A DNA stretch of 64,000 nt from contig JAHBXT010000001.1 in assembly GCA_019636385.1 (NCBI GenBank), positions 310,001-374,000 of the forward strand, read 5' to 3'. The stretch is from Pirellulaceae bacterium. Lineage in GTDB: Bacteria > Planctomycetota > Planctomycetia > Pirellulales > Pirellulaceae. Positions 1 through 64,000 of the stretch are shown in pieces. The position numbers and the translations under genes were made by a program. How positions within the stretch are numbered: position 1 is the first letter of the stretch; each line of letters starts with the position of its first letter. The notes below the pieces were generated by a model. That model ran no database searches, was not told the origin of the DNA, and saw nothing but the letters and a program-made list of their open reading frames with translations.

Positions 1-1
1 G

Positions 2-910
2 CCGGCTGTGCTATCCGATCCATCTTCGCCACAGACTCCGACATCGCCTATACCTGGGCAGCCAGCGCCCGATGCCAGAACTCGTATTCCACCGCGCACC
101 CGGAAGATGCTGCGCGATACCGGGTTGTCAGCCCAGGTGGACCAAATTCCTGTAAGTGGCAGCAAGATGTTGCCGACAGATGTGGACGCTTATCTGGCTG
201 CATCCAGTGACCAGACGGTGTCTAATCAAGCTTTTGATGTGCTGCCTTTGGCGAAATCACAGATTTCACTCAATTACCGATTATCGCGCAGCGCGGCAGC
301 CTGCATCCCTGTAACCGTCGTTGTCGATCTGGACTGGACGGCTATTCAGGCCACTCATCGCCAGCTGGCAAGCGCTGATGGTCCTACGGAGTTTGCGCTG
401 GCCTGCTGGTCAATTGTGCAGACGATGAAAGCACATTCCAAATTCCGCAGCGCGTTGTCCAACGATGGTCGATCGCTAAAGACGTATCGCAACGTTCACT
501 TGGGCGTAGCGGTGGCGCTGCCCGACGATCAACTGGTGACTGCCACCATTCATTGTGCGGACAGCCTGACACCGGGCGAGTTCTTCAACGCCTATCGCAA
601 CCAGGTACAACTGGCCCGACAAGGCGTCGATCAGGCCGACGAGTCGATAACCGTGTCGGTGTCAAATATCGGCAAAGTGGGTATTCGGCTGGGTATTCCG
701 GTGATCGTTGCCCCGGCAGTGGCCACGTTGGTATTGGGCGAGCTGTTTCAGCGGGCCGTGCCCGACGGCCAATCCTATCGCTTTTGTCCGACGACAACTG
801 CCGCACTCTGTTTTGATCATCGAGTCATCAACGGAGCCGGAGCGGCCAGCTTTATCGGCGACTTTCGTCATCACGTAGAAACGTTGCAACTATCGCAGCG
901 CGACTTGTAG
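2..910 (+). CDS. 2-oxoacid dehydrogenase E2 acyltransferase, 5'-truncated by window edge
   Basis: This is the C-terminal part of a dihydrolipoyl acyltransferase (E2) of the pyruvate/2-oxoglutarate/branched-chain dehydrogenase type, which moves an acyl group from lipoyl-lysine to CoA. The reading frame stays open to the window edge. The GTG at position 8 is only the first in-frame start seen, so an N-terminal lipoyl domain may lie outside. Visible are a peripheral-subunit-binding domain (about residues 24-64, starting RIPPRTRKMLRDTGL and ending TDVDAYL) and the catalytic trimer-forming domain (about 75-300). The latter holds the SVSNIGKVG strand and the active-site motif DHRVINGAGA near the C-terminus, matching the family HRxxxGA pattern. 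Which oxoacid is used cannot be told. It ends convergently with the next gene; no E1 or E3 gene is visible in the window. Confidence 0.88.
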   Translation, partial: PAVLSDPSSPQTPTSPIPGQPAPDARTRIPPRTRKMLRDTGLSAQVDQIPVSGSKMLPTDVDAYLAASSDQTVSNQAFDVLPLAKSQISLNYRLSRSAAACIPVTVVVDLDWTAIQATHRQLASADGPTEFALACWSIVQTMKAHSKFRSALSNDGRSLKTYRNVHLGVAVALPDDQLVTATIHCADSLTPGEFFNAYRNQVQLARQGVDQADESITVSVSNIGKVGIRLGIPVIVAPAVATLVLGELFQRAVPDGQSYRFCPTTTAALCFDHRVINGAGAASFIGDFRHHVETLQLSQRDL

Positions 911-1037
911 CAGGCCATATTCGCGTGCCCGGTGGGTCGTGGACCTTTCCTGGAAACACTGCCGAGCAAAGCACCGACCGATGACCGCCTCGATATTAGC
1001 AAGGGTTTTCAAGATTGCAGCTGAACCTGGAGCACCG

Positions 1038-2981
1038 CTATCGCCCGCCACCGGCACAGGCACAGGCACAGGCACAGCCGGCGCAGGCACAGGCACACCC
1101 CCCACCACCTCCTCGGCGACCGCCTCCGCTACTGGCTGAGTGTTCGGCCAGCGCCTTGAAGACATCGGCGGTAACGCGATCGACGCCACTCAAGTCCACG
1201 ACGCCGCCGCTGGGCACATTCAATCCCATCTTGACGGGTTCGACCGCGGACGCCAATCCCGCCATCGTGTTTTCAGCCCAGCCGGCAAACGATGAAGCAA
1301 CTTCGCCCAGCGAGGTTCGCGACGTGTCGGGAGTGCCCAGGCTGGGCGCTCCTCCGCCGGGGATTCCGCTGCCAGTTGAAGGTATCCCGCCAGCAGGACC
1401 TCTCCATGCTCCTCCATCCATAATGATGATCGGTCCCGTTCGACGGCGCTCCCAAGGTGGCCGGTATCGATAGCCGCGTCTTGCCCAACGCTCGAACACG
1501 TCGATCCAATTGTCGTCCAGCAGAATCCATTCGTGATTCCGATCGAGTACTTCGTCGCGCAATTCGGCTTGCCCCACCGACTCGGCTTCTTTTGATGCGC
1601 GCTCGATGATGGCTCGGTAATAAGCTTGCGTTTCCTGCAAATCGAAGCCGGCCATGCGGCTTGCAACCGACTTAAACAGCCCCCCCATGGCTTCGTTGAG
1701 ATCACACTTTTTCACAGGCCCTTGGTGAGCTTGCAGTTGGTCTAGAAAAGCATGCTCGTAGTCGTGCAACACGATTCCGCGCTGACCCGCCACTTGCAAC
1801 CGTCGCTTACGATCGACGCGAAATGCAACGTCTACATCAACTTGCAATGGATCGTCGCTTGTTTTTTGTAGTACTTCCTTACGTATCAGACCGAACAATA
1901 CGAGTGTCAAGACCTTACCCAAAGGCAGCTCCAGCAGCACAGCCGCTTGAGGGGCCGTCAGACCGCGTTTGATACCGCCGCCCTCAACTGTGGCCATGGC
2001 CGGCAAGTAATCCATCTTCTTGCGGCGCTTCTTCAGTAACCGTTCATTTAGCCAGTAGGCCAAGCCCAAAAACGGCCAAGCAGCGAGATTCAGCGCCGGG
2101 GAGATGGAGGCTGCCAGTCCCAGCATGCCCACCAACATGAAGAACAGCACAAAGCCCGTACCGTGTGAAAATCGAAAAAAAATAATGGCCAACAAAATGG
2201 CCGAGCCAATGAACGATGTCCACTGGGCGCTGGGATGCTCGCGAAACCATTTCATCATCAATCCAAATGGACCGATGGCCACAACACGCTGCATGCCAAT
2301 CTGAGGGAACGATACCGAGCACTTGGGATTCTTCGGGGACAGCTGTATCGAGTCATATTGCCAGACCGCCACCGGATGTTTTTCGTTCCCTTCGCCAAAC
2401 AGTACCAGGTCGGTGTATTTGTAGTTCTCAGCTTGGTATTTGACTTCTTCCGCTTTTACACCGGGTAGCATGTGAATGGCGACTTGCAGGCGTGTTCGTC
2501 CCTGCTGCGAATTGGGGTCAAACCAGGTGGGGATGATCTGCAAGCTGGCATAGCTCTTGTCGGTGCTATCGCGATAGACCATGTTGGGCATCGTGCACTG
2601 GAACTCGAAAACGCCGCTACCACCAGGCGGAATGGCAGAGGCACCCAAGTGCACTTCAACGCCGATGGGAATATATGTCGAGCGGCCTATGCTCTTAAGC
2701 TGCACGCCATCAACGGATGCCAACATATTGCTCAATTTATAGTCGGCATGAGGCAGGCCAATATCCACGACGTCGACGGCGTGTCCACCGCGACTATTTT
2801 CAAACAAGATTTTGTATTTCAGAAGAATTGACGCATCCGGTTGAACGAAGGCCTGCACATCCATCTGCGGGACGGAGAATAGGTAGTTTTGTGCGAGCAC
2901 CTCTGGTGACACACTCGCACTGAACACTGCGACAATAACCAGTGACAGCCTTAGAATTCTCGTTCCTCCAGTTAACCGCAT
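1038..2981 (-). CDS. Exported membrane protein (DUF2207-like) with Cys-Ala repeat C-terminal tail
   Basis: This 647-residue protein is of unknown function. Start choice: ATG at 2981, preceded by GAGGTGG, gives a clean signal peptide (MRLTGGTRILRLSLVIVAVF...AQ); the longer frame to 3041 would run into the upstream gene. After the leader comes a beta-rich extracytoplasmic region (about 30-240), two to three membrane segments (about 255-320, followed by a KKRRKK positive patch), and a cytoplasmic-type region that may include a winged-helix-like part (about 330-560). The organisation resembles DUF2207-type membrane proteins, which often end in glycine-rich tails. Here the last residues are GGGGG followed by alternating Cys-Ala with seven cysteines and a final GGGR. 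It starts 10 bases after the SPASM-type gene, so the two are very likely cotranscribed. The tail could bind metal, form disulfides, or be a substrate for modification; that is inference. Confidence 0.7.
   Translation of the reverse strand: MRLTGGTRILRLSLVIVAVFSASVSPEVLAQNYLFSVPQMDVQAFVQPDASILLKYKILFENSRGGHAVDVVDIGLPHADYKLSNMLASVDGVQLKSIGRSTYIPIGVEVHLGASAIPPGGSGVFEFQCTMPNMVYRDSTDKSYASLQIIPTWFDPNSQQGRTRLQVAIHMLPGVKAEEVKYQAENYKYTDLVLFGEGNEKHPVAVWQYDSIQLSPKNPKCSVSFPQIGMQRVVAIGPFGLMMKWFREHPSAQWTSFIGSAILLAIIFFRFSHGTGFVLFFMLVGMLGLAASISPALNLAAWPFLGLAYWLNERLLKKRRKKMDYLPAMATVEGGGIKRGLTAPQAAVLLELPLGKVLTLVLFGLIRKEVLQKTSDDPLQVDVDVAFRVDRKRRLQVAGQRGIVLHDYEHAFLDQLQAHQGPVKKCDLNEAMGGLFKSVASRMAGFDLQETQAYYRAIIERASKEAESVGQAELRDEVLDRNHEWILLDDNWIDVFERWARRGYRYRPPWERRRTGPIIIMDGGAWRGPAGGIPSTGSGIPGGGAPSLGTPDTSRTSLGEVASSFAGWAENTMAGLASAVEPVKMGLNVPSGGVVDLSGVDRVTADVFKALAEHSASSGGGRRGGGGGCACACAGCACACACAGGGR
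1053..1097. repeat. GGCACA hexanucleotide repeat inside the Cys-Ala tail codons
   Basis: On the plus strand GGCACA occurs four times in tandem (1053-1076), is broken by GCCGGC, then resumes with GCAGGCACAGGCACA. On the coding (minus) strand this is a TGTGCC repeat read as Cys-Ala. It is coding, in frame, and sits just before the stop at 1038-1040. Because the unit is six bases, slippage would add or remove Cys-Ala pairs without breaking the frame. Confidence 0.9.
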
Positions 2982-2991
2982 GACCACCTCG

Positions 2992-4362
2992 TTAATTTTC
3001 AATGGCCCAGCCGGCCGGGTCCGCTGGGCAATGCGCTGCACAGACGGTCATGAACGTACACTTCTGACAATGCTCGTTGCGATCAACCATTTCACGAAAC
3101 CGCTGAAAGCTGGGATGATTCCAGATTTGCTGCCAGGGTTGTAAATGAATCTGCCCCACCGCGACTCTCTCTCCGCGCGGCGGATAAACTTGACCGGCAG
3201 CAGCAACGCGAATGCTGATATCGGCACCTGCGCGTGGTCCTGCACGAAGCAATCGACCGATACGGTCGGCGGTAAGCGGACTGCGGCTGCTGTGTGGCGG
3301 TAGCCAAATGATATTCACCTGGCGACTGTCGGCAACGTCTTCGATCCATCCGGCCAGTTGTCGCATAGCTTGAGCTTGGAAGGCTGTGGGCGGTTGGCTG
3401 CTGTCGGATGAATCGGCAACGACTGCCGTGGCTGGCGATGGCGCCAGTGGCTGGGCGATGGCGAAGACCTCGACATACTCGATTCCTCGCTGGGTGACTC
3501 GGTCTAATTCAACTTCAAAAACGTCTACCGATTCAGGTGTCAAACCGGCCTCGAGTACCGTCGATATTTCCCAACGATCGGCACAGGTTATCACTTCGTT
3601 CAAGCAATCGTAGTCGGCTGGCCCCATGAGTCGCTCGTGCAATTGCCGGCTGACACCCCACGGTACAACGACATAATCCAAACCCACTGCTGACAGTCGA
3701 TCTAATAGTGTCGACTCGATGAGTTGCGTAGGTGCGACTAAGTGCTGGGCGGACAATCGAACGCCGGTAATCATTCCCATATCACCGGCCATTTGCACCG
3801 CTTCGGGCAACCAGCGCTCAAGTCGCTGATGCTCTGGCCGCTGCTGATCATCATTATCCAGCGACGGCACGAAGCGCACATGAGGAATGCCTGCGTCCCA
3901 CAAAGCCTGCAGATAGCGGCGCAGATCAACCACGTTGGACGACTCGACATCGGCTTGAAAAGGAGCGATCAACCCTTGGGGGTACTCCTGAACCATTGGG
4001 TCGGTTAGATTGAAAATCGGATATCGTTTGCTGGGCGATCCCAACTCGGCCAGCATTTTCCGAACGTCATTGACGATGCCTTGTGGATTGGGAGCCCCAG
4101 CTAGCGATTGTAGAATTTGCTGTTGGCTATGTCCCTCGAGCAATCCGTAAGCTACCAGGGTGCCCGAGCGAGTCAAGCGAACCGCCTCAATGGCAGCCAC
4201 TAACAGTAACGACTGTCCGCTGTTTTCGATGCGCAGGTGATATCGCACCAACTCACCGTCGCGCTGGCGGCGATAATGAAACAGGCCAGGACGAAGGGCT
4301 GCGGAGCCCTGTGGTTGCTTGGCAGAGGGCAGTAGCCAAGGCCTTATTTTGCTCCAGTCCAT
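2992..4362 (-). CDS. Radical-SAM-like protein without CxxxCxxC: PqqD-like + TIM barrel + SPASM-type C-terminus
   Basis: This 456-residue protein is read as a degenerate radical SAM/SPASM protein. About residues 25-95 look PqqD-like (VRLTRSGTLVAYGLLEGHS, then a helix). A strand opening FNLTDP (about 117-122) sits where radical SAM enzymes have the NLT strand followed by CxxxCxxC, but the next residues are MVQEYPQG with no cysteine. Alternating strands and helices follow, as in a TIM barrel (for example GIPHVRFVPS, GLDYVVVPWG). The C-terminus has the SPASM-style lead-in (GQIHLQPWQQIWNHPSFQRF) and four cysteines spaced CxxC-x5-C-x3-CP (about 432-445). ATG 4362 (MDWSKIRPW) is preferred over in-frame starts at 4425 and 4455 because the conserved-looking part begins there. 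It heads a two-gene unit with the Cys-Ala-tailed membrane protein. No radical chemistry is expected without the cluster cysteines; a binding or scaffold role is inference. Confidence 0.7.
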   Translation of the reverse strand: MDWSKIRPWLLPSAKQPQGSAALRPGLFHYRRQRDGELVRYHLRIENSGQSLLLVAAIEAVRLTRSGTLVAYGLLEGHSQQQILQSLAGAPNPQGIVNDVRKMLAELGSPSKRYPIFNLTDPMVQEYPQGLIAPFQADVESSNVVDLRRYLQALWDAGIPHVRFVPSLDNDDQQRPEHQRLERWLPEAVQMAGDMGMITGVRLSAQHLVAPTQLIESTLLDRLSAVGLDYVVVPWGVSRQLHERLMGPADYDCLNEVITCADRWEISTVLEAGLTPESVDVFEVELDRVTQRGIEYVEVFAIAQPLAPSPATAVVADSSDSSQPPTAFQAQAMRQLAGWIEDVADSRQVNIIWLPPHSSRSPLTADRIGRLLRAGPRAGADISIRVAAAGQVYPPRGERVAVGQIHLQPWQQIWNHPSFQRFREMVDRNEHCQKCTFMTVCAAHCPADPAGWAIEN

Positions 4363-4939
4363 GGCGATATCGTCCCAGGTTGCGGCGCGGCAGGTAAAGC
4401 GGTTGGTGGCAAAAGCAAAGTCCATTCTGTCGCGATAGGTCGTCAGCGCATGCACCGTCTAGGGTTGGCATCCAGCAGACCGCGAAAAGCAAAGCCAATC
4501 TATCGCGTTCGGGCCGGAATACAATGCTTGGCCGCCAAGCCTTGGTCAGCTTGCCGATTGTTCAACTGGAAGCAAAATTCGGACCAATTAAGCTGTTGAG
4601 CGACGCAATGACCACCCCTACCGGGGGGCTCGCCATGAATTAACCCGAAAAAGCCAAGCAAATAAATTTCCCCTGTGGTGTCTAATCGGCTTTGCTGATG
4701 CGACGATCGTCGGTATATTACTCGGTCACGTTCGGCCGGCTCGCCTCCACCACTCTCGACCGCTGTTAGATGCACATATCGCGTCAGGATGCAGACCGAT
4801 TAGATGCATGCTCCGCACGGGTATCTTCGTAGATTCTCCCGTCTAAGGGTCTTGGTACGCACGGTAGAAGCCGCAACGCAAGAACTAGCCTGCCCGACAT
4901 TACCTACCGCGATTCTTAATCAGGAGAATGATTCGTCCT
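4363..4939. other. Intergenic region upstream of rpoB
   Basis: This 577-base region separates the divergent radical-SAM-like gene and rpoB. I see no convincing gene; a 91-codon minus-strand open frame at 4500-4775 has no recognisable features. It holds a candidate rpoB promoter at 4691-4719. No rplK, rplA, rplJ or rplL gene lies here, although these usually precede rpoB in bacteria. Confidence 0.6.
4691..4719 (+). promoter_or_regulatory. Candidate rpoB promoter with palindrome in the spacer
   Basis: TTTGCT (4691-4696), a 17-base spacer and TATATT (4714-4719) fit a sigma70-type promoter with a weak -35 and a good -10. The spacer contains CGACGATCGTCG (4701-4712), a perfect 12-base palindrome, placed where a repressor or activator could act. 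The predicted leader to rpoB is over 200 bases. There is no experimental support. Confidence 0.35.
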
Positions 4940-7900
4940 ATGGCCACTCCTTCTCAGCGACGACTCCAACCTACCCGTGTTCGAAGATTCGGTTCTGGCG
5001 TGGATGCTCTCGAGTTGCCCTCGTTGACCGATTTGCAGACCAAGAGCTACGAGCTGTTCTTGCAAGAGGACATAGCGCCCGACAAGCGCAAGAACATTGG
5101 CTTGGAAGCGGTGCTGCGTGAAATTTTCCCGATCGAGAGCTACGACAAGCAGGTATCGCTGGAGTTCTTGCGCTACGAGTTAGGCAAGCCTCGCTATACG
5201 CCGATGGAGTGTCGTCAACTGCGCTTAACGTACGGACGACCGATGAAAGTCTGGCTGCGTCTTAATCGCGAACAGCCACTGGAAGAAGAAGTGTATCTGG
5301 GTGACATTCCCATCATGCTCGGTGGAGGCGAATTCATCATCAATGGCGCGCAGCGCGTTGTGGTCAGTCAGTTGCACCGCAGTCCGGGCGTCGATTTTGT
5401 GGAAGAATTAGAAGCGACTTCCGATCGCAAGCTGCCGAGTTGCCGAGTTATTCCGGAGCGCGGAAGCTGGATCGAAATCAATGTTACCAAGAAGGACAGC
5501 CTCAGTGTCCGCATTGACCAGAGCGGAAAATTTTCGGTGATGACTCTGTTGCGAGCTATGTCGCCAGCCTTTAGCTCGGACAGCGATTTAATCAAAACAT
5601 TCTATCCGACCGTTGTCGAAAAAATCACCGACGGTCGCAGTGTCGTCAAGATCGAAGGCAAGATTGCGGTTGACGATGTGGTGTACCCCAGCAAGTCGGA
5701 GCGAGCCGGGGAGATCATAATCGAAGCCGGTCAGAAGATCTCGAAGAATATTGCCGAAGTCATCTGTACGTCAGGCATTAAGAAACTGGAAGTCATGGAG
5801 TCGCCCAAGACTCCACACATCCTGTATTCGCTGGCCGAAGACAATACCAGCAGTCACGAAGAGGCACTGCTGCGGATCTTCCAACGGTTGCGCCCCGGTA
5901 ATCCGCCTCAACTGGAAAAAGCTAAGACCTTATTCCACGAAAAGTTTTTCGACGTCAATCGTTATCGGCTCGGTCGCGTCGGTCGTTTTCGCCTCAATCG
6001 TAAGTTGAACTTGAATGTCTCTGAAGACGAGATGACCTTACGACCCGAAGACCTGGTGGCTTCGATTCGCTACCTGATCGACCTGTTCGATGCCGAGTCT
6101 GGAGCGCAGTTCGATGATATCGACCACTTGGGCAATCGTCGCCTGCGAACGATCGATGAACTGGCCTCCGATGAACTCCGCAAGGGGTTCCTCAAACTCA
6201 GCCGGACTGTCAAGGAGCGAATGAATGCCAAAGAAGTCGAAGAGATGTCGCCGCGCAGCTTGGTAAATCCCAAGAGCATCAGCGCTGCCATCGACTACTT
6301 CTTCGGGCGCGGCGAGCTTTCGCAGGTCGTCGACCAAACCAATCCGCTCAGTCAGTTGACTCATGAACGCCGCCTGAGCGCACTGGGCCCTGGCGGCTTG
6401 AACCGCAAGCGTGCCGGCTTTGAGGTTCGCGATGTGCACATTTCTCACTACGGCCGTATTTGCCCGATTGAAACGCCCGAAGGTACCAACATCGGTTTGA
6501 TCAGTTCGTTGGCTATTTATGCTCGCGTGGATGAGTACGGATTTTTGGTAACGCCGTATCGAATAATCAACAAAGGCAAGGTTACCGATGAAGTGGTGTG
6601 GCTGCGGGCTGACCAGGAGTCCGACGCGTATATTTGCCCGGCAGATACTGAGACTCAAGGCGGTGCGCTGGTGGCAGGCCCGAATTTGATCGCTCGTTAT
6701 CAGGCCGACTTTCAAATCGTGCTTCCCGAAGAAGTGAACTACATGGATATTGCTCCGGGGCAAATGGTCGGCGTGTCGGCCGGCCTGATTCCGTTTTTGG
6801 AGCACGACGACGCCAACCGCGCATTGATGGGTTCCAACATGCAGCGGCAAGCGGTTCCACTGCTCGTGGCTGAGCCACCGATCGTGGCGACAGGTATGGA
6901 GCGATCGATCGCGATCAATAGTGCCATGTTGGTTCGGGCCAAGCGGGCTGGCAAGGTGAGCTATGTTGATGCCAATCGCATCGAAGTCGGTTCAGATGTC
7001 TATGAACTGGAAAAGTATCAAGGACTCAATGAGCGAACCTGTTTGAATCAGAAGCCGGTCGTCAAATTGGGCGACAAGGTGGAGAAAGGGCAAGTCATCG
7101 CTGACGGAGCTGCAACGCACAACGGCGAACTGGCGCTGGGTCGCAATGTATTGGTGGGCTTCATGTCGTTTGACGGCTATAACTATGAAGATGCAATCAT
7201 TATCAGCGAAGAGCTAGTGCGGTCTGACACGTACACGTCGCTGCACATTGAGGATTTCGATGTCGAAATCCGCGAAACCAAGCTGGGCCGCGAAGAGTTC
7301 ACGCGCGATATTCCCAATGTTTCGGAAAAGGCCCTTCGAAATCTGGACGAAAGTGGCATCGTCCAGGTGGGTACTTATGTCCGCCCCGGCGATGTACTGG
7401 TGGGCAAGGTTTCACCCAAGAGCAAAACCGAACTGACTCCTGAAGAAAAGTTGCTGCACGCCATCTTTGGTCGAGCCGGTGAAGACGTCAAGAACGATTC
7501 TCTGGAAGTGCCCTCAGGCATTGAAGGCATTGTGATCGATACCCAAAAATTCAGTCGCCGCATGAGCTTGTCCGACGAAGAGCGTAAGGCTTTTGAAAAG
7601 GAGCTCAAGGAAGTCGAAACTGCCGGCAATGCCTTGGTTTCGGAGGCTTTCCATACGTTCATTGGGGAGCTGGAAGCGGTGGCAGGTTCCAAGCTGGTGG
7701 ATGACGACGGCACACCGTTGGCCGGCAATCAAGACCCCAAGTTCATCGCAGAGAATGCTCAGACGTTTAACTTGTCGCGCGTCCTAAACAAGTTGGATGA
7801 AAAGCATCACGCTGAACTGCGCAAGGCGTACAACCGGTCGTGGTCTAAGGTGGAAGAAGCCCTGGACGCTCGCGATCGACGACTCAACAGCATGAAGCGC

Positions 7901-8659
7901 GGCGACGAACTCCGTAGCGGCGTGTTGCAGATGGTCAAGGTCTACATCGCCACCAAGCGGACGATCAGCGTCGGTGACAAGATGGCTGGTCGCCACGGAA
8001 ACAAGGGGGTGATTTCCAAGGTATTGCCGATTGCCGATATGCCGTATCTACCTGATGGCACTCCGCTACAGATTCTCCTCAATCCGCTGGGCGTACCCAG
8101 TCGTATGAACGTCGGACAAATTCTGGAAACGCACTTGGGATGGGCTGGTGCCACCATGGGCTTCCAGTCGATTACTCCGGTGTTTGATGGCGCCAGCGAA
8201 GAGGAAATCAATCAATGTTTGGCTGATGCGGGGCTGCCGCGGCACGGCAAGATTCGATTGATCGATGGTCGAACCGGTGAACCGATGTCTCAGGAAACCA
8301 CGGTCGGTTACATCTACATGCTCAAGCTGCACCATTTGGTGGACGACAAGGTCCACGCGCGCAGCACCGGTCCGTATTCGCTGATTACGCAGCAGCCGTT
8401 GGGCGGCAAGGCGCGTTTCGGTGGCCAGCGTTTCGGAGAAATGGAAGTCTGGGCGCTGGAGGCCTACGGAGCCGCTTACATCCTGCAAGAATTGCTGACG
8501 GTCAAGAGCGACGATGTCGAAGGCCGCACGAAAATTTACGAGTCGATGGTCAAGGGCGAAAACTCGCTTGAGGCTGGCACTCCCGCCAGCTTCGACGTAT
8601 TGACCAACGAAATTCGCGGACTGGGTCTCAATATGCGTTTAGAAAAACGCAAGATTTAG
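4940..8659 (+). CDS. rpoB: RNA polymerase subunit beta
   Basis: This is the catalytic beta subunit of RNA polymerase. Family blocks are in order: the rifampicin-region motif ([18 protein letters not shown], then [11 protein letters not shown]), the [13 protein letters not shown] block, and the C-terminal [10 protein letters not shown] segment next to the active centre. About 1239 residues is a normal bacterial length without large inserts. An ATG at 4928 lies only one base after AGGAG, while ATG 4940 (MATPSQRRL) lies 13 bases after it. The second is chosen from the family N-terminus, but either could be used. In the rifampicin pocket the Asp, His and Ser positions most often linked to resistance look wild type. 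rpoC follows after 113 bases on the same strand. Confidence 0.97.
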
Positions 8660-8704
8660 ACTCCGCCCTCAAGATTTATTTCCCCACACCTGTGCGCAAC
8701 GCAT

Positions 8705-8742
8705 TTTGCACTTAACGTAACTTTCAATCAACGCAGTGCAAA
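8705..8742. repeat. 8-base inverted repeat between rpoB and rpoC
   Basis: TTTGCACT (8705-8712) and AGTGCAAA (8735-8742) are perfect reverse complements separated by 22 bases, in the 113-base rpoB-rpoC gap. In RNA they would form a stem just upstream of the rpoC ribosome binding site (AGGAG at 8759-8763). No T-tract follows, so a simple intrinsic terminator is unlikely. Processing or expression balancing is possible. Confidence 0.5.
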
Positions 8743-8772
8743 CAAGTTTCTAACTGTCAGGAGCCGCTGGAT

Positions 8773-11700
8773 ATGTCGACAGCCGAAATCAGTTATGATC
8801 GCGTCAATGACTTCACTTCAGTCAAGATCAGCCTTGCGCGACCGCAAGATATCCGAAGCTGGTCATTCGGCGAAGTCAAGAAGCCTGAGACGATCAATTA
8901 CCGCACCTATCGCCCTGAAAAGGACGGATTGTTCTGCGAACGGATTTTTGGCCCAGAGAAGGACTGGGAGTGCGCCTGCGGTAAGTACCGGGGTATGAAG
9001 TACAAGGGAATGATCTGCGATCGCTGCGGCGTGAAAGTGACTCACTCGCGCGTCCGTCGCAAGCGCATGGGGCACATCGAATTGGCTGCACCCATCGTGC
9101 ACATTTGGTTCTTCAAGGCGATGCCGAGCCGCCTGGGGGCGCTGCTGGGCATGAAGACTTCCAGTCTGGAAAAAGTGATCTATTTCCAAGACTATGTGGT
9201 CATCGACCCCAAGGATACCCCGCTTGAGCCACTGCAATTGCTCAACGACGCCGAGTACCGTGAAGCTCGCAGCCAATACGGCGAAGGTTCTTTCGAAGCC
9301 GGTATGGGCGCAGAAGCCGTGCGCACGCTGCTGACAAAGCTGGACTTGACCAGTTTGAGCGAACGACTGCGCAAGGAAATGAATGAGACCAACAGCAAGC
9401 AGAAAAAGAAGGACATCAGCTCGCGGCTCAAGCTGGTAGAAGCCATCCGCGACAGCGACAATCGCCCCGAGTGGATGGTGCTGGATGTGATACCGGTTAT
9501 CCCGCCCGACTTGCGACCGCTCGTTTTGCTGGACAGTGGCAATTTTGCTACCAGCGATTTGAATGATCTCTATCGCCGAATTATCAACCGCAATAACCGC
9601 TTGCGCAAGTTGGTGGACTTAAACGCACCGGACGTGATCATCAAGAATGAAAAGCGGATGCTACAGCAATCCGTCGATGCCTTATTTGACAACAACCGTT
9701 GCAAACGGCCTGTCCTGGGCAGTAGCAATCGTCCGCTCAAGTCGTTGACCGACATGATCAAGGGTAAGCAAGGCCGATTCCGTGAGAATCTGTTGGGTAA
9801 GCGAGTTGACTATTCGGCGCGCAGCGTGATCGTGGTTGGGCCGCAGTTGAAACTGCACCAGTGCGGTTTGCCCAAGAAGATTGCGCTTGAGCTGTATCAG
9901 CCGTTCATCATTCGTCGCCTGAAAGACATGGGTCACGCCGATACCATCAAGTCAGCCAAGAAGATGTTGGAGCGCAAAGACGAAGAGGTCTGGGATATCC
10001 TCGAGCAGGTGATCAAGAACCATCCCGTACTGCTCAATCGCGCGCCGACCTTGCACCGCATGGGTATTCAAGCGTTCGAGCCGATTCTGGTCGAAGGCAA
10101 CGCGATTCACCTGCATCCGCTGGTGTGCAAAGGCTTCAACGCGGACTTCGACGGCGACCAGATGGCGGTGCACTTGCCGCTATCACTGGAAGCCCAGGTC
10201 GAAGCGCATACGTTGATGATGAGTACCCACAACATTTTCGCGCCTAGCAACGGTCGGCCGATCATGAGTCCTTCACAGGATACGGTGATGGGCTGCTATT
10301 ACATTTCAATTGAAAAGCCGGACATGAAGGGCGAGGGCATGGTGTTCGCCTCGATGGCCGAAGCCGATCTGGCCTACCATCAAGGCGTGATCGACCTGCA
10401 TGCGCGAATTCGGGTGCGTTTGCCCAAGCATCGCCGGTTGAAGACTGAAGAAGGCACGGGCAAGTTTGGTGATGTGATCGATACCACCTATGGTCGCATC
10501 CTATTCAACATGATGCTGCCCAACGGTCTGGATTTCTACAATTCGCCGCTCAAAGGCAGCGACTTGGCGGGCGTGATCAGCGACTGCTATTCGCGGCTGG
10601 GACGTCGAGCAACTATTGACTTGTTGGACAACATGAACCAGCTCGGCTTCCGCGAGTCGACCAAGAGTGGTTTATCGTTCGGTACCGACGACCTGGTCAC
10701 TCCAGACTCCAAGCACAAGTTCATCGCCGAAACCGAGAAAGAGGTCATGAAGCTCAAGAAGAGTCACGATCGCGGCATGATGACGGCTCAGGAGCGTTAT
10801 CGTTCGGTACTTGATCTATGGACGCACGCTCGCGAAAACATCACCAAGGACATGATGGCGGCGATGGAGAACGACGATCACTTGGGTGCTTGGTACGTCA
10901 ACCCCGTGTTTTTGATGTCGCGTTCCGGTGCTCGCGGTGGTATCGAGCAGATTCGGCAGTTGGCCGGTATGCGCGGTTTGATGGCTAAGCCAACTGGTGA
11001 AATCATCGAAACGCCGATCAAAGCAAACTTCCGTGAAGGCCTGTCTGTGCTGGAGTACTTCTCCAGTACTCACGGTGCTCGCAAGGGGCTAGCCGATACC
11101 GCTTTAAAGACGGCGGATTCTGGTTACTTGACTCGCAAACTGGCCGACGTTGCTCAAAACGTGGTGGTGACTTTGGACGATTGCGGAACCACCCAAGGCA
11201 TTACCAAGGGGGTGGTCTATCGCGGTGAAAAGGTGGAAGTTCGTCTTCTCGAAGCCATTACCGGTCGCGTGTCGCGCAATAACATCGTCAACCCAGTGAC
11301 CGACGAAGTCATCGTGCAAGAGAACGAGATGATCACCCGTGAGATTGCACGCAAGATCGAGGAAATGGGCTTGGAGAAAATTCAGGTTCGTAGTCCGATG
11401 ACTTGCGACGCTCCGTTGGGCGTTTGCCGACGATGCTATGGCATGGATTTGTCTACCGGCGCGATGGTCGAAGAAGGCATGGCCGTCGGCATCATCGCCG
11501 CTCAGTCAATCGGCGAACCCGGTACACAGCTGACCATGCGCACCTTCCACATCGGTGGTGCGGTAAACACGTCCGTTGAAGATAGTGAAATCCGCGCTAA
11601 GAAGTCGGGCTTGGTCAAGTTTGCCAAGATGCGCACCGTGACCAATCCGCAGGGTGCCGAAATCGTGCTGACTCGTAACAGCGAACTCGTATTGCTGGAT

Positions 11701-13149
11701 AAGAAGGGCCGCGAATTGGAGAAGTATGATGTGCCAACCGCCGCTGTCCTGCGTGTTAAGGAAAATGAAGAAGTGACCGCAGGTCAGGTTCTGTGTCAGT
11801 GGAATCCGCACAAGATTCCGATTATCTCCGAAGTCTCCGGCAAGGTTCGACTGGACGATGTGGTGGAAGGTCAGACCATGCGTCTGGAACGCAATCCCGG
11901 CGGTACCATTCAGATGATCATCATTGACCATAAAGGTGACTTGCACCCGCAAATCGTCATTGAGAACCAGGAAGGCAAGACGCTGGACGTCTACTACTTG
12001 CCTGAGCGCGCCGTAGTGACAGTAGCCGAAGGAGCTACGATCGCCGCCGGTTCAGAACTGGCTGAAATGAATCGTGAGTCCAAGGGCGTCGCGGACATCA
12101 CCGGTGGCCTGCCGCGCGTGACCGAGATTTTTGAGGCTCGTAAGCCGCGAGATCCAGCCGTGATTGCCGAGGTGGACGGCGTGGTCGAGTTACAACAGAC
12201 CAAGCGCCGCGGCAAACGCACGATCATCATTCGCACCGAAAGCGGAGTCGAGCACGAGCACCTCGTGCCACACGGCAAGCGGTTCTTGGTGCATACCGGC
12301 GATCAAGTTAAAGCTGGTCAAGCGTTGGTCGATGGACCTCTGGTACCTCACGATATTCTGCGGGTCAGTGGTGAAGAGGCTGTTCAGGAGTATCTGACGC
12401 ACGAAATTCAACAGGTCTATCGCAGCCAACGTGTGGAGATCAACGACAAGCACGTCGAGGTCATCATCGCCCGCATGTTGCGGAAAGTCAAAATCGATGG
12501 GCCCGGCGACACCAACCTACTGCCAGGGTTGGTTATGGACAAATTTGAATTCCGTCGAGTCAACGAGGAAATTTCTGGTTGTCTGAAAATTAGCGATCCA
12601 GGTGATACCGACTACGCTGAAGGCGCATTGGTGCCTCGGGAAGATTTGGAGAAGACCAATGCGCAAGTTGAGTCGATGGGCGGCACACCGGCCAAAGGCA
12701 AGAAACCCAAGCTATCTGCGGCCAGTACACAGTTATTGGGGATCACCAAAGCTGCCGTACAATCCAGTAGCTTTATTTCGGCAGCCAGCTTCCAAGAAAC
12801 CACCAAGGTGTTGACTGAGGCGGCACTGGCCGGCAAGACGGACCGTTTGGTGGGTTTGAAGGAGAATGTGATTCTTGGCCACTTGATTCCGGCGGGCACT
12901 GGATTCCGCAGCTTCCAAGAGTCGGAGATATCTTATCGCCGTGAAGCTTTGGAAGACGTACTCAATCGCGGTCAAGCCGCTCTCGATGAGTCGTTCCCAC
13001 TTTTGGAGCAGAGTCCACGCAACGAGCCAAGCCCGGTGGACTACCCAGCCAGTCCGCTGGCCAGTCTTGGACAACCAGAACCCTCTGGCGATAGCATCCA
13101 ATTGGCCGACCCCCCTGCCGACGCGCCTTCGGCCGGCAGCGAACAATGA
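8773..13149 (+). CDS. rpoC: RNA polymerase subunit beta'
   Basis: This is the 1458-residue beta' subunit. The N-terminal zinc ribbon has cysteines at residues 67, 69, 82 and 85 (CACG...CDRC). The Mg-binding active site NADFDGDQM is near residue 456. The second zinc site ([11 protein letters not shown]) begins near residue 878, and the bridge-helix/trigger-loop region follows ([16 protein letters not shown]). The C-terminal tail from about 1405 is acidic and Pro/Ser-rich (ending DAPSAGSEQ) and looks disordered. The start ATG lies nine bases after AGGAG. It follows rpoB in the same direction and ends convergently with cocE. Confidence 0.97.
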
Positions 13150-13247
13150 CCATCCTGGCGGCCGCCTGACAGACCAACAAGCTGCATCGAGCACGACCAT
13201 CGCCATCACAAGCGTGCCCGGTGCCGCTCGGTCAGGTGTACTGCGGC

Positions 13248-15176
13248 TCAGGGCAGTACGCTCAGACGCAGATGCGAAGGATGTTCTGCAGAGCGCAACA
13301 AGCGATGCGTGGCTGTTTGAAAGTCGTCAGCCTCAGCGAAGAAAATGTTGGGGATATACTTCTGCGGATTGCGATCGACAAGCGGAAACCAACTGCTCTG
13401 CACCTGAACCATGATCTGGTGCCCGACCTGAAAACGATGTAGTACATCTTGAAGTTGAAAGGCGATCCGCGTTGGTTGGCCAGGCTGCAACGGTTGCGGG
13501 TGCTCGAACGATTCACGAAAGCGGGCTCGAAATACTTCACTGCGAACCAGCATGTGATAGTTGGGTTGTTGAGCTACCTGCGTACCATCGGGGAAGACGT
13601 CGATTAGCTTGACGATGAAATCAGCGTCGGTACCGGTGGTCGTGACCCACAATTGGACATCGATCGGGCCCGCGACCGTAACATCTTGTTGGAGCACAGG
13701 AGTCTGATAGGCCAACACGTCTGGGCGACGCGCGGCAAAACGCTGATCTTCGACCATGTATTCGTTGGTCATTCGCGGCGTGATCGCGGCGGTGTAGGGA
13801 ACGGGCCTGGACGGATCGCTGACGTATTGGTCATAGGCAGCCGCCCTTGCAGGTGCGTCAGTTTGGTAGTCGTGAGGATAGTCAGCAGGTTGCGTAGGCG
13901 GGGCATCATCCAACAGCCCGGCCTGCTGAAAGAAAAGCTTGCGATCCTTGGCTTCAGCAGGCGGCCACGTGTCGAAGACGCGCCAACGATTCGAACCGGT
14001 TTCGAAAACGGTGGCTTCGGCTGGTGGGGGAAAGTCGGCATCCTTGAGATACATTTCAAAGAATGGAAACTCAATTTCAGCACGGTAGAAGGCGGCGGTC
14101 TTTGACCCGAAGTGTGCATCACCTAGGCGATCTCCCTCTTCGCTGGCCCAGCCTCCGTGCCGCCAGGGACCGACGACCAGCACGTTGTTGACAGAAGGAT
14201 TGTGACGTTCGATCGCTTGATAGGTCGCAAACGAACCGTACAAATCTTCAGCGTCGAACCAACCTGTCACTAGCAACACCGCCGGGGCAACATTCTTTAG
14301 ATGAGGCACAATATCGCGCTGCTTCCAAAACTGATCTCGATTGGGATGCTGCATCATCTGGTCCCAAAACGGGATGCTACCTTTGAGAAAGCGACGATTG
14401 ATTTCCTGGATCGTACCGGCTTGCAGGAACAGATTGTAGCCGTCCAGCGATGGCAGCGGTTGTTCGCTGGGACGTTGACTGGTCGGACCGGTGCGCGGCT
14501 GAGCGTTATAGCCTAGCCAGCGATAGGCGTGCGCCAGAAAAAATGCTCCGTTGTGCAGAAAATCATCAAAGTACCAGTCGGCCACCGGTGCCTGGGGCGA
14601 TACGGCTCGCAGCGCCGGATGCGCGTCGATCATTCCGGCTGAGCAGTAGAATCCTGGATAGGAAATGCCGTACATGCCCACACGCCCGTTGTGATTCTGG
14701 ACGTTCTGCAACAACCATTGAATGGTGTCAAACGTATCGGAACTTTCGTCGATTTGTTGCGGCGAGCGTTTATCGGCAATGTGTGGAGTAACCTGAACGA
14801 ATGTGCCTTCGGACATGTACTGTCCGCGTACATCCTGCACCACGAAAATGTAGCCGGCATCGGTAAAATGCCGACTGGGACCAAGCTGGCTGGGATAGGC
14901 ATGAGCCCCATATGGATCGCAAGAGTAGGGCGTCCGTTTGAGCAACAATGGATAGGTCTGGGTGGTGTCGCGAGGACTATAGATTGCCGTATGCAACCGA
15001 ACTCCATCGCGCATGGCGATCATGACTTCCTGTTTGACATACCGCAAGCGTATCGAACTTTCAGGACTTACCAACTCCTGAGCAACGACCGCTGGGCCTG
15101 AGACGTTCAACCAGCAAATCACACAAAAGAGCCAGATTGTGCAGACCGGCCTGCGCACTAACAATGAACCGCTCAC
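13248..15176 (-). CDS. CocE/NonD-family alpha/beta hydrolase, exported (X-Pro dipeptidyl-peptidase type)
   Basis: This is a serine hydrolase of the CocE/NonD (X-Pro dipeptidyl-peptidase S15-like) family, acting on peptide or ester bonds; the substrate is unknown. The N-terminus is a signal peptide (VRRPVCTIWLFCVICWLNVSG...AQ). The catalytic domain starts with the family strand VMIAMRDGVRLHTAIYSPR and contains the nucleophile motif GISYPG (Ser near residue 172). Catalytic Asp is likely in GWFDAEDLYGS. A C-terminal jelly-roll-type domain (about 480-640, PIDVQLWVTTTGTDADFIVKL) matches the family. A GTG at 15176 is chosen because GGAG lies six bases upstream; a GTG at 15188 lacks a site. Translation starts two bases downstream of the tldE stop codon, so it is probably coupled to tldD-tldE. 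Confidence 0.88.
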   Translation of the reverse strand: MSGSLLVRRPVCTIWLFCVICWLNVSGPAVVAQELVSPESSIRLRYVKQEVMIAMRDGVRLHTAIYSPRDTTQTYPLLLKRTPYSCDPYGAHAYPSQLGPSRHFTDAGYIFVVQDVRGQYMSEGTFVQVTPHIADKRSPQQIDESSDTFDTIQWLLQNVQNHNGRVGMYGISYPGFYCSAGMIDAHPALRAVSPQAPVADWYFDDFLHNGAFFLAHAYRWLGYNAQPRTGPTSQRPSEQPLPSLDGYNLFLQAGTIQEINRRFLKGSIPFWDQMMQHPNRDQFWKQRDIVPHLKNVAPAVLLVTGWFDAEDLYGSFATYQAIERHNPSVNNVLVVGPWRHGGWASEEGDRLGDAHFGSKTAAFYRAEIEFPFFEMYLKDADFPPPAEATVFETGSNRWRVFDTWPPAEAKDRKLFFQQAGLLDDAPPTQPADYPHDYQTDAPARAAAYDQYVSDPSRPVPYTAAITPRMTNEYMVEDQRFAARRPDVLAYQTPVLQQDVTVAGPIDVQLWVTTTGTDADFIVKLIDVFPDGTQVAQQPNYHMLVRSEVFRARFRESFEHPQPLQPGQPTRIAFQLQDVLHRFQVGHQIMVQVQSSWFPLVDRNPQKYIPNIFFAEADDFQTATHRLLRSAEHPSHLRLSVLP

Positions 15177-15177
15177 A

Positions 15178-16527
15178 TTATTCTCCACCGACCGTCATTT
15201 CGTTGATCAGCAAGGTCGGTGCAGCCGTACTACCGCGTTTAAATGACAGGTCATTGCCGATGGCCTGGACGCCACTCAACACCTTCAGGACATTGCCAGC
15301 GATGGTGATCTCTTGAACCGGATAGGCAATTTTGCCTTTTTCGATCCAGAATCCGCTGGCACCTTGCGAGAAGTCCCCCGTGACTGCGTTAACGCCCGAG
15401 CCGAACATTTCGGTCAAGTACAGTCCGTGGTCGACCGCTTGGATTATTTCGTGCGGTTCGACCGTGCCATTTTGCAGAAACAGATTACTGGATGAAACGC
15501 TGGGGCTGGACGAATAGCCACGGCCGGCATTGCCAGTGACAGGGGCCTGAAGCCGCCTCGCGGAATAGGCATCGCACACATAGGTTTGCAACACGCCATT
15601 TTCGATCACCGTCACTCGCGAAGAGCGCACGCCCTCACCATCAAACGGTCGCGAAGCCAACCCGTCTGCCAAGGTTGCATCGTCGACGATGGTAATGCTG
15701 GGGGCGACTATTTGCTGGCCCACCTTGTCGATCAAATACGATGCGCGGCGATAGACGCTGTCACCCGAGGCAGCTCCAAAAATCATTCCCAGCAGCGTGC
15801 TGGAGACATCTGGGTCCAACACCACAGGCACCGACTGTGATTTGGCTTTCTTGCCACCCAATCGGGCAACGGTGCGCCGCGCAGCTTCGACTCCAACGGA
15901 TGATGGCGAATCTAGTTTGTCAAAGTAGCGATGGAAGGTATACCAATAGTCGCGCTGCTTAACGCCGTCTTGCTCAGCCAACAGGGCCACCGACAGGCTG
16001 GCGATAGTCGTCTGATACTGTCCGACAAAACCGTCAGAATTGGCCAGCGTGATTTGGCTGATTGAATTGGACCAACTGGCACCGTTCGAATTAGTGATGC
16101 GCGGATCGTACGCGCGACCGGCCTCTTCCATCTCGCGGACCATGGCGATTTTTTGCTCAGGAGTCACGTTGGCTAGGTGTGGATCAAACAACCTCAGCTC
16201 ACCTGAGTACAGCCCCAGCAATTCACTGGGTGCCAGGCCATTGAATTCATCCGCGCTGGAAACTTTGACGATCTGCAGTGTCTCATCCACCAATTGTTGC
16301 AGGGTTTTATCCTGGAAGTCGGTGGTGTAGGTCATGGCCATGGCCTGATTTTTAAACACGCGCATCCCGAGGCCGGTGGAATTAGACTGTTGTAGTTTCT
16401 CGATGTTTCCCAAGCGAATCGTAGTGTTGAATCCGTCCGACGAAGCAACGTAAACATCGCAGGCATCGGCACCTTGCTTCTTCAGGGCAGCGACCAGATC
16501 GGCGGCTAAATTGCGATAATCTTTCAT
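15178..16527 (-). CDS. TldE/PmbA-type subunit of the TldD/TldE peptidase
   Basis: This is the non-catalytic partner of the TldD metallopeptidase, a heterodimer that cuts unfolded or modified peptides in other bacteria (microcin B17 maturation, CcdA decay). It is 449 residues long. It shows the family N-terminal domain (DVYVASSDGFNTTIRLGNIEKLQ) and C-terminal beta barrel region (SRRLQAPVTGNAGRGYSSSPSVSSSN; GVNAVTGDFSQGASGFWIEKG) but has no HExxxH motif. ATG 16527 is taken as start; a TTG at 16542 overlapping the tldD stop is possible. There is no signal peptide, in contrast to the long form of the adjacent TldD. Confidence 0.92.
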   Translation of the reverse strand: MKDYRNLAADLVAALKKQGADACDVYVASSDGFNTTIRLGNIEKLQQSNSTGLGMRVFKNQAMAMTYTTDFQDKTLQQLVDETLQIVKVSSADEFNGLAPSELLGLYSGELRLFDPHLANVTPEQKIAMVREMEEAGRAYDPRITNSNGASWSNSISQITLANSDGFVGQYQTTIASLSVALLAEQDGVKQRDYWYTFHRYFDKLDSPSSVGVEAARRTVARLGGKKAKSQSVPVVLDPDVSSTLLGMIFGAASGDSVYRRASYLIDKVGQQIVAPSITIVDDATLADGLASRPFDGEGVRSSRVTVIENGVLQTYVCDAYSARRLQAPVTGNAGRGYSSSPSVSSSNLFLQNGTVEPHEIIQAVDHGLYLTEMFGSGVNAVTGDFSQGASGFWIEKGKIAYPVQEITIAGNVLKVLSGVQAIGNDLSFKRGSTAAPTLLINEMTVGGE

Positions 16528-16538
16528 GGCTTGCTGAC

Positions 16539-18071
16539 TCAACTCTTAAGTTTCGTTCCACCGACGGTGATTTCGGAGACTTTGACAGTCGGCGTCCCCA
16601 TGCCGACAGGCACCATTTGGCCACCTTTGCCGCAAGTCCAGCCACCATCGGTAAACTTGAGGTCGTTACCCACCATGGCTACACGTGTCATTACCTCTGG
16701 GCCATTGCCAACCAGCGTGGCTCCTTTAATGGGACGAGTCACTTGGCCATCTTCGATCAAATAGGCTTCCGAGCAACTGAAGGTGAAGTCCCCTTTGGTA
16801 ATGTCTACATTGCCGCCGGTAAAGCTCTTGGCAAAAATGCCTTTTTTCACCGACGCCAAGATTTCTTGGGGATCATAGTTGCCGGCTTTCAAATAGGTGT
16901 TGGTCATCCGCGGAATGGGCGGATGGTTGTAGGCCTGACGACGCCCATTGCCGCTGGGAGCCACCCCGAGCTTCTTGGCTGAGATGCGATCGTTCATATA
17001 ACCGCGCAGGATACCGTTTTCGATCAGTACGGTGCTTTGCGGCGCGTGACCTTCATCGTCCACGTTGATCGTGCCGCGCATGTTTTCGAACAACCCTTCA
17101 TCGATCACCGTACACTGCGGCGAAGCAACTTGCTGACCGATGCGATCCGAGAAATTGGAGAGCTTCTTATAGTTGAAATCAGCTTCCAGCCCATGCCCAA
17201 CCGCTTCATGCAGTAAAACGGCGCTGTCGGAGTTACCCAACACCACGGGCTGCAAGCCGGCTTCGACCTCGACGGCCGACAGGTTCAGGATTGCCAGTCG
17301 AGCCGCTTCGGCAGCGATCTCATCTGGCCGGCGTTGCTGTTGAAAGTACTCCAGGCCAATCCGCCCACCGCCACTGGTGCGACCGGTTTCGCGACGGCCA
17401 CCATCTTCGGCAATACAACTGGTGCGGAAGACGAACATCGGCTGCGAGTCCTCCCAGTAAACGCCGTCACTGTTGACATAGACGACATGCTTCATTTCGT
17501 CGTTGAAACCAATTGAGACTCGAGCGATACGCGAATCGTGCGCTTGAGCCGCTTGATTGGCTTGCTGAATCAACTCCAGTTTCTTACTGAGGTCGGCCGA
17601 TGTGGCCAGCTCTTGGATAGGGTAAAGATTCTTCGGCTTGAGCGAACTCATGGCTTGAACGCGGACTTTAGCCGTCTGGTCTGAAGCTATGTTGGCAGCG
17701 GCGGCAGCCACTTGCAACATTTTTTCGAGCGTAATGTCTTCAGAAAAAGCAAAGCCAATCTGATCGCCGATGATAGCGCGGATGCCAACTCCACGCACGA
17801 TACCGCGCCTGGCCGCTTTGACGATGTTTTCTTCAAACGTCAGGTCCGACGTAATGCGGTATTCGAAAAACAGATCGGCAAACTCTGCCCCCCGATCCAG
17901 CGCTGCGGCAAGCACTTGCTGGAGCTGCAGACGGTCCAAATGAAAGTAGTCTTCCAAGAGAGAGTTACTACTCACGTCGCGTTCTCCTGCCACGAGTCTA
18001 CTGAGCCAGCGATCACTGGTTGCCATCGCTCCCATCGCGGCGCTGGAAGCCAAAAAATTCCGTCGCTGCAT
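16539..18071 (-). CDS. TldD-type zinc metallopeptidase with optional Tat-like leader
   Basis: This is the catalytic subunit of the TldD/TldE peptidase. The HExxxH zinc motif is HEAVGHGLEAD (His288, Glu289, His293 from the long start). The C-terminal half carries family signatures (TNTYLKAGNYDPQEIL, GGNVDITKGDFTFSC). The long form from ATG 18071 (GGAG eight bases upstream) begins MQRRNFLASSAAMGAM, which fits a twin-arginine leader. An in-frame GTG at 17975 also has AGGAG eight bases upstream and would give a leaderless protein starting close to where typical TldD begins. Both starts could be real. It leads the tldD-tldE-cocE unit. A weak possible promoter (TTGTAT-N18-TATGCT) lies about 80 bases upstream of the long start. 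Confidence 0.92.
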   Translation of the reverse strand: MQRRNFLASSAAMGAMATSDRWLSRLVAGERDVSSNSLLEDYFHLDRLQLQQVLAAALDRGAEFADLFFEYRITSDLTFEENIVKAARRGIVRGVGIRAIIGDQIGFAFSEDITLEKMLQVAAAAANIASDQTAKVRVQAMSSLKPKNLYPIQELATSADLSKKLELIQQANQAAQAHDSRIARVSIGFNDEMKHVVYVNSDGVYWEDSQPMFVFRTSCIAEDGGRRETGRTSGGGRIGLEYFQQQRRPDEIAAEAARLAILNLSAVEVEAGLQPVVLGNSDSAVLLHEAVGHGLEADFNYKKLSNFSDRIGQQVASPQCTVIDEGLFENMRGTINVDDEGHAPQSTVLIENGILRGYMNDRISAKKLGVAPSGNGRRQAYNHPPIPRMTNTYLKAGNYDPQEILASVKKGIFAKSFTGGNVDITKGDFTFSCSEAYLIEDGQVTRPIKGATLVGNGPEVMTRVAMVGNDLKFTDGGWTCGKGGQMVPVGMGTPTVKVSEITVGGTKLKS

Positions 18072-18227
18072 GATTCAAGCTCCGACGATAGATGTGGAAT
18101 AGTGTGTGGGCTGTTGACACTAGTTATAGCATAAACCAGCGGCGACAGCCTATACAAGCTTCGCCAAAGCAAGGCGTGAAGCCATTCTTGCAAGAGTCTT
18201 TCGCCGGTGGGCAGAATGCGACACCCT

Positions 18228-18243
18228 TTTGTCATGTGACAAA
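18228..18243. promoter_or_regulatory. Operator-like inverted repeat between uvrD and tldD
   Basis: TTTGTCA-TG-TGACAAA is a perfect 7-2-7 inverted repeat, 32 bases after the uvrD-type stop codon and about 160 bases before the tldD start. The two-base centre makes a protein-binding site more likely than an RNA hairpin. The regulator is unknown. Confidence 0.35.
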
Positions 18244-18274
18244 GGTCGCTGGGAAGATCGATGCTACTGGCTGG

Positions 18275-20290
18275 TCAGTGGCTGCGGGCAGCCTCTTTGC
18301 GAGCACCCTGGATGGCACGCAGGCGGTTAGGATTGTCGGCTTGCCCTGTCAATTCGTACAGGAAGCGGCTGGCAAAGGTCTCCCGTTGCTTGCCCCATTT
18401 CTTGCGAGTCAAGGCCAGCGATAGCGTGAGCTCATCTTGCGCGCGAGTAATGCCGACATAGCACAATCGCCGTTCTTCTTCGACATCTTCAGCATTGTCG
18501 GCCAGCGAACGGCGGTGAGGCAGAATTCCCTCTTCCATACCCACCATATAAACGAGCGGGAATTCCAGTCCCTTGGCGCTGTGGTAGGTCATTAGCGCGA
18601 CCGAATTGCTGGGCTGTTGTTTGTCCTTGGAGCCGCCAAACTCTTTGCCAGCCAATGCAACTTCGTCTAAGAAACCCGACAACGTCGATCGCGAGCGGTG
18701 TTCAGATTCGTATTCAGCGACTGCGTTGACCAGCTCTTCTACACCGTCCTTGCGAGCCGATGCCTCTTGCGGATCGGTGTAAGTTCGGTCCAGGAATCCC
18801 AGATAGTCAATGTTGTTGATCAACTCGCGCAACACATCGGCCATCATTGAGGATCGAGTCGAAAACTGATTCTGAAAGTTGGCCACGAGTCCCCGAATAC
18901 GCTCTAGGCCCTGCTGGGCAGGAATCGGAAGTTCATCGCACATGCTGCTGGTCTGAAGATAACGCCACATCGGCTGGCCTTCACCGACTGCGCCAGCCAA
19001 CAGCGCTTCGACCGTCTTAGTGCCGATCCCGCGCTGCGGGGTGTTAATGATTCGCAGCAGCGATATTTCGTCTTCAGGATTATCGACGACTCGCAGGTAG
19101 GCCAACAAATCGCGAATTTCGCGCCGATCGAAGAATGACTGACTGCCGACCAGCGAATAGGGCACTTTGGCTTTGCGAAGTTCCGTTTCGAATACGCGCG
19201 GCTGCTCGTTAGTACGGAACAAGATGGCGAAGTCGCCCGGCTGGCGTTGGCGCGTATCCAAGATACCAGCAATCTCAGCAGCCACGCGCTGAGCCTCTTC
19301 CAGTTCATTGTTGAATTGCATCACGCGCGGTGGTCTACCGGCGCCGCGAAAGGCGCGGAGGATTTTGTTGTGACGCTGTTTATTGAAGGCTATCAAGCGA
19401 TTGGCCGCGTCTAAGATAGCCCCGCTACTGCGATAGTTGGCTTCCAAGCGAATGACCTTGGCGTCTGGCCAGTCATTGGCGAAATTGAGAATGTGGCGCA
19501 CTTCGGCACCGCGCCAGCCGTAGATTGACTGGTCGTCGTCACCCACCACACACAGATTGCGATGCTGGCCAGCCAGATGTTTGATGATTGCGTATTGCGA
19601 CTGGTTCGTGTCTTGATACTCGTCTACCAGAACATGGTCGTACCGCCCGGCTTCCAGCTTGCGGATATCATCGTGTTGTTGGAACAGCTCTTCGGTCAGC
19701 AGCAACAGGTCATCGAAATCGACTGCACCAGCCAGTTTGATAGCTTGTTGGTAGCGTCGATAGCCGCTGGCAGCCACATGCTCGTGGTCAGTGCTAGCCG
19801 CCTGTGTGGCCTGTGGCCAACGAATTCCTGCGTTCTTCCAGCGACTGATGATAGACAAAAACTCAGCGGGCTTCATCATGCCGCTGTGAACGCGAAGCTG
19901 CCGCAACACGTCGCGCGCCAACGTCTCTTGATCGTTGCGATCATAGATTGCAAAACGGTCGGGGTATCCCAGCGTTTTAGCGTGGCGGCGCAGGATTTGT
20001 ACGCAGTTTGCGTGAAAAGTGCCCACTACCGGTGTTGCAGGCGGCTGGGGCGACTTGGGGCTGCGGGTCGGACCAGACAACTGCGATACCCGATGCCGCA
20101 TCTCTTTAGCGGCCTTGTTGGTAAAAGTAACCGCCAAAATCCGCTCTGGCCGAATGCCGCTACGGATCAGATTGGCGATGCGGAAGGTGACGACTCGCGT
20201 CTTGCCCGAGCCAGCCCCCGCCAAAACAAGCATCGGCCCACTGAGCGTTTGTACAGCTTGTTGTTGTTCGCGGTTCAGATTGTTGGACAT
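18275..20290 (-). CDS. UvrD/Rep/PcrA-family superfamily 1 DNA helicase
   Basis: This is a 671-residue 3'-5' superfamily 1A helicase. Motifs in order: Walker A (GAGSGKTRV), motif Ia (LAVTFTNKAAKEM), Walker B (VDEYQDTNQSQY), motif III (GDDDQSIYGWRGA), motif IV (RLEANYRSS), motif V (YHSAKGLEFPLVYMVG) and motif VI (RRLCYVGITRA). The length is nearer Rep than UvrD (about 720), and there is no long Tudor-like C-terminal tail, so UvrD versus Rep cannot be settled from sequence alone. Roles in the family are nucleotide excision repair, mismatch repair and replication restart. The ATG at 20290 overlaps no neighbour; rpmJ is divergent. Confidence 0.95.
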   Translation of the reverse strand: MSNNLNREQQQAVQTLSGPMLVLAGAGSGKTRVVTFRIANLIRSGIRPERILAVTFTNKAAKEMRHRVSQLSGPTRSPKSPQPPATPVVGTFHANCVQILRRHAKTLGYPDRFAIYDRNDQETLARDVLRQLRVHSGMMKPAEFLSIISRWKNAGIRWPQATQAASTDHEHVAASGYRRYQQAIKLAGAVDFDDLLLLTEELFQQHDDIRKLEAGRYDHVLVDEYQDTNQSQYAIIKHLAGQHRNLCVVGDDDQSIYGWRGAEVRHILNFANDWPDAKVIRLEANYRSSGAILDAANRLIAFNKQRHNKILRAFRGAGRPPRVMQFNNELEEAQRVAAEIAGILDTRQRQPGDFAILFRTNEQPRVFETELRKAKVPYSLVGSQSFFDRREIRDLLAYLRVVDNPEDEISLLRIINTPQRGIGTKTVEALLAGAVGEGQPMWRYLQTSSMCDELPIPAQQGLERIRGLVANFQNQFSTRSSMMADVLRELINNIDYLGFLDRTYTDPQEASARKDGVEELVNAVAEYESEHRSRSTLSGFLDEVALAGKEFGGSKDKQQPSNSVALMTYHSAKGLEFPLVYMVGMEEGILPHRRSLADNAEDVEEERRLCYVGITRAQDELTLSLALTRKKWGKQRETFASRFLYELTGQADNPNRLRAIQGARKEAARSH

Positions 20291-20420
20291 TCACGAATCG
20301 TACCTGAGGAAGCTAGACTGGCAAGACCGCCAGTGATGGCTTGTCAAGCAAGCCGATTCCTGCCGAAGAATGCTGGATTTCCCTGGGGAGTTTTAGCTAA
20401 ATTCAGAAGCCGATTTGCTG

Positions 20421-20448
20421 TTGCAAAATTGGTGGCCAACCCTACAAT
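20421..20448 (+). promoter_or_regulatory. Candidate rpmJ promoter
   Basis: TTGCAA (20421-20426), a 16-base spacer and TACAAT (20443-20448) form a plausible sigma70-type promoter. The expected leader to the rpmJ start is about 35 bases and holds the AAGGGG ribosome binding site. Confidence 0.45.
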
Positions 20449-20490
20449 TCCAGCCTCCATAGGATACACGATTGCAAGGGGCTACAGGCC

Positions 20491-20643
20491 ATGAAAGTCG
20501 TTTCGTCGATCGGTTCGCTGAAATTCCGTCACCCAGACTGCCAAGTGGTACGTCGCCGGGGTCGCATCTACGTGATTTGCAAGAGCAATCCTCGATACAA
20601 GGTCCGCCAAGGCGGAGCTAAAAGTAAGCGTACCAAGCGCTAG
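20491..20643 (+). CDS. rpmJ: 50S ribosomal protein L36 (zinc-ligand-poor form)
   Basis: This 50-codon gene begins [20 protein letters not shown] and contains [20 protein letters not shown]. It is L36, which stabilises 23S rRNA folding in the large subunit. AAGGGG lies nine bases before the ATG. The zinc-binding form has Cys-Cys-Cys-His; here the first Cys position is His, the second and third Cys remain, and the final His position is Tyr, so this is a C-minus-like form. The C-terminus has a basic extension ([10 protein letters not shown]). In most bacteria rpmJ sits between secY and rpsM. Here it stands alone beside the helicase gene with its own promoter and terminator candidates. Confidence 0.95.
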
Positions 20644-20649
20644 CACAGT

Positions 20650-20687
20650 GCTTCCCTCACTATAGAACGCTTCCGTAGCTATAGAAC
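20650..20687. repeat. Two tandem 19-base repeats after rpmJ
   Basis: GCTTCCCTCACTATAGAAC (20650-20668) is followed directly by GCTTCCGTAGCTATAGAAC (20669-20687), identical at 16 of 19 positions. It lies seven bases after the rpmJ stop and just before a hairpin with a T-tract. The function is unknown; a local duplication is the simplest explanation. Confidence 0.75.
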
Positions 20688-20689
20688 AA

Positions 20690-20711
20690 AGTGTAGTAAC
20701 ACACTGTTTTT
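20690..20711 (+). terminator. Possible rpmJ terminator
   Basis: AGTGT (20690-20694) pairs with ACACT (20701-20705) across a six-base loop, followed by G and TTTTT (20707-20711). The stem is short and AT-rich, so termination strength is uncertain, but placement right after rpmJ and its tandem repeat fits. Confidence 0.4.
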
Positions 20712-20875
20712 CTCTCCAGACGCTTTCTCGCCAGACGTAGGTGTGCAGTCCAGTATCTGCTGTCGACAGAGGGCGGTGGCACGCCGTAGCCTTCACACCT
20801 CTGGTGGAATTGCGGATGAAACTGTAGTTTGCCAGTCTGATGTTCTGGCGCGCAGAGCTACGCGGAATTGCTCTG

Positions 20876-22192
20876 TTAGACGCCAGCCATCCAAGCGATC
20901 CAGCCGATTGTCCCACAGCTGACGATTACCGGGATCACCCCCACCTGGAATCTTTTGAGCGCAACAAAAGCGCCCATGGCAATCAGGGCGACTGGCCAGT
21001 CGAACTGCTGATTGTCGGGCCACAGCGCGTGCTCGGTGAAATGCAAGCCAAGGTTCATGATCACACCCACCACAGCGGCTGTGATGGTGGTCAGTGCGGC
21101 TTGTGCGCGCGGCAGACGTCCAATCGACTGAACCAACGGCCCGCCCAGAAAAATAAACAGAAAACAGGGAGCGAATGTGACCCAAGTGGTAATCGCCGCC
21201 CCAATCGTGGCTCCCCAAGCTGGGCTAAAACCATCCGGATGCTGCCATCCGCCCACAAAGCCCACAAACTGCAAGACCATGATCAGTGGACCGGGCGTGG
21301 TTTCTGCCAGCGCCAGACCCGACATCATTTGCTGATGGCTTAGCCAATGATGATTCTCAACCGCTTGTTGCGCGACGTACGGCAACACGGCATACGCACC
21401 TCCGAAAGTCACCAGCGCAGCACGACTGAAGAATAAGGCTTGTTGCACCGGTGTGCTGTGCCAACCCAGGCTGATGGTCAGTAAAAATACCGGCCCCCAC
21501 CAAGCAGTTAAACCTACGCCAAGTACTCGGGCCGTTCGCCGCCATGACATTCTGGGCGAGTCAAGGAGAGAAACTGCCTGGGACTCGTCGGTAGCATTCC
21601 TCTTCGAGCCTCCAGTCGGGAATTGACTTGGAGCCATCCCGCGCCCAATCCAGCCAATCGCAGCTGCGGCCAAGATGATCAACACAAATGACGCGTTCAG
21701 AACATAGATGGCGATGAACGAAAACACGGCCATGAGCCACAGCGTTGGCGACTTGAGTGAACGTCCTCCGATGCGCAATACAGCTTCTAAAACAACCGCC
21801 ATGACTGCCGCCATCAGTCCCCGAAAGATCGCTGCCAACCAAGGCATGTGACCTCCGGCCATGTACAGCCAGCTCAGCGCATACAAGATCAGTGCAGACG
21901 GTGCGACGAACAAGATGCCAGCGGCCAGCCCACCTTTGGCACCGTGTAAGCGCCAACCAAGATAGGTCGCCAATTGTTGCGCTTCAGGCCCGGGTAGCAA
22001 CATGCAGAAGTTCAAGCTATCCAAGAAATGACGTTCGCTGAACCATCGCCGCCGCTCGACTAACTCGCGATGCATAATCGCCACTTGGCCAGCCGGACCA
22101 CCGAAACTTATCAGCCCCAGCGTCAGCCAAAATTTTAGAGCCTCACGAAACGTTGGAAAACCGGGCGGGATCAAGTTAGCGTTGGCTGTCAT
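20876..22192 (-). CDS. chrA: ChrA-family chromate transporter
   Basis: This 438-residue inner-membrane protein is of the CHR family, with the two-domain (long-chain) layout. The N-terminal half has LISFGGPAGQVAIMHRELVE and LNFCMLLPGPEAQQLATYLG, the conserved GGP and PGP motifs. The C-terminal half repeats the theme with VTFGGAYAVLPYVAQQAVE and LALAETTPGPLIMVLQFVGF. Family members export chromate using proton motive force; some homologues are not linked to chromate resistance, so the substrate is inferred. Between the halves is a loop of about 45 residues (PTGGSKRNATDESQAVSLL). AGGA lies seven bases before the ATG. It converges with rpmJ, and no chrB is nearby. Confidence 0.9.
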   Translation of the reverse strand: MTANANLIPPGFPTFREALKFWLTLGLISFGGPAGQVAIMHRELVERRRWFSERHFLDSLNFCMLLPGPEAQQLATYLGWRLHGAKGGLAAGILFVAPSALILYALSWLYMAGGHMPWLAAIFRGLMAAVMAVVLEAVLRIGGRSLKSPTLWLMAVFSFIAIYVLNASFVLIILAAAAIGWIGRGMAPSQFPTGGSKRNATDESQAVSLLDSPRMSWRRTARVLGVGLTAWWGPVFLLTISLGWHSTPVQQALFFSRAALVTFGGAYAVLPYVAQQAVENHHWLSHQQMMSGLALAETTPGPLIMVLQFVGFVGGWQHPDGFSPAWGATIGAAITTWVTFAPCFLFIFLGGPLVQSIGRLPRAQAALTTITAAVVGVIMNLGLHFTEHALWPDNQQFDWPVALIAMGAFVALKRFQVGVIPVIVSCGTIGWIAWMAGV

Positions 22193-22241
22193 TGAGAATT
22201 CCTGTCGCCACTAATTAAGTTCCAAAAGGTTGCTTGGCAAA

Positions 22242-22254
22242 GCGTATCATACGC
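22242..22254 (-). promoter_or_regulatory. Palindrome overlapping a possible chrA -10
   Basis: GCGTAT-C-ATACGC is a perfect 6-1-6 palindrome 50 bases upstream of the chrA start. On the minus strand it contains TATGAT, a good -10 match, with TCGACG 18 bases upstream as a weak -35. A repressor bound here would cover the -10. Confidence 0.35.
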
Positions 22255-22281
22255 CGACATTCTTCTGTGCGTCGACAGCGT

Positions 22282-22301
22282 GTATTGAAGCAACGCAATA
22301 C
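22282..22301. promoter_or_regulatory. Second inverted repeat in the chrA divergent region
   Basis: GTATTG (22282-22287) and CAATAC (22296-22301) are perfect complements with an eight-base spacer. This could be an operator half-site pair for either divergent gene. Confidence 0.25.
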
Positions 22302-22585
22302 GAATATCACCGACCAATGGCACATCGAATTAGTGTAGGATTATGGCCGCTGTAGGAGTGTAGCAGACGCAATCTCGTTGGTCCGATGCCTATTTGCAGT
22401 TCTTGGTTGGCAACTACTGAACTTCGATATGATCATTCGATTCAATGCTGCTGCGTTTTTTCCGTTGGCTACCGTCGCGAGTCGGTGCAGGATTGTAGTC
22501 AGTATCGCGTGACAGTGGATTGTTGTTCAGTAATCAATAGGCAACAGTGGCTTTCATTCAAAGCATTCATAAGGTTGAGGTCAAC

Positions 22586-24580
22586 GTGCAAACTATACGA
22601 GCAGCACTTTTGGTGGGCTTGTCGTTATCGATCGGCTGGGGAGTGCGCGGTAATTTTGGGCATGAATACGGCGCAATGCTGCCCGGTGCACTGGCGGCAC
22701 TGGCAGGTGTGCTCGTTCTAGGCAGGCGCGAGTGGTTGCCGCGAATGGCTTATTTCGGCTTCTGCGGCGCGCTCGGGTGGGCCTTTGGCGGGTCGATCTC
22801 CTACATGCAGGTCATCAGTTACACGCATTCGGGGCATCTGCCGAGCGTGATCTACGGCTATGGTGGACTGCTGGTGATCGGCTTCCTGTGGGCGGCCATG
22901 GGTGGCTTGGCAGTCACATTAACGGCCGAGGCATCAGGCCGAAGACTTTCGACTCTGTTTCGTCCACTGATGTGGATAGTGACGGTTTGGATCGGTTTGC
23001 ATTTTGTGTTGATCTGGCTGGCGCAATTTGAAGCCCGTTACATAGACGATCGAACTTGGCAGCGTCAGGCCAGCGGGCTGTATTGGATGGACAGCGATTG
23101 GATTCAGGTGCTGACGGCTGGTCTAGCTTTGGTGGCCTTCGAGCTATACGACAGTCGCTTTCGACACTGGTCGAAGTGGTTGCTACTTGCCGGCGGCGGG
23201 GCCCTGGCGGGATGGCTCGTGCAGATGTTGCTGACGGCAACCGGAGTGCTGCCACGTTTACTGGTTTGGCCACTAGTGCAGTATCAGGCAGACGCTGCAC
23301 TGATCGCGCGATTGGCTGAAGAGCGCGGACAAGCGATCGAGCAGATACATGCGGACCTGCTGACCAACTGGCCGAATTGGTTTAGCCTGTTTCCACAGCA
23401 TGTCGGTTGGGTGATCGGCCTCTTGATTGGAGTGGTGATTTATTGCCTCCGCTTTGGGCGCTTTCGTAGCGGTTCAGGGCTGCTGATGAGCATGGTGGTT
23501 GGTTGGTATATCGGCTTCGTGCTCATGCCAGTACTGCTCGGATTTGGTGGAGCCGGCTTGAGAATGACTCCGCCTCGCGGCGATAACTGGGCGGGTATTG
23601 TTGGAGTTGTCGTGGCAACAGTCTGGTGGATGCTGCGGCATGGCTACTCTCGGGCCGCCTACGCGGGGTTGCTGTGTGGATTGGTGGGAGGGTTAGGATT
23701 TGCCGGTGCGACGCTACTCAAGCTGCTGATGCTCGCACTGGGAAATCCCAACCTGACCAGCGATCCGACGGTCATCGAGCGGTGGCGATTCTGGCAGCAC
23801 AGCAACTGGCACAGTTTTCTCGAGCAGTCTTACGGGTTAATCAATGGCTTGGGACTGTTTCTGGCTCTCTATTGGCTAAGGAATCGTCCACCGAGATTTG
23901 CGCGGGACAGCCGAACTGAGCCTTCGCTGTGGCGGCACATCATAGCTATCGCGGGTCTGTTGTTTGGAGTGATTTTCCTAAACATGCAGAAGAATGTGCA
24001 GACCTGGGTCGAACTCAAAGCTGTGCCCGAGTCGCTGCGCCTGCCTGGTTTCGAAAACATCAACCTGTCGGCCTACAGTTGGTTTTGCCTGGGATTTTTG
24101 GCACTTACATGCTGCGGCATAGGTCTGCTGCGAAGCCATCTGCGGCGACCGCTGGATTGGATGCCCACCCACTGGCTGGGTCGCGGTCAGTTGTTGTACT
24201 TGGTGTTCTTGTGGATCGTAGTTGTTATGAACTTTGAGCGCGCCTTGGTACGATTTTCCGAAGGCCGCTTGCTGACCGAAGGTACGATTTTTTTGAACGC
24301 GATTCTGGTCACTTGGATGGTCAGCCGCTGGCCACCCGCTGCCAACGATCCCAGTCGAGCACGGAATATCGCCGCACTGCACCCGAATCAGTCTGTGAAC
24401 TGGCTGAAAATGACAGGGCTGGCGACAGCTGTCTTAGCCATGTGTTTGTTGGTCATGCCAGCCATTACCCGTCAGGTCTACGGCGCTACCTTTGCCGGTC
24501 ATGCCAATCAACAAAAGCGATTTGGCAGCGATGCACTGTGGAGGACAACCCCCATCTTCAAGAGCAAGCGGCACAGTTGA
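22586..24580 (+). CDS. Large polytopic membrane protein of unknown function
   Basis: I do not recognise this 664-residue protein. It has about 15-17 hydrophobic segments spread over the whole length, separated by short loops, and no soluble domain. Notable features are an N-terminal GWGVRGNFGHEYGAMLPGAL motif rich in Gly, Arg and His within or near the first membrane spans, and a conserved-looking HVGWVIGLLIG segment. GTG 22586 is chosen because GAGG lies five bases upstream; GTG 22547 is the longer option. It could be a transporter, glycosyltransferase-like or polymer-handling protein; nothing in the sequence decides. It is divergent from chrA and convergent with a small membrane protein gene. 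Confidence 0.75.
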   Translation: MQTIRAALLVGLSLSIGWGVRGNFGHEYGAMLPGALAALAGVLVLGRREWLPRMAYFGFCGALGWAFGGSISYMQVISYTHSGHLPSVIYGYGGLLVIGFLWAAMGGLAVTLTAEASGRRLSTLFRPLMWIVTVWIGLHFVLIWLAQFEARYIDDRTWQRQASGLYWMDSDWIQVLTAGLALVAFELYDSRFRHWSKWLLLAGGGALAGWLVQMLLTATGVLPRLLVWPLVQYQADAALIARLAEERGQAIEQIHADLLTNWPNWFSLFPQHVGWVIGLLIGVVIYCLRFGRFRSGSGLLMSMVVGWYIGFVLMPVLLGFGGAGLRMTPPRGDNWAGIVGVVVATVWWMLRHGYSRAAYAGLLCGLVGGLGFAGATLLKLLMLALGNPNLTSDPTVIERWRFWQHSNWHSFLEQSYGLINGLGLFLALYWLRNRPPRFARDSRTEPSLWRHIIAIAGLLFGVIFLNMQKNVQTWVELKAVPESLRLPGFENINLSAYSWFCLGFLALTCCGIGLLRSHLRRPLDWMPTHWLGRGQLLYLVFLWIVVVMNFERALVRFSEGRLLTEGTIFLNAILVTWMVSRWPPAANDPSRARNIAALHPNQSVNWLKMTGLATAVLAMCLLVMPAITRQVYGATFAGHANQQKRFGSDALWRTTPIFKSKRHS

Positions 24581-24598
24581 TTTGCATAGATGCATCAA
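24577..24598. terminator. Possible bidirectional hairpin between convergent genes
   Basis: TTGAT-TT-GCAT and ATGC-ATCAA can pair (nine base pairs with a two-base bulge) around a tight centre. It overlaps the stop of the upstream gene and lies before the convergent stop at 24607. No T-tract follows, so termination is only a possibility. Confidence 0.25.
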
Positions 24599-24606
24599 AC
24601 ATGTGA

Positions 24607-24984
24607 TTACGAGCCTTTGGCAGTTGATTGCAGTTTATTCGACAAGGCAATCAACAGAAACAGAAAGCCCGGTAGGCTCCACAGTAAGAAGGCCGGTCCG
24701 AGCCAGCGGCCATGGAAGCTGTATTCGACCAGATACATGCAGGCAAGCGCCGACAGTACCAGCACGCCACCCGCCACTCGAAATCGCCAACCGACAACAT
24801 AACCTAGGAAGATGATCGCCCAACCCGCGAAGAGGAGCTGGACGCTCAGCGGTTCTTGCATTAACTTCGGCAGAGGCTCGTCTCCCAATAGAAACGATAA
24901 GAATAGTCCTAGCAACACGATGGAAGATGCTCGGGCCGTCCAGGATAGGAAGCCGCTGAAGTAGTTCACCTGTTGTGGAATCAT
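24607..24984 (-). CDS. Small four-helix membrane protein of unknown function
   Basis: This 125-residue hydrophobic protein has about four membrane segments (ASSIVLLGLFLSFLLG, LLFAGWAIIFLGYVVGW, AGGVLVLSALACMYLVEY, GPAFLLWSLPGFLFLLIAL). The pattern resembles small DUF-type membrane proteins found near regulators, but no family is claimed. ATG 24984 is chosen from AGGAG eight bases upstream; the frame extends to 25062 but that would overlap the divergent promoter region. It is divergent from the GNAT gene. Confidence 0.75.
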   Translation of the reverse strand: MIPQQVNYFSGFLSWTARASSIVLLGLFLSFLLGDEPLPKLMQEPLSVQLLFAGWAIIFLGYVVGWRFRVAGGVLVLSALACMYLVEYSFHGRWLGPAFLLWSLPGFLFLLIALSNKLQSTAKGS

Positions 24985-25095
24985 TTTTTGTGCTCCTGAC
25001 GCTTTATTCGCTCGGAAATCGCAAATCTTGTCATGCCAACATCCAGAATCGCTGACAGGCAACGACGGACAACCCTATCAGACGGAGAATCAAAG

Positions 25096-25620
25096 GTGAA
25101 TGCTGAGATAGTTCGCGCCGGTATCCATGACGCTGCTTTGTTGGCGAGCCTTGGTGCACGATGGTTCACCGAAACGTTTCAAGGGACATGTACCGACGAA
25201 GATATGCGCGAGTACGTCAGCGACTGTTACAGTGTCGCCAGAGTCTCCCAGGAGTTGGCAGACGCCGATGACCTGTATCATTTGATGCGATTAAATCAGC
25301 ACGTTGTCGGGTACTCCAGAATGAAAGCCTCGTCGCCGCCCCAGCGAATCCAAAGCGATACGCGTTCGATCGAACTAAAGCGACTGTACTTTGATCGTCA
25401 GTGGCAAGGACTAGGACTAGCCCAGCAAATGATGCAGCACCATTTTCAGTTAGTAGCTTCCATGGGCTTCCGACGAATCTTCCTGAGCGTTTGGGAACAT
25501 AACCAACGCGCACGGGCTTTTTACCAGAAACTAGGCTTCCGCAACACCGGAATTGCCAATTCATTTCCCATTGGTCAGACCCCGCAAACCGATTACTGGT
25601 ATGTGCTGGACGTTCAATAA
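25096..25620 (+). CDS. GNAT-family N-acetyltransferase
   Basis: This 174-residue acetyltransferase transfers acetyl from acetyl-CoA to an amine. The acetyl-CoA-binding motif A is RQWQGLGLAQQMM, preceded by the strand IELKRLYFD. Motif B follows (RIFLSVWEHNQRARAFYQKLGFRNTG), which is typical of the family. The acceptor is unknown. The GTG at 25096 has GGAG eight bases upstream and gives a normal GNAT N-terminus (VNAEIVRAGIHDAALLASLG); the longer open frame to 25033 would overlap the divergent gene's leader. Confidence 0.9.
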   Translation: MNAEIVRAGIHDAALLASLGARWFTETFQGTCTDEDMREYVSDCYSVARVSQELADADDLYHLMRLNQHVVGYSRMKASSPPQRIQSDTRSIELKRLYFDRQWQGLGLAQQMMQHHFQLVASMGFRRIFLSVWEHNQRARAFYQKLGFRNTGIANSFPIGQTPQTDYWYVLDVQ

Positions 25621-26035
25621 CGCAAATGTGCCATGCCAATATGCGAGGCGTGCTTGTAACAGGGACGCTGTAAGACCTTCCAGCCCTTAGCAGATTGGTC
25701 ATCTGAGGCATGTCGGTATCCTCGGCTACCTCGGCAGCCTCGAAATTGGCGGCGATTGTATCCCGGCTGCCATGGACTTACGGCTATTCAAGGCCAGATT
25801 CAAGGGCTTGCCGGGAGTTGCTCACGGACTCGGTTCTATGAATGACCCGCACACCCCAATACTGTTCTTTTGTACACATGCCAGCAATCGGCTGAAGCAG
25901 CAACGAGAATAGTATGATTTCTCGGCTTATCGTACCTCCCGATTCCTGTTAATCTGGGTGATTGCCAGCGAGTATACCGCCTTTGGAAGGGCATTTCGGC
26001 GGCGCAGGCTGATTTTGAGAAGTAGGAGATTATTT
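25621..26035. other. Intergenic region upstream of the unknown exported protein
   Basis: This region is 415 bases long and contains no recognisable gene. It includes the inverted repeat/-10 element at 25904-25924 and ends with the ribosome binding site AGGAG seven bases before the next start. Confidence 0.6.
25904..25924 (+). promoter_or_regulatory. Inverted repeat enclosing a -10-like TATGAT
   Basis: CGAGAA and TTCTCG are perfect complements separated by nine bases, and the spacer contains TATGAT (25913-25918). This would be an operator over the -10 of a promoter for the exported-protein gene at 26036, with a leader of about 110 bases. No good -35 is seen. Confidence 0.3.
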
Positions 26036-27973
26036 ATGTTTTGGGCTCGTCTGGCAGTTTTGTTTGGCAGCACCGTACCTTGTGCGGCTTTGGTTTGGTC
26101 GCAAGATGCCACCGGCGGTGTAGAGCTGGCCAGTCCTGAGGGCGGCTCCGTCGTTCAAGCCAGTCATACCAACGCCAGCCCATCGCCTACCCCGTCCACG
26201 GTAGTAGCTGCGGGAATGTCGACATCCGGACGCTTGCACCAGGCACTGCTGCGTGCAAAGCACCAACTCGATCAACAGCGACTGCCGGAGCTTGAGGGAG
26301 CGCGAAGTGAATTTCGCAGGGCGATCGAGTCACTGGAGCGATTCATTCAGCCGGGTACGACCAATGGGGACAGGTGGGGCAAGTTTCTGCGACTAAGCGA
26401 ATTACGCGAGCAAATGGACAGTCAGCGCCCTGCCTACCAACGCTTGTTAGATCTCGAAATGAATATGCGCCAGAATTACGTTGGATTGGAGTATCGACAA
26501 TTTGTTGATCTTCGCGACGCCCTTGCCGCGTATGGCCGCGCCGCCAAGTTCTACAAGCAAGAAGACAGTTTTATGAAGTTCATGAACCAGTCACTCGATG
26601 ATGCCATAAAGGAACTGGAGGAAGGCAGGCTGGTGGATAGTCGGCTGAGCCTTCAGATCAGTTCGTTACTGGACAATTTGTATCTGGCCAACCAAGGGGC
26701 TGACATTGTGCACGAGCTACGCAGCTTGTGGGCCCAGCCTAACATTCGTGTGCAAATCGACCAGAGTTTCGTCAATCGCCTGGTTGGGCGCCGCGTCGCT
26801 CAACCGCAAGATGTGGACGAATGCATTTTGGGTACTCGAGTGCTTGGTCAGGCCTTTATGGATGGACAGGTAAGTGCGAATCTCTTGCCCATGACTAGTG
26901 GAGTCGGCATTCAATTAAATCTGTCGGCCTGTATGAGCAGCCACAGCCAAGGCTTTAATCGTGGCGTCGTGCTGAATACCACCAGCGTCTCGCCAGTGCT
27001 GGCCAGCAAGCAGATCTACGTCACTAGCAATGGTATCTCAACGACAGTGCCTCAAGTGTCGACACAGCTGGAATCGACGATTCATAGCATCCAGCATCGC
27101 TCGCGAATTGTACTTAGAATCGCAAGCCGTCGCGCCGCCAAGCAAAAGCCCCTGGCCGACGCAGAAGCCGAGCGTCGACTGCAGAATCGCGTCGGAACCG
27201 AGTTTGAACAGCAGGTTAGCCAACAGCTGGCAGACGTTCGGCAGCAGCTATCGCAACTCCAACAGTCTCCGCGCCCTGAACTTCAGCGAATTGGCATACA
27301 GCGGCCCGAATTAGTCTACTACTCGACCAGTTCTGAGATTCACGCTCGAACAGCGTTTGCGGCGGATCATCAGTTGTCTGCCCCAAGTGTCTGCCCATTG
27401 CCTCATCCGACCTCGGCCAGCGTATTAGGGCAAATTCATCAATCGGCAATCAATAACGCCCTGGAAACACTGATGGCCGGACGCACGCTGCGCAGCAGCG
27501 AACTGGGAGACTTTGCCAAACAGATCACCGGCGATATCCCGGAAGAACTCAAGGAAGAAATCGAGGGTGAGCCCTGGTCGATCACCTTCAATACGCATCA
27601 GCCGATTCGTATCGAGTTTGACGGAGGATTGATCAAAGTGACCCTGCGGCTGGTCAGAATGACTCGTGACCGCAAAACCGAAAATGAAGCCGTCAGTATC
27701 TCTACCGCGTATCGACCGAGCTTCGACGGACAAATCATCACGCTCTCACGCAGTGGCGAAGTCAGCGTAACTTCTGACAAAGACACATCGGGCGTCCGAG
27801 CCACGGCGATGCGTTCTTTCCTGAAGTCAAAATTCGATAAGACATTTCGGGAAAGCATTGCCACTCAGCCACTGGATCTAGCCAAATTTCCGAGGGCCGC
27901 CAATTTGAATCTTGATTTGCGACAAATTGCCTTTGACGTTGATAAGGAATGGCTCCAGGTTTGGCTGCCCTGA
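26036..27973 (+). CDS. Exported protein of unknown function
   Basis: This 645-residue protein is not recognised. It starts MFWARLAVLFGSTVPCAALV, a signal peptide ending near AQ/SQ-D, with AGGAG seven bases before the ATG; this decides against the upstream in-frame start at 25958. About residues 60-230 are helical and charged (LRAKHQLDQQRLPELEGARSE style). The middle (230-330) is beta-rich. About 335-410 is a Gln/Arg-rich, possibly coiled-coil stretch. The last 200 residues form a separate beta-rich domain (WSITFNTHQPIRIEFDGGLI; AYRPSFDGQIITLSRSGEVS). It appears to be a planctomycete-type periplasmic or cell-surface protein with no known catalytic motif. Confidence 0.75.
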   Translation: MFWARLAVLFGSTVPCAALVWSQDATGGVELASPEGGSVVQASHTNASPSPTPSTVVAAGMSTSGRLHQALLRAKHQLDQQRLPELEGARSEFRRAIESLERFIQPGTTNGDRWGKFLRLSELREQMDSQRPAYQRLLDLEMNMRQNYVGLEYRQFVDLRDALAAYGRAAKFYKQEDSFMKFMNQSLDDAIKELEEGRLVDSRLSLQISSLLDNLYLANQGADIVHELRSLWAQPNIRVQIDQSFVNRLVGRRVAQPQDVDECILGTRVLGQAFMDGQVSANLLPMTSGVGIQLNLSACMSSHSQGFNRGVVLNTTSVSPVLASKQIYVTSNGISTTVPQVSTQLESTIHSIQHRSRIVLRIASRRAAKQKPLADAEAERRLQNRVGTEFEQQVSQQLADVRQQLSQLQQSPRPELQRIGIQRPELVYYSTSSEIHARTAFAADHQLSAPSVCPLPHPTSASVLGQIHQSAINNALETLMAGRTLRSSELGDFAKQITGDIPEELKEEIEGEPWSITFNTHQPIRIEFDGGLIKVTLRLVRMTRDRKTENEAVSISTAYRPSFDGQIITLSRSGEVSVTSDKDTSGVRATAMRSFLKSKFDKTFRESIATQPLDLAKFPRAANLNLDLRQIAFDVDKEWLQVWLP

Positions 27974-28067
27974 GGAGTCTGTCCGAACCTCAAGTAGATC
28001 GCGCCGCCTATCTAGCCGCAGCATTTCGTAGGCCTCAGCTTCAGCCAGAGGTTGATCGAGTCCCTCA

Positions 28068-28097
28068 CTGACTCAGCTCAGCGGGTTGTGATAGAAT
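28068..28097 (+). promoter_or_regulatory. Candidate promoter for the prolyl oligopeptidase gene
   Basis: CTGACT (28068-28073), an 18-base spacer and TAGAAT (28092-28097). The -10 lies in GATAGAATCATG, a 12-base string that also occurs upstream of the oxidoreductase gene at 55291-55302. Confidence 0.4.
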
Positions 28098-28145
28098 CAT
28101 GTCAGCAGTTGAAGGCTTGTAATTTCTCTATTGCGGGTGCGGTTG

Positions 28146-30314
28146 ATGATGTCGCTTCGATGCTTACGCTCGTTAACGATCAGTGCTGGCTACATTATCA
28201 TCCTGTGGCAGCAAAATTTAGCAACGGCACAGCAGCCAGCTCCAAGGAACATTAGCGACAGTCAAGCGTTGCGCAAGGTATCCGATGTGACCGATCAAGA
28301 AGATCCGTATTTGTGGTTGGAGGAGGTGACGGGGCAAGCGGCACTGGATTGGGTGCGCCAGCGCAATTCGGTAACACAACAAAAATACGAAACTGACCAT
28401 TTCCATCAACTCCGCGACGACCTGTTGGCCATTCTAGACTCGGATCAGCGCATCCCGCAGGTTACCAAGCATGGTACTTACCTTTATAACTTCTGGCGCG
28501 ACAACCAGCACGAGCGCGGTATCTGGCGGCGCACTACGCTGGAAGAATACCGCCAATCGCAACCGAAGTGGGAGCTGCTGCTGGACCTGGACCAACTGGC
28601 CGGTAGCGAGAACGAGAACTGGGTGTGGCACAGTGCAACACTACTGCGCCCCAATTACGACCGAGCAATCATCAACCTGTCACGCGGAGGGGCCGATGCA
28701 ACGGTCAGTCGCGAATTTGATTTGCCATCCAAATCTTTCGTACCCGACGGATTTTATCGGCCTGAGGCGAAAGGTGGCCTGGACTGGATCAATCGGGATA
28801 GCGTTTTCGTTTACACAGACTTCGGCGCTGGTTCATTAACTAGCTCAGGGTATCCTCGACAGGCAAAGCTGTGGCGGCGGGACCAACCACTGGCAGAAGC
28901 GGAATTGGTCTACGAAGGCTTAGATGGAGACATGTATATCTCTGCCGTGCACGATGACACTCCGGGATACGAGCGGGACTTTGTCAGCCGTACGCTCGCG
29001 TTCTACAACAACGAACTTTATTTGCGAACGGACGATCGGCAGCTCGTTAAGATTGAGGTTCCCAATTCGGTCATCAAAACAGTATTTCGCGACTTTCTGT
29101 TGTTGGAGCTGCGCGAGCCATGGACCGTGGAAGGCCAGAATTTTCAGGCCGGATCGTTGCTGGTTGCTGACTTGAATGAGTTCCTATCCGGCAAGCGAAA
29201 GTTTTCTATCCTCTTTCAGCCGACTGACAATAGTTCGCTGGCCAGTTTCGCGTGTACGCGCGACTACATTCTGCTGAACATACTCGAGGACGTGAAGAAT
29301 CGCATCTATGTATTGAAACCCTCTGGCAATCAGTGGCAGTCGTCGCCACTGCAGGGTGCCCCACCAATGGGCACGCTTGAAATCAGCCCGGTAGATCCTG
29401 TCGAATCCAACGCATACTGGATGACCGCTAGCGATTTTGTTACCCCCAACACACTGTACTATGGCGACGTTGACGGATTACCGGAGCAGCTCAAGCAGCT
29501 GCCGGCGCAATTCGACGCAGCCAACTTGCAGGTGACTCAACATTTCGTCACTAGTCGCGACGGTACCCGTGTACCGTATTTCATGGTAGCGGACAAGCAG
29601 CTCGCTTTAGATGGTGCGCATCCGACGTTGTTGTACGGCTATGGTGGATTCGAAATATCTTTGACACCACTCTACAACCCGGCGGTAGGCAAAGCGTGGT
29701 GCAGTGGCGGTGGCGTGTTCGTTGTGGCCAACATTCGCGGCGGTGGCGAGTATGGTCCACGTTGGCACCAGGCCGCACTCAAACAGAATCGGCTGCGGGC
29801 CTACGAAGATTTTGCTGCGGTCGCTCAGGACTTAATTCAGCGGGGCGTAACCAGTTCGCAGCGATTGGGAATTCAAGGCGGCTCGAACGGCGGGTTGTTG
29901 ATGGGAAATATGTTGGCCAACTACCCCCAGTTGTTTTCCGCCGTAGTTTGCCAAGTGCCACTGCTTGACATGCGGCGTTATCATTTGCTCTTGGCCGGGG
30001 CCAGTTGGATGGCTGAATACGGCAATCCCGATTCACCTGGCGAGTGGGAGTTTATTCGCACCTATTCGCCGTACCAACAAATTCGGTCCGACCAAAATTA
30101 TCCCACAGTGCTGTTCACAACTTCAACGCGTGACGATCGTGTCCATCCCGGGCACGCGCGCAAGATGATGGCACTTATGGAAACGCAGGGGCACAAAGTA
30201 TGGTACTATGAGAACATCGAAGGAGGGCACGGTGGGGCGGCCAACAACAAGCAACGCGCCTACATGCAAGCGTTGGCCTACATGTTTCTCCGCGATCAAC
30301 TCTTTCCCAAGTAG
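28146..30314 (+). CDS. Prolyl oligopeptidase (S9A family), exported
   Basis: This 722-residue serine peptidase cleaves after proline in short peptides. The N-terminal part (MMSLRCLRSLTISAGYII...ATAQQ) is a signal peptide, so it acts outside the cytoplasm. The seven-bladed propeller domain occupies about residues 80-440 (EDPYLWLEEVTG opening typical of S9A). The catalytic domain has the nucleophile in GGSNGGLLMGN, Asp in TRDDRVHPGH and His in EGGHGGAANN, a full triad in S9 order. ATG 28146 is used (28149 is equally possible, and a TTG at 28131 extends the frame); no strong ribosome binding site separates them. It converges with the cyclophilin gene. Confidence 0.94.
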   Translation: MMSLRCLRSLTISAGYIIILWQQNLATAQQPAPRNISDSQALRKVSDVTDQEDPYLWLEEVTGQAALDWVRQRNSVTQQKYETDHFHQLRDDLLAILDSDQRIPQVTKHGTYLYNFWRDNQHERGIWRRTTLEEYRQSQPKWELLLDLDQLAGSENENWVWHSATLLRPNYDRAIINLSRGGADATVSREFDLPSKSFVPDGFYRPEAKGGLDWINRDSVFVYTDFGAGSLTSSGYPRQAKLWRRDQPLAEAELVYEGLDGDMYISAVHDDTPGYERDFVSRTLAFYNNELYLRTDDRQLVKIEVPNSVIKTVFRDFLLLELREPWTVEGQNFQAGSLLVADLNEFLSGKRKFSILFQPTDNSSLASFACTRDYILLNILEDVKNRIYVLKPSGNQWQSSPLQGAPPMGTLEISPVDPVESNAYWMTASDFVTPNTLYYGDVDGLPEQLKQLPAQFDAANLQVTQHFVTSRDGTRVPYFMVADKQLALDGAHPTLLYGYGGFEISLTPLYNPAVGKAWCSGGGVFVVANIRGGGEYGPRWHQAALKQNRLRAYEDFAAVAQDLIQRGVTSSQRLGIQGGSNGGLLMGNMLANYPQLFSAVVCQVPLLDMRRYHLLLAGASWMAEYGNPDSPGEWEFIRTYSPYQQIRSDQNYPTVLFTTSTRDDRVHPGHARKMMALMETQGHKVWYYENIEGGHGGAANNKQRAYMQALAYMFLRDQLFPK

Positions 30315-30410
30315 CAACAACTCCAGAGGAGCGCACTGTGGATGGGCGGTCACGTGCGTACGGGATGGGGTACGAAGCTATCGACTTGCAACTACGTAGG
30401 ACAGATGGCG

Positions 30411-30905
30411 TTAGTCTGCTTGGACTTGGACGCTTTCAATAATTACAGCTTTTACGGGTACATCACTCATACCGGCTGATCGGCCGGTCTTGACCTGGCT
30501 GATGGCATCCACCACCGCTTGGCCTTTTACCACATGGCCAAATACGGCGTACCCCACTCGATCCTGAGCGCGAGCCTTATCTAAAAAATCGTTGTCAGCT
30601 GTATTGATAAAAAACTGACTGGACGCGCTGTCAGGTACGCTGGTCCGAGCCATTGCCAGGGTGTACTTCTTGTTTTGCAACCCGTTGGAAGATTCATTCT
30701 TGATCGGCGGCCGTGTCTCTTTTTGCTGCATATCTTCGGTGAAGCCGCCACCTTGAATCATGAACCCGTCAATGACGCGATGAAAAATGGTGCTGTCGTA
30801 AAAACCAGATTGGGCGTATTCCAGAAAATTCTGGGCCGAAATGGGAGCATCCTTCTCGAACAACTCGATTTCAATATCGCCATGATTCGTCTTCATTACG
30901 AGCAC
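30411..30905 (-). CDS. Cyclophilin-type peptidyl-prolyl isomerase, cytoplasmic
   Basis: This 164-residue protein catalyses cis-trans isomerisation of X-Pro bonds. Catalytic-site residues are in FHRVIDGFMIQGGGF (Arg and the FMIQGG loop) and SASSQFFINTADN; GYAVFGHVVKGQAVVDAI closes the domain. It has no signal peptide, so it acts in the cytoplasm. GTG 30905 has AAGGTG seven bases upstream; ATG 30896 is the alternative. A second cyclophilin with a leader lies 115 bases upstream on the same strand. The two may share a transcript or be an old duplication. Confidence 0.93.
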   Translation of the reverse strand: MLVMKTNHGDIEIELFEKDAPISAQNFLEYAQSGFYDSTIFHRVIDGFMIQGGGFTEDMQQKETRPPIKNESSNGLQNKKYTLAMARTSVPDSASSQFFINTADNDFLDKARAQDRVGYAVFGHVVKGQAVVDAISQVKTGRSAGMSDVPVKAVIIESVQVQAD

Positions 30906-31020
30906 AGTGAGGCACCTTTTTCAAATTGTGTTCTGTTGGATGTAAATATATGAGAGACTGAGCCGTGACCTTGCCCCAGTGTGTAGCAACACGTCGCTCT
31001 CCACGGTCTGTCGCCTACAG

Positions 31021-31671
31021 CTACTTTTTGCTTTGGTCGAGTACCTTATTCCACTCGGCCAGGCGTTCTTTCTGCGATTCGAACAACAGCTCGACATCAC
31101 CATTAATGGCGATCGAATGGATTCTATCGTTCTGCTTAACGGCGTTGACTACCTCTTGTCCCTTGGTGACTCGGCCAAACACTGTATGCATGCCGTCCAG
31201 CCAATCGGTCTTGACGTGCGTGATGAAGAATTGCGAGCCATTGGTCTTGCCAGTATTCGAGTAGGCCTGTTTACCGCGATCACTATTGGCCATGGATAGT
31301 ACGCCTGGACCGTCATGCAACAAGTCGCGACGAGTTTCATCAGCGAAACTATAGCCGGGGCCGCCGGTTCCATTACCCTGCGGGTCCCCTCCCTGAATCA
31401 TAAAATCCGGAATGACGCGATGGAATTTGAGGCCATCGTAATAGCCACGTTTGGCTAAGTTCAAGAAATTGGCAGCGGTGACCGGAGTCTTGGAGGCAAA
31501 TACCACGCACTCAATGTCACCACGAGATGTCTTGATAACAATGGGGATATCATTGATCTTAGCCGATGCTCCTTCGGCTGGCTTGGCCTGCCCCTGAGCC
31601 AACGCGGTCAGACTGGGGACCGCTGCAGTGCAAGTTGCGAGCAACAAAACAGTCAAGATGGTCTTCAACAT
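31021..31671 (-). CDS. Cyclophilin-type peptidyl-prolyl isomerase, exported
   Basis: This 216-residue cyclophilin has a clear signal peptide ([21 protein letters not shown]...ALAQ) and is expected in the periplasm. The core motifs are [32 protein letters not shown] and [14 protein letters not shown]. The ATG has GAGG eight bases upstream. A C-terminal helix ([20 protein letters not shown]) extends beyond the domain. It is divergent from the sulfatase gene with a 197-base shared region. Confidence 0.93.
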
Positions 31672-31868
31672 CGAACGTACCTCTGCAATTTAGACTTTCA
31701 TTGGCGACTTGCTTCCGCAAAGCCTGCCTAACTTATCACGATTTTACCAGATGCCTCGTAACGCCGGTTCGAGCGAATCTCGTCGATCGAGCCATCGGGC
31801 GATATCATCAAGGGAAAGTATTGTATCCAACAAACTGACTTAGAAAACCTCTGCTTGGAGACAGCCCT

Positions 31869-33785
31869 GTGCGTTGTTCGATTTTCCTAAGCGGCGTCTG
31901 GTTTTGCCTGCTATTGTTGTGCGATCATGCGACTCAAGCGGCGGAGCCTCCCGTCGGCGCGAGCAGGCAGTTCCTGCCCAATATCTTGTGGATAACTTCG
32001 GAAGACAATGGGCCACATTTGGGGTGCTATGGCGATCTGTATGCAGACACACCACATTTAGACGCACTGGCTGCCCGCAGTATGAAATATGACCATGCAT
32101 GGTCTTGTGCTCCGGTGTGCGCTCCGGCTCGAACAACCATTATCACCGGCATGTATCCTACCAGCCTTGGGGCTCAGCACATGCGTAGTGAAGTTGCATT
32201 GCCAACCGACTTCAAATTGTTGCCACAGCGGCTGCGCGAGTTGGGATACTACTGTACGAACAATAGTAAGACCGACTACAATTTGACTGTAGACTCTAAG
32301 GAAATTTGGAATCAGTCGAGCGCCCAAGCGCATTGGCGCGGGCGTCCTGCTGGACGGCCATTCTTCGCCGTATTCAATTTCACCATCAGCCATGAAAGCC
32401 AGCTCCGCACACGACCTCATAACGCGATCCACGATCCTCAACGCGTCCCGTTGCCCAGCTTTCATCCCGATACACCGGAGGTCCGTCAGGATTGGGCTCA
32501 ATACTACGATCGAGTTACCGAAATGGATCGCGAAGTCGGCTCGATCCTGCTGCAATTAGATAACGATGGTTTGACCGACAACACGATTGTGTTTTACTTC
32601 AGCGATCATGGCAGCGGTATGCCGCGATGCAAACGCTGGTTGTACGAATGCGGATTGCGCGTGCCGCTCATTGTTCATATTCCTGAGCGTTTGAGAGCGT
32701 TGGTGCCTGGTGAATACCAACCTGGTGGAACCAGCCAACGACTGGTCAGCTTCGTCGATCTGGTGCCGACATTATTGAGCATAGCGGGACAGAAGCCACC
32801 CGCGGAATTTCCTGGAGGTGCCTTCTTAGGTAAGTACTCTGGAGCTGCCCCCCAGTACTTGTATGGATTTCGCGATCGCATGGACGAGCGTTACGACATG
32901 TCGCGCGCGGTTCGCGATGCCAATTTCAGTTATATCCGCAACTTTCAACCTCATCGACCGCAAGGCGCTTACCTGGAATACATGTTTCAAACGCCGACGA
33001 CGCGCGTATGGCAGCAATACTTTGACGAAGGACGGCTGAACGAGGCTCAGCGCCAATTCTGGCTGACTAAACCAGCCGAGGAACTGTATGACCTGCGAAA
33101 TGACCCTGACCAGATTCACAACTTGATCGCTCAGCCCGAGCATGCAGAAACTGCCAAGCGGCTCAGGGACGAATTGATGGCCTGGATGATTCGTTCTGGC
33201 GATCTAGGGCTGTTACCCGAAGGCGAGGTTTTAGCCAAGTCTGGCGGAAAGTCGCCGCGAGAATTGGGCTTAGACCATCAGCGATTCCCAATCGAGGAAA
33301 TCTTGAGGGTTGCTGATCAGGCAACGCGACCAGAGCCGGGCGACATGGCAAGGCTATTACAGCATCGCCTGTCGCCGCACAGTGCTTGTCGTTACTGGTT
33401 GGCTCATGGATTGCTGCTGCGCACGATACTCGCGCAAGATCGGGCAGAGGCTCTCCAGGCTGCCAGCAGTATGGCGCACGACGAGTCGCCTCATGTGCGG
33501 TCTATTGCCAATGAAACACTGGCTCGATTTGGCACGGCTGACGATCGACGGCTTGCGATCGTTAGTCTCCTGAGAATGGCTGACGCGCGCAATACCAATG
33601 CTATGGCAGCCGTGGAAGCGCTGGGCAGCTTGGATTGGTGCCGCCCGACCAAAGATGAAGTTGGACATGGGCTGAAGGGACTGCCGACCTCTGTTTGGGG
33701 ACTACCCAAGCGCTATGAATCCTATATTACCAGACTAGTTCAGCGCATCGACGCAGCCAGTCAATTTGAAAGAAGCCCGAAGTGA
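31869..33785 (+). CDS. Sulfatase (formylglycine-dependent), exported
   Basis: This 638-residue sulfatase hydrolyses sulfate esters. The activation motif CAPARTT begins at Cys84, fitting CxPxR, so Cys84 should be converted to formylglycine. Metal-binding residues lie in NILWITSEDNGPHLGCYG and in the later block YFSDHGSGMPRCKRWLYE. The leader (MRCSIFLSGVWFCLLLLCD) is a signal peptide. The last 140 residues are helical and HEAT-like (DESPHVRSIANETLARFG), an addition to the core. The GTG start has GGAG eight bases upstream. The substrate is unknown; planctomycetes often use such enzymes on algal sulfated polysaccharides. No maturase (FGE or anSME) is in the window. Confidence 0.93.
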   Translation: MRCSIFLSGVWFCLLLLCDHATQAAEPPVGASRQFLPNILWITSEDNGPHLGCYGDLYADTPHLDALAARSMKYDHAWSCAPVCAPARTTIITGMYPTSLGAQHMRSEVALPTDFKLLPQRLRELGYYCTNNSKTDYNLTVDSKEIWNQSSAQAHWRGRPAGRPFFAVFNFTISHESQLRTRPHNAIHDPQRVPLPSFHPDTPEVRQDWAQYYDRVTEMDREVGSILLQLDNDGLTDNTIVFYFSDHGSGMPRCKRWLYECGLRVPLIVHIPERLRALVPGEYQPGGTSQRLVSFVDLVPTLLSIAGQKPPAEFPGGAFLGKYSGAAPQYLYGFRDRMDERYDMSRAVRDANFSYIRNFQPHRPQGAYLEYMFQTPTTRVWQQYFDEGRLNEAQRQFWLTKPAEELYDLRNDPDQIHNLIAQPEHAETAKRLRDELMAWMIRSGDLGLLPEGEVLAKSGGKSPRELGLDHQRFPIEEILRVADQATRPEPGDMARLLQHRLSPHSACRYWLAHGLLLRTILAQDRAEALQAASSMAHDESPHVRSIANETLARFGTADDRRLAIVSLLRMADARNTNAMAAVEALGSLDWCRPTKDEVGHGLKGLPTSVWGLPKRYESYITRLVQRIDAASQFERSPK

Positions 33786-33825
33786 CTCGAACTGGATGTC
33801 GGGTCGCACTGGCCACATGACCGAA

Positions 33826-36816
33826 CTAGTCTTCATCGTCCACATCTTCGTATTCATAGCCGTCGTCACCATCTTCGGCTTGATCGTCGTCGGCTAGTTG
33901 GCCTGTGGCGGGGTCTTCCCAGGGAGCATCATCGGTGGCTTCAAACTCGTCGGCTTCTGCGTCATCCTTGACAGCCAAGCGAATCGCGGGACGCGATGGA
34001 GTTTGCTCACAGCGATTGACGGAACCTGCGGTCGCCGACGAATCGGACGGTGGAGTCAGGCTAGGCTCCTGAGGGCGAATCTTGTTACTGCGAGCGCTGG
34101 CCGGTGGCTTGGGAGCTCTAGCCCCTGAACTTCCGCTGTCTGCGGCTTGCATAGCTTCCCAGTCGGACAGGCTGATAATAACATCGCGAGCTTGTGAGCC
34201 GGCATATTGGCCAACAATGCCATCTTCGGCCATGTAGTCGATCAATCTTGCGGCCCGTCCGTAACCAATCCCCAAAGCCCGCTGCAACAGTGAGCAACTT
34301 CCGCGCCCTTCGCGTACCACTACATCAACGGCAGCTGCGTACAGTTCGTCGCGCTTCTTGAGTACCATCGGCTGCGGTTCTTCGTCGGTCTCTTCCTTAA
34401 TCTTCAGGTTGACCAGTTCGCTAACAAAATTCTGTTCACCTGTCGAGCAATGATCAACCACCCGATTGATCTCTTCGTCCGAGAGGTACGTTCCCTGACC
34501 GCGCAGCAGCATACTGGTTCCGGGCCACAGAAAGAGCATATCGCCATTGCCCAGCAGTTTGTCGGCACCCATTTCGTCTAGCACCACCCGACTATCGGTG
34601 CGGCTGGCAACTTGGAAACTGATGCGGGCTGGCAAGTTGCTCTTGATCAATCCGGTAATAACATCCACCGTGGGTTTTTGCGTTGCTAGAATCAAGTGGA
34701 TTCCTACGGCACGGCTCTTTTGTGCCAGTCGGATAATATGCTGTTCGACATCCTTGCCGGCCGTCATCATCAAGTCTGCCATTTCATCAGCAACGATGAC
34801 GATGAAGGGCAGGTGATCAGGGATGGCGTCAGCCTCTTCGGAGGTTTCCGGCTTGATTCGATCCAACAGTTCTGCACGGTCTAATTCGTTGTAGCTAGTC
34901 AGGTGCCGGACACCGGCGCGGGCCAATAAAGAGTAGCGCTCTTCCATTTTGTCCACTGCCCAAGCCAGTATCGCTTCGGCCTTGCGCATGTCAGTTACAA
35001 CCGGGTGCATCAAATGCGGCAGTCGGCCGTAGCCGATCATTTCCACCATTTTGGGATCGATCATCAGCATTCGCACTTCGTCCGGGCGACGCGTCATCAG
35101 AATCGAAGCGATGATCGCGTTCAAACACACGGACTTACCAGTACCCGTGCGCCCGGCGATCAGCAAGTGCGGTAATGTCGCTAGGTCAGCAATCAGCGGA
35201 TTTCCAGAAACGTCCTTGCCTAAGAACAGCGGAATCTTAGCTTTGCGCCCCTTGGGCCCCATCTCCTCGATCACTTCACGCAGACGCACAACCTGTCGCG
35301 TCTCGTTGGGGACTTCAATGCCTACTGTATTCTTGCCTGGAATGGGAGCGACGATGCGGACACTGGGCACGCGCAGCGCAATTGCCAGGTCATCGGCCAA
35401 GCTAGTGATCTTGGCCAGTCTCAAGCCAGCTTCCAATTCAATTTCATATTGAGCAATGACCGGACCGGTCTCGATCTCGACAACGCGAACGTTAAAACCG
35501 AAATTCTTAAAGGTAGCTTCGAGGATCTTGGCCTTGCGGCGGACTTCGACCGTCTGAGCCTCAAAATCCACATCCTCTGATGGGCTCAGCAATTCAATTT
35601 CGGGTAGGATATATTCATCAGCGCCGGGAGGCAGCTTGGTGTCGTCCATGCCAGCCAGCGATGCAGCATGATCCTCGTTCTTCCCCTTGCGAGATTTAGG
35701 TGGGCTGACTTGCGGTTCCAATGCATCTGGTTCTGGCGTCGGATGAGCTGCATCAACACGCAGATTCAATGTCTCGCCAGAAGTTGTCGTCAACTCCACG
35801 CGCAACGGTTCGGTGATTTGATCGACCTCGTCGGCCTCCTCATCGATCGCGTCAGTCTGCTCAATCTCGCTGGTTTCTTCCGCCGACGAGACAGCTGATG
35901 GCTCAACTGCCAGTTGCGGATAATTACTCGATGTGTCAGATGGCGAACTGCCAGTCATCCAACCGGTTAGCAGCCCCTTGGCCGCCGAGTTGGCCGCCGA
36001 GGCTAGCTTCTGACCTGACGCCAGAGCCCCACTTGCAGCCGAGCGGACAGCGCTCATGTCATTGCTGCTCAAGTCCGAATTGGTTCGACCGCTGATTCTC
36101 ACTGGTGGCAGGGCACCGCTCGATACAGCGTCGCCGGGCAGTTCAATCCCCTGATCGACGTCACTGCGAGTTTTTGAGACTAGTGGAGTTCCGATCGGCA
36201 GTGTGATGCGCGACCGGGCCACCGTCGTAGCAAGTGCCGTTCCGCCTGCCAGAAGCCATGCCATGCTGCGGACGACAACATAGTCGGTGCTCAGCAACAA
36301 ACCGGCGAGTAAAATGCTGAACGTTAGTATCGAAGCACCCAGGACCGCAAAGTTTTCGTGCAACCAAGTGCTGGTAATCGCCCCGATGTAACCTCCTGGT
36401 CCAATGATTGGTGCAAAGGGAGTAGCAATTTGATACAGCGCAACCAACGTGGTTGTTCCGACGATCACCAAGAACCAACCAATCTGACGTGATGGCGGGA
36501 CATAGTTGGTTTGAACTTTGAACAACCAGATTGACAAAACAGATAGCCCGATAGCTACCAATAGGCTACCGATTCCCAGCGACTGGATCAGCAAGTTGGC
36601 CACGAGCGCACCGAACCAGCCGCAAACGTTCTGAATTTGTGCATTAGGTGGGTAGACAGCGTTGTCCACTGCGACCAACAGATTGAGCGGCCTTGGCAGT
36701 TCGCCTAGCGAGTCTGCCGGGTCGTGGCTCAGTAGACTCATCCAGATAAGAATGCTGATGGCGCTTAGAGCGATAGCTTCGATATCGAGTTCAACTTTGC
36801 GCTGAGCGGCGTTCAT
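33826..36816 (-). CDS. ftsK: DNA translocase FtsK/SpoIIIE family
   Basis: This 996-residue protein moves chromosomal DNA through the division septum. The N-terminus has four to five membrane segments (about 15-190), followed by a linker of about 200 residues rich in Ser, Asp and Glu. Next come the alpha and beta motor domains, with Walker A GRTGTGKS and Walker B FIVIVADEMADLMM. The gamma winged-helix domain is near residues 825-885 (GRGSCSLLQRALGIGYGRAARLIDYM). After it there is an unusual tail of about 110 residues that becomes almost purely acidic (ending DGYEYEDVDDED). The tail is not part of typical FtsK. It converges with the sulfatase gene. Confidence 0.95.
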   Translation of the reverse strand: MNAAQRKVELDIEAIALSAISILIWMSLLSHDPADSLGELPRPLNLLVAVDNAVYPPNAQIQNVCGWFGALVANLLIQSLGIGSLLVAIGLSVLSIWLFKVQTNYVPPSRQIGWFLVIVGTTTLVALYQIATPFAPIIGPGGYIGAITSTWLHENFAVLGASILTFSILLAGLLLSTDYVVVRSMAWLLAGGTALATTVARSRITLPIGTPLVSKTRSDVDQGIELPGDAVSSGALPPVRISGRTNSDLSSNDMSAVRSAASGALASGQKLASAANSAAKGLLTGWMTGSSPSDTSSNYPQLAVEPSAVSSAEETSEIEQTDAIDEEADEVDQITEPLRVELTTTSGETLNLRVDAAHPTPEPDALEPQVSPPKSRKGKNEDHAASLAGMDDTKLPPGADEYILPEIELLSPSEDVDFEAQTVEVRRKAKILEATFKNFGFNVRVVEIETGPVIAQYEIELEAGLRLAKITSLADDLAIALRVPSVRIVAPIPGKNTVGIEVPNETRQVVRLREVIEEMGPKGRKAKIPLFLGKDVSGNPLIADLATLPHLLIAGRTGTGKSVCLNAIIASILMTRRPDEVRMLMIDPKMVEMIGYGRLPHLMHPVVTDMRKAEAILAWAVDKMEERYSLLARAGVRHLTSYNELDRAELLDRIKPETSEEADAIPDHLPFIVIVADEMADLMMTAGKDVEQHIIRLAQKSRAVGIHLILATQKPTVDVITGLIKSNLPARISFQVASRTDSRVVLDEMGADKLLGNGDMLFLWPGTSMLLRGQGTYLSDEEINRVVDHCSTGEQNFVSELVNLKIKEETDEEPQPMVLKKRDELYAAAVDVVVREGRGSCSLLQRALGIGYGRAARLIDYMAEDGIVGQYAGSQARDVIISLSDWEAMQAADSGSSGARAPKPPASARSNKIRPQEPSLTPPSDSSATAGSVNRCEQTPSRPAIRLAVKDDAEADEFEATDDAPWEDPATGQLADDDQAEDGDDGYEYEDVDDED

Positions 36817-37300
36817 TCAGCTCTCGACGGTAAGGTAGTTGTTGCTGCGTGCCCGATCCTCCTTGACCTGGGTACGTGAATTCTTCCGCGCCGGTCGCAG
36901 CCGGTGCGTTTGCTGACTACGGTCTGGCTAGATCGTGAGTCTTCGATCTAATATCGGAGGCAGGCGCGTCAAGTCGCACTCTTTGTTGCTGCCACCAGAA
37001 GGTCCCGTTAATGCTCGCAACCGTTATCTTTGTTAATTGGAGATCAGCGGCGGCTGTTTATGCAACGGCGACATCCCAGATCGAACGGTACCTTTTTCGA
37101 ACTACAACCGTCGCCAGTCCTAGATTCATTGGGCGGTTGGCAGGTTCCGTGTAGCGGATAGTCGGAGTATTATATCTATAGCGCCGGCCGTGGAATTGTA
37201 GCGGCCTGTTCCTATTCAGAGGGTCGGCCACAGCCTGCTCGAAACTGACTCGAATCCAATCGAAATCACCAAGCGAAAAATCATTACATCAGGAACTATT
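36817..37300. other. Divergent intergenic region between ftsK and the ceramidase-like gene
   Basis: This region is 484 bases long with no recognisable gene. It contains a perfect 7-base inverted repeat (36929-36950). AT-rich TATTATATCTATAG near 37170 could hold a plus-strand -10, but no -35 fits. Confidence 0.6.
36929..36950. repeat. 7-base inverted repeat upstream of ftsK
   Basis: TAGATCG (36929-36935) and CGATCTA (36944-36950) are perfect complements with an eight-base spacer, about 115 bases from the ftsK start. It could be an operator or an RNA stem. Confidence 0.4.
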
Positions 37301-38608
37301 ATGTCGAAGCAACTTTTGATTTACCTTGCGTCCGGCCTGGTCATATTTGCATTTGGCTGCGAATTGTTGGCTGCGGACGAGCCGAAGTTTCTAGCCGGAG
37401 CCGGCCAAGCTGATGTAACTCCAACCGAGCCGGTTCCGATGTGGGGCTATGGTTCTCGCAAAGATGCATTATCTGTCGGGACGCTTGATCCGCTGATGGC
37501 AACCGCCATTGTGATCCAGGCCGGCGAAGACAAGCTGGCCATAGTCGGTTTGGACTTGGGCCGTTCACCAAATGAACTATCGATGCAGCGGATTCGCGAG
37601 CGTATTAAAGCAGTCGGGATCGACTACTCGATGATGGCGGGCTCGCACACTCACCACGGACCGGTATTGGAGTTGGCTGATAGCCCCGGACGCGGCCAAG
37701 GAAAATTCAATGCATCGCTTCGCTACTACCAGCGATTGGAGGACGGCATCGTTGCCGCAATTCTAGATGCCAACAAGAATTTGGTGCCGGCCAAGCTGGC
37801 AACTGGTTCAGTTGATCTGGAGGGCTTTAATCGAAATCGGCATTCGAAAATGCAGCCTCCGCCGCTAGATCGCAGCCTGGCTGTCATGCAACTGGTAGGC
37901 AAGGACTCGGATAAAGTAATTGCCACGCTAGTCAATTTTGCTGCTCACCCGACCAGTCTACCGGATAGCCAAAACGAATTCTCTTCTGACTACGTGGGGG
38001 CGCTGCGTACAGAGATTGAAAGCAGTCTGGGGGGCCAGGCGGTGTTTATGCAGGGGGCCTCCGGCGATCTATCGACCAATCGAGGGCCTCATGGAGATCA
38101 CGCCCAGTATGGACGCGCATTGGGTAAGGAAGCGGTCAAGCTGGCTCGAACGCTTAAGCCCCAAGAGGTCCCCAACCCGTCCCTGAAAGTTCGCGAAGAT
38201 CGTTTCACTTTCAAGCCGCGAACCGATTTGAATAACCCGCTGATTCGAGCCGCGTATACGATGGCTTTCTTTCCTGAGCTAGTAGCCTGCTTCGTAGATG
38301 AATACGCCGAGGGTGTCCGCCCCAGAATCACGGTGGCATTGCTGAATGGACAGATTGCTTTAGTGGGAGGTTCAGGCGAGTTTTTCTGTGCGCACGCGAT
38401 AAACCTCCGAAAGCGTGCTCGCGTCGATCAGCTATTCTTCTTTGGCTATTGCAACGGGTACCATCAGTACTATCCAACCATCGAGGGAGCCGCCGAGGGT
38501 GGATATGGGGCAGATAGCCAAGTCGCCCCGGCCGCCGTCGGAGCCGGAGAGCAGCTAATGAATACCTCTCTAGAGTGGATTTTTCGGATGCAGGGCGCTA
38601 AGATGTGA
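37301..38608 (+). CDS. Neutral/alkaline ceramidase-like exported protein
   Basis: This 435-residue protein is related to the N-terminal domain of neutral ceramidases (N-acylsphingosine amidohydrolases). It starts with a leader (MSKQLLIYLASGLVIFAFGC...AAD) and has CAGGA before the ATG. Family features: GAGQADVTPTEPVPMWGYG at the mature N-terminus, GSHTHHGP (the zinc- and substrate-site block, where family members usually have NSHTHSGP), NFAAHPTSL, and GASGDLSTNRG. It lacks the C-terminal domain of true ceramidases, so the substrate is unknown. The Cys near residue 20 could be a lipobox cysteine, which is uncertain. It overlaps the next gene by four bases (GTGA). Confidence 0.85.
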   Translation: MSKQLLIYLASGLVIFAFGCELLAADEPKFLAGAGQADVTPTEPVPMWGYGSRKDALSVGTLDPLMATAIVIQAGEDKLAIVGLDLGRSPNELSMQRIRERIKAVGIDYSMMAGSHTHHGPVLELADSPGRGQGKFNASLRYYQRLEDGIVAAILDANKNLVPAKLATGSVDLEGFNRNRHSKMQPPPLDRSLAVMQLVGKDSDKVIATLVNFAAHPTSLPDSQNEFSSDYVGALRTEIESSLGGQAVFMQGASGDLSTNRGPHGDHAQYGRALGKEAVKLARTLKPQEVPNPSLKVREDRFTFKPRTDLNNPLIRAAYTMAFFPELVACFVDEYAEGVRPRITVALLNGQIALVGGSGEFFCAHAINLRKRARVDQLFFFGYCNGYHQYYPTIEGAAEGGYGADSQVAPAAVGAGEQLMNTSLEWIFRMQGAKM

Positions 38609-39408
38609 GTGTCTCTTACATCCTTCGGTCACCCGGTGCCCATTCCTGGCTGCCAATGAAAGACAATACATCCTGGTTCGTATCGGATTTGCATCTGTTC
38701 AGCCGCCGTTCGTCCGCGCCTCAATTTGAGGCAGCCATTCGGGCCGCGGTTCAAAGGTCGCATACGTTCATTCTGGGTGGCGATATCTTTGATTTTCGGT
38801 GGAGTACCCAACTGTCGCGCGGACAGGCCATGCAAGACGGTATTGCTTGGCTTCGCCGTTTGATCGGCCTGAACACCGATTGTCGATTCCATTACTTGCT
38901 AGGCAATCACGACTGCCATCCAGAGTTCGTTCAGTCGCTGGAGCGGCTCGTTGAGACTACCCCCCAGCTCGTCTGGCACAGGCACAAGCTGCGCATTGGC
39001 GACAGTATTTTCCTGCACGGTGACATCGTTGACACAAAGGTCCATCCAGGGCAGTCGCATCACAGCGTCCTGGATTCGCGTCGACTAGCCGGAGAATTGC
39101 GGCCACCTCCGGCTAAGATTTCGCACGCCCTCTACGACGTGGCAGTGCAGGCCAAGGTACATCGACTGGTGGTGCATGTAGCCAAGCGGCGAGAACTAGT
39201 TCTTCGGCGGTTAGCAACCTACTTGAAGGCACACGACGCCTGCCCGGCAACTGGCGTCCAACATGTCTATTTTGGACACACCCACCGGAGGTTGATCTCA
39301 GTGCCCTATGCAGGCATGCGGTTTCACAACCCTGGTGCAGCGATCAAGGGACTGCCGTTCCAAATGATTGAAACTACGGCTTCGCCAGGACAGCAAATGG
39401 ATCTTTAG
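38605..39408 (+). CDS. Calcineurin-like metallophosphoesterase (LpxH-like fold)
   Basis: This phosphoesterase carries the five metal-binding blocks of the family: SDLHLF, GGDIFDF, GNHDCH, HGDIVD and GHTHR. The arrangement is close to UDP-2,3-diacylglucosamine hydrolases, but without the full LpxH signature the substrate is open. The GTG at 38605 overlaps the upstream stop and has AGGG nine bases before it, suggesting translational coupling with the ceramidase-like gene. ATG 38656 (MKDNTSWFVSDLH) would give a tighter N-terminus. The 3' end overlaps the convergent DJ-1/PfpI gene by 35 bases. Confidence 0.88.
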   Translation: MSVSYILRSPGAHSWLPMKDNTSWFVSDLHLFSRRSSAPQFEAAIRAAVQRSHTFILGGDIFDFRWSTQLSRGQAMQDGIAWLRRLIGLNTDCRFHYLLGNHDCHPEFVQSLERLVETTPQLVWHRHKLRIGDSIFLHGDIVDTKVHPGQSHHSVLDSRRLAGELRPPPAKISHALYDVAVQAKVHRLVVHVAKRRELVLRRLATYLKAHDACPATGVQHVYFGHTHRRLISVPYAGMRFHNPGAAIKGLPFQMIETTASPGQQMDL

Positions 39409-40093
39409 TCGGGTCGTCGTTCCAGACGTACTCGGTCGCCTGAGCGATTTTCAGGGCTGTCTCTCGTCCGTAAAATCGGGACACCACCGCTAGCGACATA
39501 TCGATGCCGGCCGACACGCCCGACGAAGTGACAATGTTCCCAGCATCAACCCAACGCGCATCCGGTTGCCAGTCCACCTCTGGTCGCCAGGAGGTAATGA
39601 GCTGGTAGGACAGTTTGTTGGTCGTGGCCGGGCGATTGTCTAACAGGCCCGCTTTGGCCAGTATCCCCGAGCCACTGCAGACGCTCATAATGAGCTCGGC
39701 AGTTTGTACCTGTTGGTTAAGCCATTCCAACAATTGCCGATTGTTGATCTCATTGAGCGTACCGATTCCGCCGGGCACTAAAATCCAATCTAATTGTGGA
39801 GAGTCGGCCAGGGAGTGGGTGGCCAACATGGACGGCCCCTGCGTTGAGGAAACCGGGCCAGCCTGCTGAGAGAGCATGATGATTTTGACCTGCCCTCGCA
39901 GGTTGCCAAATATCTCCGCAGGACCGCAGACATCCAGCAATTCGAAACGCTCGTAGAGATAAATCCCCAATGTTTTTGAGGTTTTGGCTGGCGAGTTGGC
40001 GGGCGACTGTGCCTGAGCAACCGCAGTCAGAAGGCAGGCGGCGAGCCAGGCAAACGTCGGCAAGCGATGTACCAACCGCAGGCTCGGCATCAT
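39374..40093 (-). CDS. DJ-1/PfpI-family protein with signal peptide
   Basis: This 239-residue protein belongs to the DJ-1/PfpI superfamily. Its nucleophile-elbow block reads LIMSVCSGSGILAKAGLLDN (Cys in VCSGS), and the Glu-containing strand is LLDVCGPAEIFG. The Asp/His-type partner block is TSSGVSAGIDMSLAVV. The arrangement resembles the amidase-type transcription-factor-like group, but there is no HTH domain. An N-terminal leader (LPTFAWLAACLLTAVAQAQ) suggests export. ATG 40093 lies just after the rpmG stop; a longer frame to 40111 would overlap rpmG. The function is not known. Confidence 0.85.
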   Translation of the reverse strand: MMPSLRLVHRLPTFAWLAACLLTAVAQAQSPANSPAKTSKTLGIYLYERFELLDVCGPAEIFGNLRGQVKIIMLSQQAGPVSSTQGPSMLATHSLADSPQLDWILVPGGIGTLNEINNRQLLEWLNQQVQTAELIMSVCSGSGILAKAGLLDNRPATTNKLSYQLITSWRPEVDWQPDARWVDAGNIVTSSGVSAGIDMSLAVVSRFYGRETALKIAQATEYVWNDDPTKDPFAVLAKP

Positions 40094-40094
40094 G

Positions 40095-40259
40095 CTATTT
40101 CTTCTTCTCAACGTGCACGGTGTGTTTACGCAGCCGTGGGCAGAACTTCTTCAGCTTCAGCTTTTCGCCGCCCGACTTACGCCGCAGCGTGTAGTTGTAG
40201 TCACCGGTTTCTTCGCAAACCAAATGCACGATTTCGAGCTTTTTCTTACCTTTAGCCAT
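40095..40259 (-). CDS. rpmG: 50S ribosomal protein L33 (C-minus form)
   Basis: This 54-residue protein starts [20 protein letters not shown] and ends HTVHVEKKK. The core [25 protein letters not shown] is L33. Zinc-type L33 has two CxxC pairs; here each pair keeps only the first Cys (VCEET, FCPRL), so zinc binding is not expected. It lies 20 bases downstream of rplQ on the same strand and probably ends the ribosomal transcript. Confidence 0.95.
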
Positions 40260-40279
40260 TTCTCATCAATCTCTCTGGA

Positions 40280-40870
40280 CTAGGACTCGCTGGTTGACGA
40301 CTGATCGCCACCAAAATCGGGCTTCTGACTCTTCTTGACTGCGCGATCATTGCGTCCCACGAATTCCAAGATCGCACGGGTTCCGGCATCGCCCAAACGC
40401 GGCTTGGCCAACCTCAGGATGCGGGTGTAACCACCTTGTCGATCTTCAAATCGGCTGGCCAAATCATTGCACAAAATACGAACTGCCTGCTTGTCTTGCA
40501 AAATCTGATACAGTCGACGGCGGGCAGTAACCGCTGGTGCCCGAGCCGCCACCCACTTGGCATGTTGCGGGCTCTTTCGCCAGCTCTTCCAAGCCTCCGA
40601 ATTGCGCTCAGCATCGGTGCCAAACTCAGCAGCCGCCTGCTCGGCAGCCTGGCACTTCTTGGCGATGGTAACGCATTTTTCAACCAATGGCCGAATTTCC
40701 TTGGCCTTCTGCAAGGTGGTAATGATGCGGCCGGGAACCTTGGGTGGATTCGGATCCAATTCATCCGTCTCACGCTCGGTCAGAACGATAGCCGTAACCA
40801 TATTGCGATATAGGGATCGGCGATGGCTGGGCGATCGCCCTAAAACTCGACCATGTCTTCTGTGTCGCAT
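40280..40870 (-). CDS. rplQ: 50S ribosomal protein L17 with two insertions
   Basis: L17 is recognised by MRHRRHGRVLGRSPSHRRSL at the N-terminus and GGYTRILRLAKPRLGDAGTR near the end. At 196 residues it is well above the usual 115-130. The extra length comes from about 12 residues after the first helix (DELDPNPPKVPG), about 38 residues in the middle (CQAAEQAAAEF...KWVAAR), and a charged tail. The inserts are in frame, helical and rich in Ala, Lys and Glu. It follows rpoA in the usual alpha-operon order. Confidence 0.96.
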   Translation of the reverse strand: MRHRRHGRVLGRSPSHRRSLYRNMVTAIVLTERETDELDPNPPKVPGRIITTLQKAKEIRPLVEKCVTIAKKCQAAEQAAAEFGTDAERNSEAWKSWRKSPQHAKWVAARAPAVTARRRLYQILQDKQAVRILCNDLASRFEDRQGGYTRILRLAKPRLGDAGTRAILEFVGRNDRAVKKSQKPDFGGDQSSTSES

Positions 40871-40952
40871 GATTGTTAACCGTCTGTAAGAATCTTTTGT
40901 TTCATGTATTGTGTCAGCTCAGGCTACTGCCGACCAAAGCTGGTCGTGCTGA

Positions 40953-41945
40953 TTAGCGGAAGCTGACGGAAGATGGCAATCGCATCCCCAAATGGAGTCC
41001 CAAGTTGGCAAGTTTCTCACGCACTTCGGACAATGTCGTTTCACCGAAGTTGCGGATTTCAAGCAACTGGTCCTCATTTCGCTGCACCAATTCTCGGATC
41101 GTTTGTATGCCTTCGCCAACCAGACAATTACCGGCCCGAACACTCAAGCGTAGTTCGGCGATAGTCAGATTTAGCTTGGCTTCCAATTGAGCTTCGGCTG
41201 AACCGGGACCGCCTCGGGCCGTAGCATGAACCTGCTTGCCTAGCTCTTTGTACTGCACAAATGGATTGAGGTGCTTGCGGAAGATTTTCGCCGCTTCCAC
41301 AAGCGCCATTTCGGGATGGATCGAACCATCTGTCCAGATTTCCAAATTCAGTTTGTCGTAGTTCGTCTTTTGACCAACGCGCGTCTCTTCGATGTCATAG
41401 CGCACGCGAATGACCGGGCTGTAAATGGCATCGATGGGGATAATCCCGATTTCGTGATCGCGGGCGCTATGTTCCGATGCCGGCACATAGCCACGACCAT
41501 TCTCCACCACCATCTCCATGCCGAACGAGACATCGCTGGTCAGCGTCGCAATCACATGCTCCTTGTTGATGATCTCAACGTCGGAATCGGTTTCAACGTC
41601 AGCCCCCGTAATGACACCTGCCGTCGAGCGCTCGACGGTGATGACTTTGGTCGATTCGCTGTGGTTCTTGACCACCAACGATTTGACGTTCAGCACGATG
41701 TCGGTAACGTCTTCCAAAACACCCGGTAGCGTAGTGAATTCGTGTTGTGCGCCGCGAATCTTGATCTGTGTGACAGAACTACCTTCCAAGCTGGACAGTA
41801 ATACACGGCGCAGGCTGTTGCCAACCGTCGTACCAAAGCCGCGCTCAAAAGGTTCGGCAATGAATTTACCGTAGGTCCCCGAAAGCGTATGCTGGTCGAC
41901 TTGCACCGAGCTGGGCAATTCCAATCCGCGCCATTTGATGTGCAT
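40953..41945 (-). CDS. rpoA: RNA polymerase subunit alpha
   Basis: This 330-residue alpha subunit has the N-terminal assembly domain ([20 protein letters not shown]) and the C-terminal DNA-binding domain ([20 protein letters not shown], then [21 protein letters not shown]). ATG 41945 ([11 protein letters not shown]) is the family start; the frame runs on upstream to 41984 without need. It follows rpsK directly; the usual rpsD between them is absent. Confidence 0.97.
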
Positions 41946-42054
41946 TGTTTTTTCCCCGATATAAAGTGCGTTGCCAGATTTCAAAAAATCGAATTTCCGA
42001 GCCTGAGACCGAATCTACCGGAACTCAAGCAAGAACACGTACCCAGCCAGACGA

Positions 42055-42435
42055 CTACACGCGACGGCGCTTGCGCGGGCGACAACCATTGTGCGGAATC
42101 GGCGTAACGTCCTCGATTACCTTGACCGTCATTCCCACGGTTTGCAAGGCTGAGATAGCGCTTTCGCGCCCCGAACCCGGGCCTTTGACTCGGACTTCCA
42201 ACTCTTTGACACCATACTTGGCCGCCTTCTCGGCAGCTTGCTGAGCAGCCATTTGACCTGCAAACGGAGTACTTTTGCGCGACCCTTTGAATCCGCATGT
42301 TCCGGCGCTGGCCCAAACCAACGTATCACCTTTAGCATCGGTAATGGTGACCGTCGTGTTGTTAAATGTTGAACGAATGTGCGCAATACCCAGCGTTACA
42401 TTGCGACGATGCTTACGACGTTTTTCTTTTGACAC
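42055..42435 (-). CDS. rpsK: 30S ribosomal protein S11
   Basis: This 126-residue S11 contains the conserved core [20 protein letters not shown] and the C-terminal [21 protein letters not shown]. It starts with GTG, with GAGG six bases upstream. S11 forms the platform of the small subunit next to the mRNA exit. It lies between rpsM and rpoA. Confidence 0.97.
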
Positions 42436-42570
42436 AGTTAACCTCAGCGAACAAATTCCCAGGGCCTACTACACGAGACACTCTGGACTGATCCAAATTG
42501 ATTTGTTTAATCCCCAACCGACCGCAGCCGTACGCGATCCGCGTCGACACTCAGCCAGTCGACAATCGGA

Positions 42571-42954
42571 CTACTTCAAGTCCTTAACGCCCTTCTTACC
42601 GGCTACCGTCTTACGCGGTCCCTTACGTGTCCGGGCATTGGTGCGAGTGCGTTGTCCGCGGACAGGCAACCCCGAGCGATGCCTCAAACCACGGTAACAC
42701 TTGATCTCACGCAACCGATGGATGCTTTGCCCCACAGCGCGTCGCAGCGGCCCCTCGACCGTATAGTCGCGCTCCAGCAAGGTAGACAAGCGACTGAGCT
42801 CGTCTTCGTCCAGATCGCGCGCCTTCTTCTCAGCGTCAATTCCCGTCTTCACGCATGCTTCGCGAGCGACCTTGGGACCAACTCCGTACAGGTAGGTGAG
42901 GGAAATTGCTACTTTTTTGTCGTTGGGAATATCCACACCGAGTAAACGCGGCAC
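42571..42954 (-). CDS. rpsM: 30S ribosomal protein S13
   Basis: This 127-residue S13 has MPRLLGVDIPNDKKVAISLT and the basic tail GLPVRGQRTRTNARTRKGPR. The GTG start is preceded by a full AAGGAGG five bases upstream, the strongest ribosome binding site in the cluster. The 160-base gap to secY upstream has an AT-rich stretch (42991-42997) and could hold a promoter for the rpsM-rpmG part. The usual map, infA and rpmJ genes are absent from this gap. Confidence 0.97.
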   Translation of the reverse strand: MPRLLGVDIPNDKKVAISLTYLYGVGPKVAREACVKTGIDAEKKARDLDEDELSRLSTLLERDYTVEGPLRRAVGQSIHRLREIKCYRGLRHRSGLPVRGQRTRTNARTRKGPRKTVAGKKGVKDLK

Positions 42955-43114
42955 GGAAGCCTCCTTCGGCTATATGTTGTAAGGTGTAAATTATTATTCG
43001 GTAATGACTTACGGCGTGCTGTCAGTCGTCTACATCGGCCGCCTAAATTTCGGACATCATTCTAACCCAGCTACCGAAAGCCTGGCAAGCCTCAATGGTC
43101 CAGATTTTGCAGTG

Positions 43115-44485
43115 CTAGTTCTCCAGCAATCCCTTGTAGTTCCTCATCAGCAGATGGTTGTCGATCTTTTGGATCAGATCAAACGCCACGCTAACGGCAA
43201 TCAGCAGCCCGGTTCCACCATAGAAATTGGCTACCGAAAAACTAACTCCGAGTTGCGTTTGAACCAGTACCGGCACAATCGCTACCAACGCCAAGAACGC
43301 GGCTCCGACATAGGTAATTCGAACCATCACTTTTTCCAGATAGTCCGCCGTGCGCTTACCGGGGCGATATCCAGGAATGAACGTCCCGTGATCCTTCAGA
43401 TTCTCAGACATTTCTTTGGGATTGAAGGTGATCGAAGTCCAGAAGTAGCAGAAGAAAAATATCAACAACACGTACAGGACGATGTAGGTCAACGATGTTC
43501 CACTCTGAAATGCGTTACTCAGGCCGTTGAAGAACTTTGCGAAAAAGTTCTCGCCACCCGGCGTTGTCAACCAGCCCGCAATCACCCCAAACAGGACTCC
43601 AGGCAACAGCAGCAAACTACTGGCAAAAATGATGGGCATTACGCCAGCCTGATTGATTCGCAGCGGCAGGTATTGCTTAGTTCCGCCGTAAACCCGGCGC
43701 CCGCGCACATGTTTGGCGCTTTGCGTTTGAATTCTACGCTGGCCCATGGTAATGAATACCACACCAAAGACCACCGCCACGAATAGCGCCGCCAGGACAA
43801 TTAACTTGTCCGGTCCGATCTCGCCGGATGATCCGCTAAGCTCGGCGGTCATGTTACCACGCAAGTCCAAAAGAGCTTGAGGCATTTGAGCTACGATACT
43901 GGCCATGATCAACAAGCTAATCCCATTGCCGATGCCGTATTCGTCAATCTGCTCTCCCAGCCACATCAGGAAGATAGTGCCACAGGTCATGATGAAGATG
44001 GCCGTGATCTGCCAGCCCCAATGTAGCGCCCCGGTAGCTGGATCCAGGAACTGAGGAGCCACTAAGCTGGAATTCTCGGACATGATGAAGTACTTGAGGT
44101 ACACATAACTCTGGATCAAGCAGAGGAAGACCGTCAAATAGCGGGTGTACTCATTAATCTTCCGCTGGCCGGCCTGACCTTCCTTGCGAAGTTGTTCGAT
44201 GGGCTTCCATACCGAACCCAGCAATTGGAAAACGATGGAAGCCGAGATGTAGGGCATGATGCCCAGACCGAAGATCGTTACCTGACGCAAATCAGTCGCC
44301 GCAAATACCGACACCTTCTGGAGGAAATCGTTCAGCTGGCTACCGGTGGTAGAATCCGAAGGCGGATTAACCATGGGCAGCCGGATTTGATAACCGACTC
44401 GATAAACGGCCAGCAATCCCAACGTCAGCAGAATCTTCTGACGCAGTTCCGGGATCGCAAAGACCGTCCTTAGTTTTTCCCACAT
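43115..44485 (-). CDS. secY: Preprotein translocase subunit SecY
   Basis: This 456-residue protein has ten membrane segments and forms the SecYEG channel in the inner membrane. It has the N-terminal ILLTLGLLAVYRVGYQIRLP, the plug-region style block ATDLRQVTIFGLGIMPYISAS and the later loop MSENLKDHGTFIPGYRPGKR (family: MAENLKKQGGFIPGIRPG). GAGGAG lies nine bases before the ATG. It follows rplO in normal spc-operon order. Confidence 0.97.
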   Translation of the reverse strand: MWEKLRTVFAIPELRQKILLTLGLLAVYRVGYQIRLPMVNPPSDSTTGSQLNDFLQKVSVFAATDLRQVTIFGLGIMPYISASIVFQLLGSVWKPIEQLRKEGQAGQRKINEYTRYLTVFLCLIQSYVYLKYFIMSENSSLVAPQFLDPATGALHWGWQITAIFIMTCGTIFLMWLGEQIDEYGIGNGISLLIMASIVAQMPQALLDLRGNMTAELSGSSGEIGPDKLIVLAALFVAVVFGVVFITMGQRRIQTQSAKHVRGRRVYGGTKQYLPLRINQAGVMPIIFASSLLLLPGVLFGVIAGWLTTPGGENFFAKFFNGLSNAFQSGTSLTYIVLYVLLIFFFCYFWTSITFNPKEMSENLKDHGTFIPGYRPGKRTADYLEKVMVRITYVGAAFLALVAIVPVLVQTQLGVSFSVANFYGGTGLLIAVSVAFDLIQKIDNHLLMRNYKGLLEN

Positions 44486-44538
44486 GGTCCCATGCTCCTC
44501 AAATTAAACTCGCGCCAACTCCGACTGGGCGAAACAAC

Positions 44539-45036
44539 TTAAGCTTTCGCTTTACGCAGGTCAGTAACTCGTTCACGCGGGGTGCGCTTAATACGCAACT
44601 TGGTTACCGAACCGCCAGCCGCTTTGATCTTCTGCTCGGCAGCAGCACTGAATCGATGCGCGGCGACCTGCAGCGGCTTGTCAACATCGCCGTCGGCCAG
44701 GATCTTCAGCGCATCATACCGGCACTTCACCAGCCCTTTGGCTTCTAAGGCCTGCGGGGTTACCTCTTGGCCCGAAGCGAAAACAGCTGAGATGTCTCCC
44801 ACATTGACCGCGACCACATCCAGAGCATAACTGTTGTTAAAGCCGCGCTTGGGAACGCGCCGAATCATCGGCAAGTCCTCACCGACCATGCCTGGATGGC
44901 GCGAATAACCGCTGCGCGACTTATGTCCATCCTGACCGCGTCCACACAACTTGCCTTGCCCGGCACCCTTGCCGCGACCAACGCGCAGTTTGCGTCGATG
45001 CTTGGAAATGTTTTGATTGGCTTGGTCGATTCTCAT
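44539..45036 (-). CDS. rplO: 50S ribosomal protein L15
   Basis: This 165-residue L15 has the Gly/Lys-rich N-terminus [20 protein letters not shown] and the [10 protein letters not shown] block. The ATG overlaps the rpsE stop (ATGA). No L30 gene (rpmD) stands between rpsE and rplO, as it does in many other bacteria. The tail RKAKA is slightly extended. Confidence 0.97.
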
Positions 45037-45545
45037 GACAGTTTTACCCCTCGCAGCAATTCGACGTCTTCGCGAGTCCGCAACTGCTGCAACGCCTTGA
45101 ACGTAGCTTTGACAAGCACCGATGGATTATTCGAGCGGAAGCTCTTGGTCAAAATGTCACGGATACCGGCAGCTTCGCAAACGGCGCGTACGGCAGGGCC
45201 TGCGATGATCCCGGTACCGGGACTAGCCGGTAATAAAACGACTTTGGCTGCACCATAAGTTCCGATGACTCGATGTGGAATGGTCCCCGAGACGATAGGG
45301 ACGCGAATCGTTTCGCGGTTGGCCTGCTTCTGAGCCTTCTGAACACTGGGCGGAACCTCGTTGGCCTTGCCGTAGCCGTAGCCGACACGCCCTTTGCCGT
45401 CGCCGACGACAACCAGCGCCGCAAAGCTAAACCGTCGGCCACCCTTGACCACCGCTGCACAGCGTTTGATATTCAAGACGCGCTCAATTGAGCCGTCGGT
45501 ACTGGAATCCGTATTTGCGTTAGCCACGATGCCCGGCACTCCCAC
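45033..45545 (-). CDS. rpsE: 30S ribosomal protein S5
   Basis: This 170-residue S5 has [20 protein letters not shown] and [20 protein letters not shown] in the N-domain and [19 protein letters not shown] in the C-domain. It starts with GTG; a second in-frame GTG at 45527 has GGGAG upstream (11-base spacing), so the N-terminus is uncertain by six residues. S5 helps decoding accuracy and mRNA unwinding. Confidence 0.96.
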
Positions 45546-45560
45546 AACTGGTTAAAAAAT

Positions 45561-45920
45561 CTAAATCTGTAAACCGGCCTCACGCGCAGCATCGGCAAAG
45601 GCTGCCAAACGGCCGTGATACTTAGCCGAACCGCGATCCATGCACGCTTGAGCAACGCCTGCCGCCTTGGCTTTTTGGCCGATCAACCTGCCGACTTCAG
45701 CTGCAGCCTGGCAATTGCCGCCACCTTGCTCGAAACCCTTGCCGGTGGTTGAAGCCGAAAACAGTGTCTTGCCAGAGTCATCGTCGATGGCCTGGCAATA
45801 AAAATGCTTCAGCGTTCGATGCACACTCAGCCGTGGGCACTGCGCAGTACCGTGAAGCTTTTTGCGCACGCGAAAGCCCCGACGCTCACGCTGCTTGTTG
45901 ATTACTTTCCTAAGTTTCAT
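45561..45920 (-). CDS. rplR: 50S ribosomal protein L18
   Basis: This 119-residue L18 binds 5S rRNA. Motifs are RVRKKLHGTAQCPRLSVHRT, YCQAIDDDSGKTLFSAST and the C-terminal YHGRLAAFADAAREAGL. AGGTGG lies just before the ATG. It sits between rplF and rpsE. Confidence 0.97.
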   Translation of the reverse strand: MKLRKVINKQRERRGFRVRKKLHGTAQCPRLSVHRTLKHFYCQAIDDDSGKTLFSASTTGKGFEQGGGNCQAAAEVGRLIGQKAKAAGVAQACMDRGSAKYHGRLAAFADAAREAGLQI

Positions 45921-46008
45921 GGCCCACCTGCCAGTACAATCAAATCAAAATATTGTTATTAACTTCTCGTCGCCACCCAGGCCCGAGCAGGAACTCGTCG
46001 ATGCAAGT

Positions 46009-46545
46009 CTAAGTAGCCGACTTACCTGGCTTGATCTTCACTTGCTCCCCTTGGTAGCGAATTCCCTTGCCCTTGTAGGGCTCCGGCTTACGCAACGCCC
46101 TGACTTCAGCCGCAAATTGGCCAACCTGTTGTTTGTCGCAACCCTGTACCACGATGTGCGTTTGGTCGGGGCAAGTAACCGACAAGCCCTCGGGAATTGC
46201 CTTCTTGAGCTCGTTGGCAAATCCCACGCGCAGTTGCAACTGTTTGCCTTGTATGGCACACAGGTAGCCAACACCGACCACCTCCAGCCGCTTCTCGTAG
46301 CCGTTCTTGACTCCGTGAATCATATTGTTAATCACCGCCCGCGTCAGCCCGTGCAGTTCGCGCGCCGTCCGTGATTCGGTATCGCGACTTACGCAGACCG
46401 AGCCATCGGACACCGCCACCGAAACCTCGGGGCGACACTGAAACTGCAATTTGCCTTTGGGGCCTTCGACCAGTACTGTCCGATCTTGGACGCTAACTTT
46501 CACGCCATCCACGATAGCTACTGGTTTCTTACCGATACGCGACAT
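46009..46545 (-). CDS. rplF: 50S ribosomal protein L6
   Basis: This 178-residue L6 starts MSRIGKKPVAIVDGVKVSVQ and ends with the family block YKGKGIRYQGEQVKIKPGKS. The two repeated L6 domains are intact. It contacts the sarcin-ricin loop region of 23S rRNA. It lies between rpsH and rplR. Confidence 0.97.
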   Translation of the reverse strand: MSRIGKKPVAIVDGVKVSVQDRTVLVEGPKGKLQFQCRPEVSVAVSDGSVCVSRDTESRTARELHGLTRAVINNMIHGVKNGYEKRLEVVGVGYLCAIQGKQLQLRVGFANELKKAIPEGLSVTCPDQTHIVVQGCDKQQVGQFAAEVRALRKPEPYKGKGIRYQGEQVKIKPGKSAT

Positions 46546-46627
46546 GATTCAGCCGATCAAACTTGGTTCCAAAACTTCAGGCCACTTCCCGACACCACTG
46601 TGTTCCCGATATCACTGTGGGCAGTGG

Positions 46628-47023
46628 TTAACAAACTTCGCACAAAACTTCGCCACCGAGCTTCTGCTGACGAGCCTCACGATCGCTGACCATGCCCTTG
46701 CTGGTACTGAGAATCGAAATCCCCATGCCATTAAGCACTGGACGCAGATCGGTGCACTTGCTATAGACTCGCCGGCCAGGCTTGCTGACTCGTCGAATCG
46801 ACTGAATCACACGCTCGCCGTTAGGACCATACTTCAGCTCGATACGCAATTGCTTTACAGGCTGAGAATCGATTACCTGGAAGTCCCAAATATAGCCTTC
46901 GCGCTTGAGTACCTCGGCCAGTCCCAGCTTGAGACGGGACGTGGGTACATCCACGTGAGGTCGCTCTACACGAACAGCATTGCGAATTCGAGTCAGCATG
47001 TCAGCGATAGGGTCAGTCAACAT
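46628..47023 (-). CDS. rpsH: 30S ribosomal protein S8
   Basis: This 131-residue S8 begins MLTDPIADMLTRIRNAVRVE and contains the C-terminal GMGISILSTSKGMVSDREAR and GGEVLC. It binds the central domain of 16S rRNA and in other bacteria represses the spc operon. The very last residues (EVC) differ from the usual VW ending, a small change. Confidence 0.97.
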   Translation of the reverse strand: MLTDPIADMLTRIRNAVRVERPHVDVPTSRLKLGLAEVLKREGYIWDFQVIDSQPVKQLRIELKYGPNGERVIQSIRRVSKPGRRVYSKCTDLRPVLNGMGISILSTSKGMVSDREARQQKLGGEVLCEVC

Positions 47024-47196
47024 CGCAGTATGTTTCCCCTTTGGCGAAACTATTAAAGACTATCTTGCGGGACAGTCCGCGTTGGCCAGACAATTTCCAG
47101 CCGCCGCATCATCAAACACTACATCATTCAATTCAGCCTTGTTAACCGGCGGTCGCCAGCCACAGGACTCCAACGCAATCAATCCACAATCCCACG

Positions 47197-47382
47197 TCAC
47201 CAGCTTGCCTTACGAACCCCAGGAATCATTCCTTGGTCGGCCAGCTTCCGAAAACAGATGCGGCAAATTCCAAACTTGCGATACACCGCGCGGGGCCGTC
47301 CGCACAGCTTGCAACGATTCTCTCTTCGGACACTAAACTTGGGTGTTCGATTGGCTTTGGCTATTTTGCTTTTACTGGCCAC
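47197..47382 (-). CDS. rpsN: 30S ribosomal protein S14, zinc-binding type
   Basis: This 61-residue S14 of the short zinc type (type Z) has a complete CxxC...CxxC site: [20 protein letters not shown]. It starts with GTG. It binds the 3' major domain of 16S rRNA in the head. It is notable that S14 keeps its zinc ligands while L36 and L33 in the same genome do not. Confidence 0.97.
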
Positions 47383-47502
47383 GGGTTCTGCTATCCACGT
47401 AGGTATTGGGAACTAATGAAATATCACAGGTCAATTAAATCGATCGATCAACAGTTTCAGGCGTGTGATTTACTCAGTTTTGCTCAGCAGCGATCGCCTC
47501 AA

Positions 47503-48069
47503 TCAGGCCGATCGACTCTTCTCTTTCGGAGCTTGGAACGGCATGCCCAAGGCAGCTAACAGTTCAAAGCCTTGTTCGTTGGTAGTTGCCGAAGTCGTAA
47601 TCGTGATGTTCATGCCTTGGGGCTTGAGGTACTTGTCAGGGTTCAATTCTGGAAACACTAACTGCTCACTCAATCCCAGCGAATAATTGCCGCGTCCATC
47701 AAAGGCGGTCCGACTGATACCACGGAAGTCACGCACGCGCGGCAGTACAACGCTGATCAGTCGATCCAAGAATTCATACATCCGCTGGCGGCGAAGAGTC
47801 ACCTTGCAGCCGATGTTCATGTCTTCGCGCAATTTGAAATTGGCAACCGACTGACGAGCCTTAGTGTAGACCGGTCGCTGACCGGCCATATCAGTCATGG
47901 CGTCAAAGGCCAATTCCAAATTCTTCTTGTCGGCGACGGCTGAACCCACCCCCATATTGATAACAATCTTCTCTAGCCGAGGCACGGCCATTGGATTGGT
48001 AATGCCCAACTGCTTTGCCAACTGCGGGCGAACTTGCTGTTCGTAAAGTTCTTGTAATCGTGGAGCCAT
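47503..48069 (-). CDS. rplE: 50S ribosomal protein L5
   Basis: This 188-residue L5 contains PRLEKIVINMGVGSA, TKARQSVANFKLREDMNIGC and RVRDFRGISRTAFDGRGNYS. It binds 5S rRNA and contacts the P-site tRNA. It is standard length with a short basic tail and sits between rplX and rpsN. Confidence 0.97.
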   Translation of the reverse strand: MAPRLQELYEQQVRPQLAKQLGITNPMAVPRLEKIVINMGVGSAVADKKNLELAFDAMTDMAGQRPVYTKARQSVANFKLREDMNIGCKVTLRRQRMYEFLDRLISVVLPRVRDFRGISRTAFDGRGNYSLGLSEQLVFPELNPDKYLKPQGMNITITTSATTNEQGFELLAALGMPFQAPKEKSRSA

Positions 48070-48154
48070 CTCTGGGGCTTCCTATCTCACATCAAATTCG
48101 TGTGGAAATGTAAAAAAATCTTGTGTCGCTATTCAAAATCGCACTGCGGTGCGG

Positions 48155-48505
48155 TCACTTCTTGCCAGCATGAGCGGCTCGCGCCGGCGCAATTGTGCCC
48201 AACGAAACGCCACTGGCCTTGGCATATCGCTCTTTGCTGCCATCCTGCAAAAATCGTACGCCCAATCGGGATCGCTTACCGGTCTGTGGGCAAATCAACA
48301 TCACGTTACTGGCGTCGATTGGCATCTCGCGGCTCAATCGACCGCCCTGAGGATTCTTGGCACTGCGCCGAACGTGTTTGTAAACTTTGTTAACACCTTC
48401 CACGGTAACGTGCCCCGTCTGACGATTGACCGCCAGAACTTTCCCTTGCGTTCCCTTGTATTCACCGCGAATCACCAGGACCAAATCTTCTTTACGCAAC
48501 AACAT
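48155..48505 (-). CDS. rplX: 50S ribosomal protein L24
   Basis: This 116-residue L24 has the KOW motif block LVLVIRGEYKGTQGKVLAVN and the conserved GRLSREMPIDASNVMLICP. It initiates large-subunit assembly near the tunnel exit. It has a C-terminal extension rich in Ala and Lys. Confidence 0.96.
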   Translation of the reverse strand: MLLRKEDLVLVIRGEYKGTQGKVLAVNRQTGHVTVEGVNKVYKHVRRSAKNPQGGRLSREMPIDASNVMLICPQTGKRSRLGVRFLQDGSKERYAKASGVSLGTIAPARAAHAGKK

Positions 48506-48610
48506 GGCCGTACCCTACTGGAACCACTGTACTCTTAAACTGACTGCACCTGCAACCGAACCATTCACACTACAGACCGCGCGCCGCCAACACCCTATGG
48601 CTGACAACTG

Positions 48611-48979
48611 TCACACCACCTCACTAGCCAAACTAACAATCTTCATAAACTTGCGGTCACGCAACTCGCGAGCCACCGCACCGAAAATGCGTGTTCCACG
48701 AGGATTTGCATCCTTATCGATCAACACTACTGCATTGGAATCGAAGCGGATGTAACTACCGTCGGCGCGGCGCGTCGGCTGCTTGCAGCGGACAACCACC
48801 GCCCGAACAACCGCCTTCTTCTTGACGTCACTACCGGCTTGCACCGACTTGACCGAACAAATAATCACGTCTCCCAGGCCAGCGTACCGCCGACGCGTGC
48901 CACCGAGCACCTTGATACACATCACTTCCTTAGCACCGCTGTTATCTGCTACGGCGAGTCGTGTTTCTTGTTGGATCAT
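48611..48979 (-). CDS. rplN: 50S ribosomal protein L14
   Basis: This 122-residue L14 starts [20 protein letters not shown] and ends [19 protein letters not shown], with [14 protein letters not shown] matching the family end. Length and motifs are standard. It forms an intersubunit bridge. Confidence 0.98.
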
Positions 48980-49075
48980 GTTCTGACCGTTGGGAAATAA
49001 GTTGTCTGTGTTGACTTAATTGTGTTAATTTGGCTCCGGCCCGACCGGAGTCACTCAGGCAGCACCGAGAACTGC

Positions 49076-49408
49076 TTAGGATGCTCCACCACTAAGCTGG
49101 TCGATCGTCTTTGTTTCCTCGGTCGACTCTGAGCGCCTGGCAGCTCGCAAAGCCGCCAAGTCGATCTCTTTATTCTTCTCCAGCACGCGCACTAGCTTCC
49201 AGCGTTTGGTGCGGCTTACCGGTCGGCACTCAACGATTTCCACCGTGTCACCCATGGCGGACTGATTGTCTTCGTCATGTACGTGGCACACCGTTCTTCG
49301 ACGCACGAATTTGCCGTACTTGGGATGCCGTACCAATCGATCAATTTCGACGCGCCGCGTCTTGGACGTCTTATCGCTGGCTACCACTCCCACAACAATA
49401 TTTGCCAT
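49076..49408 (-). CDS. rpsQ: 30S ribosomal protein S17
   Basis: This 110-residue S17 has the core [20 protein letters not shown] and [20 protein letters not shown]. It is longer than the usual 80-90 residues because of a charged tail ([18 protein letters not shown]). It binds 16S rRNA early in assembly. Confidence 0.96.
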
Positions 49409-49527
49409 AGTCGCCTACCGCTGTTCTTTCTGACCTAATCTGATTCAATCTGCTCGACGCCATCTGCCCCAAAGTAACCCTTGAGGCCGCTGTCACTCGA
49501 AATGCTCACTGCCAGGTGATTACTACG

Positions 49528-49734
49528 CTACGCCGTCGCCGACTTTCGTCGAATGCGCTCGGTTTGCAAGGTACGGATGCGCGCTATCATCCGTCGGTTG
49601 CGGCGCTTTTCGGAAGTCGCCTTGACCTTTTCCGTCTGTGCTTTGACTCGCAAATGGAACAACTGATTGGCGGCATCCTTAGCCGTCAGTTCCAACTGCT
49701 CGTCACTCATCTCGCGCAAGTCACCAAGTTTCAT
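49528..49734 (-). CDS. rpmC: 50S ribosomal protein L29
   Basis: This 68-residue L29 starts MKLGDLREMSDEQLELTAKD, with the second helix RNRRMIARIRTLQTERIRRK. ATG 49734 is chosen by the family N-terminus rather than the longer frame to 49785. L29 lies at the tunnel exit. Gaps of 119 and 141 bases flank it, wide for this operon. Confidence 0.96.
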   Translation of the reverse strand: MKLGDLREMSDEQLELTAKDAANQLFHLRVKAQTEKVKATSEKRRNRRMIARIRTLQTERIRRKSATA

Positions 49735-49875
49735 GACAATTGTCTCTCCAGCGGCAGCTTTCACGTTGTGAAGACAACCGCTCACTTAACCCTACAAAAC
49801 CGAATCCTCGTTACCCTACAGTCCGCCATTGGCCACCGACCGCACACGGTCGGCCAACGCCCATACGCGCCCCCT

Positions 49876-50292
49876 TTAAGCTGGTCGACGACGAATGAGC
49901 CGAACCGGCAATGGCAACTTGGCAGCCAAACGCGCGAAGCAAATCTTTGCCTGCTGTTCGGATACTCCTGCCAACTCATACAAAATCGTGCCCGGCTTAA
50001 TGACAGCCACCCAGGCTTCCGGCTCTCCCTTACCCTTACCCATGCGCGTCTCCAAAGGCTTGGAGGAAATAGGCTTGTCGGGGAAAATACGGATATACAA
50101 TCGGCCTTCGCCGCGCACGTACTGCTGTGCCGCGATACGGCCAGCTTCGATTGTGCGCGCCTTGATCCAACCGCCTTGAGTCGCCTGCAACCCGTAGTCA
50201 CCAAAGACCACTTTGTTACCCCGGGTAGCACTACCTTTTATGCGCCCTCTTTGGCTTTTTCGATGCATTACCCGCTTGGGCATCAGCGCCAT
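49876..50292 (-). CDS. rplP: 50S ribosomal protein L16
   Basis: This 138-residue L16 starts MALMPKRVMHRKSQRGRIKG, matching the family MLMPKR... N-terminus, and contains GRLYIRIFPDKPISSKPLET and the RMGKGKGEPEAWVA block. ATG 50292 lies inside rpsC with GGGAG nine bases upstream, so the two genes overlap by 62 bases in different frames. L16 is needed for A-site function. Confidence 0.96.
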   Translation of the reverse strand: MALMPKRVMHRKSQRGRIKGSATRGNKVVFGDYGLQATQGGWIKARTIEAGRIAAQQYVRGEGRLYIRIFPDKPISSKPLETRMGKGKGEPEAWVAVIKPGTILYELAGVSEQQAKICFARLAAKLPLPVRLIRRRPA

Positions 50293-50953
50293 CGGTCGAG
50301 TCTCCCGAGTAAAAACCTTGATTGATCCACACTTGAACACCCAGATTCCCTTGAGGCGTGGACGCCTCAGCGAATCCATAGTCGATCTTTGCCTGCAATG
50401 TGCTCAGGGGCAACGATCCTGTACTAGCCTTTTCACAGCGAGCCATTTCCGCTCCGCCCAAACGCCCTGACAACTGAACCTTGATTCCCTTGGCACCAGC
50501 GTCCATGGTCGTTTCCAGAGCCCGCTTCATTGTTCGACGGAAGTTGGCACGCTTCATCAACTGCTGCGCGATATCCTCAGCCACTAACCGAGCCTGAATC
50601 TCAGGTCGCGCAATCTCTTCGATCTTCAAATTGACGCGCCGTCCAACCAGCGACTGCAGTTCTTCCTGCAGCTTCTCAACTTCCTGACCCTTCTTACCAA
50701 TAATCAGTCCAGGCCGAGCCACGAACAGCACTACCCGTACTTCATCGCGCGTACGCTCAATCTCAATCCGATCGATGCCAGCGCTGCGATATTGCGACTG
50801 GAACTTAGGATCGGGATGATTGCGAACGAAGTGTCGAATCTTCTGATCCTCAACAAGCAGCTCGGCATACTCCTTCTTAGAAGCATACCAGCGGCTCTTC
50901 CAGCCAACGACCACGCCGGTTCGAAAACCAACTGGATTGACCTTTTGACCCAT
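50231..50953 (-). CDS. rpsC: 30S ribosomal protein S3
   Basis: This 240-residue S3 starts MGQKVNPVGFRTGVVVGWKS and has the KH domain motif VLFVARPGLIIGKKGQEVEK. The C-domain ends GNLGVQVWINQGFYSGDSTD followed by a basic tail (ASKKPKRAHKR). The tail is coded in the region that overlaps the rplP start. S3 contacts mRNA at the entry site. Confidence 0.97.
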   Translation of the reverse strand: MGQKVNPVGFRTGVVVGWKSRWYASKKEYAELLVEDQKIRHFVRNHPDPKFQSQYRSAGIDRIEIERTRDEVRVVLFVARPGLIIGKKGQEVEKLQEELQSLVGRRVNLKIEEIARPEIQARLVAEDIAQQLMKRANFRRTMKRALETTMDAGAKGIKVQLSGRLGGAEMARCEKASTGSLPLSTLQAKIDYGFAEASTPQGNLGVQVWINQGFYSGDSTDGADAQAGNASKKPKRAHKR

Positions 50954-51019
50954 AAATCACTCGCTTGTAGAAAATTGCCTACGCCAACCAACGCTCTGAA
51001 AAATGCTCAACCTACCCGA

Positions 51020-51391
51020 CTATTCCAATCCACTGCCTAGCTCATCAATGGTCTTCAGCACCACGGTAATGTGCGACGAACGACGCAAAATACCAAAGGC
51101 CATGCCACGCGCACGCGGTCGAATTCGCTTAAACATCGGACCACCGTCGATGCGAGCATCCACCACTACCAGCCGCTCTGGATTATGCGTGACGCCCTTG
51201 TTCTGTTCAGGATCCTGCGCATTGCCGATGGCGCTACGAACCACCTTCTCCAGCATTCTCGCGCCGCGCTGGGGCTGGTACTTCAGGATATCCAAGGCTT
51301 CGTCGGCAAACTTACCGCGCACCAAATCCGCCAGCGGTCGCACTTTTCGCGAGCTAATGCGAGCGTAGTTGTGAGTGGCTCGAAATGACAT
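51020..51391 (-). CDS. rplV: 50S ribosomal protein L22
   Basis: This 123-residue L22 begins MSFRATHNYARISSRKVRPL and ends with the beta-hairpin block RIRPRARGMAFGILRRSSHI that lines the exit tunnel. ATG 51391 is preferred over 51424 by the family N-terminus and AGGA nine bases upstream. Confidence 0.97.
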   Translation of the reverse strand: MSFRATHNYARISSRKVRPLADLVRGKFADEALDILKYQPQRGARMLEKVVRSAIGNAQDPEQNKGVTHNPERLVVVDARIDGGPMFKRIRPRARGMAFGILRRSSHITVVLKTIDELGSGLE

Positions 51392-51460
51392 CTCTACAAA
51401 TCCTAAAATGAAGTTCAAATGCACCGAACGGTTGGCGACCAGTCACTGCGACTGCCGGAA

Positions 51461-51736
51461 CTACTTCTTTGCACCCTTTCCAGAGTGACCGCGAAACGTT
51501 CGTGTAGGAGCGAATTCGCCCAACTTATGCCCCACCATGTCTTCGGTCACGAAGACACGCATGTGCTGCTTGCCGTTGTGAACCATGAAAGTCATGCCAA
51601 CAAACTCAGGCACAATCGTGCAGCGCCGAGCCCAGGTCGTAATCGGTTCGCCATCTTTGCGCGAATCACGCGCTGCGGTTACTTTGCCGAACAACCGCGG
51701 ATCGACGAACGGCCCCTTTTTTGTTGAGCGTCCCAT
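51461..51736 (-). CDS. rpsS: 30S ribosomal protein S19
   Basis: This 91-residue S19 starts [20 protein letters not shown] and ends [23 protein letters not shown] 51736 is chosen over 51769 from the family start. It sits in the small-subunit head between rplB and rplV. Confidence 0.97.
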
Positions 51737-51838
51737 AAATTTATCAATCTCCCAATTTGCAATGCCCAATCGAGCAGTGTCTTATTTTGCAGCGTCTTAT
51801 CTATCCAGCGACTTAAACCGCCTGACCAACCAATCTGA

Positions 51839-52696
51839 CTAGCGAAGCTTCAACTGGCCATACCGTCGCGAACGGCGACGACGAACAATGGCCGAGTTGG
51901 ACGGCTTGCGACGGGCGCGAGTCGAACCACCTTTGGTCGGCTTGCCTTGCGGAGTCACCGGATTGCGCCCCCCCTTGGTTCGGCCTTCACCGCCACCGTG
52001 CGGGTGATCGATTGGATTCATCGCAGTACCACGAACGTGAGGTCGACGGCCCTTCCAACGATTTCGTCCGGCCTTACCAATCACAACAGCACTATGATCA
52101 GGATTACTTGCCTTGCCGATTGTCGCTCGACAACCGCTGGGCACACGGCGAATTTCGCCGCTGGGCATCTGCAATTGAGCCCAATCTGCTTCGCGGGCCA
52201 TCAAGACCGCCAACGTACCGGCGCTACGACACAAAACGCCACCACGACCGGGCTGCATTTCAACACAAAACACTTCAGTGCCTGGCGGAATCCCCTTGAG
52301 CGGCAAACAGTTACCAACCTTAACCGGCGCATCCGGACCATTCTGAACCGTCTCGCCAGCCTTGAGCCCATCGGGAGCGACCACATAGGACTTGTGCCCA
52401 TCGGCGTAGACCAACAACGCGATACGGCACGAGCGATTCGGGTCATATTGAATCGAATCAACCTTGGCAGGCACGCCATCCTTATTCCGCTTGAAGTCGA
52501 TTAGCCGATACTGCTGCTTATGACCGCCTCCACGATGACGACAGGTGATCTTGCCTTGATTATTGCGGCCACCTTTCTTGCGACGAGGAATCAACAACGA
52601 CTTTTCAGGCACCGCACCGGGCGTCAGCTCCGAAAAATCGCTGACCGATGCGTTGCGCCGCCCAGGGCTCGTCGGCTTGTAAATTCGTATTCCCAT
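51839..52696 (-). CDS. rplB: 50S ribosomal protein L2
   Basis: This 285-residue L2 starts [20 protein letters not shown] and contains [20 protein letters not shown] and the peptidyl-transferase-side block [20 protein letters not shown]. The His in HPHGG is the conserved one linked to activity. It is standard length. The 123-base gap to rplW has a weak AT-rich inverted repeat (GCAATA 52713-52718, TATTGC 52737-52742). Confidence 0.98.
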
Positions 52697-52819
52697 TTTC
52701 AGTACCTAACTGGCAATAATCTATATCTCGAATATCTATTGCTCGGCTTAGCCACACTCTGGCGAACATAGCCACCCATAACCACCACGCTCTAGCCAAC
52801 CTAGCTACAGGCCGCCATC

Positions 52820-53131
52820 TTAGAAGAAGTCGATGCGATGCTCCGAATTCAGCTTCACAATCGCCTTCTTCCAGTTGCTGGTCTGGCCAGCCCGGTGACG
52901 GTATCGCCGAGACTTACCCTTGCGATTTTGCGTCATCACCTTGTCTACCTTCACATTGAACAACTCCTCAACCGCGCGACGCACGTCCGTCTTGGTCGCC
53001 AGCGGATGAATCTCAAACGCGTAATGATTGTTGCGAGTCGCGCGGTGCATCCCCTTTTCGGTCACCAGCGGGCGCACAATCACCTGATGCGACTCCAGCT
53101 TCAATCCAACACCAGCCTCTACTTCAGCCAT
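52820..53131 (-). CDS. rplW: 50S ribosomal protein L23
   Basis: This 103-residue L23 has the core VIVRPLVTEKGMHRATRNNH and VEELFNVKVDKVMTQNRKGK. It lies at the tunnel exit and is the docking site for trigger factor and SRP. GAGGTGG before the ATG lies next to the rplD stop (nine-base gap). Confidence 0.97.
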   Translation of the reverse strand: MAEVEAGVGLKLESHQVIVRPLVTEKGMHRATRNNHYAFEIHPLATKTDVRRAVEELFNVKVDKVMTQNRKGKSRRYRHRAGQTSNWKKAIVKLNSEHRIDFF

Positions 53132-53140
53132 GAACCACCT

Positions 53141-53761
53141 CTACGAATTCTTAATCAGTTCCAGCGCCGCTTTAGTGACCAGCATCCGACGCGGGCGAAG
53201 CACAGCCAAAGCGTTCAAATCCGCCACCGGAGCCACACCCACTCCCGGAACATTGCGAGCACTCAGATACACATTGGTCAAGTAGCCATCAGTCGCCACA
53301 ATGGTCGACATGCCGGCCAACCCCAGCGCCTTGAGCGTGGCAGCAAACTCCTTGGTCTTCGGAGCTGACATATCCAACTTGTCGACCACCACCAGCTCAC
53401 CGTCGTGAATCTTGCTAGCGATCGCCATCCGCGTGGCAGCTCGAATCGCCTTCTTAGGCATACGATAGTAAAACGATCGCGGCCGGAGCTGCATAGCATG
53501 ACCACCACCGCGACGCTGCGGCGCCCGACGGCTACCCACGCGAGCGTTACCCGTCCCCTTTTGACGATACAGCTTGCGCGTCGACCCAGAAACCTCGCCG
53601 CGAGCCTTGGTTTTCTTGGTACCCTGGCGCTGATTGGCCAGATACATTACAACCGCATCGTGCAAGAGCTGCTTACTGATCTTGGGCGCAATCGAAGCCG
53701 GATCAACCTCGACCTGACCGACCTGCGCGCCCTTCTGATCATAAACTGGCAAAGTAACCAT
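53141..53761 (-). CDS. rplD: 50S ribosomal protein L4
   Basis: This 206-residue L4 has the extended-loop block KLYRQKGTGNARVGSRRAPQ, which reaches the exit tunnel, and RGGGHAMQLRPRSFYYRMPK. In other bacteria L4 represses the S10 operon through its leader. The C-terminal block VAPVADLNALAVLRPRRMLV is normal. Confidence 0.97.
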   Translation of the reverse strand: MVTLPVYDQKGAQVGQVEVDPASIAPKISKQLLHDAVVMYLANQRQGTKKTKARGEVSGSTRKLYRQKGTGNARVGSRRAPQRRGGGHAMQLRPRSFYYRMPKKAIRAATRMAIASKIHDGELVVVDKLDMSAPKTKEFAATLKALGLAGMSTIVATDGYLTNVYLSARNVPGVGVAPVADLNALAVLRPRRMLVTKAALELIKNS

Positions 53762-53784
53762 ATTAACCGCCTAACCCTGATCGC

Positions 53785-54474
53785 CTAACCAACCTTATTC
53801 GTTTCCTTGACAACCACATACGCGCCCTTTGGGCCCGGCACAGCGCCGCAAACTAACAGCAAATTGTTCTCAGCATCGACCTTGACAACCTTCAAGTTTC
53901 GAGCCGTCGACCGCGCGGCCCCGTACTGCCCAGCCATCTTCTTACCCTTAAAGGTACGGCCGGGATAAGTATTCATACTCGTACCACCCGGATGGCGGTG
54001 ACACTTCTTAACACCGTGCGTAGCACGCTGACCAGCAAAATTATGTCGCTTCATGACGCCCGAATAGCCTCGACCACGGGTCGTCCCAATAACATCCACC
54101 GCCTTGACGCCTTCCAGCACAGCGGCAGTTACCGTTCCGCCAACCTGCAACTCGGTCGCACCGCGCAACTCGCGAACAAACCGCTGAGGCTCACAATCGG
54201 CCTTGGATGATGCTGCCACGCCACCAACAGCCGTAACTCGAGCACTACGCTTGCTGCTAATAGCAGCCACATGACCTCGCTCAGAACGACTACTTAGCCT
54301 GCGAGGCTTATCGGAAAACCCGAGCTGAACCGCTTCATAGCCATCGCGATCAACGGTGCGCACCTGAAGAACATGGCAGGGACCAACCTCAAGAACAGTA
54401 ACCGGAACGGCGGTGCCGTCTTCCTGGAAAATCTGCGTTGTGCCGACCTTACGGCCGAGTATGCCCTTAGCCAT
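53785..54474 (-). CDS. rplC: 50S ribosomal protein L3
   Basis: This 229-residue L3 starts MAKGILGRKVGTTQIFQEDG and has TRGRGYSGVMKRHNFAGQRA and HRHPGGTSMNTYPGRTFKGK. It contacts the peptidyl-transferase centre. The 202-base gap to rpsJ upstream is wide for an S10 operon and shows only a small hairpin (GGACC-ACC-GGTCC). Confidence 0.98.
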   Translation of the reverse strand: MAKGILGRKVGTTQIFQEDGTAVPVTVLEVGPCHVLQVRTVDRDGYEAVQLGFSDKPRRLSSRSERGHVAAISSKRSARVTAVGGVAASSKADCEPQRFVRELRGATELQVGGTVTAAVLEGVKAVDVIGTTRGRGYSGVMKRHNFAGQRATHGVKKCHRHPGGTSMNTYPGRTFKGKKMAGQYGAARSTARNLKVVKVDAENNLLLVCGAVPGPKGAYVVVKETNKVG

Positions 54475-54676
54475 CTTTCACTTCCCGTCGAACGCTTGCC
54501 AGCCAGGACCAAGGACCACCGGTCCCCGTTACCCGACTAACTTCCGCCACATAGGTAAACTCGTGATAGAAACAAACTTCTGTAACTTCAACCTTCCCAA
54601 CCGAACTCAATCAATAACCCGACCAGCATTCACCCAATCGATAGGCAGCCGCAAGACGAAACCAGCCACCCCTCGA

Positions 54677-55003
54677 CTAGCGAGCGGTCGCCTTAATCTT
54701 GATATCAACACCCGCGGGCAAACTCAGCTTGTTTAGAGCCTCGATGGTCTTGGCCGTAGCCTGACGAATGTCGATCAGGCGCTTGTGCGTCCGGATTTCA
54801 AACTGCTGCCGAGCCTTCTTGTCAATGTGAGGGCCAGACAGAACCGTGTATCGCTCAATTCGCGTTGGCAGCGGAATAGGCCCGTGAACTTCGGAGTGAG
54901 TTCGCTTGGCCGTATCCACGATTTCTGCGGCACTTTGATCCAGTACCGTGTGATCGTAAGCTTCCATACGGATGCGGATAACTTCATGCGAACTAGACGA
55001 CAC
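54677..55003 (-). CDS. rpsJ: 30S ribosomal protein S10
   Basis: This 108-residue S10 starts with GTG, with AGGGG seven bases upstream. Its core is [20 protein letters not shown] and [20 protein letters not shown], ending in the usual [20 protein letters not shown]. It is the first gene of the ribosomal block. Elongation-factor and rpsL/rpsG genes, often upstream, are absent; a divergent oxidoreductase follows. Confidence 0.97.
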
Positions 55004-55347
55004 GTTCGGCCCCTATATCATTTGCCTGTGGAACGCAACGACACAAATCTGGACGTTTCCCTAACCCAATAGCGCACCCTCACGGGCGCAGCCTGCAGCA
55101 GGGAAGGGAGTGAGTTTACGAGTCGATCCTGGGATCGTCAACTGCAAATCGACCGCCGCATTTTACAAATTTCTCCCGGCTCCAGTGGCGTTACTCACAG
55201 ATCCTCGGAACATGCTCGCCCACAGCGATTTCCGACTTAAAAATCGTCAGAATTCCTCCTTCCTGTCGGCACACTCCCTAAAGTCTATCGGATAGAATCA
55301 TGGCAGATCCCATCCCCGCCGACTGCCAATGAACGAGGGCTGTTTTG
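55004..55347. other. Divergent region between the ribosomal block and an oxidoreductase gene
   Basis: This 344-base region contains no gene. It contains a candidate rpsJ promoter with a palindrome in the spacer (55113-55141) on the minus strand. On the plus strand a -10-like TAGAAT (55293-55298) lies next to the palindrome CTATC-G-GATAG (55285-55295). Confidence 0.6.
55113..55141 (-). promoter_or_regulatory. Candidate S10-cluster promoter with palindrome in the spacer
   Basis: On the minus strand TTGACG (55141-55136), a 17-base spacer and TAAACT (55118-55113) fit a sigma70-type promoter. The inverted repeat CGATCC-TG-GGATCG (55124-55137) fills most of the spacer. The leader to rpsJ would be about 100 bases. 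Confidence 0.5.
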
Positions 55348-56610
55348 ATGTCCAGACATATTTCCAGGCGCTCTGCAATTCAGCAGGTCGCAATTTGGGG
55401 CGGTGCCGCTGGTGTGGCTACCCAGTTGCTACCCACCAACCGCATTCTTGGTTCTAATGATCGCATTGGCGTGGGAATGATTGGCGTTCGCAATCAAGGA
55501 AGCGGCAATTTGAAGCGGTTTCAGCAGGCTGGTGCCGATATCGTGGCCATTTGCGATGTGGACTCTGCTGTGGCTGCAGCAGCCACGAAACTGGTCAAAG
55601 GGCCGGCCCCCAAGCTACTGAGCGACTACCGAAAACTACTGGACGATCCAGCCATCGACGCCGTGGTGATCACCGTGCCCGATCACTGGCATGCGTTGAT
55701 GACCATTCATGCTTGCCAAGCGGGCAAAGATGTATATTGCGAAAAGCCCCTGACGCTAACCATCGCTGAAGGACGGAAGATGGTGGCTGCGGCTCGGACC
55801 CATCAACGCATCGTACAGACCGGTTCCCAGCAGCGATCATCCAGTGAGTTTTGGCGGGCCTGCATGTTGGTTCGCAACGGCCACATCGGAACAGTCGCAG
55901 AAGTTCGCGTTGGCCTTCCGGGCTGTAATCATCCGGGTCCCTTGGGGCTGGATAGCTTGCCGCCACCCGAGTTAGATTATGAACGCTGGCTGGGGCCGGC
56001 GCCCCAACGCCCCTACAACAGCCTACGCGTTCACTACAATTTTCGCTTTTGGTGGGATTACTCCGGCGGGCAGATGACCAACTTCGGCGCGCACCATTTG
56101 GATATTGCTCAGTGGGCGTTGGGCATGGATGACAGCGGGCCGGTTGCCGTGGATGGTGTAGCGGGCTTTCATCCCGAGCGGGTGCATGAAGTCACTGAGT
56201 CGATTCGGCTGACCTATGCTTATGCCAATGGCGTCAGGCTGATCTGCGGCCAAGGACAAAAAGATATTCAATCCGGAATTCGATTCATCGGAACTCGGGG
56301 GGAAATCTACGTCAATCGCGGTAAGCTCAGAACCAATCCTGAAGACCTGACAACGCTACCGCTGGATGACCAGCCGGTCCAGTTGTACTCGAGCCACGAT
56401 CATACGCGAAATTTCTTAGAGTGCATGCGCAGTCGCCAACTGCCGATATGCGATGTGGAAATTGGCCACCGCTCAGCCACCGTATGCCACCTGGGTAACA
56501 TCGTGGCGCGGCTAGGTCGTGGTGTGCAGTGGGATCCGGCTTCCGAAACGATTGTTGGCGACGCAGACGCTCAAGCCATGACCGACCGCCCCTACCGCGT
56601 AGGGTATTGA
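55348..56610 (+). CDS. Gfo/Idh/MocA-family oxidoreductase with Tat-like leader
   Basis: This 420-residue NAD(P)-dependent oxidoreductase starts MSRHISRRSAIQQVAIWGGA, a twin-arginine-type leader. The Rossmann start is IGVGMIGVRNQGSGNLKRFQ (GxxGxG-like), and the sugar-side motif CEKPLTL follows. The second domain has WWDYSGGQMTNFGAHHLDIA, with the family catalytic His. Family members oxidise sugars, inositols or related alcohols; the substrate here is unknown. GAGGG lies upstream of the ATG. Confidence 0.92.
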   Translation: MSRHISRRSAIQQVAIWGGAAGVATQLLPTNRILGSNDRIGVGMIGVRNQGSGNLKRFQQAGADIVAICDVDSAVAAAATKLVKGPAPKLLSDYRKLLDDPAIDAVVITVPDHWHALMTIHACQAGKDVYCEKPLTLTIAEGRKMVAAARTHQRIVQTGSQQRSSSEFWRACMLVRNGHIGTVAEVRVGLPGCNHPGPLGLDSLPPPELDYERWLGPAPQRPYNSLRVHYNFRFWWDYSGGQMTNFGAHHLDIAQWALGMDDSGPVAVDGVAGFHPERVHEVTESIRLTYAYANGVRLICGQGQKDIQSGIRFIGTRGEIYVNRGKLRTNPEDLTTLPLDDQPVQLYSSHDHTRNFLECMRSRQLPICDVEIGHRSATVCHLGNIVARLGRGVQWDPASETIVGDADAQAMTDRPYRVGY

Positions 56611-56676
56611 TTTGGTATTGGTTTCAAAGCGCAGCTGCCCGTAAGTATGTGCCAATCCACACGAGATGATTTAAAA

Positions 56677-58290
56677 ATGTCCGACAAGGCTCAACCGTCG
56701 AAGTCGTTTTTTCGTCGCTTTCTGATACCCATCGTATTGATCGATACGCTGATCGTAATCGAGATCATCAACTGGTCGACCAACATCACCAGCGAAGTGC
56801 TGATGCCACAGTTTGGCGCTGCGGCCCAGACGGTGTTGGGGCGAATGGTCGCCTTCTTGTTCGGAGGTCTGCTACTGTTGTGGCTGTTGTTCACACGACA
56901 GGTTGGCCGCAAGCCAAAGGCGATTGTCTTTGGCTGTGTAGCGCTGATTGCGGCGGGGTTAGCGGCCAGCATTCGCACGATTGAAAACACGGGCGACAAC
57001 GGCATGGTGATCCACTATCGCTGGCAACCCACACCAGAACAACGATTGGCTAGTTATCAGCGGTCCGCAAGTAAGGAATCACCGCCGGCGATACCTCTGG
57101 ACCCCAGCGCTCCACAGATGACCAACTTTCTGGGACCGGCCCGCGATGGCATTATACCTGGGCGACTGCTCAATAGTAACTTGAGTCAAACCGCGCCGCG
57201 CGAGCTGTGGCGCCGACCCATGGGAGGTGGCTATGCGGCGTGCGTACTGGCGGGCGGCGTGGCGGTGACGATCGATCAGCGCGGCGAAGAAGAGGTTGTT
57301 GTCGCACTTGATTTGAAGACCGGTCAAGATCGATGGACACGGGGTTATGCCGGTCACTTCATCGAGTCCATGGGAGGCAACGGACCGCGGGCAACTCCAA
57401 CCATCGCCGGGGACGAAGTGTTTGCGCTCGGAGCCAGCGGCCTGCTGGTGGCTTTGGATTTGGCCACAGGCAACGAGAAGTGGAAGACCAATATTCTCGA
57501 AGACGCCGGCGCTCAGAACATCAAATGGGGAATGTGCGGCGCTCCACTGGTCACTGCCGATAAAGTTATCGTCAACCCAGGCGGAGCGAAAGATTCGGGA
57601 TTAGTTGCCTACGATCGCGCCACGGGACAGAAGCGTTGGAGCGGCGGAGGCAGCGAAGCCGGCTACGCCAGTCCCGTGTTAGGCACCATACACGGAAGCC
57701 AGCAAGTGGTCATCTTTGATGCTGTTGGCGTGGCTGGGCATGATCTTGAAAACGGCGCAGAACTGTGGCGATTTTCGTTTCCAACGTTCAACGGTATCAA
57801 CTGCGGCCAGCCATTGGTCTTGCCCGACAATCGCGTGTTCATCTCCGCAGGTTATGACGCGGGAAGCGTCCTCCTGCAAATCGGCCATGAGGGAGACCAG
57901 TGGACGGTAGCTCCGGTGTGGCGCAGCAAGCGACTGAAGTGCAAAATGGGAACCGTCATCGTGCATGAAGGTTTTGCCTATGGGCTGGACGACGGCATTT
58001 TGTGCTGCGTGGATATGAACAACGGCGAGCGGAAATGGAAGTCGGGTCGCTACGGCCATGGGCAAATTTTGCTTCGTGGCACGACGTTGGTGATTCAGGC
58101 CGAGTCCGGGGACTTGGTGCTGGTAGCGGCTGAGCCAGAACGCCATCGAGAGCTGGCCAAGATACCGATGTTGCCAGGTGGAAAGACGTGGAATGCACCG
58201 GCGCTGGCAGACAACCTGCTCTTGCTACGCAATCACTTTGAGGCTGTACTCTTGGAAATGCCGGTGGCCGAACAGGCGGAACCACTCTAG
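56677..58290 (+). CDS. PQQ-like beta-propeller membrane protein
   Basis: This 537-residue protein has two N-terminal membrane segments (FLIPIVLIDTLIVIEIINWS; MVAFLFGGLLLLWLLF) plus a third (AIVFGCVALIAAGLAAS), then a pyrrolo-quinoline-quinone-type propeller. Repeats include VVALDLKTGQDRWTRGYAGH, VALDLATGNEKWKTNILEDA, VAYDRATGQKRWSGGGSEAG and CVDMNNGERKWKSGRYGHG. No cofactor is required for this repeat type. The role may be BamB-like or in sugar-related surface processes; it is not known. ATG 56677 is preferred over 56647. It follows the oxidoreductase gene in the same direction. Confidence 0.88.
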   Translation: MSDKAQPSKSFFRRFLIPIVLIDTLIVIEIINWSTNITSEVLMPQFGAAAQTVLGRMVAFLFGGLLLLWLLFTRQVGRKPKAIVFGCVALIAAGLAASIRTIENTGDNGMVIHYRWQPTPEQRLASYQRSASKESPPAIPLDPSAPQMTNFLGPARDGIIPGRLLNSNLSQTAPRELWRRPMGGGYAACVLAGGVAVTIDQRGEEEVVVALDLKTGQDRWTRGYAGHFIESMGGNGPRATPTIAGDEVFALGASGLLVALDLATGNEKWKTNILEDAGAQNIKWGMCGAPLVTADKVIVNPGGAKDSGLVAYDRATGQKRWSGGGSEAGYASPVLGTIHGSQQVVIFDAVGVAGHDLENGAELWRFSFPTFNGINCGQPLVLPDNRVFISAGYDAGSVLLQIGHEGDQWTVAPVWRSKRLKCKMGTVIVHEGFAYGLDDGILCCVDMNNGERKWKSGRYGHGQILLRGTTLVIQAESGDLVLVAAEPERHRELAKIPMLPGGKTWNAPALADNLLLLRNHFEAVLLEMPVAEQAEPL

Positions 58291-58339
58291 CCCCGATCTG
58301 CGCTGATGGTGGGCCATCGCAAGTCGTACTTATCGCCAG

Positions 58340-58354
58340 GGACGCTTGGCGTCC
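58340..58354. terminator. Hairpin between convergent genes
   Basis: GGACGC-TTG-GCGTCC (58340-58354) is a perfect 6-3-6 GC-rich hairpin between the propeller-gene stop and the LptE-like stop. No T-tract is present on either strand. It may end transcription with Rho or be incidental. Confidence 0.3.
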
Positions 58355-58459
58355 ACTGCACCTAGCCAGGGGGCAATTTCTTGACGACGACCGCAACCTG
58401 CTAGTCCCAGCCGTCCCAGCCCACAAATCCGAGAACGTTTGCAAATGAGCCCGCGGCAC

Positions 58460-59032
58460 TTACCAGCGAGACTCCATTTGGCTAACGATTTGCTCGGCCA
58501 GTTGTTCTACGGCCTGATGGTGCGCGGTCCCCATGCTTTGGCCGCCTTCAGGAACAAAATTTGCGCCTTGGATGAAGTAAAAAGCCAATTCGCCAGCAGG
58601 CACAAATCGATTGGTCAGCAGCAGATTGCCGCGTCGATCAGTCCAAGTCAGCTCGACGCTGACAGTCGAATTGAGCACTCGTGGCTCGTCAAATGCATTC
58701 TCAGCAACCACGCGTTTGGCTTGATTGGAAACGCGACAGGTGAGCGTGCTATCCGCATTGGGATCGGCCACTACTTTGTAGGGTGTGCGCAGCTCGATCG
58801 ATCGAATGAGCGCTTCGGTCAATTGTCCGCCTATCTCGTGGCGAAACGTGTCGTTGCGAACCATGGGCACGTGGATCGTCCGAATATTGGGCTGATACAG
58901 CGACGCCGTACCAAATTGGTAAGTAGCGCAACCGCACAGGCCCCCCAGTGCAAGTGTCAAAGCGGCACTAAGGCTCCACGGCGCAAGCACCAGATAGGCG
59001 GCGAACCAAGTCAGGCTACTGAGTTGCTTCAA
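58460..59032 (-). CDS. LptE-like lipoprotein (LPS assembly)
   Basis: This 190-residue protein is read as an LptE-family lipoprotein, which with LptD inserts LPS into the outer membrane. The leader ends in a lipobox (LGGLCGCATYQFG), and the mature part has QPNIRTIHVPMVRNDTFRHE and a C-terminal helix (HHQAVEQLAEQIVSQMESRW), as in this family. The start is TTG, with TGGAG 11 bases upstream; no better start gives a signal peptide. It overlaps the BamD-like gene by 17 bases. A match to LptE is inferred from layout and context. Confidence 0.8.
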   Translation of the reverse strand: MKQLSSLTWFAAYLVLAPWSLSAALTLALGGLCGCATYQFGTASLYQPNIRTIHVPMVRNDTFRHEIGGQLTEALIRSIELRTPYKVVADPNADSTLTCRVSNQAKRVVAENAFDEPRVLNSTVSVELTWTDRRGNLLLTNRFVPAGELAFYFIQGANFVPEGGQSMGTAHHQAVEQLAEQIVSQMESRW

Positions 59033-60302
59033 CGTCAGGTTTACTCCAGGTACGATCGTCGGCGTCGGCCCGTAACAATTTGATCAGCGGTGTGAATCGT
59101 TGAGGAGGTCGATCGGGTTTACCATTCAGTTCCGCCAGTTTCTCACGAGCCTGCTCGGCAAACGGCGTGTCTGGGTAATCGTCCAGCAACTGCTGCAAGT
59201 ACATTCGCGCCGACCGGTTTTCGCCTTGCAGGAAGCGATATTCAGCGCTGCGCCACTGTCGCTCGGCCATTAAGTAATTGATCTTGACCATGGCTTCGCG
59301 CAGTTCCAACTGCCTTTCGTTGGCCTCTTGAGGAAACAGACGCACAATCGCCTTGGCACGCTTGTCGGCTTCGATCAGCGGCGAGTCGGAGTACTCGGGG
59401 CCCATGTAGGACAGCAACAGGCTCTGCAATTCAAGATATTGAGCTTTGAACTGATGCGGACTGTCAGGGTAGGTCATCCGCAACTCGCCGAAAGTTGCTG
59501 CCGCCGATTCGTAGTCCTCTTTCTCAAAGTAGTTGGTCGCCAGTCGCATCGTCGCGTCGTCGCTCACCTTGCCGATGGGGTTGTCCAGTCGCAGGTTTTC
59601 CAGAACGCGTTTACCGTGGCCCGCAGTATCGTTCCACGGCCGCTTGTTATCGGTGAAATTCACTACCACAAATGGCTTGGGATCGGCAGCATTGTATTTC
59701 AGCCAGTAGTCGGCAATCTCAAAGCGTCTAGCGTCGATCTGATCCAAATAGGGATTGCGCGGATATTCCTTGACCAGTTTGGCGTAGGTGTGTTCGGCTC
59801 GGTAATAATCTTCTGCGAAGAATTGGCACTCGGCTTGCATGAGCAGGGCGTCCTGTTCGAGCTGCGAACTTTGCCAGTTTTGGGCAGCCTTCTTGTAGTG
59901 GGTCGCAGCGGCGAGAAATGCGTCACGACGTTGCCTGCCCGTCAACTCCTTGGCAGCAGCAAACGCTTGGTTGCCTTCATCGTACGCCTTGCGTGCGGCC
60001 TCAATATCTTTGCGCGATTTGCTTGTCAGGCCAAATCGATTCAGCAGTTTGACCGAGCTGCCCTCTTCGGCCGTTTTGCCTTCAGGGCGAAAAATGCCAT
60101 CGCCATATTGGCCACCAATCGCGCGCTTGGTTGCATCGTAGTCACGGTCAGCTTTGTTCCATGAAGTCAATGTGCTACAACCGGCTAGCGGGCCAAACAT
60201 TGCTACAGCAGTAAAAATACAATGCCGTAGACGCTGCCCCCGAGTTGCCATCGCGGTCAGTGCATCGCTTGGATACTGCATTGGCTGGCAGCAATCATTC
60301 AT
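59016..60302 (-). CDS. BamD/YfiO-like TPR lipoprotein
   Basis: This 428-residue protein is built of tetratricopeptide-like helices and looks like the outer-membrane assembly lipoprotein BamD, but is longer than the typical 245. The lipobox is PLAGCSTL at about residue 42, so the n-region is long; the ATG at 60302 has GGAG eight bases upstream and overlaps the recO stop (ATGA). Helical repeats: YYRAEHTYAKLVKEYPRNPY, YESAAATFGELRMTYPDSPH and SARMYLQQLLDDYPDTPFAE. A block of about 50 residues after the lipobox (ATKRAIGGQYGDGIFRPEGK) is extra. It is placed between recO and the LptE-like gene. Confidence 0.85.
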   Translation of the reverse strand: MNDCCQPMQYPSDALTAMATRGQRLRHCIFTAVAMFGPLAGCSTLTSWNKADRDYDATKRAIGGQYGDGIFRPEGKTAEEGSSVKLLNRFGLTSKSRKDIEAARKAYDEGNQAFAAAKELTGRQRRDAFLAAATHYKKAAQNWQSSQLEQDALLMQAECQFFAEDYYRAEHTYAKLVKEYPRNPYLDQIDARRFEIADYWLKYNAADPKPFVVVNFTDNKRPWNDTAGHGKRVLENLRLDNPIGKVSDDATMRLATNYFEKEDYESAAATFGELRMTYPDSPHQFKAQYLELQSLLLSYMGPEYSDSPLIEADKRAKAIVRLFPQEANERQLELREAMVKINYLMAERQWRSAEYRFLQGENRSARMYLQQLLDDYPDTPFAEQAREKLAELNGKPDRPPQRFTPLIKLLRADADDRTWSKPDVEATQ

Positions 60303-61051
60303 CGCCCCAGCTCCTCTAGGTAGGCGTGGAGTTTCAATTTCTGATCCAACAAACAGGTCAATGTTTTAACCATCATGGCTCGCACCGCAGCAGGCGCTGG
60401 GCAATGATAGGTTTTTAAAGGAATGGATTGCCATGCAGGGTGACCAAACTGTTCTACGAAATTCCGGGTCGCTTGTGGTAGACGCATGAGTTGTCGTTTT
60501 CCGACGGAGCAGGCTGAACATAGTGTGCCGCCGGCCGCCACACCATACAGAATCCCATCGTCTTCCGGCAAATCGTCTCCACATTCTGTGCAACGTCGTA
60601 GTTCGGGCAACTGTCCAATCAAGCGCAGCAGTTGTAACTCAAAGCGGAGTACCGTACCGCGCACATCATGCTCCGGGTTTTCCAACTGCAACAGCGAGTC
60701 CGACAGCAACTCGAATAGCTCTGGCTGAGGTACTCCTTCACTAATGAATTTTTCCATCAGTTCAGCCAGGTAATATCCGCAATACAGTCGCAACAACTGG
60801 CCGTCCACTGTACGAAACCTGCGCTGCAACTTCGCTTCAGTTAGTAAGTTCAGCGCTTCACCGGGTTTAGCAATGAACACTACGCGACAGAAAGAAAGCA
60901 GGTCAAGAGCAGCTTCAAACGGGCTGCGCGGGCGGCGGGCCCCTTTTGCTAGAAATGAGATTTTGCCAAAATCTCGGGTGTACGACGAGCCGATTAGACT
61001 GGTCTCGCTCCACGGGTGCAGCCTCAGCACAATGGCATCGGTTTTCTCCAT
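60299..61051 (-). CDS. recO: DNA repair protein RecO
   Basis: This 250-residue RecO helps load RecA on gapped DNA with RecF and RecR. The N-terminal OB fold starts MEKTDAIVLRLHPWSETSLI; the middle helical domain and zinc finger (RRCTECGDDLPEDDG...CSACSVG) follow the family. ATG 61051 is used; the frame extends to 61231, but that would overlap spoVG. It overlaps the BamD-like gene by four bases. Confidence 0.95.
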   Translation of the reverse strand: MEKTDAIVLRLHPWSETSLIGSSYTRDFGKISFLAKGARRPRSPFEAALDLLSFCRVVFIAKPGEALNLLTEAKLQRRFRTVDGQLLRLYCGYYLAELMEKFISEGVPQPELFELLSDSLLQLENPEHDVRGTVLRFELQLLRLIGQLPELRRCTECGDDLPEDDGILYGVAAGGTLCSACSVGKRQLMRLPQATRNFVEQFGHPAWQSIPLKTYHCPAPAAVRAMMVKTLTCLLDQKLKLHAYLEELGR

Positions 61052-61070
61052 GGGTGTGATAAGTCGAAAA

Positions 61071-61568
61071 CTAGGCGTCTTCTGTCTTACGTTGCTTGGC
61101 GTAGTCCATGTGCGGTGCTGGCACGTCGCGGCGAACGGTCTCCGACTCTGATTCGTACGCATCGTCGTAGCGCGACACGTAACCGGGCAGTTTGGCCCGC
61201 TCCAGTTCCAAGCGGTACTCTTCGACCACATGCTTTTGAATCATGTCGCGACAGGCTTGATTGATGGGATGAGCTACATCAGCGTAGAGTTTGTTGGGCG
61301 TGTCATCTTCGCGTATGTCGCGCTGTTGCTCTCTTGCGCGCGAGCCGCAGTTGTTGCAGTAGTTACTGCGAATGTGATTCTTGTTGCCGCAGCGTGGGCA
61401 GCGATGAGTGAGCTTGCGGCTAGGCATGGCCACAAACGGCCCGTGAGTACCCTCGATGATCTTTAGATCCCGGACCACGAAGCATCCGTCGAAGGTGATG
61501 GAACAGAAGGCGCGAAGACGATCCTCGGATTCTTCCATGAGCTTAATTCGTACTTCGGTAATCTCCAT
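61071..61568 (-). CDS. spoVG: SpoVG-family protein with an inserted zinc ribbon
   Basis: This 165-residue SpoVG-type regulator (RNA/DNA-binding in firmicutes) starts [20 protein letters not shown] and has [20 protein letters not shown], then [20 protein letters not shown]. Between the two halves about 35 residues are inserted with the four-Cys zinc ribbon [21 protein letters not shown]-terminal charged tail follows. ATG 61568 has GGGAG eight bases upstream, better than GTG 61577. SpoVG here neighbours recO and ispE; ispE-spoVG proximity is also known in firmicutes. Confidence 0.92.
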
Positions 61569-61674
61569 GTCGGACACTCCCTTACTGTGATGCCGAATCT
61601 GCGTTTGTGCTGAGATATCCGTCCCGGCGCAGTGTCAAGGACCTCATCCTCAGCCGCTTTTTGTAACACTCCGT

Positions 61675-62622
61675 CTAGATGTCAAGTTGTTGCTCGATCG
61701 ATGGGCCATACCACGCCTGCGTCTGGTACACCCGTTGAATCCCCAGCTCTTGTGCCTTGGACTTTACTTCCGCTAGCATACCTTGCCGTGGAACTAGTCC
61801 ATAGCAGCTCGAACCGCTTCCGCTCATAAGCACGTATTGGCTACCACAAGTGGCCAGCAAAGACAACTGGAGTTCGATCCAGTTATTGAGCTGGCAGGCC
61901 GGCAATTGTAAGGCATTAAATAGGGCTGCGCCAATCTTCGACTCTTGCCCAGTTTCACATGCTGCCAGAAATTCTTCAGTTTTTCCGAGCTTTTCGAACT
62001 GCCTAACCCGCGAATAGACTTCGCCAGTTGAACAACCAATTGGAGGGTGCGTCACCCAGAATGCTAGCGGCGGTTGATACGCAATCAAGCTAGTCTGTTC
62101 GCCGCGCCCCTCTGCCAGCATCATCCCAAAGCCGTCATGCGAACCAAAAAAGAAACTCACATCCGATCCAAGCTGCTTCCCTAGAGCCTCTGCGGCGTTG
62201 CGGTCCCACTTGGACCACAGCAGTAAGCATCCCGCAATGGTGGCTGCGGCATTGCTACTGCCCCCCCCCAATCCAGCAGCTGCGGGAGTCGATTTTGTCA
62301 ATCGAATATGGCATCCGGCACTAGTAACTAGCCTGCGTTTCACCAATTTAGCGGCTTGAACAACCAGATTGCGTTCATCCCGCGGAATCTGCCAGGCCGG
62401 ATCATCCAGCCGAGCCTCAACCGGAACAACAACCTCCAAACTGACCAGTCCATCCGAGCGGGGGGTTAAATGAACTTGGTCCCACAGCGTGATTGGACAC
62501 ATCACCGTCGACACTTGGTGATAACCATCGGGACGCTTGCCCAATACCTCCAACACAAGATTCAGCTTGGCGGGACATTCAATGGTGATACTGTCGCCGG
62601 TTGAGCTACGTCGTATTAACAT
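61675..62622 (-). CDS. ispE: 4-diphosphocytidyl-2-C-methyl-D-erythritol kinase
   Basis: This 315-residue GHMP kinase of the MEP isoprenoid pathway phosphorylates the 2-hydroxyl of CDP-methylerythritol. The N-terminal motif is IECPAKLNLVLEVLGKRPDG, the ATP loop is PAAAGLGGGSSNAAAT, and the C-terminal motif is VLMSGSGSSCYGL. The cytidyl-recognition region is present and the length is standard. It starts seven bases after the rhomboid-gene stop and is likely cotranscribed with that gene. Confidence 0.95.
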   Translation of the reverse strand: MLIRRSSTGDSITIECPAKLNLVLEVLGKRPDGYHQVSTVMCPITLWDQVHLTPRSDGLVSLEVVVPVEARLDDPAWQIPRDERNLVVQAAKLVKRRLVTSAGCHIRLTKSTPAAAGLGGGSSNAAATIAGCLLLWSKWDRNAAEALGKQLGSDVSFFFGSHDGFGMMLAEGRGEQTSLIAYQPPLAFWVTHPPIGCSTGEVYSRVRQFEKLGKTEEFLAACETGQESKIGAALFNALQLPACQLNNWIELQLSLLATCGSQYVLMSGSGSSCYGLVPRQGMLAEVKSKAQELGIQRVYQTQAWYGPSIEQQLDI

Positions 62623-62629
62623 ACAGACG

Positions 62630-63526
62630 CTAACCCGGTCCCTGAGATTGACTACGTTGTCGGCGCAGTTGCTGGCTGTAATCTTCGATGAATTTGCGCT
62701 CTTTCACAGTCAGACTGTCCTGACCTTCCCGATGAATCTTGTCCAGAATGCGATCTGCTTCTGCCTGGGCTCGCTGGGAAACGTCGGGACGACGCCCGGC
62801 AGGATTGTGAACTTTCAACTTGGGCCGTCGTTTGGGGAGTCGCCAAACCAGCTTCGACCACCAGTCCCCCATAAAGGAAAGATCAAACTTGGCAAAAAAA
62901 TAGACGGCAGCAAACAACGCACCATACAGGTGAACGTCATAGGCCACCTGCGTCGTATTGTTGACGTCAACACGAAGGTTTCCCAGCAGGTTCGAGGCGA
63001 CGATCATGACACCCACAACCCAAGCTCGTACCGGGATAATCCCCCAGATTCGCAGGACAGATGTTGGATGTGCGAAAACAAACAGCATCGAAACTGCAGT
63101 AACCGCCCCCGACGCGCCAATCAAGACAACACTGTGATTTTGTTCGATAACATGTGAAATGGCCCAAGCCACGCCGCATACGACCAGCGTGGTTAGATAG
63201 AACCTCAGGAATTCCCAGCGACCGTACTTCTGCTCAACCGCTTGGCCAAGGAAGAATAGTGCGGCCATGTTGAACAGAATGTGTTTAATATCAGGCGAAT
63301 GCACAAATCCGTAGGTCAGGAAACGGTACCAATGCAGTGGTTGCCCCAGATGTTCGGCTTTTAACCACAGTAGCTGTGACAAAGAGTTCTCGTGACCCAA
63401 GAACAGCTCAATCACCTGCACCAGGACATTGATGATAATAATCGTGCTAATGATCGACCGCGAACTCCAACTGAAGCTCATGTTCTCGAGGTTGTCGCTG
63501 TAATAGTGGCGGTCGTAGATACCCAT
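62630..63526 (-). CDS. Rhomboid-family intramembrane serine protease
   Basis: This 298-residue membrane protease has about six segments. The catalytic Ser is in GASGAVTAVSM, and the catalytic His is in DVHLYGALFAA. The conserved loop YGFVHSPDIKHILFNMAALF (family: HxxxxHLxxN) is present with small changes. After the membrane core a basic cytoplasmic tail of about 80 residues follows (WRLPKRRPKLKVHNPAGRRP). The substrate is unknown. It is the first gene of a rhomboid-ispE pair. Confidence 0.93.
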   Translation of the reverse strand: MGIYDRHYYSDNLENMSFSWSSRSIISTIIIINVLVQVIELFLGHENSLSQLLWLKAEHLGQPLHWYRFLTYGFVHSPDIKHILFNMAALFFLGQAVEQKYGRWEFLRFYLTTLVVCGVAWAISHVIEQNHSVVLIGASGAVTAVSMLFVFAHPTSVLRIWGIIPVRAWVVGVMIVASNLLGNLRVDVNNTTQVAYDVHLYGALFAAVYFFAKFDLSFMGDWWSKLVWRLPKRRPKLKVHNPAGRRPDVSQRAQAEADRILDKIHREGQDSLTVKERKFIEDYSQQLRRQRSQSQGPG

Positions 63527-64000
63527 GTTCGATCTTGTGGCCAGGTTTTCCTATCTGAGAAGGGTACTGTCAGCCAGGCAAGTGCCTGTACTTGCCAAAC
63601 TCTGGCACGTGAGTGGTCATTGAAGACATCACGTAACACCACCTATTGGGGCGAGCCAGCGATACATATATCGTAAATCTTAGCTTCTGCCTAACCCATT
63701 TTGGCGCGTTTTATGCTGGAAATGCCCCCTGCCAGACTGTTTTTGACATGCGCGCGGCTCGCGGTACGTTCCTACTAAGGACCCGCCAAATGGCCAAACT
63801 GCTGACGGGAAATTCTCCGAACATCAGCGACAATACGGGCGTCCAAGTAGTGGCTCAATCACGCGAACAGCCGCCGTTGGTGTTGCATCCAGTTGCCGGG
63901 CGTGCATAATTCGTCGGCCGCTGTCGCCATTTTTTCATGGACACAATTCGCCCCAGCTAAAGCACCTCTGGATGTCGCCTTCCATTGCCATCGTCGACTA
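63527..64000. other. Intergenic region at the window end
   Basis: This region is 474 bases long with no recognisable gene. An 87-codon plus-strand open frame (63646-63909) has no known motifs. The region carries the overlapping inverted repeats at 63575-63596, upstream of the rhomboid gene. Confidence 0.55.
63575..63596 (-). promoter_or_regulatory. Overlapping mutually exclusive inverted repeats upstream of rhomboid
   Basis: CAGGCA-AG-TGCCTG (63575-63588) and GGCAAGT-GCCTGT-ACTTGCC (63577-63596) are two perfect inverted repeats sharing bases. Only one pairing could form at a time. They lie about 50-70 bases upstream of the rhomboid start. They could be a dual operator or an RNA switch-like leader. 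Confidence 0.4.

Follow-up and report, generated by a model that had tools for sequence, protein, structure and literature searches.

A radical SAM/SPASM pseudoenzyme and an adjacent Cys-Ala-tailed membrane protein as probable components of a conserved protein-maturation system

Our analyses of a 64,000-nucleotide stretch of Pirellulaceae DNA (the window) indicate that two neighbouring genes encode a pseudoenzyme (A) and the likely substrate (B) of a putative conserved protein-maturation system. A has the radical SAM/SPASM fold without the catalytic cluster loop, the C-terminal tail of B is under selection as protein, and an intact enzyme of the same family as A, A-type pseudoenzymes and B tend to share the same genomes. 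On balance, we incline to the view that the intact enzyme modifies the tail of B with A as its non-catalytic partner. The features of the two genes are listed below (residues of A are numbered in a 487-residue open reading frame).

2992..4362, reverse strand: gene A, radical SAM/SPASM pseudoenzyme, 456 aa, stop included (SPASM match, homologues, structure model, fold matches)
4036..4293, reverse strand: A, candidate PqqD/RRE-like N-terminal domain, residues 55-140 (model and aligned ranges)
3421..3966, reverse strand: A, TIM-barrel part, residues 164-345 (model, fold matches)
3931..3942, reverse strand: A, site of the CX3CX2C loop deletion, residues 172-175 (gap opposite CNNACAHC of the intact protein P0060)
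3022..3219, reverse strand: A, SPASM domain, residues 413-478 (PF13186 and TIGR04085 above cut-off)
3028..3069, reverse strand: A, conserved CxxC-x5-C-x3-C, residues C463, C466, C472 and C476 (invariant in 25 aligned sequences)
2982..2991, reverse strand: ten-base spacer between A and B, GAGGTGGT, ribosome-site-like (sequence)
1038..2981, reverse strand: gene B, membrane protein with Cys-Ala tail and likely substrate, 647 aa, stop included (homologues, alignment, model)
2304..2879, reverse strand: B, beta domain, residues 35-226, predicted extracytoplasmic (model)
2013..2234, reverse strand: B, membrane region, residues 250-323, probably three helices (hydropathy, charges, model helices)
1446..1955, reverse strand: B, mostly helical domain, residues 343-512, predicted cytoplasmic (model)
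1098..1130, reverse strand: B, Gly-rich linker upstream of the tail, residues 618-628 (sequence; pLDDT <50)
1041..1097, reverse strand: B, tail CACACAGCACACACAGGGR, residues 629-647 (homologues, codon-level selection)

The assignment of A to the SPASM proteins is based on matches to PF13186 (27.6 bits; cut-off 21.5) and TIGR04085 (30.7 bits; cut-off 27), while PF04055 (Radical_SAM) gave no match at E 10 in A and none in 25 relatives. The structure model of A contains the incomplete TIM barrel characteristic of radical SAM proteins, preceded by an N-terminal part with strands at residues 57-94 and then helices at 96-137; its fold matches include SkfB and SuiB, with aligned ranges that start at residues 70 and 61. 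A Pfam match to PqqD was obtained for one of 25 A relatives, and the intact protein L066 fell slightly under the cut-off (E 1.1e-4). Both the alignment and the model place a deletion where the CX3CX2C loop would lie, and the upstream SPASM cysteine, which lies within LPCQS in the intact P0060, is missing from the corresponding PPRG of A, leaving four cysteines. All 59 listed A-type proteins, that of the window included and some of them fragments, lack CX3CX2C and have the four SPASM cysteines; because the motif is also missing in these proteins, the possibility that A is simply a broken gene was rejected. With A as the sole query, a PDB sequence search gave no match at E 1 and a first scan of genome contigs confirmed no relative.

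B starts ten bases downstream of A. No Pfam or NCBIfam family matched it above cut-off, and NCBIfam gave no match at E 10 (TIGR04117 and TIGR04222 included); DUF2207 was likewise unmatched in B, its relative L030 scoring 13.1 bits vs a cut-off of 33. Foldseek matches of the beta domain are M1 aminopeptidases and oligosaccharyltransferase chains. The C-terminal end CACAGCACACACAGGGR, which corresponds to the last 17 residues of the tail, is found in 116 of 120 listed B homologues (own included), and these were retrieved with search words from the first 500 residues, outside the tail. The motif is near-invariant, stands at the extreme C-terminus after a variable linker and has seven cysteines in its commonest forms. 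Since the third codon positions of the tail are free and the DNA endings are distinct in 81 of 81 tails (5 of which belong to neither group), a DNA-repeat artefact was rejected as the source of the tail.

The shared occurrence of these proteins was examined in the best 80 of 216 confirmed B loci, which were chosen by back-translated tail patterns from at least 592 stretches, so that the presence of the tail in them is by construction; the tail evidence independent of this choice comes from the homologue search outside the tail and from whole-genome searches. An intact enzyme and a pseudoenzyme are both near B at 48 of the 80 loci, an intact enzyme only at 15, a pseudoenzyme only at 7 and neither at 10, where intact and pseudo were sorted by CX3CX2C itself, the weaker L006, L065, L068 and L085 were set aside, and the edge piece L013 was counted as intact with the motif not visible there. 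When 15 genomes with tail I were searched whole, both proteins were found in 10, and a pseudoenzyme with a partial intact enzyme in 2. A class draw of 347 genomes, with four candidates scored per genome, yielded B in 4 and an A-type and an intact protein in those same 4; two of these are in one genus and two in one family, and they are not fully independent of the loci (G645 is apparently the L016 genome, and G627 the L031 genome). Most of the examined genomes that have the tail carry a gene for an intact radical enzyme as well. The association has exceptions: G403 has a pseudoenzyme and no intact enzyme, and G396 has neither. Pseudoenzyme-free versions also exist, namely G284 and G406, which have an intact enzyme and B, and 14 of 50 tail-II loci (from the best 80 of 216), where no pseudoenzyme lies within the locus; A is therefore not strictly needed by the system. 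B is not always adjacent to the enzymes. The tail class spans 13 named phyla among the best 80 of 216 loci. Of 392 genomes in a phylum search with profile A2, 59 had a match at E 0.001; most of these matches covered the C-terminal SPASM part alone, and only those in G000 and G284 were strong.

The intact enzyme of the genome under study lies on another contig, where it adjoins a zinc-ribbon gene; in other genomes it is usually next to B, and the split arrangement recurs in the genus-mate G686. The intact partner L121:7135-8760 (scored as L002) carries CX3CX2C as CNNDCPHC and scores above cut-off for both PF04055 (108.3 bits) and PF13186 (39.7 bits). The NCBIfam scores of the intact enzyme for sactipeptide maturases are far below cut-off and do not exceed those for PqqE or NirJ2. 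A methyltransferase (48/80) and a zinc-ribbon protein (32/80), the latter a small membrane protein, also recur near B at the best 80 of 216 confirmed loci, and both are present in this genome.

These results bear out much of the initial annotation, made from the letters of the window alone. It had described a protein lacking the Fe-S cysteines beside a Cys-Ala-tailed one, and both features are confirmed and conserved in the listed homologues counted above; the radical SAM/SPASM fold that it assigned by eye is borne out by the model and fold matches, the loss of the catalytic cluster by every listed A-type protein, and the link between the genes by their recurrence as neighbours in other genomes. 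Its idea that a non-catalytic homologue may handle the tail is upheld here in conditional form. The two-gene unit that it proposed stands as regards the proximity of A and B, but it missed the intact third gene at another locus and is incomplete because the same genome encodes that enzyme. Ordinary radical SAM chemistry, which it expected to be lost, is indeed not to be expected of A; since the pair comes with an intact relative of A, such chemistry is probably present in the system, though not in A.

The pseudoenzymes fall into two clades: the four SPASM cysteines are kept at 21 of 23 clade-I loci, and the four-Cys motif is missing at the other 2 and in all 33 clade-II pseudoenzymes. A quick tree separates the clades, with two changes forced, which suggests that pseudoenzymes may have arisen twice; this is not established by one tree and we do not claim it, as a one-clade tree is slightly better (AU test, p 0.579).

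In the mechanism that we favour, B would sit in the membrane with its tail, from the predicted topology, on the cytoplasmic side, and both the intact enzyme and A would bind B close to the tail through putative RRE-like domains. The two proteins would form a complex, A probably serving as the substrate-holding partner, in which a 5'-deoxyadenosyl radical from the intact enzyme would modify the Cys-Ala units on either side of a fixed Gly. Our first guess at the product, and a rather doubtful one, is a set of Cys thioether links forming a hairpin. The methyltransferase and the zinc-ribbon protein may then act on or with the product, which could give B a metal or redox site. A broader reading, which we entertain tentatively and as a whole with more doubt than belief, is that a dispersed five-gene system, present in Planctomycetota, Chloroflexota, Armatimonadota and further phyla, equips a membrane protein with a covalently cross-linked Cys-Ala hairpin at its end; that it does so with a natural radical SAM heterodimer of one live and one dead subunit; that the dead subunit may have two origins (cluster loop and GGEP lost with SPASM cysteines kept, or both cysteine sets lost with GGEP kept); and that the product is a metal or redox cofactor made by the ribosome and anchored in the membrane.

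Several other explanations of the tail merit consideration. It may act unmodified as a metallothionein-like CxC metal site, with the radical SAM family proteins acting elsewhere or loading metal or clusters; CxC repeats are typical of metallothioneins, and both the seven cysteines and the zinc-ribbon neighbour are in accord with this. However, the strict Ala between cysteines and the invariant GGGR end exceed the needs of metal binding, and an intact enzyme travels with B in almost all of the genomes examined; we regard this explanation as unlikely. Known C-terminal sorting signals have a hydrophobic stretch and a basic end, and although a near-invariant motif that closes the protein behind a variable linker would suit a sorting or processing signal destined for cleavage or for attachment to another molecule, the tail has neither element and no sortase-like gene was noticed among the recurring neighbours, most clusters of which are without annotation. 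We find this scarcely credible.

Other alternatives concern the chemistry and the role of A. It is quite improbable that the intact enzyme, with A still its partner, epimerises alternate residues to D-Ala or D-Cys, or introduces some other radical modification, instead of forming thioethers: a two-residue repeat does fit an enzyme working on every second residue, and Foldseek does match the A fold to the epimerase EpeE, but the rank of EpeE is low (32), A is not the catalyst, and no feature was found that points to epimerases specifically. That A works by itself, binding or chaperoning the tail or supplying metal from its SPASM cysteines, agrees with the placement of A next to B and away from the intact enzyme in this genome and in G686, and with the retention of those cysteines in most of clade I; the presence of an intact enzyme in most examined genomes with A, and the absence of the SPASM motif from clade II, make it very improbable, and metal delivery by A, as initially proposed, is weakened by the loci of both clades without the motif.

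If the modification of the tail by the intact enzyme and A is confirmed, this would be a natural live/dead radical SAM pair with one defined substrate, in which a radical fold has been retained for a non-catalytic job; it would also add a class of modified tails, which the best 80 of 216 loci place in 13 named phyla, and would give a membrane protein family missed by both Pfam and NCBIfam its first function. Because the tail is a short and almost unchanging stretch that ends the protein, mass spectrometry should be able to read its modification directly.

No description of this system was found in the open-licence PMC papers searched, and it shares features with several known ones. By their NCBIfam names, TIGR04347 (pseudo-SAM/SPASM) and TIGR04304 (GeoRSP) comprise SPASM proteins without ordinary radical SAM domains, comparable to A, which has no match to the former and 11.4 bits to the latter (cut-off 300). 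TIGR04117, the Cys-Xaa-Xaa-Xaa repeat radical SAM target protein, likewise combines a Cys-repeat tail with a radical SAM gene alongside, but its repeat is of four residues vs two in B, which has no TIGR04117 match; versions of this type with CHSA tails occur in G451, G072 and G395, where no pseudoenzyme was seen in the stretches concerned. Some TIGR04222 membrane proteins are proposed MNIO substrates (PMC12452194, in part) and resemble B in their disordered Gly-rich, Cys-bearing C-terminus and adjacent modifying enzyme, whereas the enzyme here is a radical SAM protein and the tail is predicted to be cytoplasmic rather than periplasmic.

The intact enzyme shares radical SAM and SPASM parts, and a probable RRE, with the sactipeptide synthases SkfB and SuiB, and RumMC2 can join Cys to Ala in a variant substrate (PMC8188230, in part). 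Unlike the synthases, the present system would have a membrane protein as substrate and has a dead homologue as a regular component, and a thioether here is a guess. In thuricin CD, two radical SAM/SPASM homologues, TrnC and TrnD, form a complex and act jointly on Cys-containing peptides, the TrnD cluster being dispensable: with its CxxxCxxC mutated, TrnD together with TrnC still gives full modification, with slightly reduced activity (PMC12093266, in part). TrnD is naturally an active enzyme and its substrates are small leader peptides (PMC12093266, in part), whereas A lost its loop in evolution and the substrate here would be the end of a membrane protein. By analogy, in our reading, A may be to the intact enzyme the non-catalytic partner that TrnD can be to TrnC.

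Our analyses have examined gene A, a radical SAM/SPASM pseudoenzyme lacking the CX3CX2C motif, and gene B, a membrane protein with a Cys-Ala tail, which are separated by ten bases in the window:

2992-4362, minus strand, gene A
1038-2981, minus strand, gene B

Two long genes, which we take by eye to be rpoB and rpoC, lie on the opposite strand from 4928 and 8773. The window's genome comprises 8 contigs (5.69 Mb, 97% complete), and named sources among the relatives of A and B include Planctomycetaceae and Pirellulales.

Gene B has a signal-like N-terminus and then a beta domain, the model of which matches M1 aminopeptidases and oligosaccharyltransferase chains in structure comparison. Three membrane helices with a K/R-rich stretch after them probably follow, and a predicted helical domain and disordered stretch lead to the tail, which is predicted from this layout to be cytoplasmic. 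Neither B nor three tail-bearing relatives reached any Pfam or NCBIfam cut-off. A search with words from the first 500 residues of B found 534 homologues, of which 120 (including B itself) were listed, one of them (P0092) with a precomputed Pfam label, PF11992. The C-terminal end CACAGCACACACAGGGR is present in 116 of these 120, with seven Cys in 94 and six in 22; the exceptions have altered ends (P0077, P0085) or no tail (P0126, P0154).

Further tails (81 in total) were read from the best 80 of 216 confirmed loci, which were picked by back-translated tail patterns and hence carry the tail by construction. The Cys residues are arranged about a fixed Gly as 4+3 (38 tails), 3+4 (19), 2+4 (11), 5+3 (7) or 3+3 (5), and one tail begins ACACACAG. 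All 81 DNA endings are different, and pairwise codon identity at positions 1, 2 and 3 is 0.97, 1.0 and 0.42 for form I tails (n = 31) and 0.97, 1.0 and 0.41 for form II tails (n = 45). One locus (L010) has tandem B-type genes (6128-7867 and 7974-9821), both with the tail. Going by their record titles, the 80 loci span 13 named phyla (viz. Chloroflexota, 48; Armatimonadota, 10; Planctomycetota, 7; and ten further phyla, one or two loci apiece), and three are unplaced; two records, Bellilinea caldifistulae and Ornatilinea apprima, carry no metagenome-bin label, and the one Promethearchaeota bin could be a binning error.

Neighbour clustering and Pfam identified a class I methyltransferase in 48 of these best 80 loci and, in 32, a small zinc-ribbon protein of the membrane. 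In the window's genome, a relative of A that bears the motifs expected of a functional radical SAM/SPASM enzyme (Pfam scan and sequence), hereafter the intact enzyme, is located on contig C3 (locus L121), immediately following a zinc-ribbon gene that encodes the C-terminus EEAPKW, and the methyltransferase is at C1:671522-672268 (E 5.8e-68; next match 1.2e-14). With A and B, this genome therefore holds all five parts, at three places. A genus-mate (G686) is split alike: its contig C60 carries the pseudoenzyme (as contig-edge pieces) and B, and C237 carries the zinc-ribbon gene and that for the intact enzyme. Fifteen small membrane proteins (set A7, including L121:6773-7138), each with a zinc ribbon at its C-terminus, all end PKW when aligned; another, in L138, ends PQW. 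A penicillin-amidase gene (L121:8807-10984) follows the intact enzyme, and further on lie genes for HypD and an AIR-synthase-like protein (13204-15395).

Presence of CX3CX2C classed 66 rows as intact, and the SPASM motif is kept in 65, the remaining row being cut by its contig. Gene order is intact enzyme, pseudoenzyme, B in group I (L004, L008, L012, L014, L023) and B, intact enzyme, pseudoenzyme in group II (L041, L045, L066); in 44 of the 50 tail-II loci within the best 80, the intact enzyme starts at, or at most 200 bases from, the end of B. Intact enzymes of L002, L004 and L134 have their own C-terminal extension, ending RRGTGxF plus two residues, with Cys-Ser-Gly repeats in the first two.

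Neighbourhoods of the best 80 of 216 loci contain both proteins in 48, the intact enzyme only in 15, the pseudoenzyme only in 7 and neither in 10; numerous contigs stop close to these loci. We have also searched 23 genomes whole, reading matches by motif. Among 15 tail-I genomes, picked mainly for incomplete neighbourhoods, both proteins occur in 10 (two pseudoenzymes being cut by contig ends), a pseudoenzyme with a partial intact enzyme in two (G393, G394), and the pseudoenzyme only, the intact enzyme only and neither in G403, G406 and G396, respectively. The intact enzyme is present in all six tail-II genomes, accompanied by the pseudoenzyme in one (G408). Of the other two, G284 has the intact enzyme and B, with no pseudoenzyme found by whole-genome search, and G072 has a sister system with a tail of repeated CHSA units. 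In a class draw made without reference to B, B occurs in 4 of 347 genomes, all with both intact enzyme and pseudoenzyme; the radical SAM/SPASM family (E 1e-30) is found in the same four and in G451, which has a CHSA-tail system. A phylum draw of 392 genomes, likewise made without reference to B and overlapping the class draw, yielded B in G000 and G284, with G072 a weak third; family matches were strong in none but the first two of these. Versions of the system that lack a pseudoenzyme show its core to be B and the intact enzyme, to which A-type partners are added.

A quick tree separates the pseudoenzymes into clades I and II. GGEP/GGEA is present in 1 of 23 clade I and 33 of 33 clade II members, and the SPASM motif, in its four-Cys form, in 21 of 23 and in 0 of 33, respectively; clade I proteins without it were seen at L020:6574-8019, L022:6727-8025 and L101. 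This tree requires two changes for their origin, and a single clade is not rejected by the AU test; the pseudoenzymes may have one origin or two.

Sequence and model indicate that A keeps its fold and is missing the loop for the catalytic cluster, and an RRE-like domain appears by model to be retained. Among the thuricin CD synthases, TrnD with its CxxxCxxC mutated still allowed full modification alongside TrnC, activity being slightly reduced (PMC12093266). RumMC2 made a Cys-to-Ala link in a variant substrate, and in freyrasin synthesis an RRE given in trans restored activity in part (PMC8188230). On these features and precedents, we propose that A may be a dead partner, helping the intact enzyme to hold the tail of B, in which our guess would be thioether links about the fixed Gly. 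Alternatively, the tail could bind metal without modification, or it could undergo epimerisation.

Related pairs, with a CHSA-repeat C-terminus and an adjoining radical SAM gene, were observed in L132 (G451), L133 (G072) and L143 (G395), with weak TIGR04117 matches in L132 and L085 (the L133 protein). Among known systems are Cys-tailed membrane proteins of TIGR04222, which PMC12452194 discusses as MNIO substrates. NCBIfam already has entries named for a radical SAM target with Cys-Xaa-Xaa-Xaa repeats and for a pseudo-SAM/SPASM protein.
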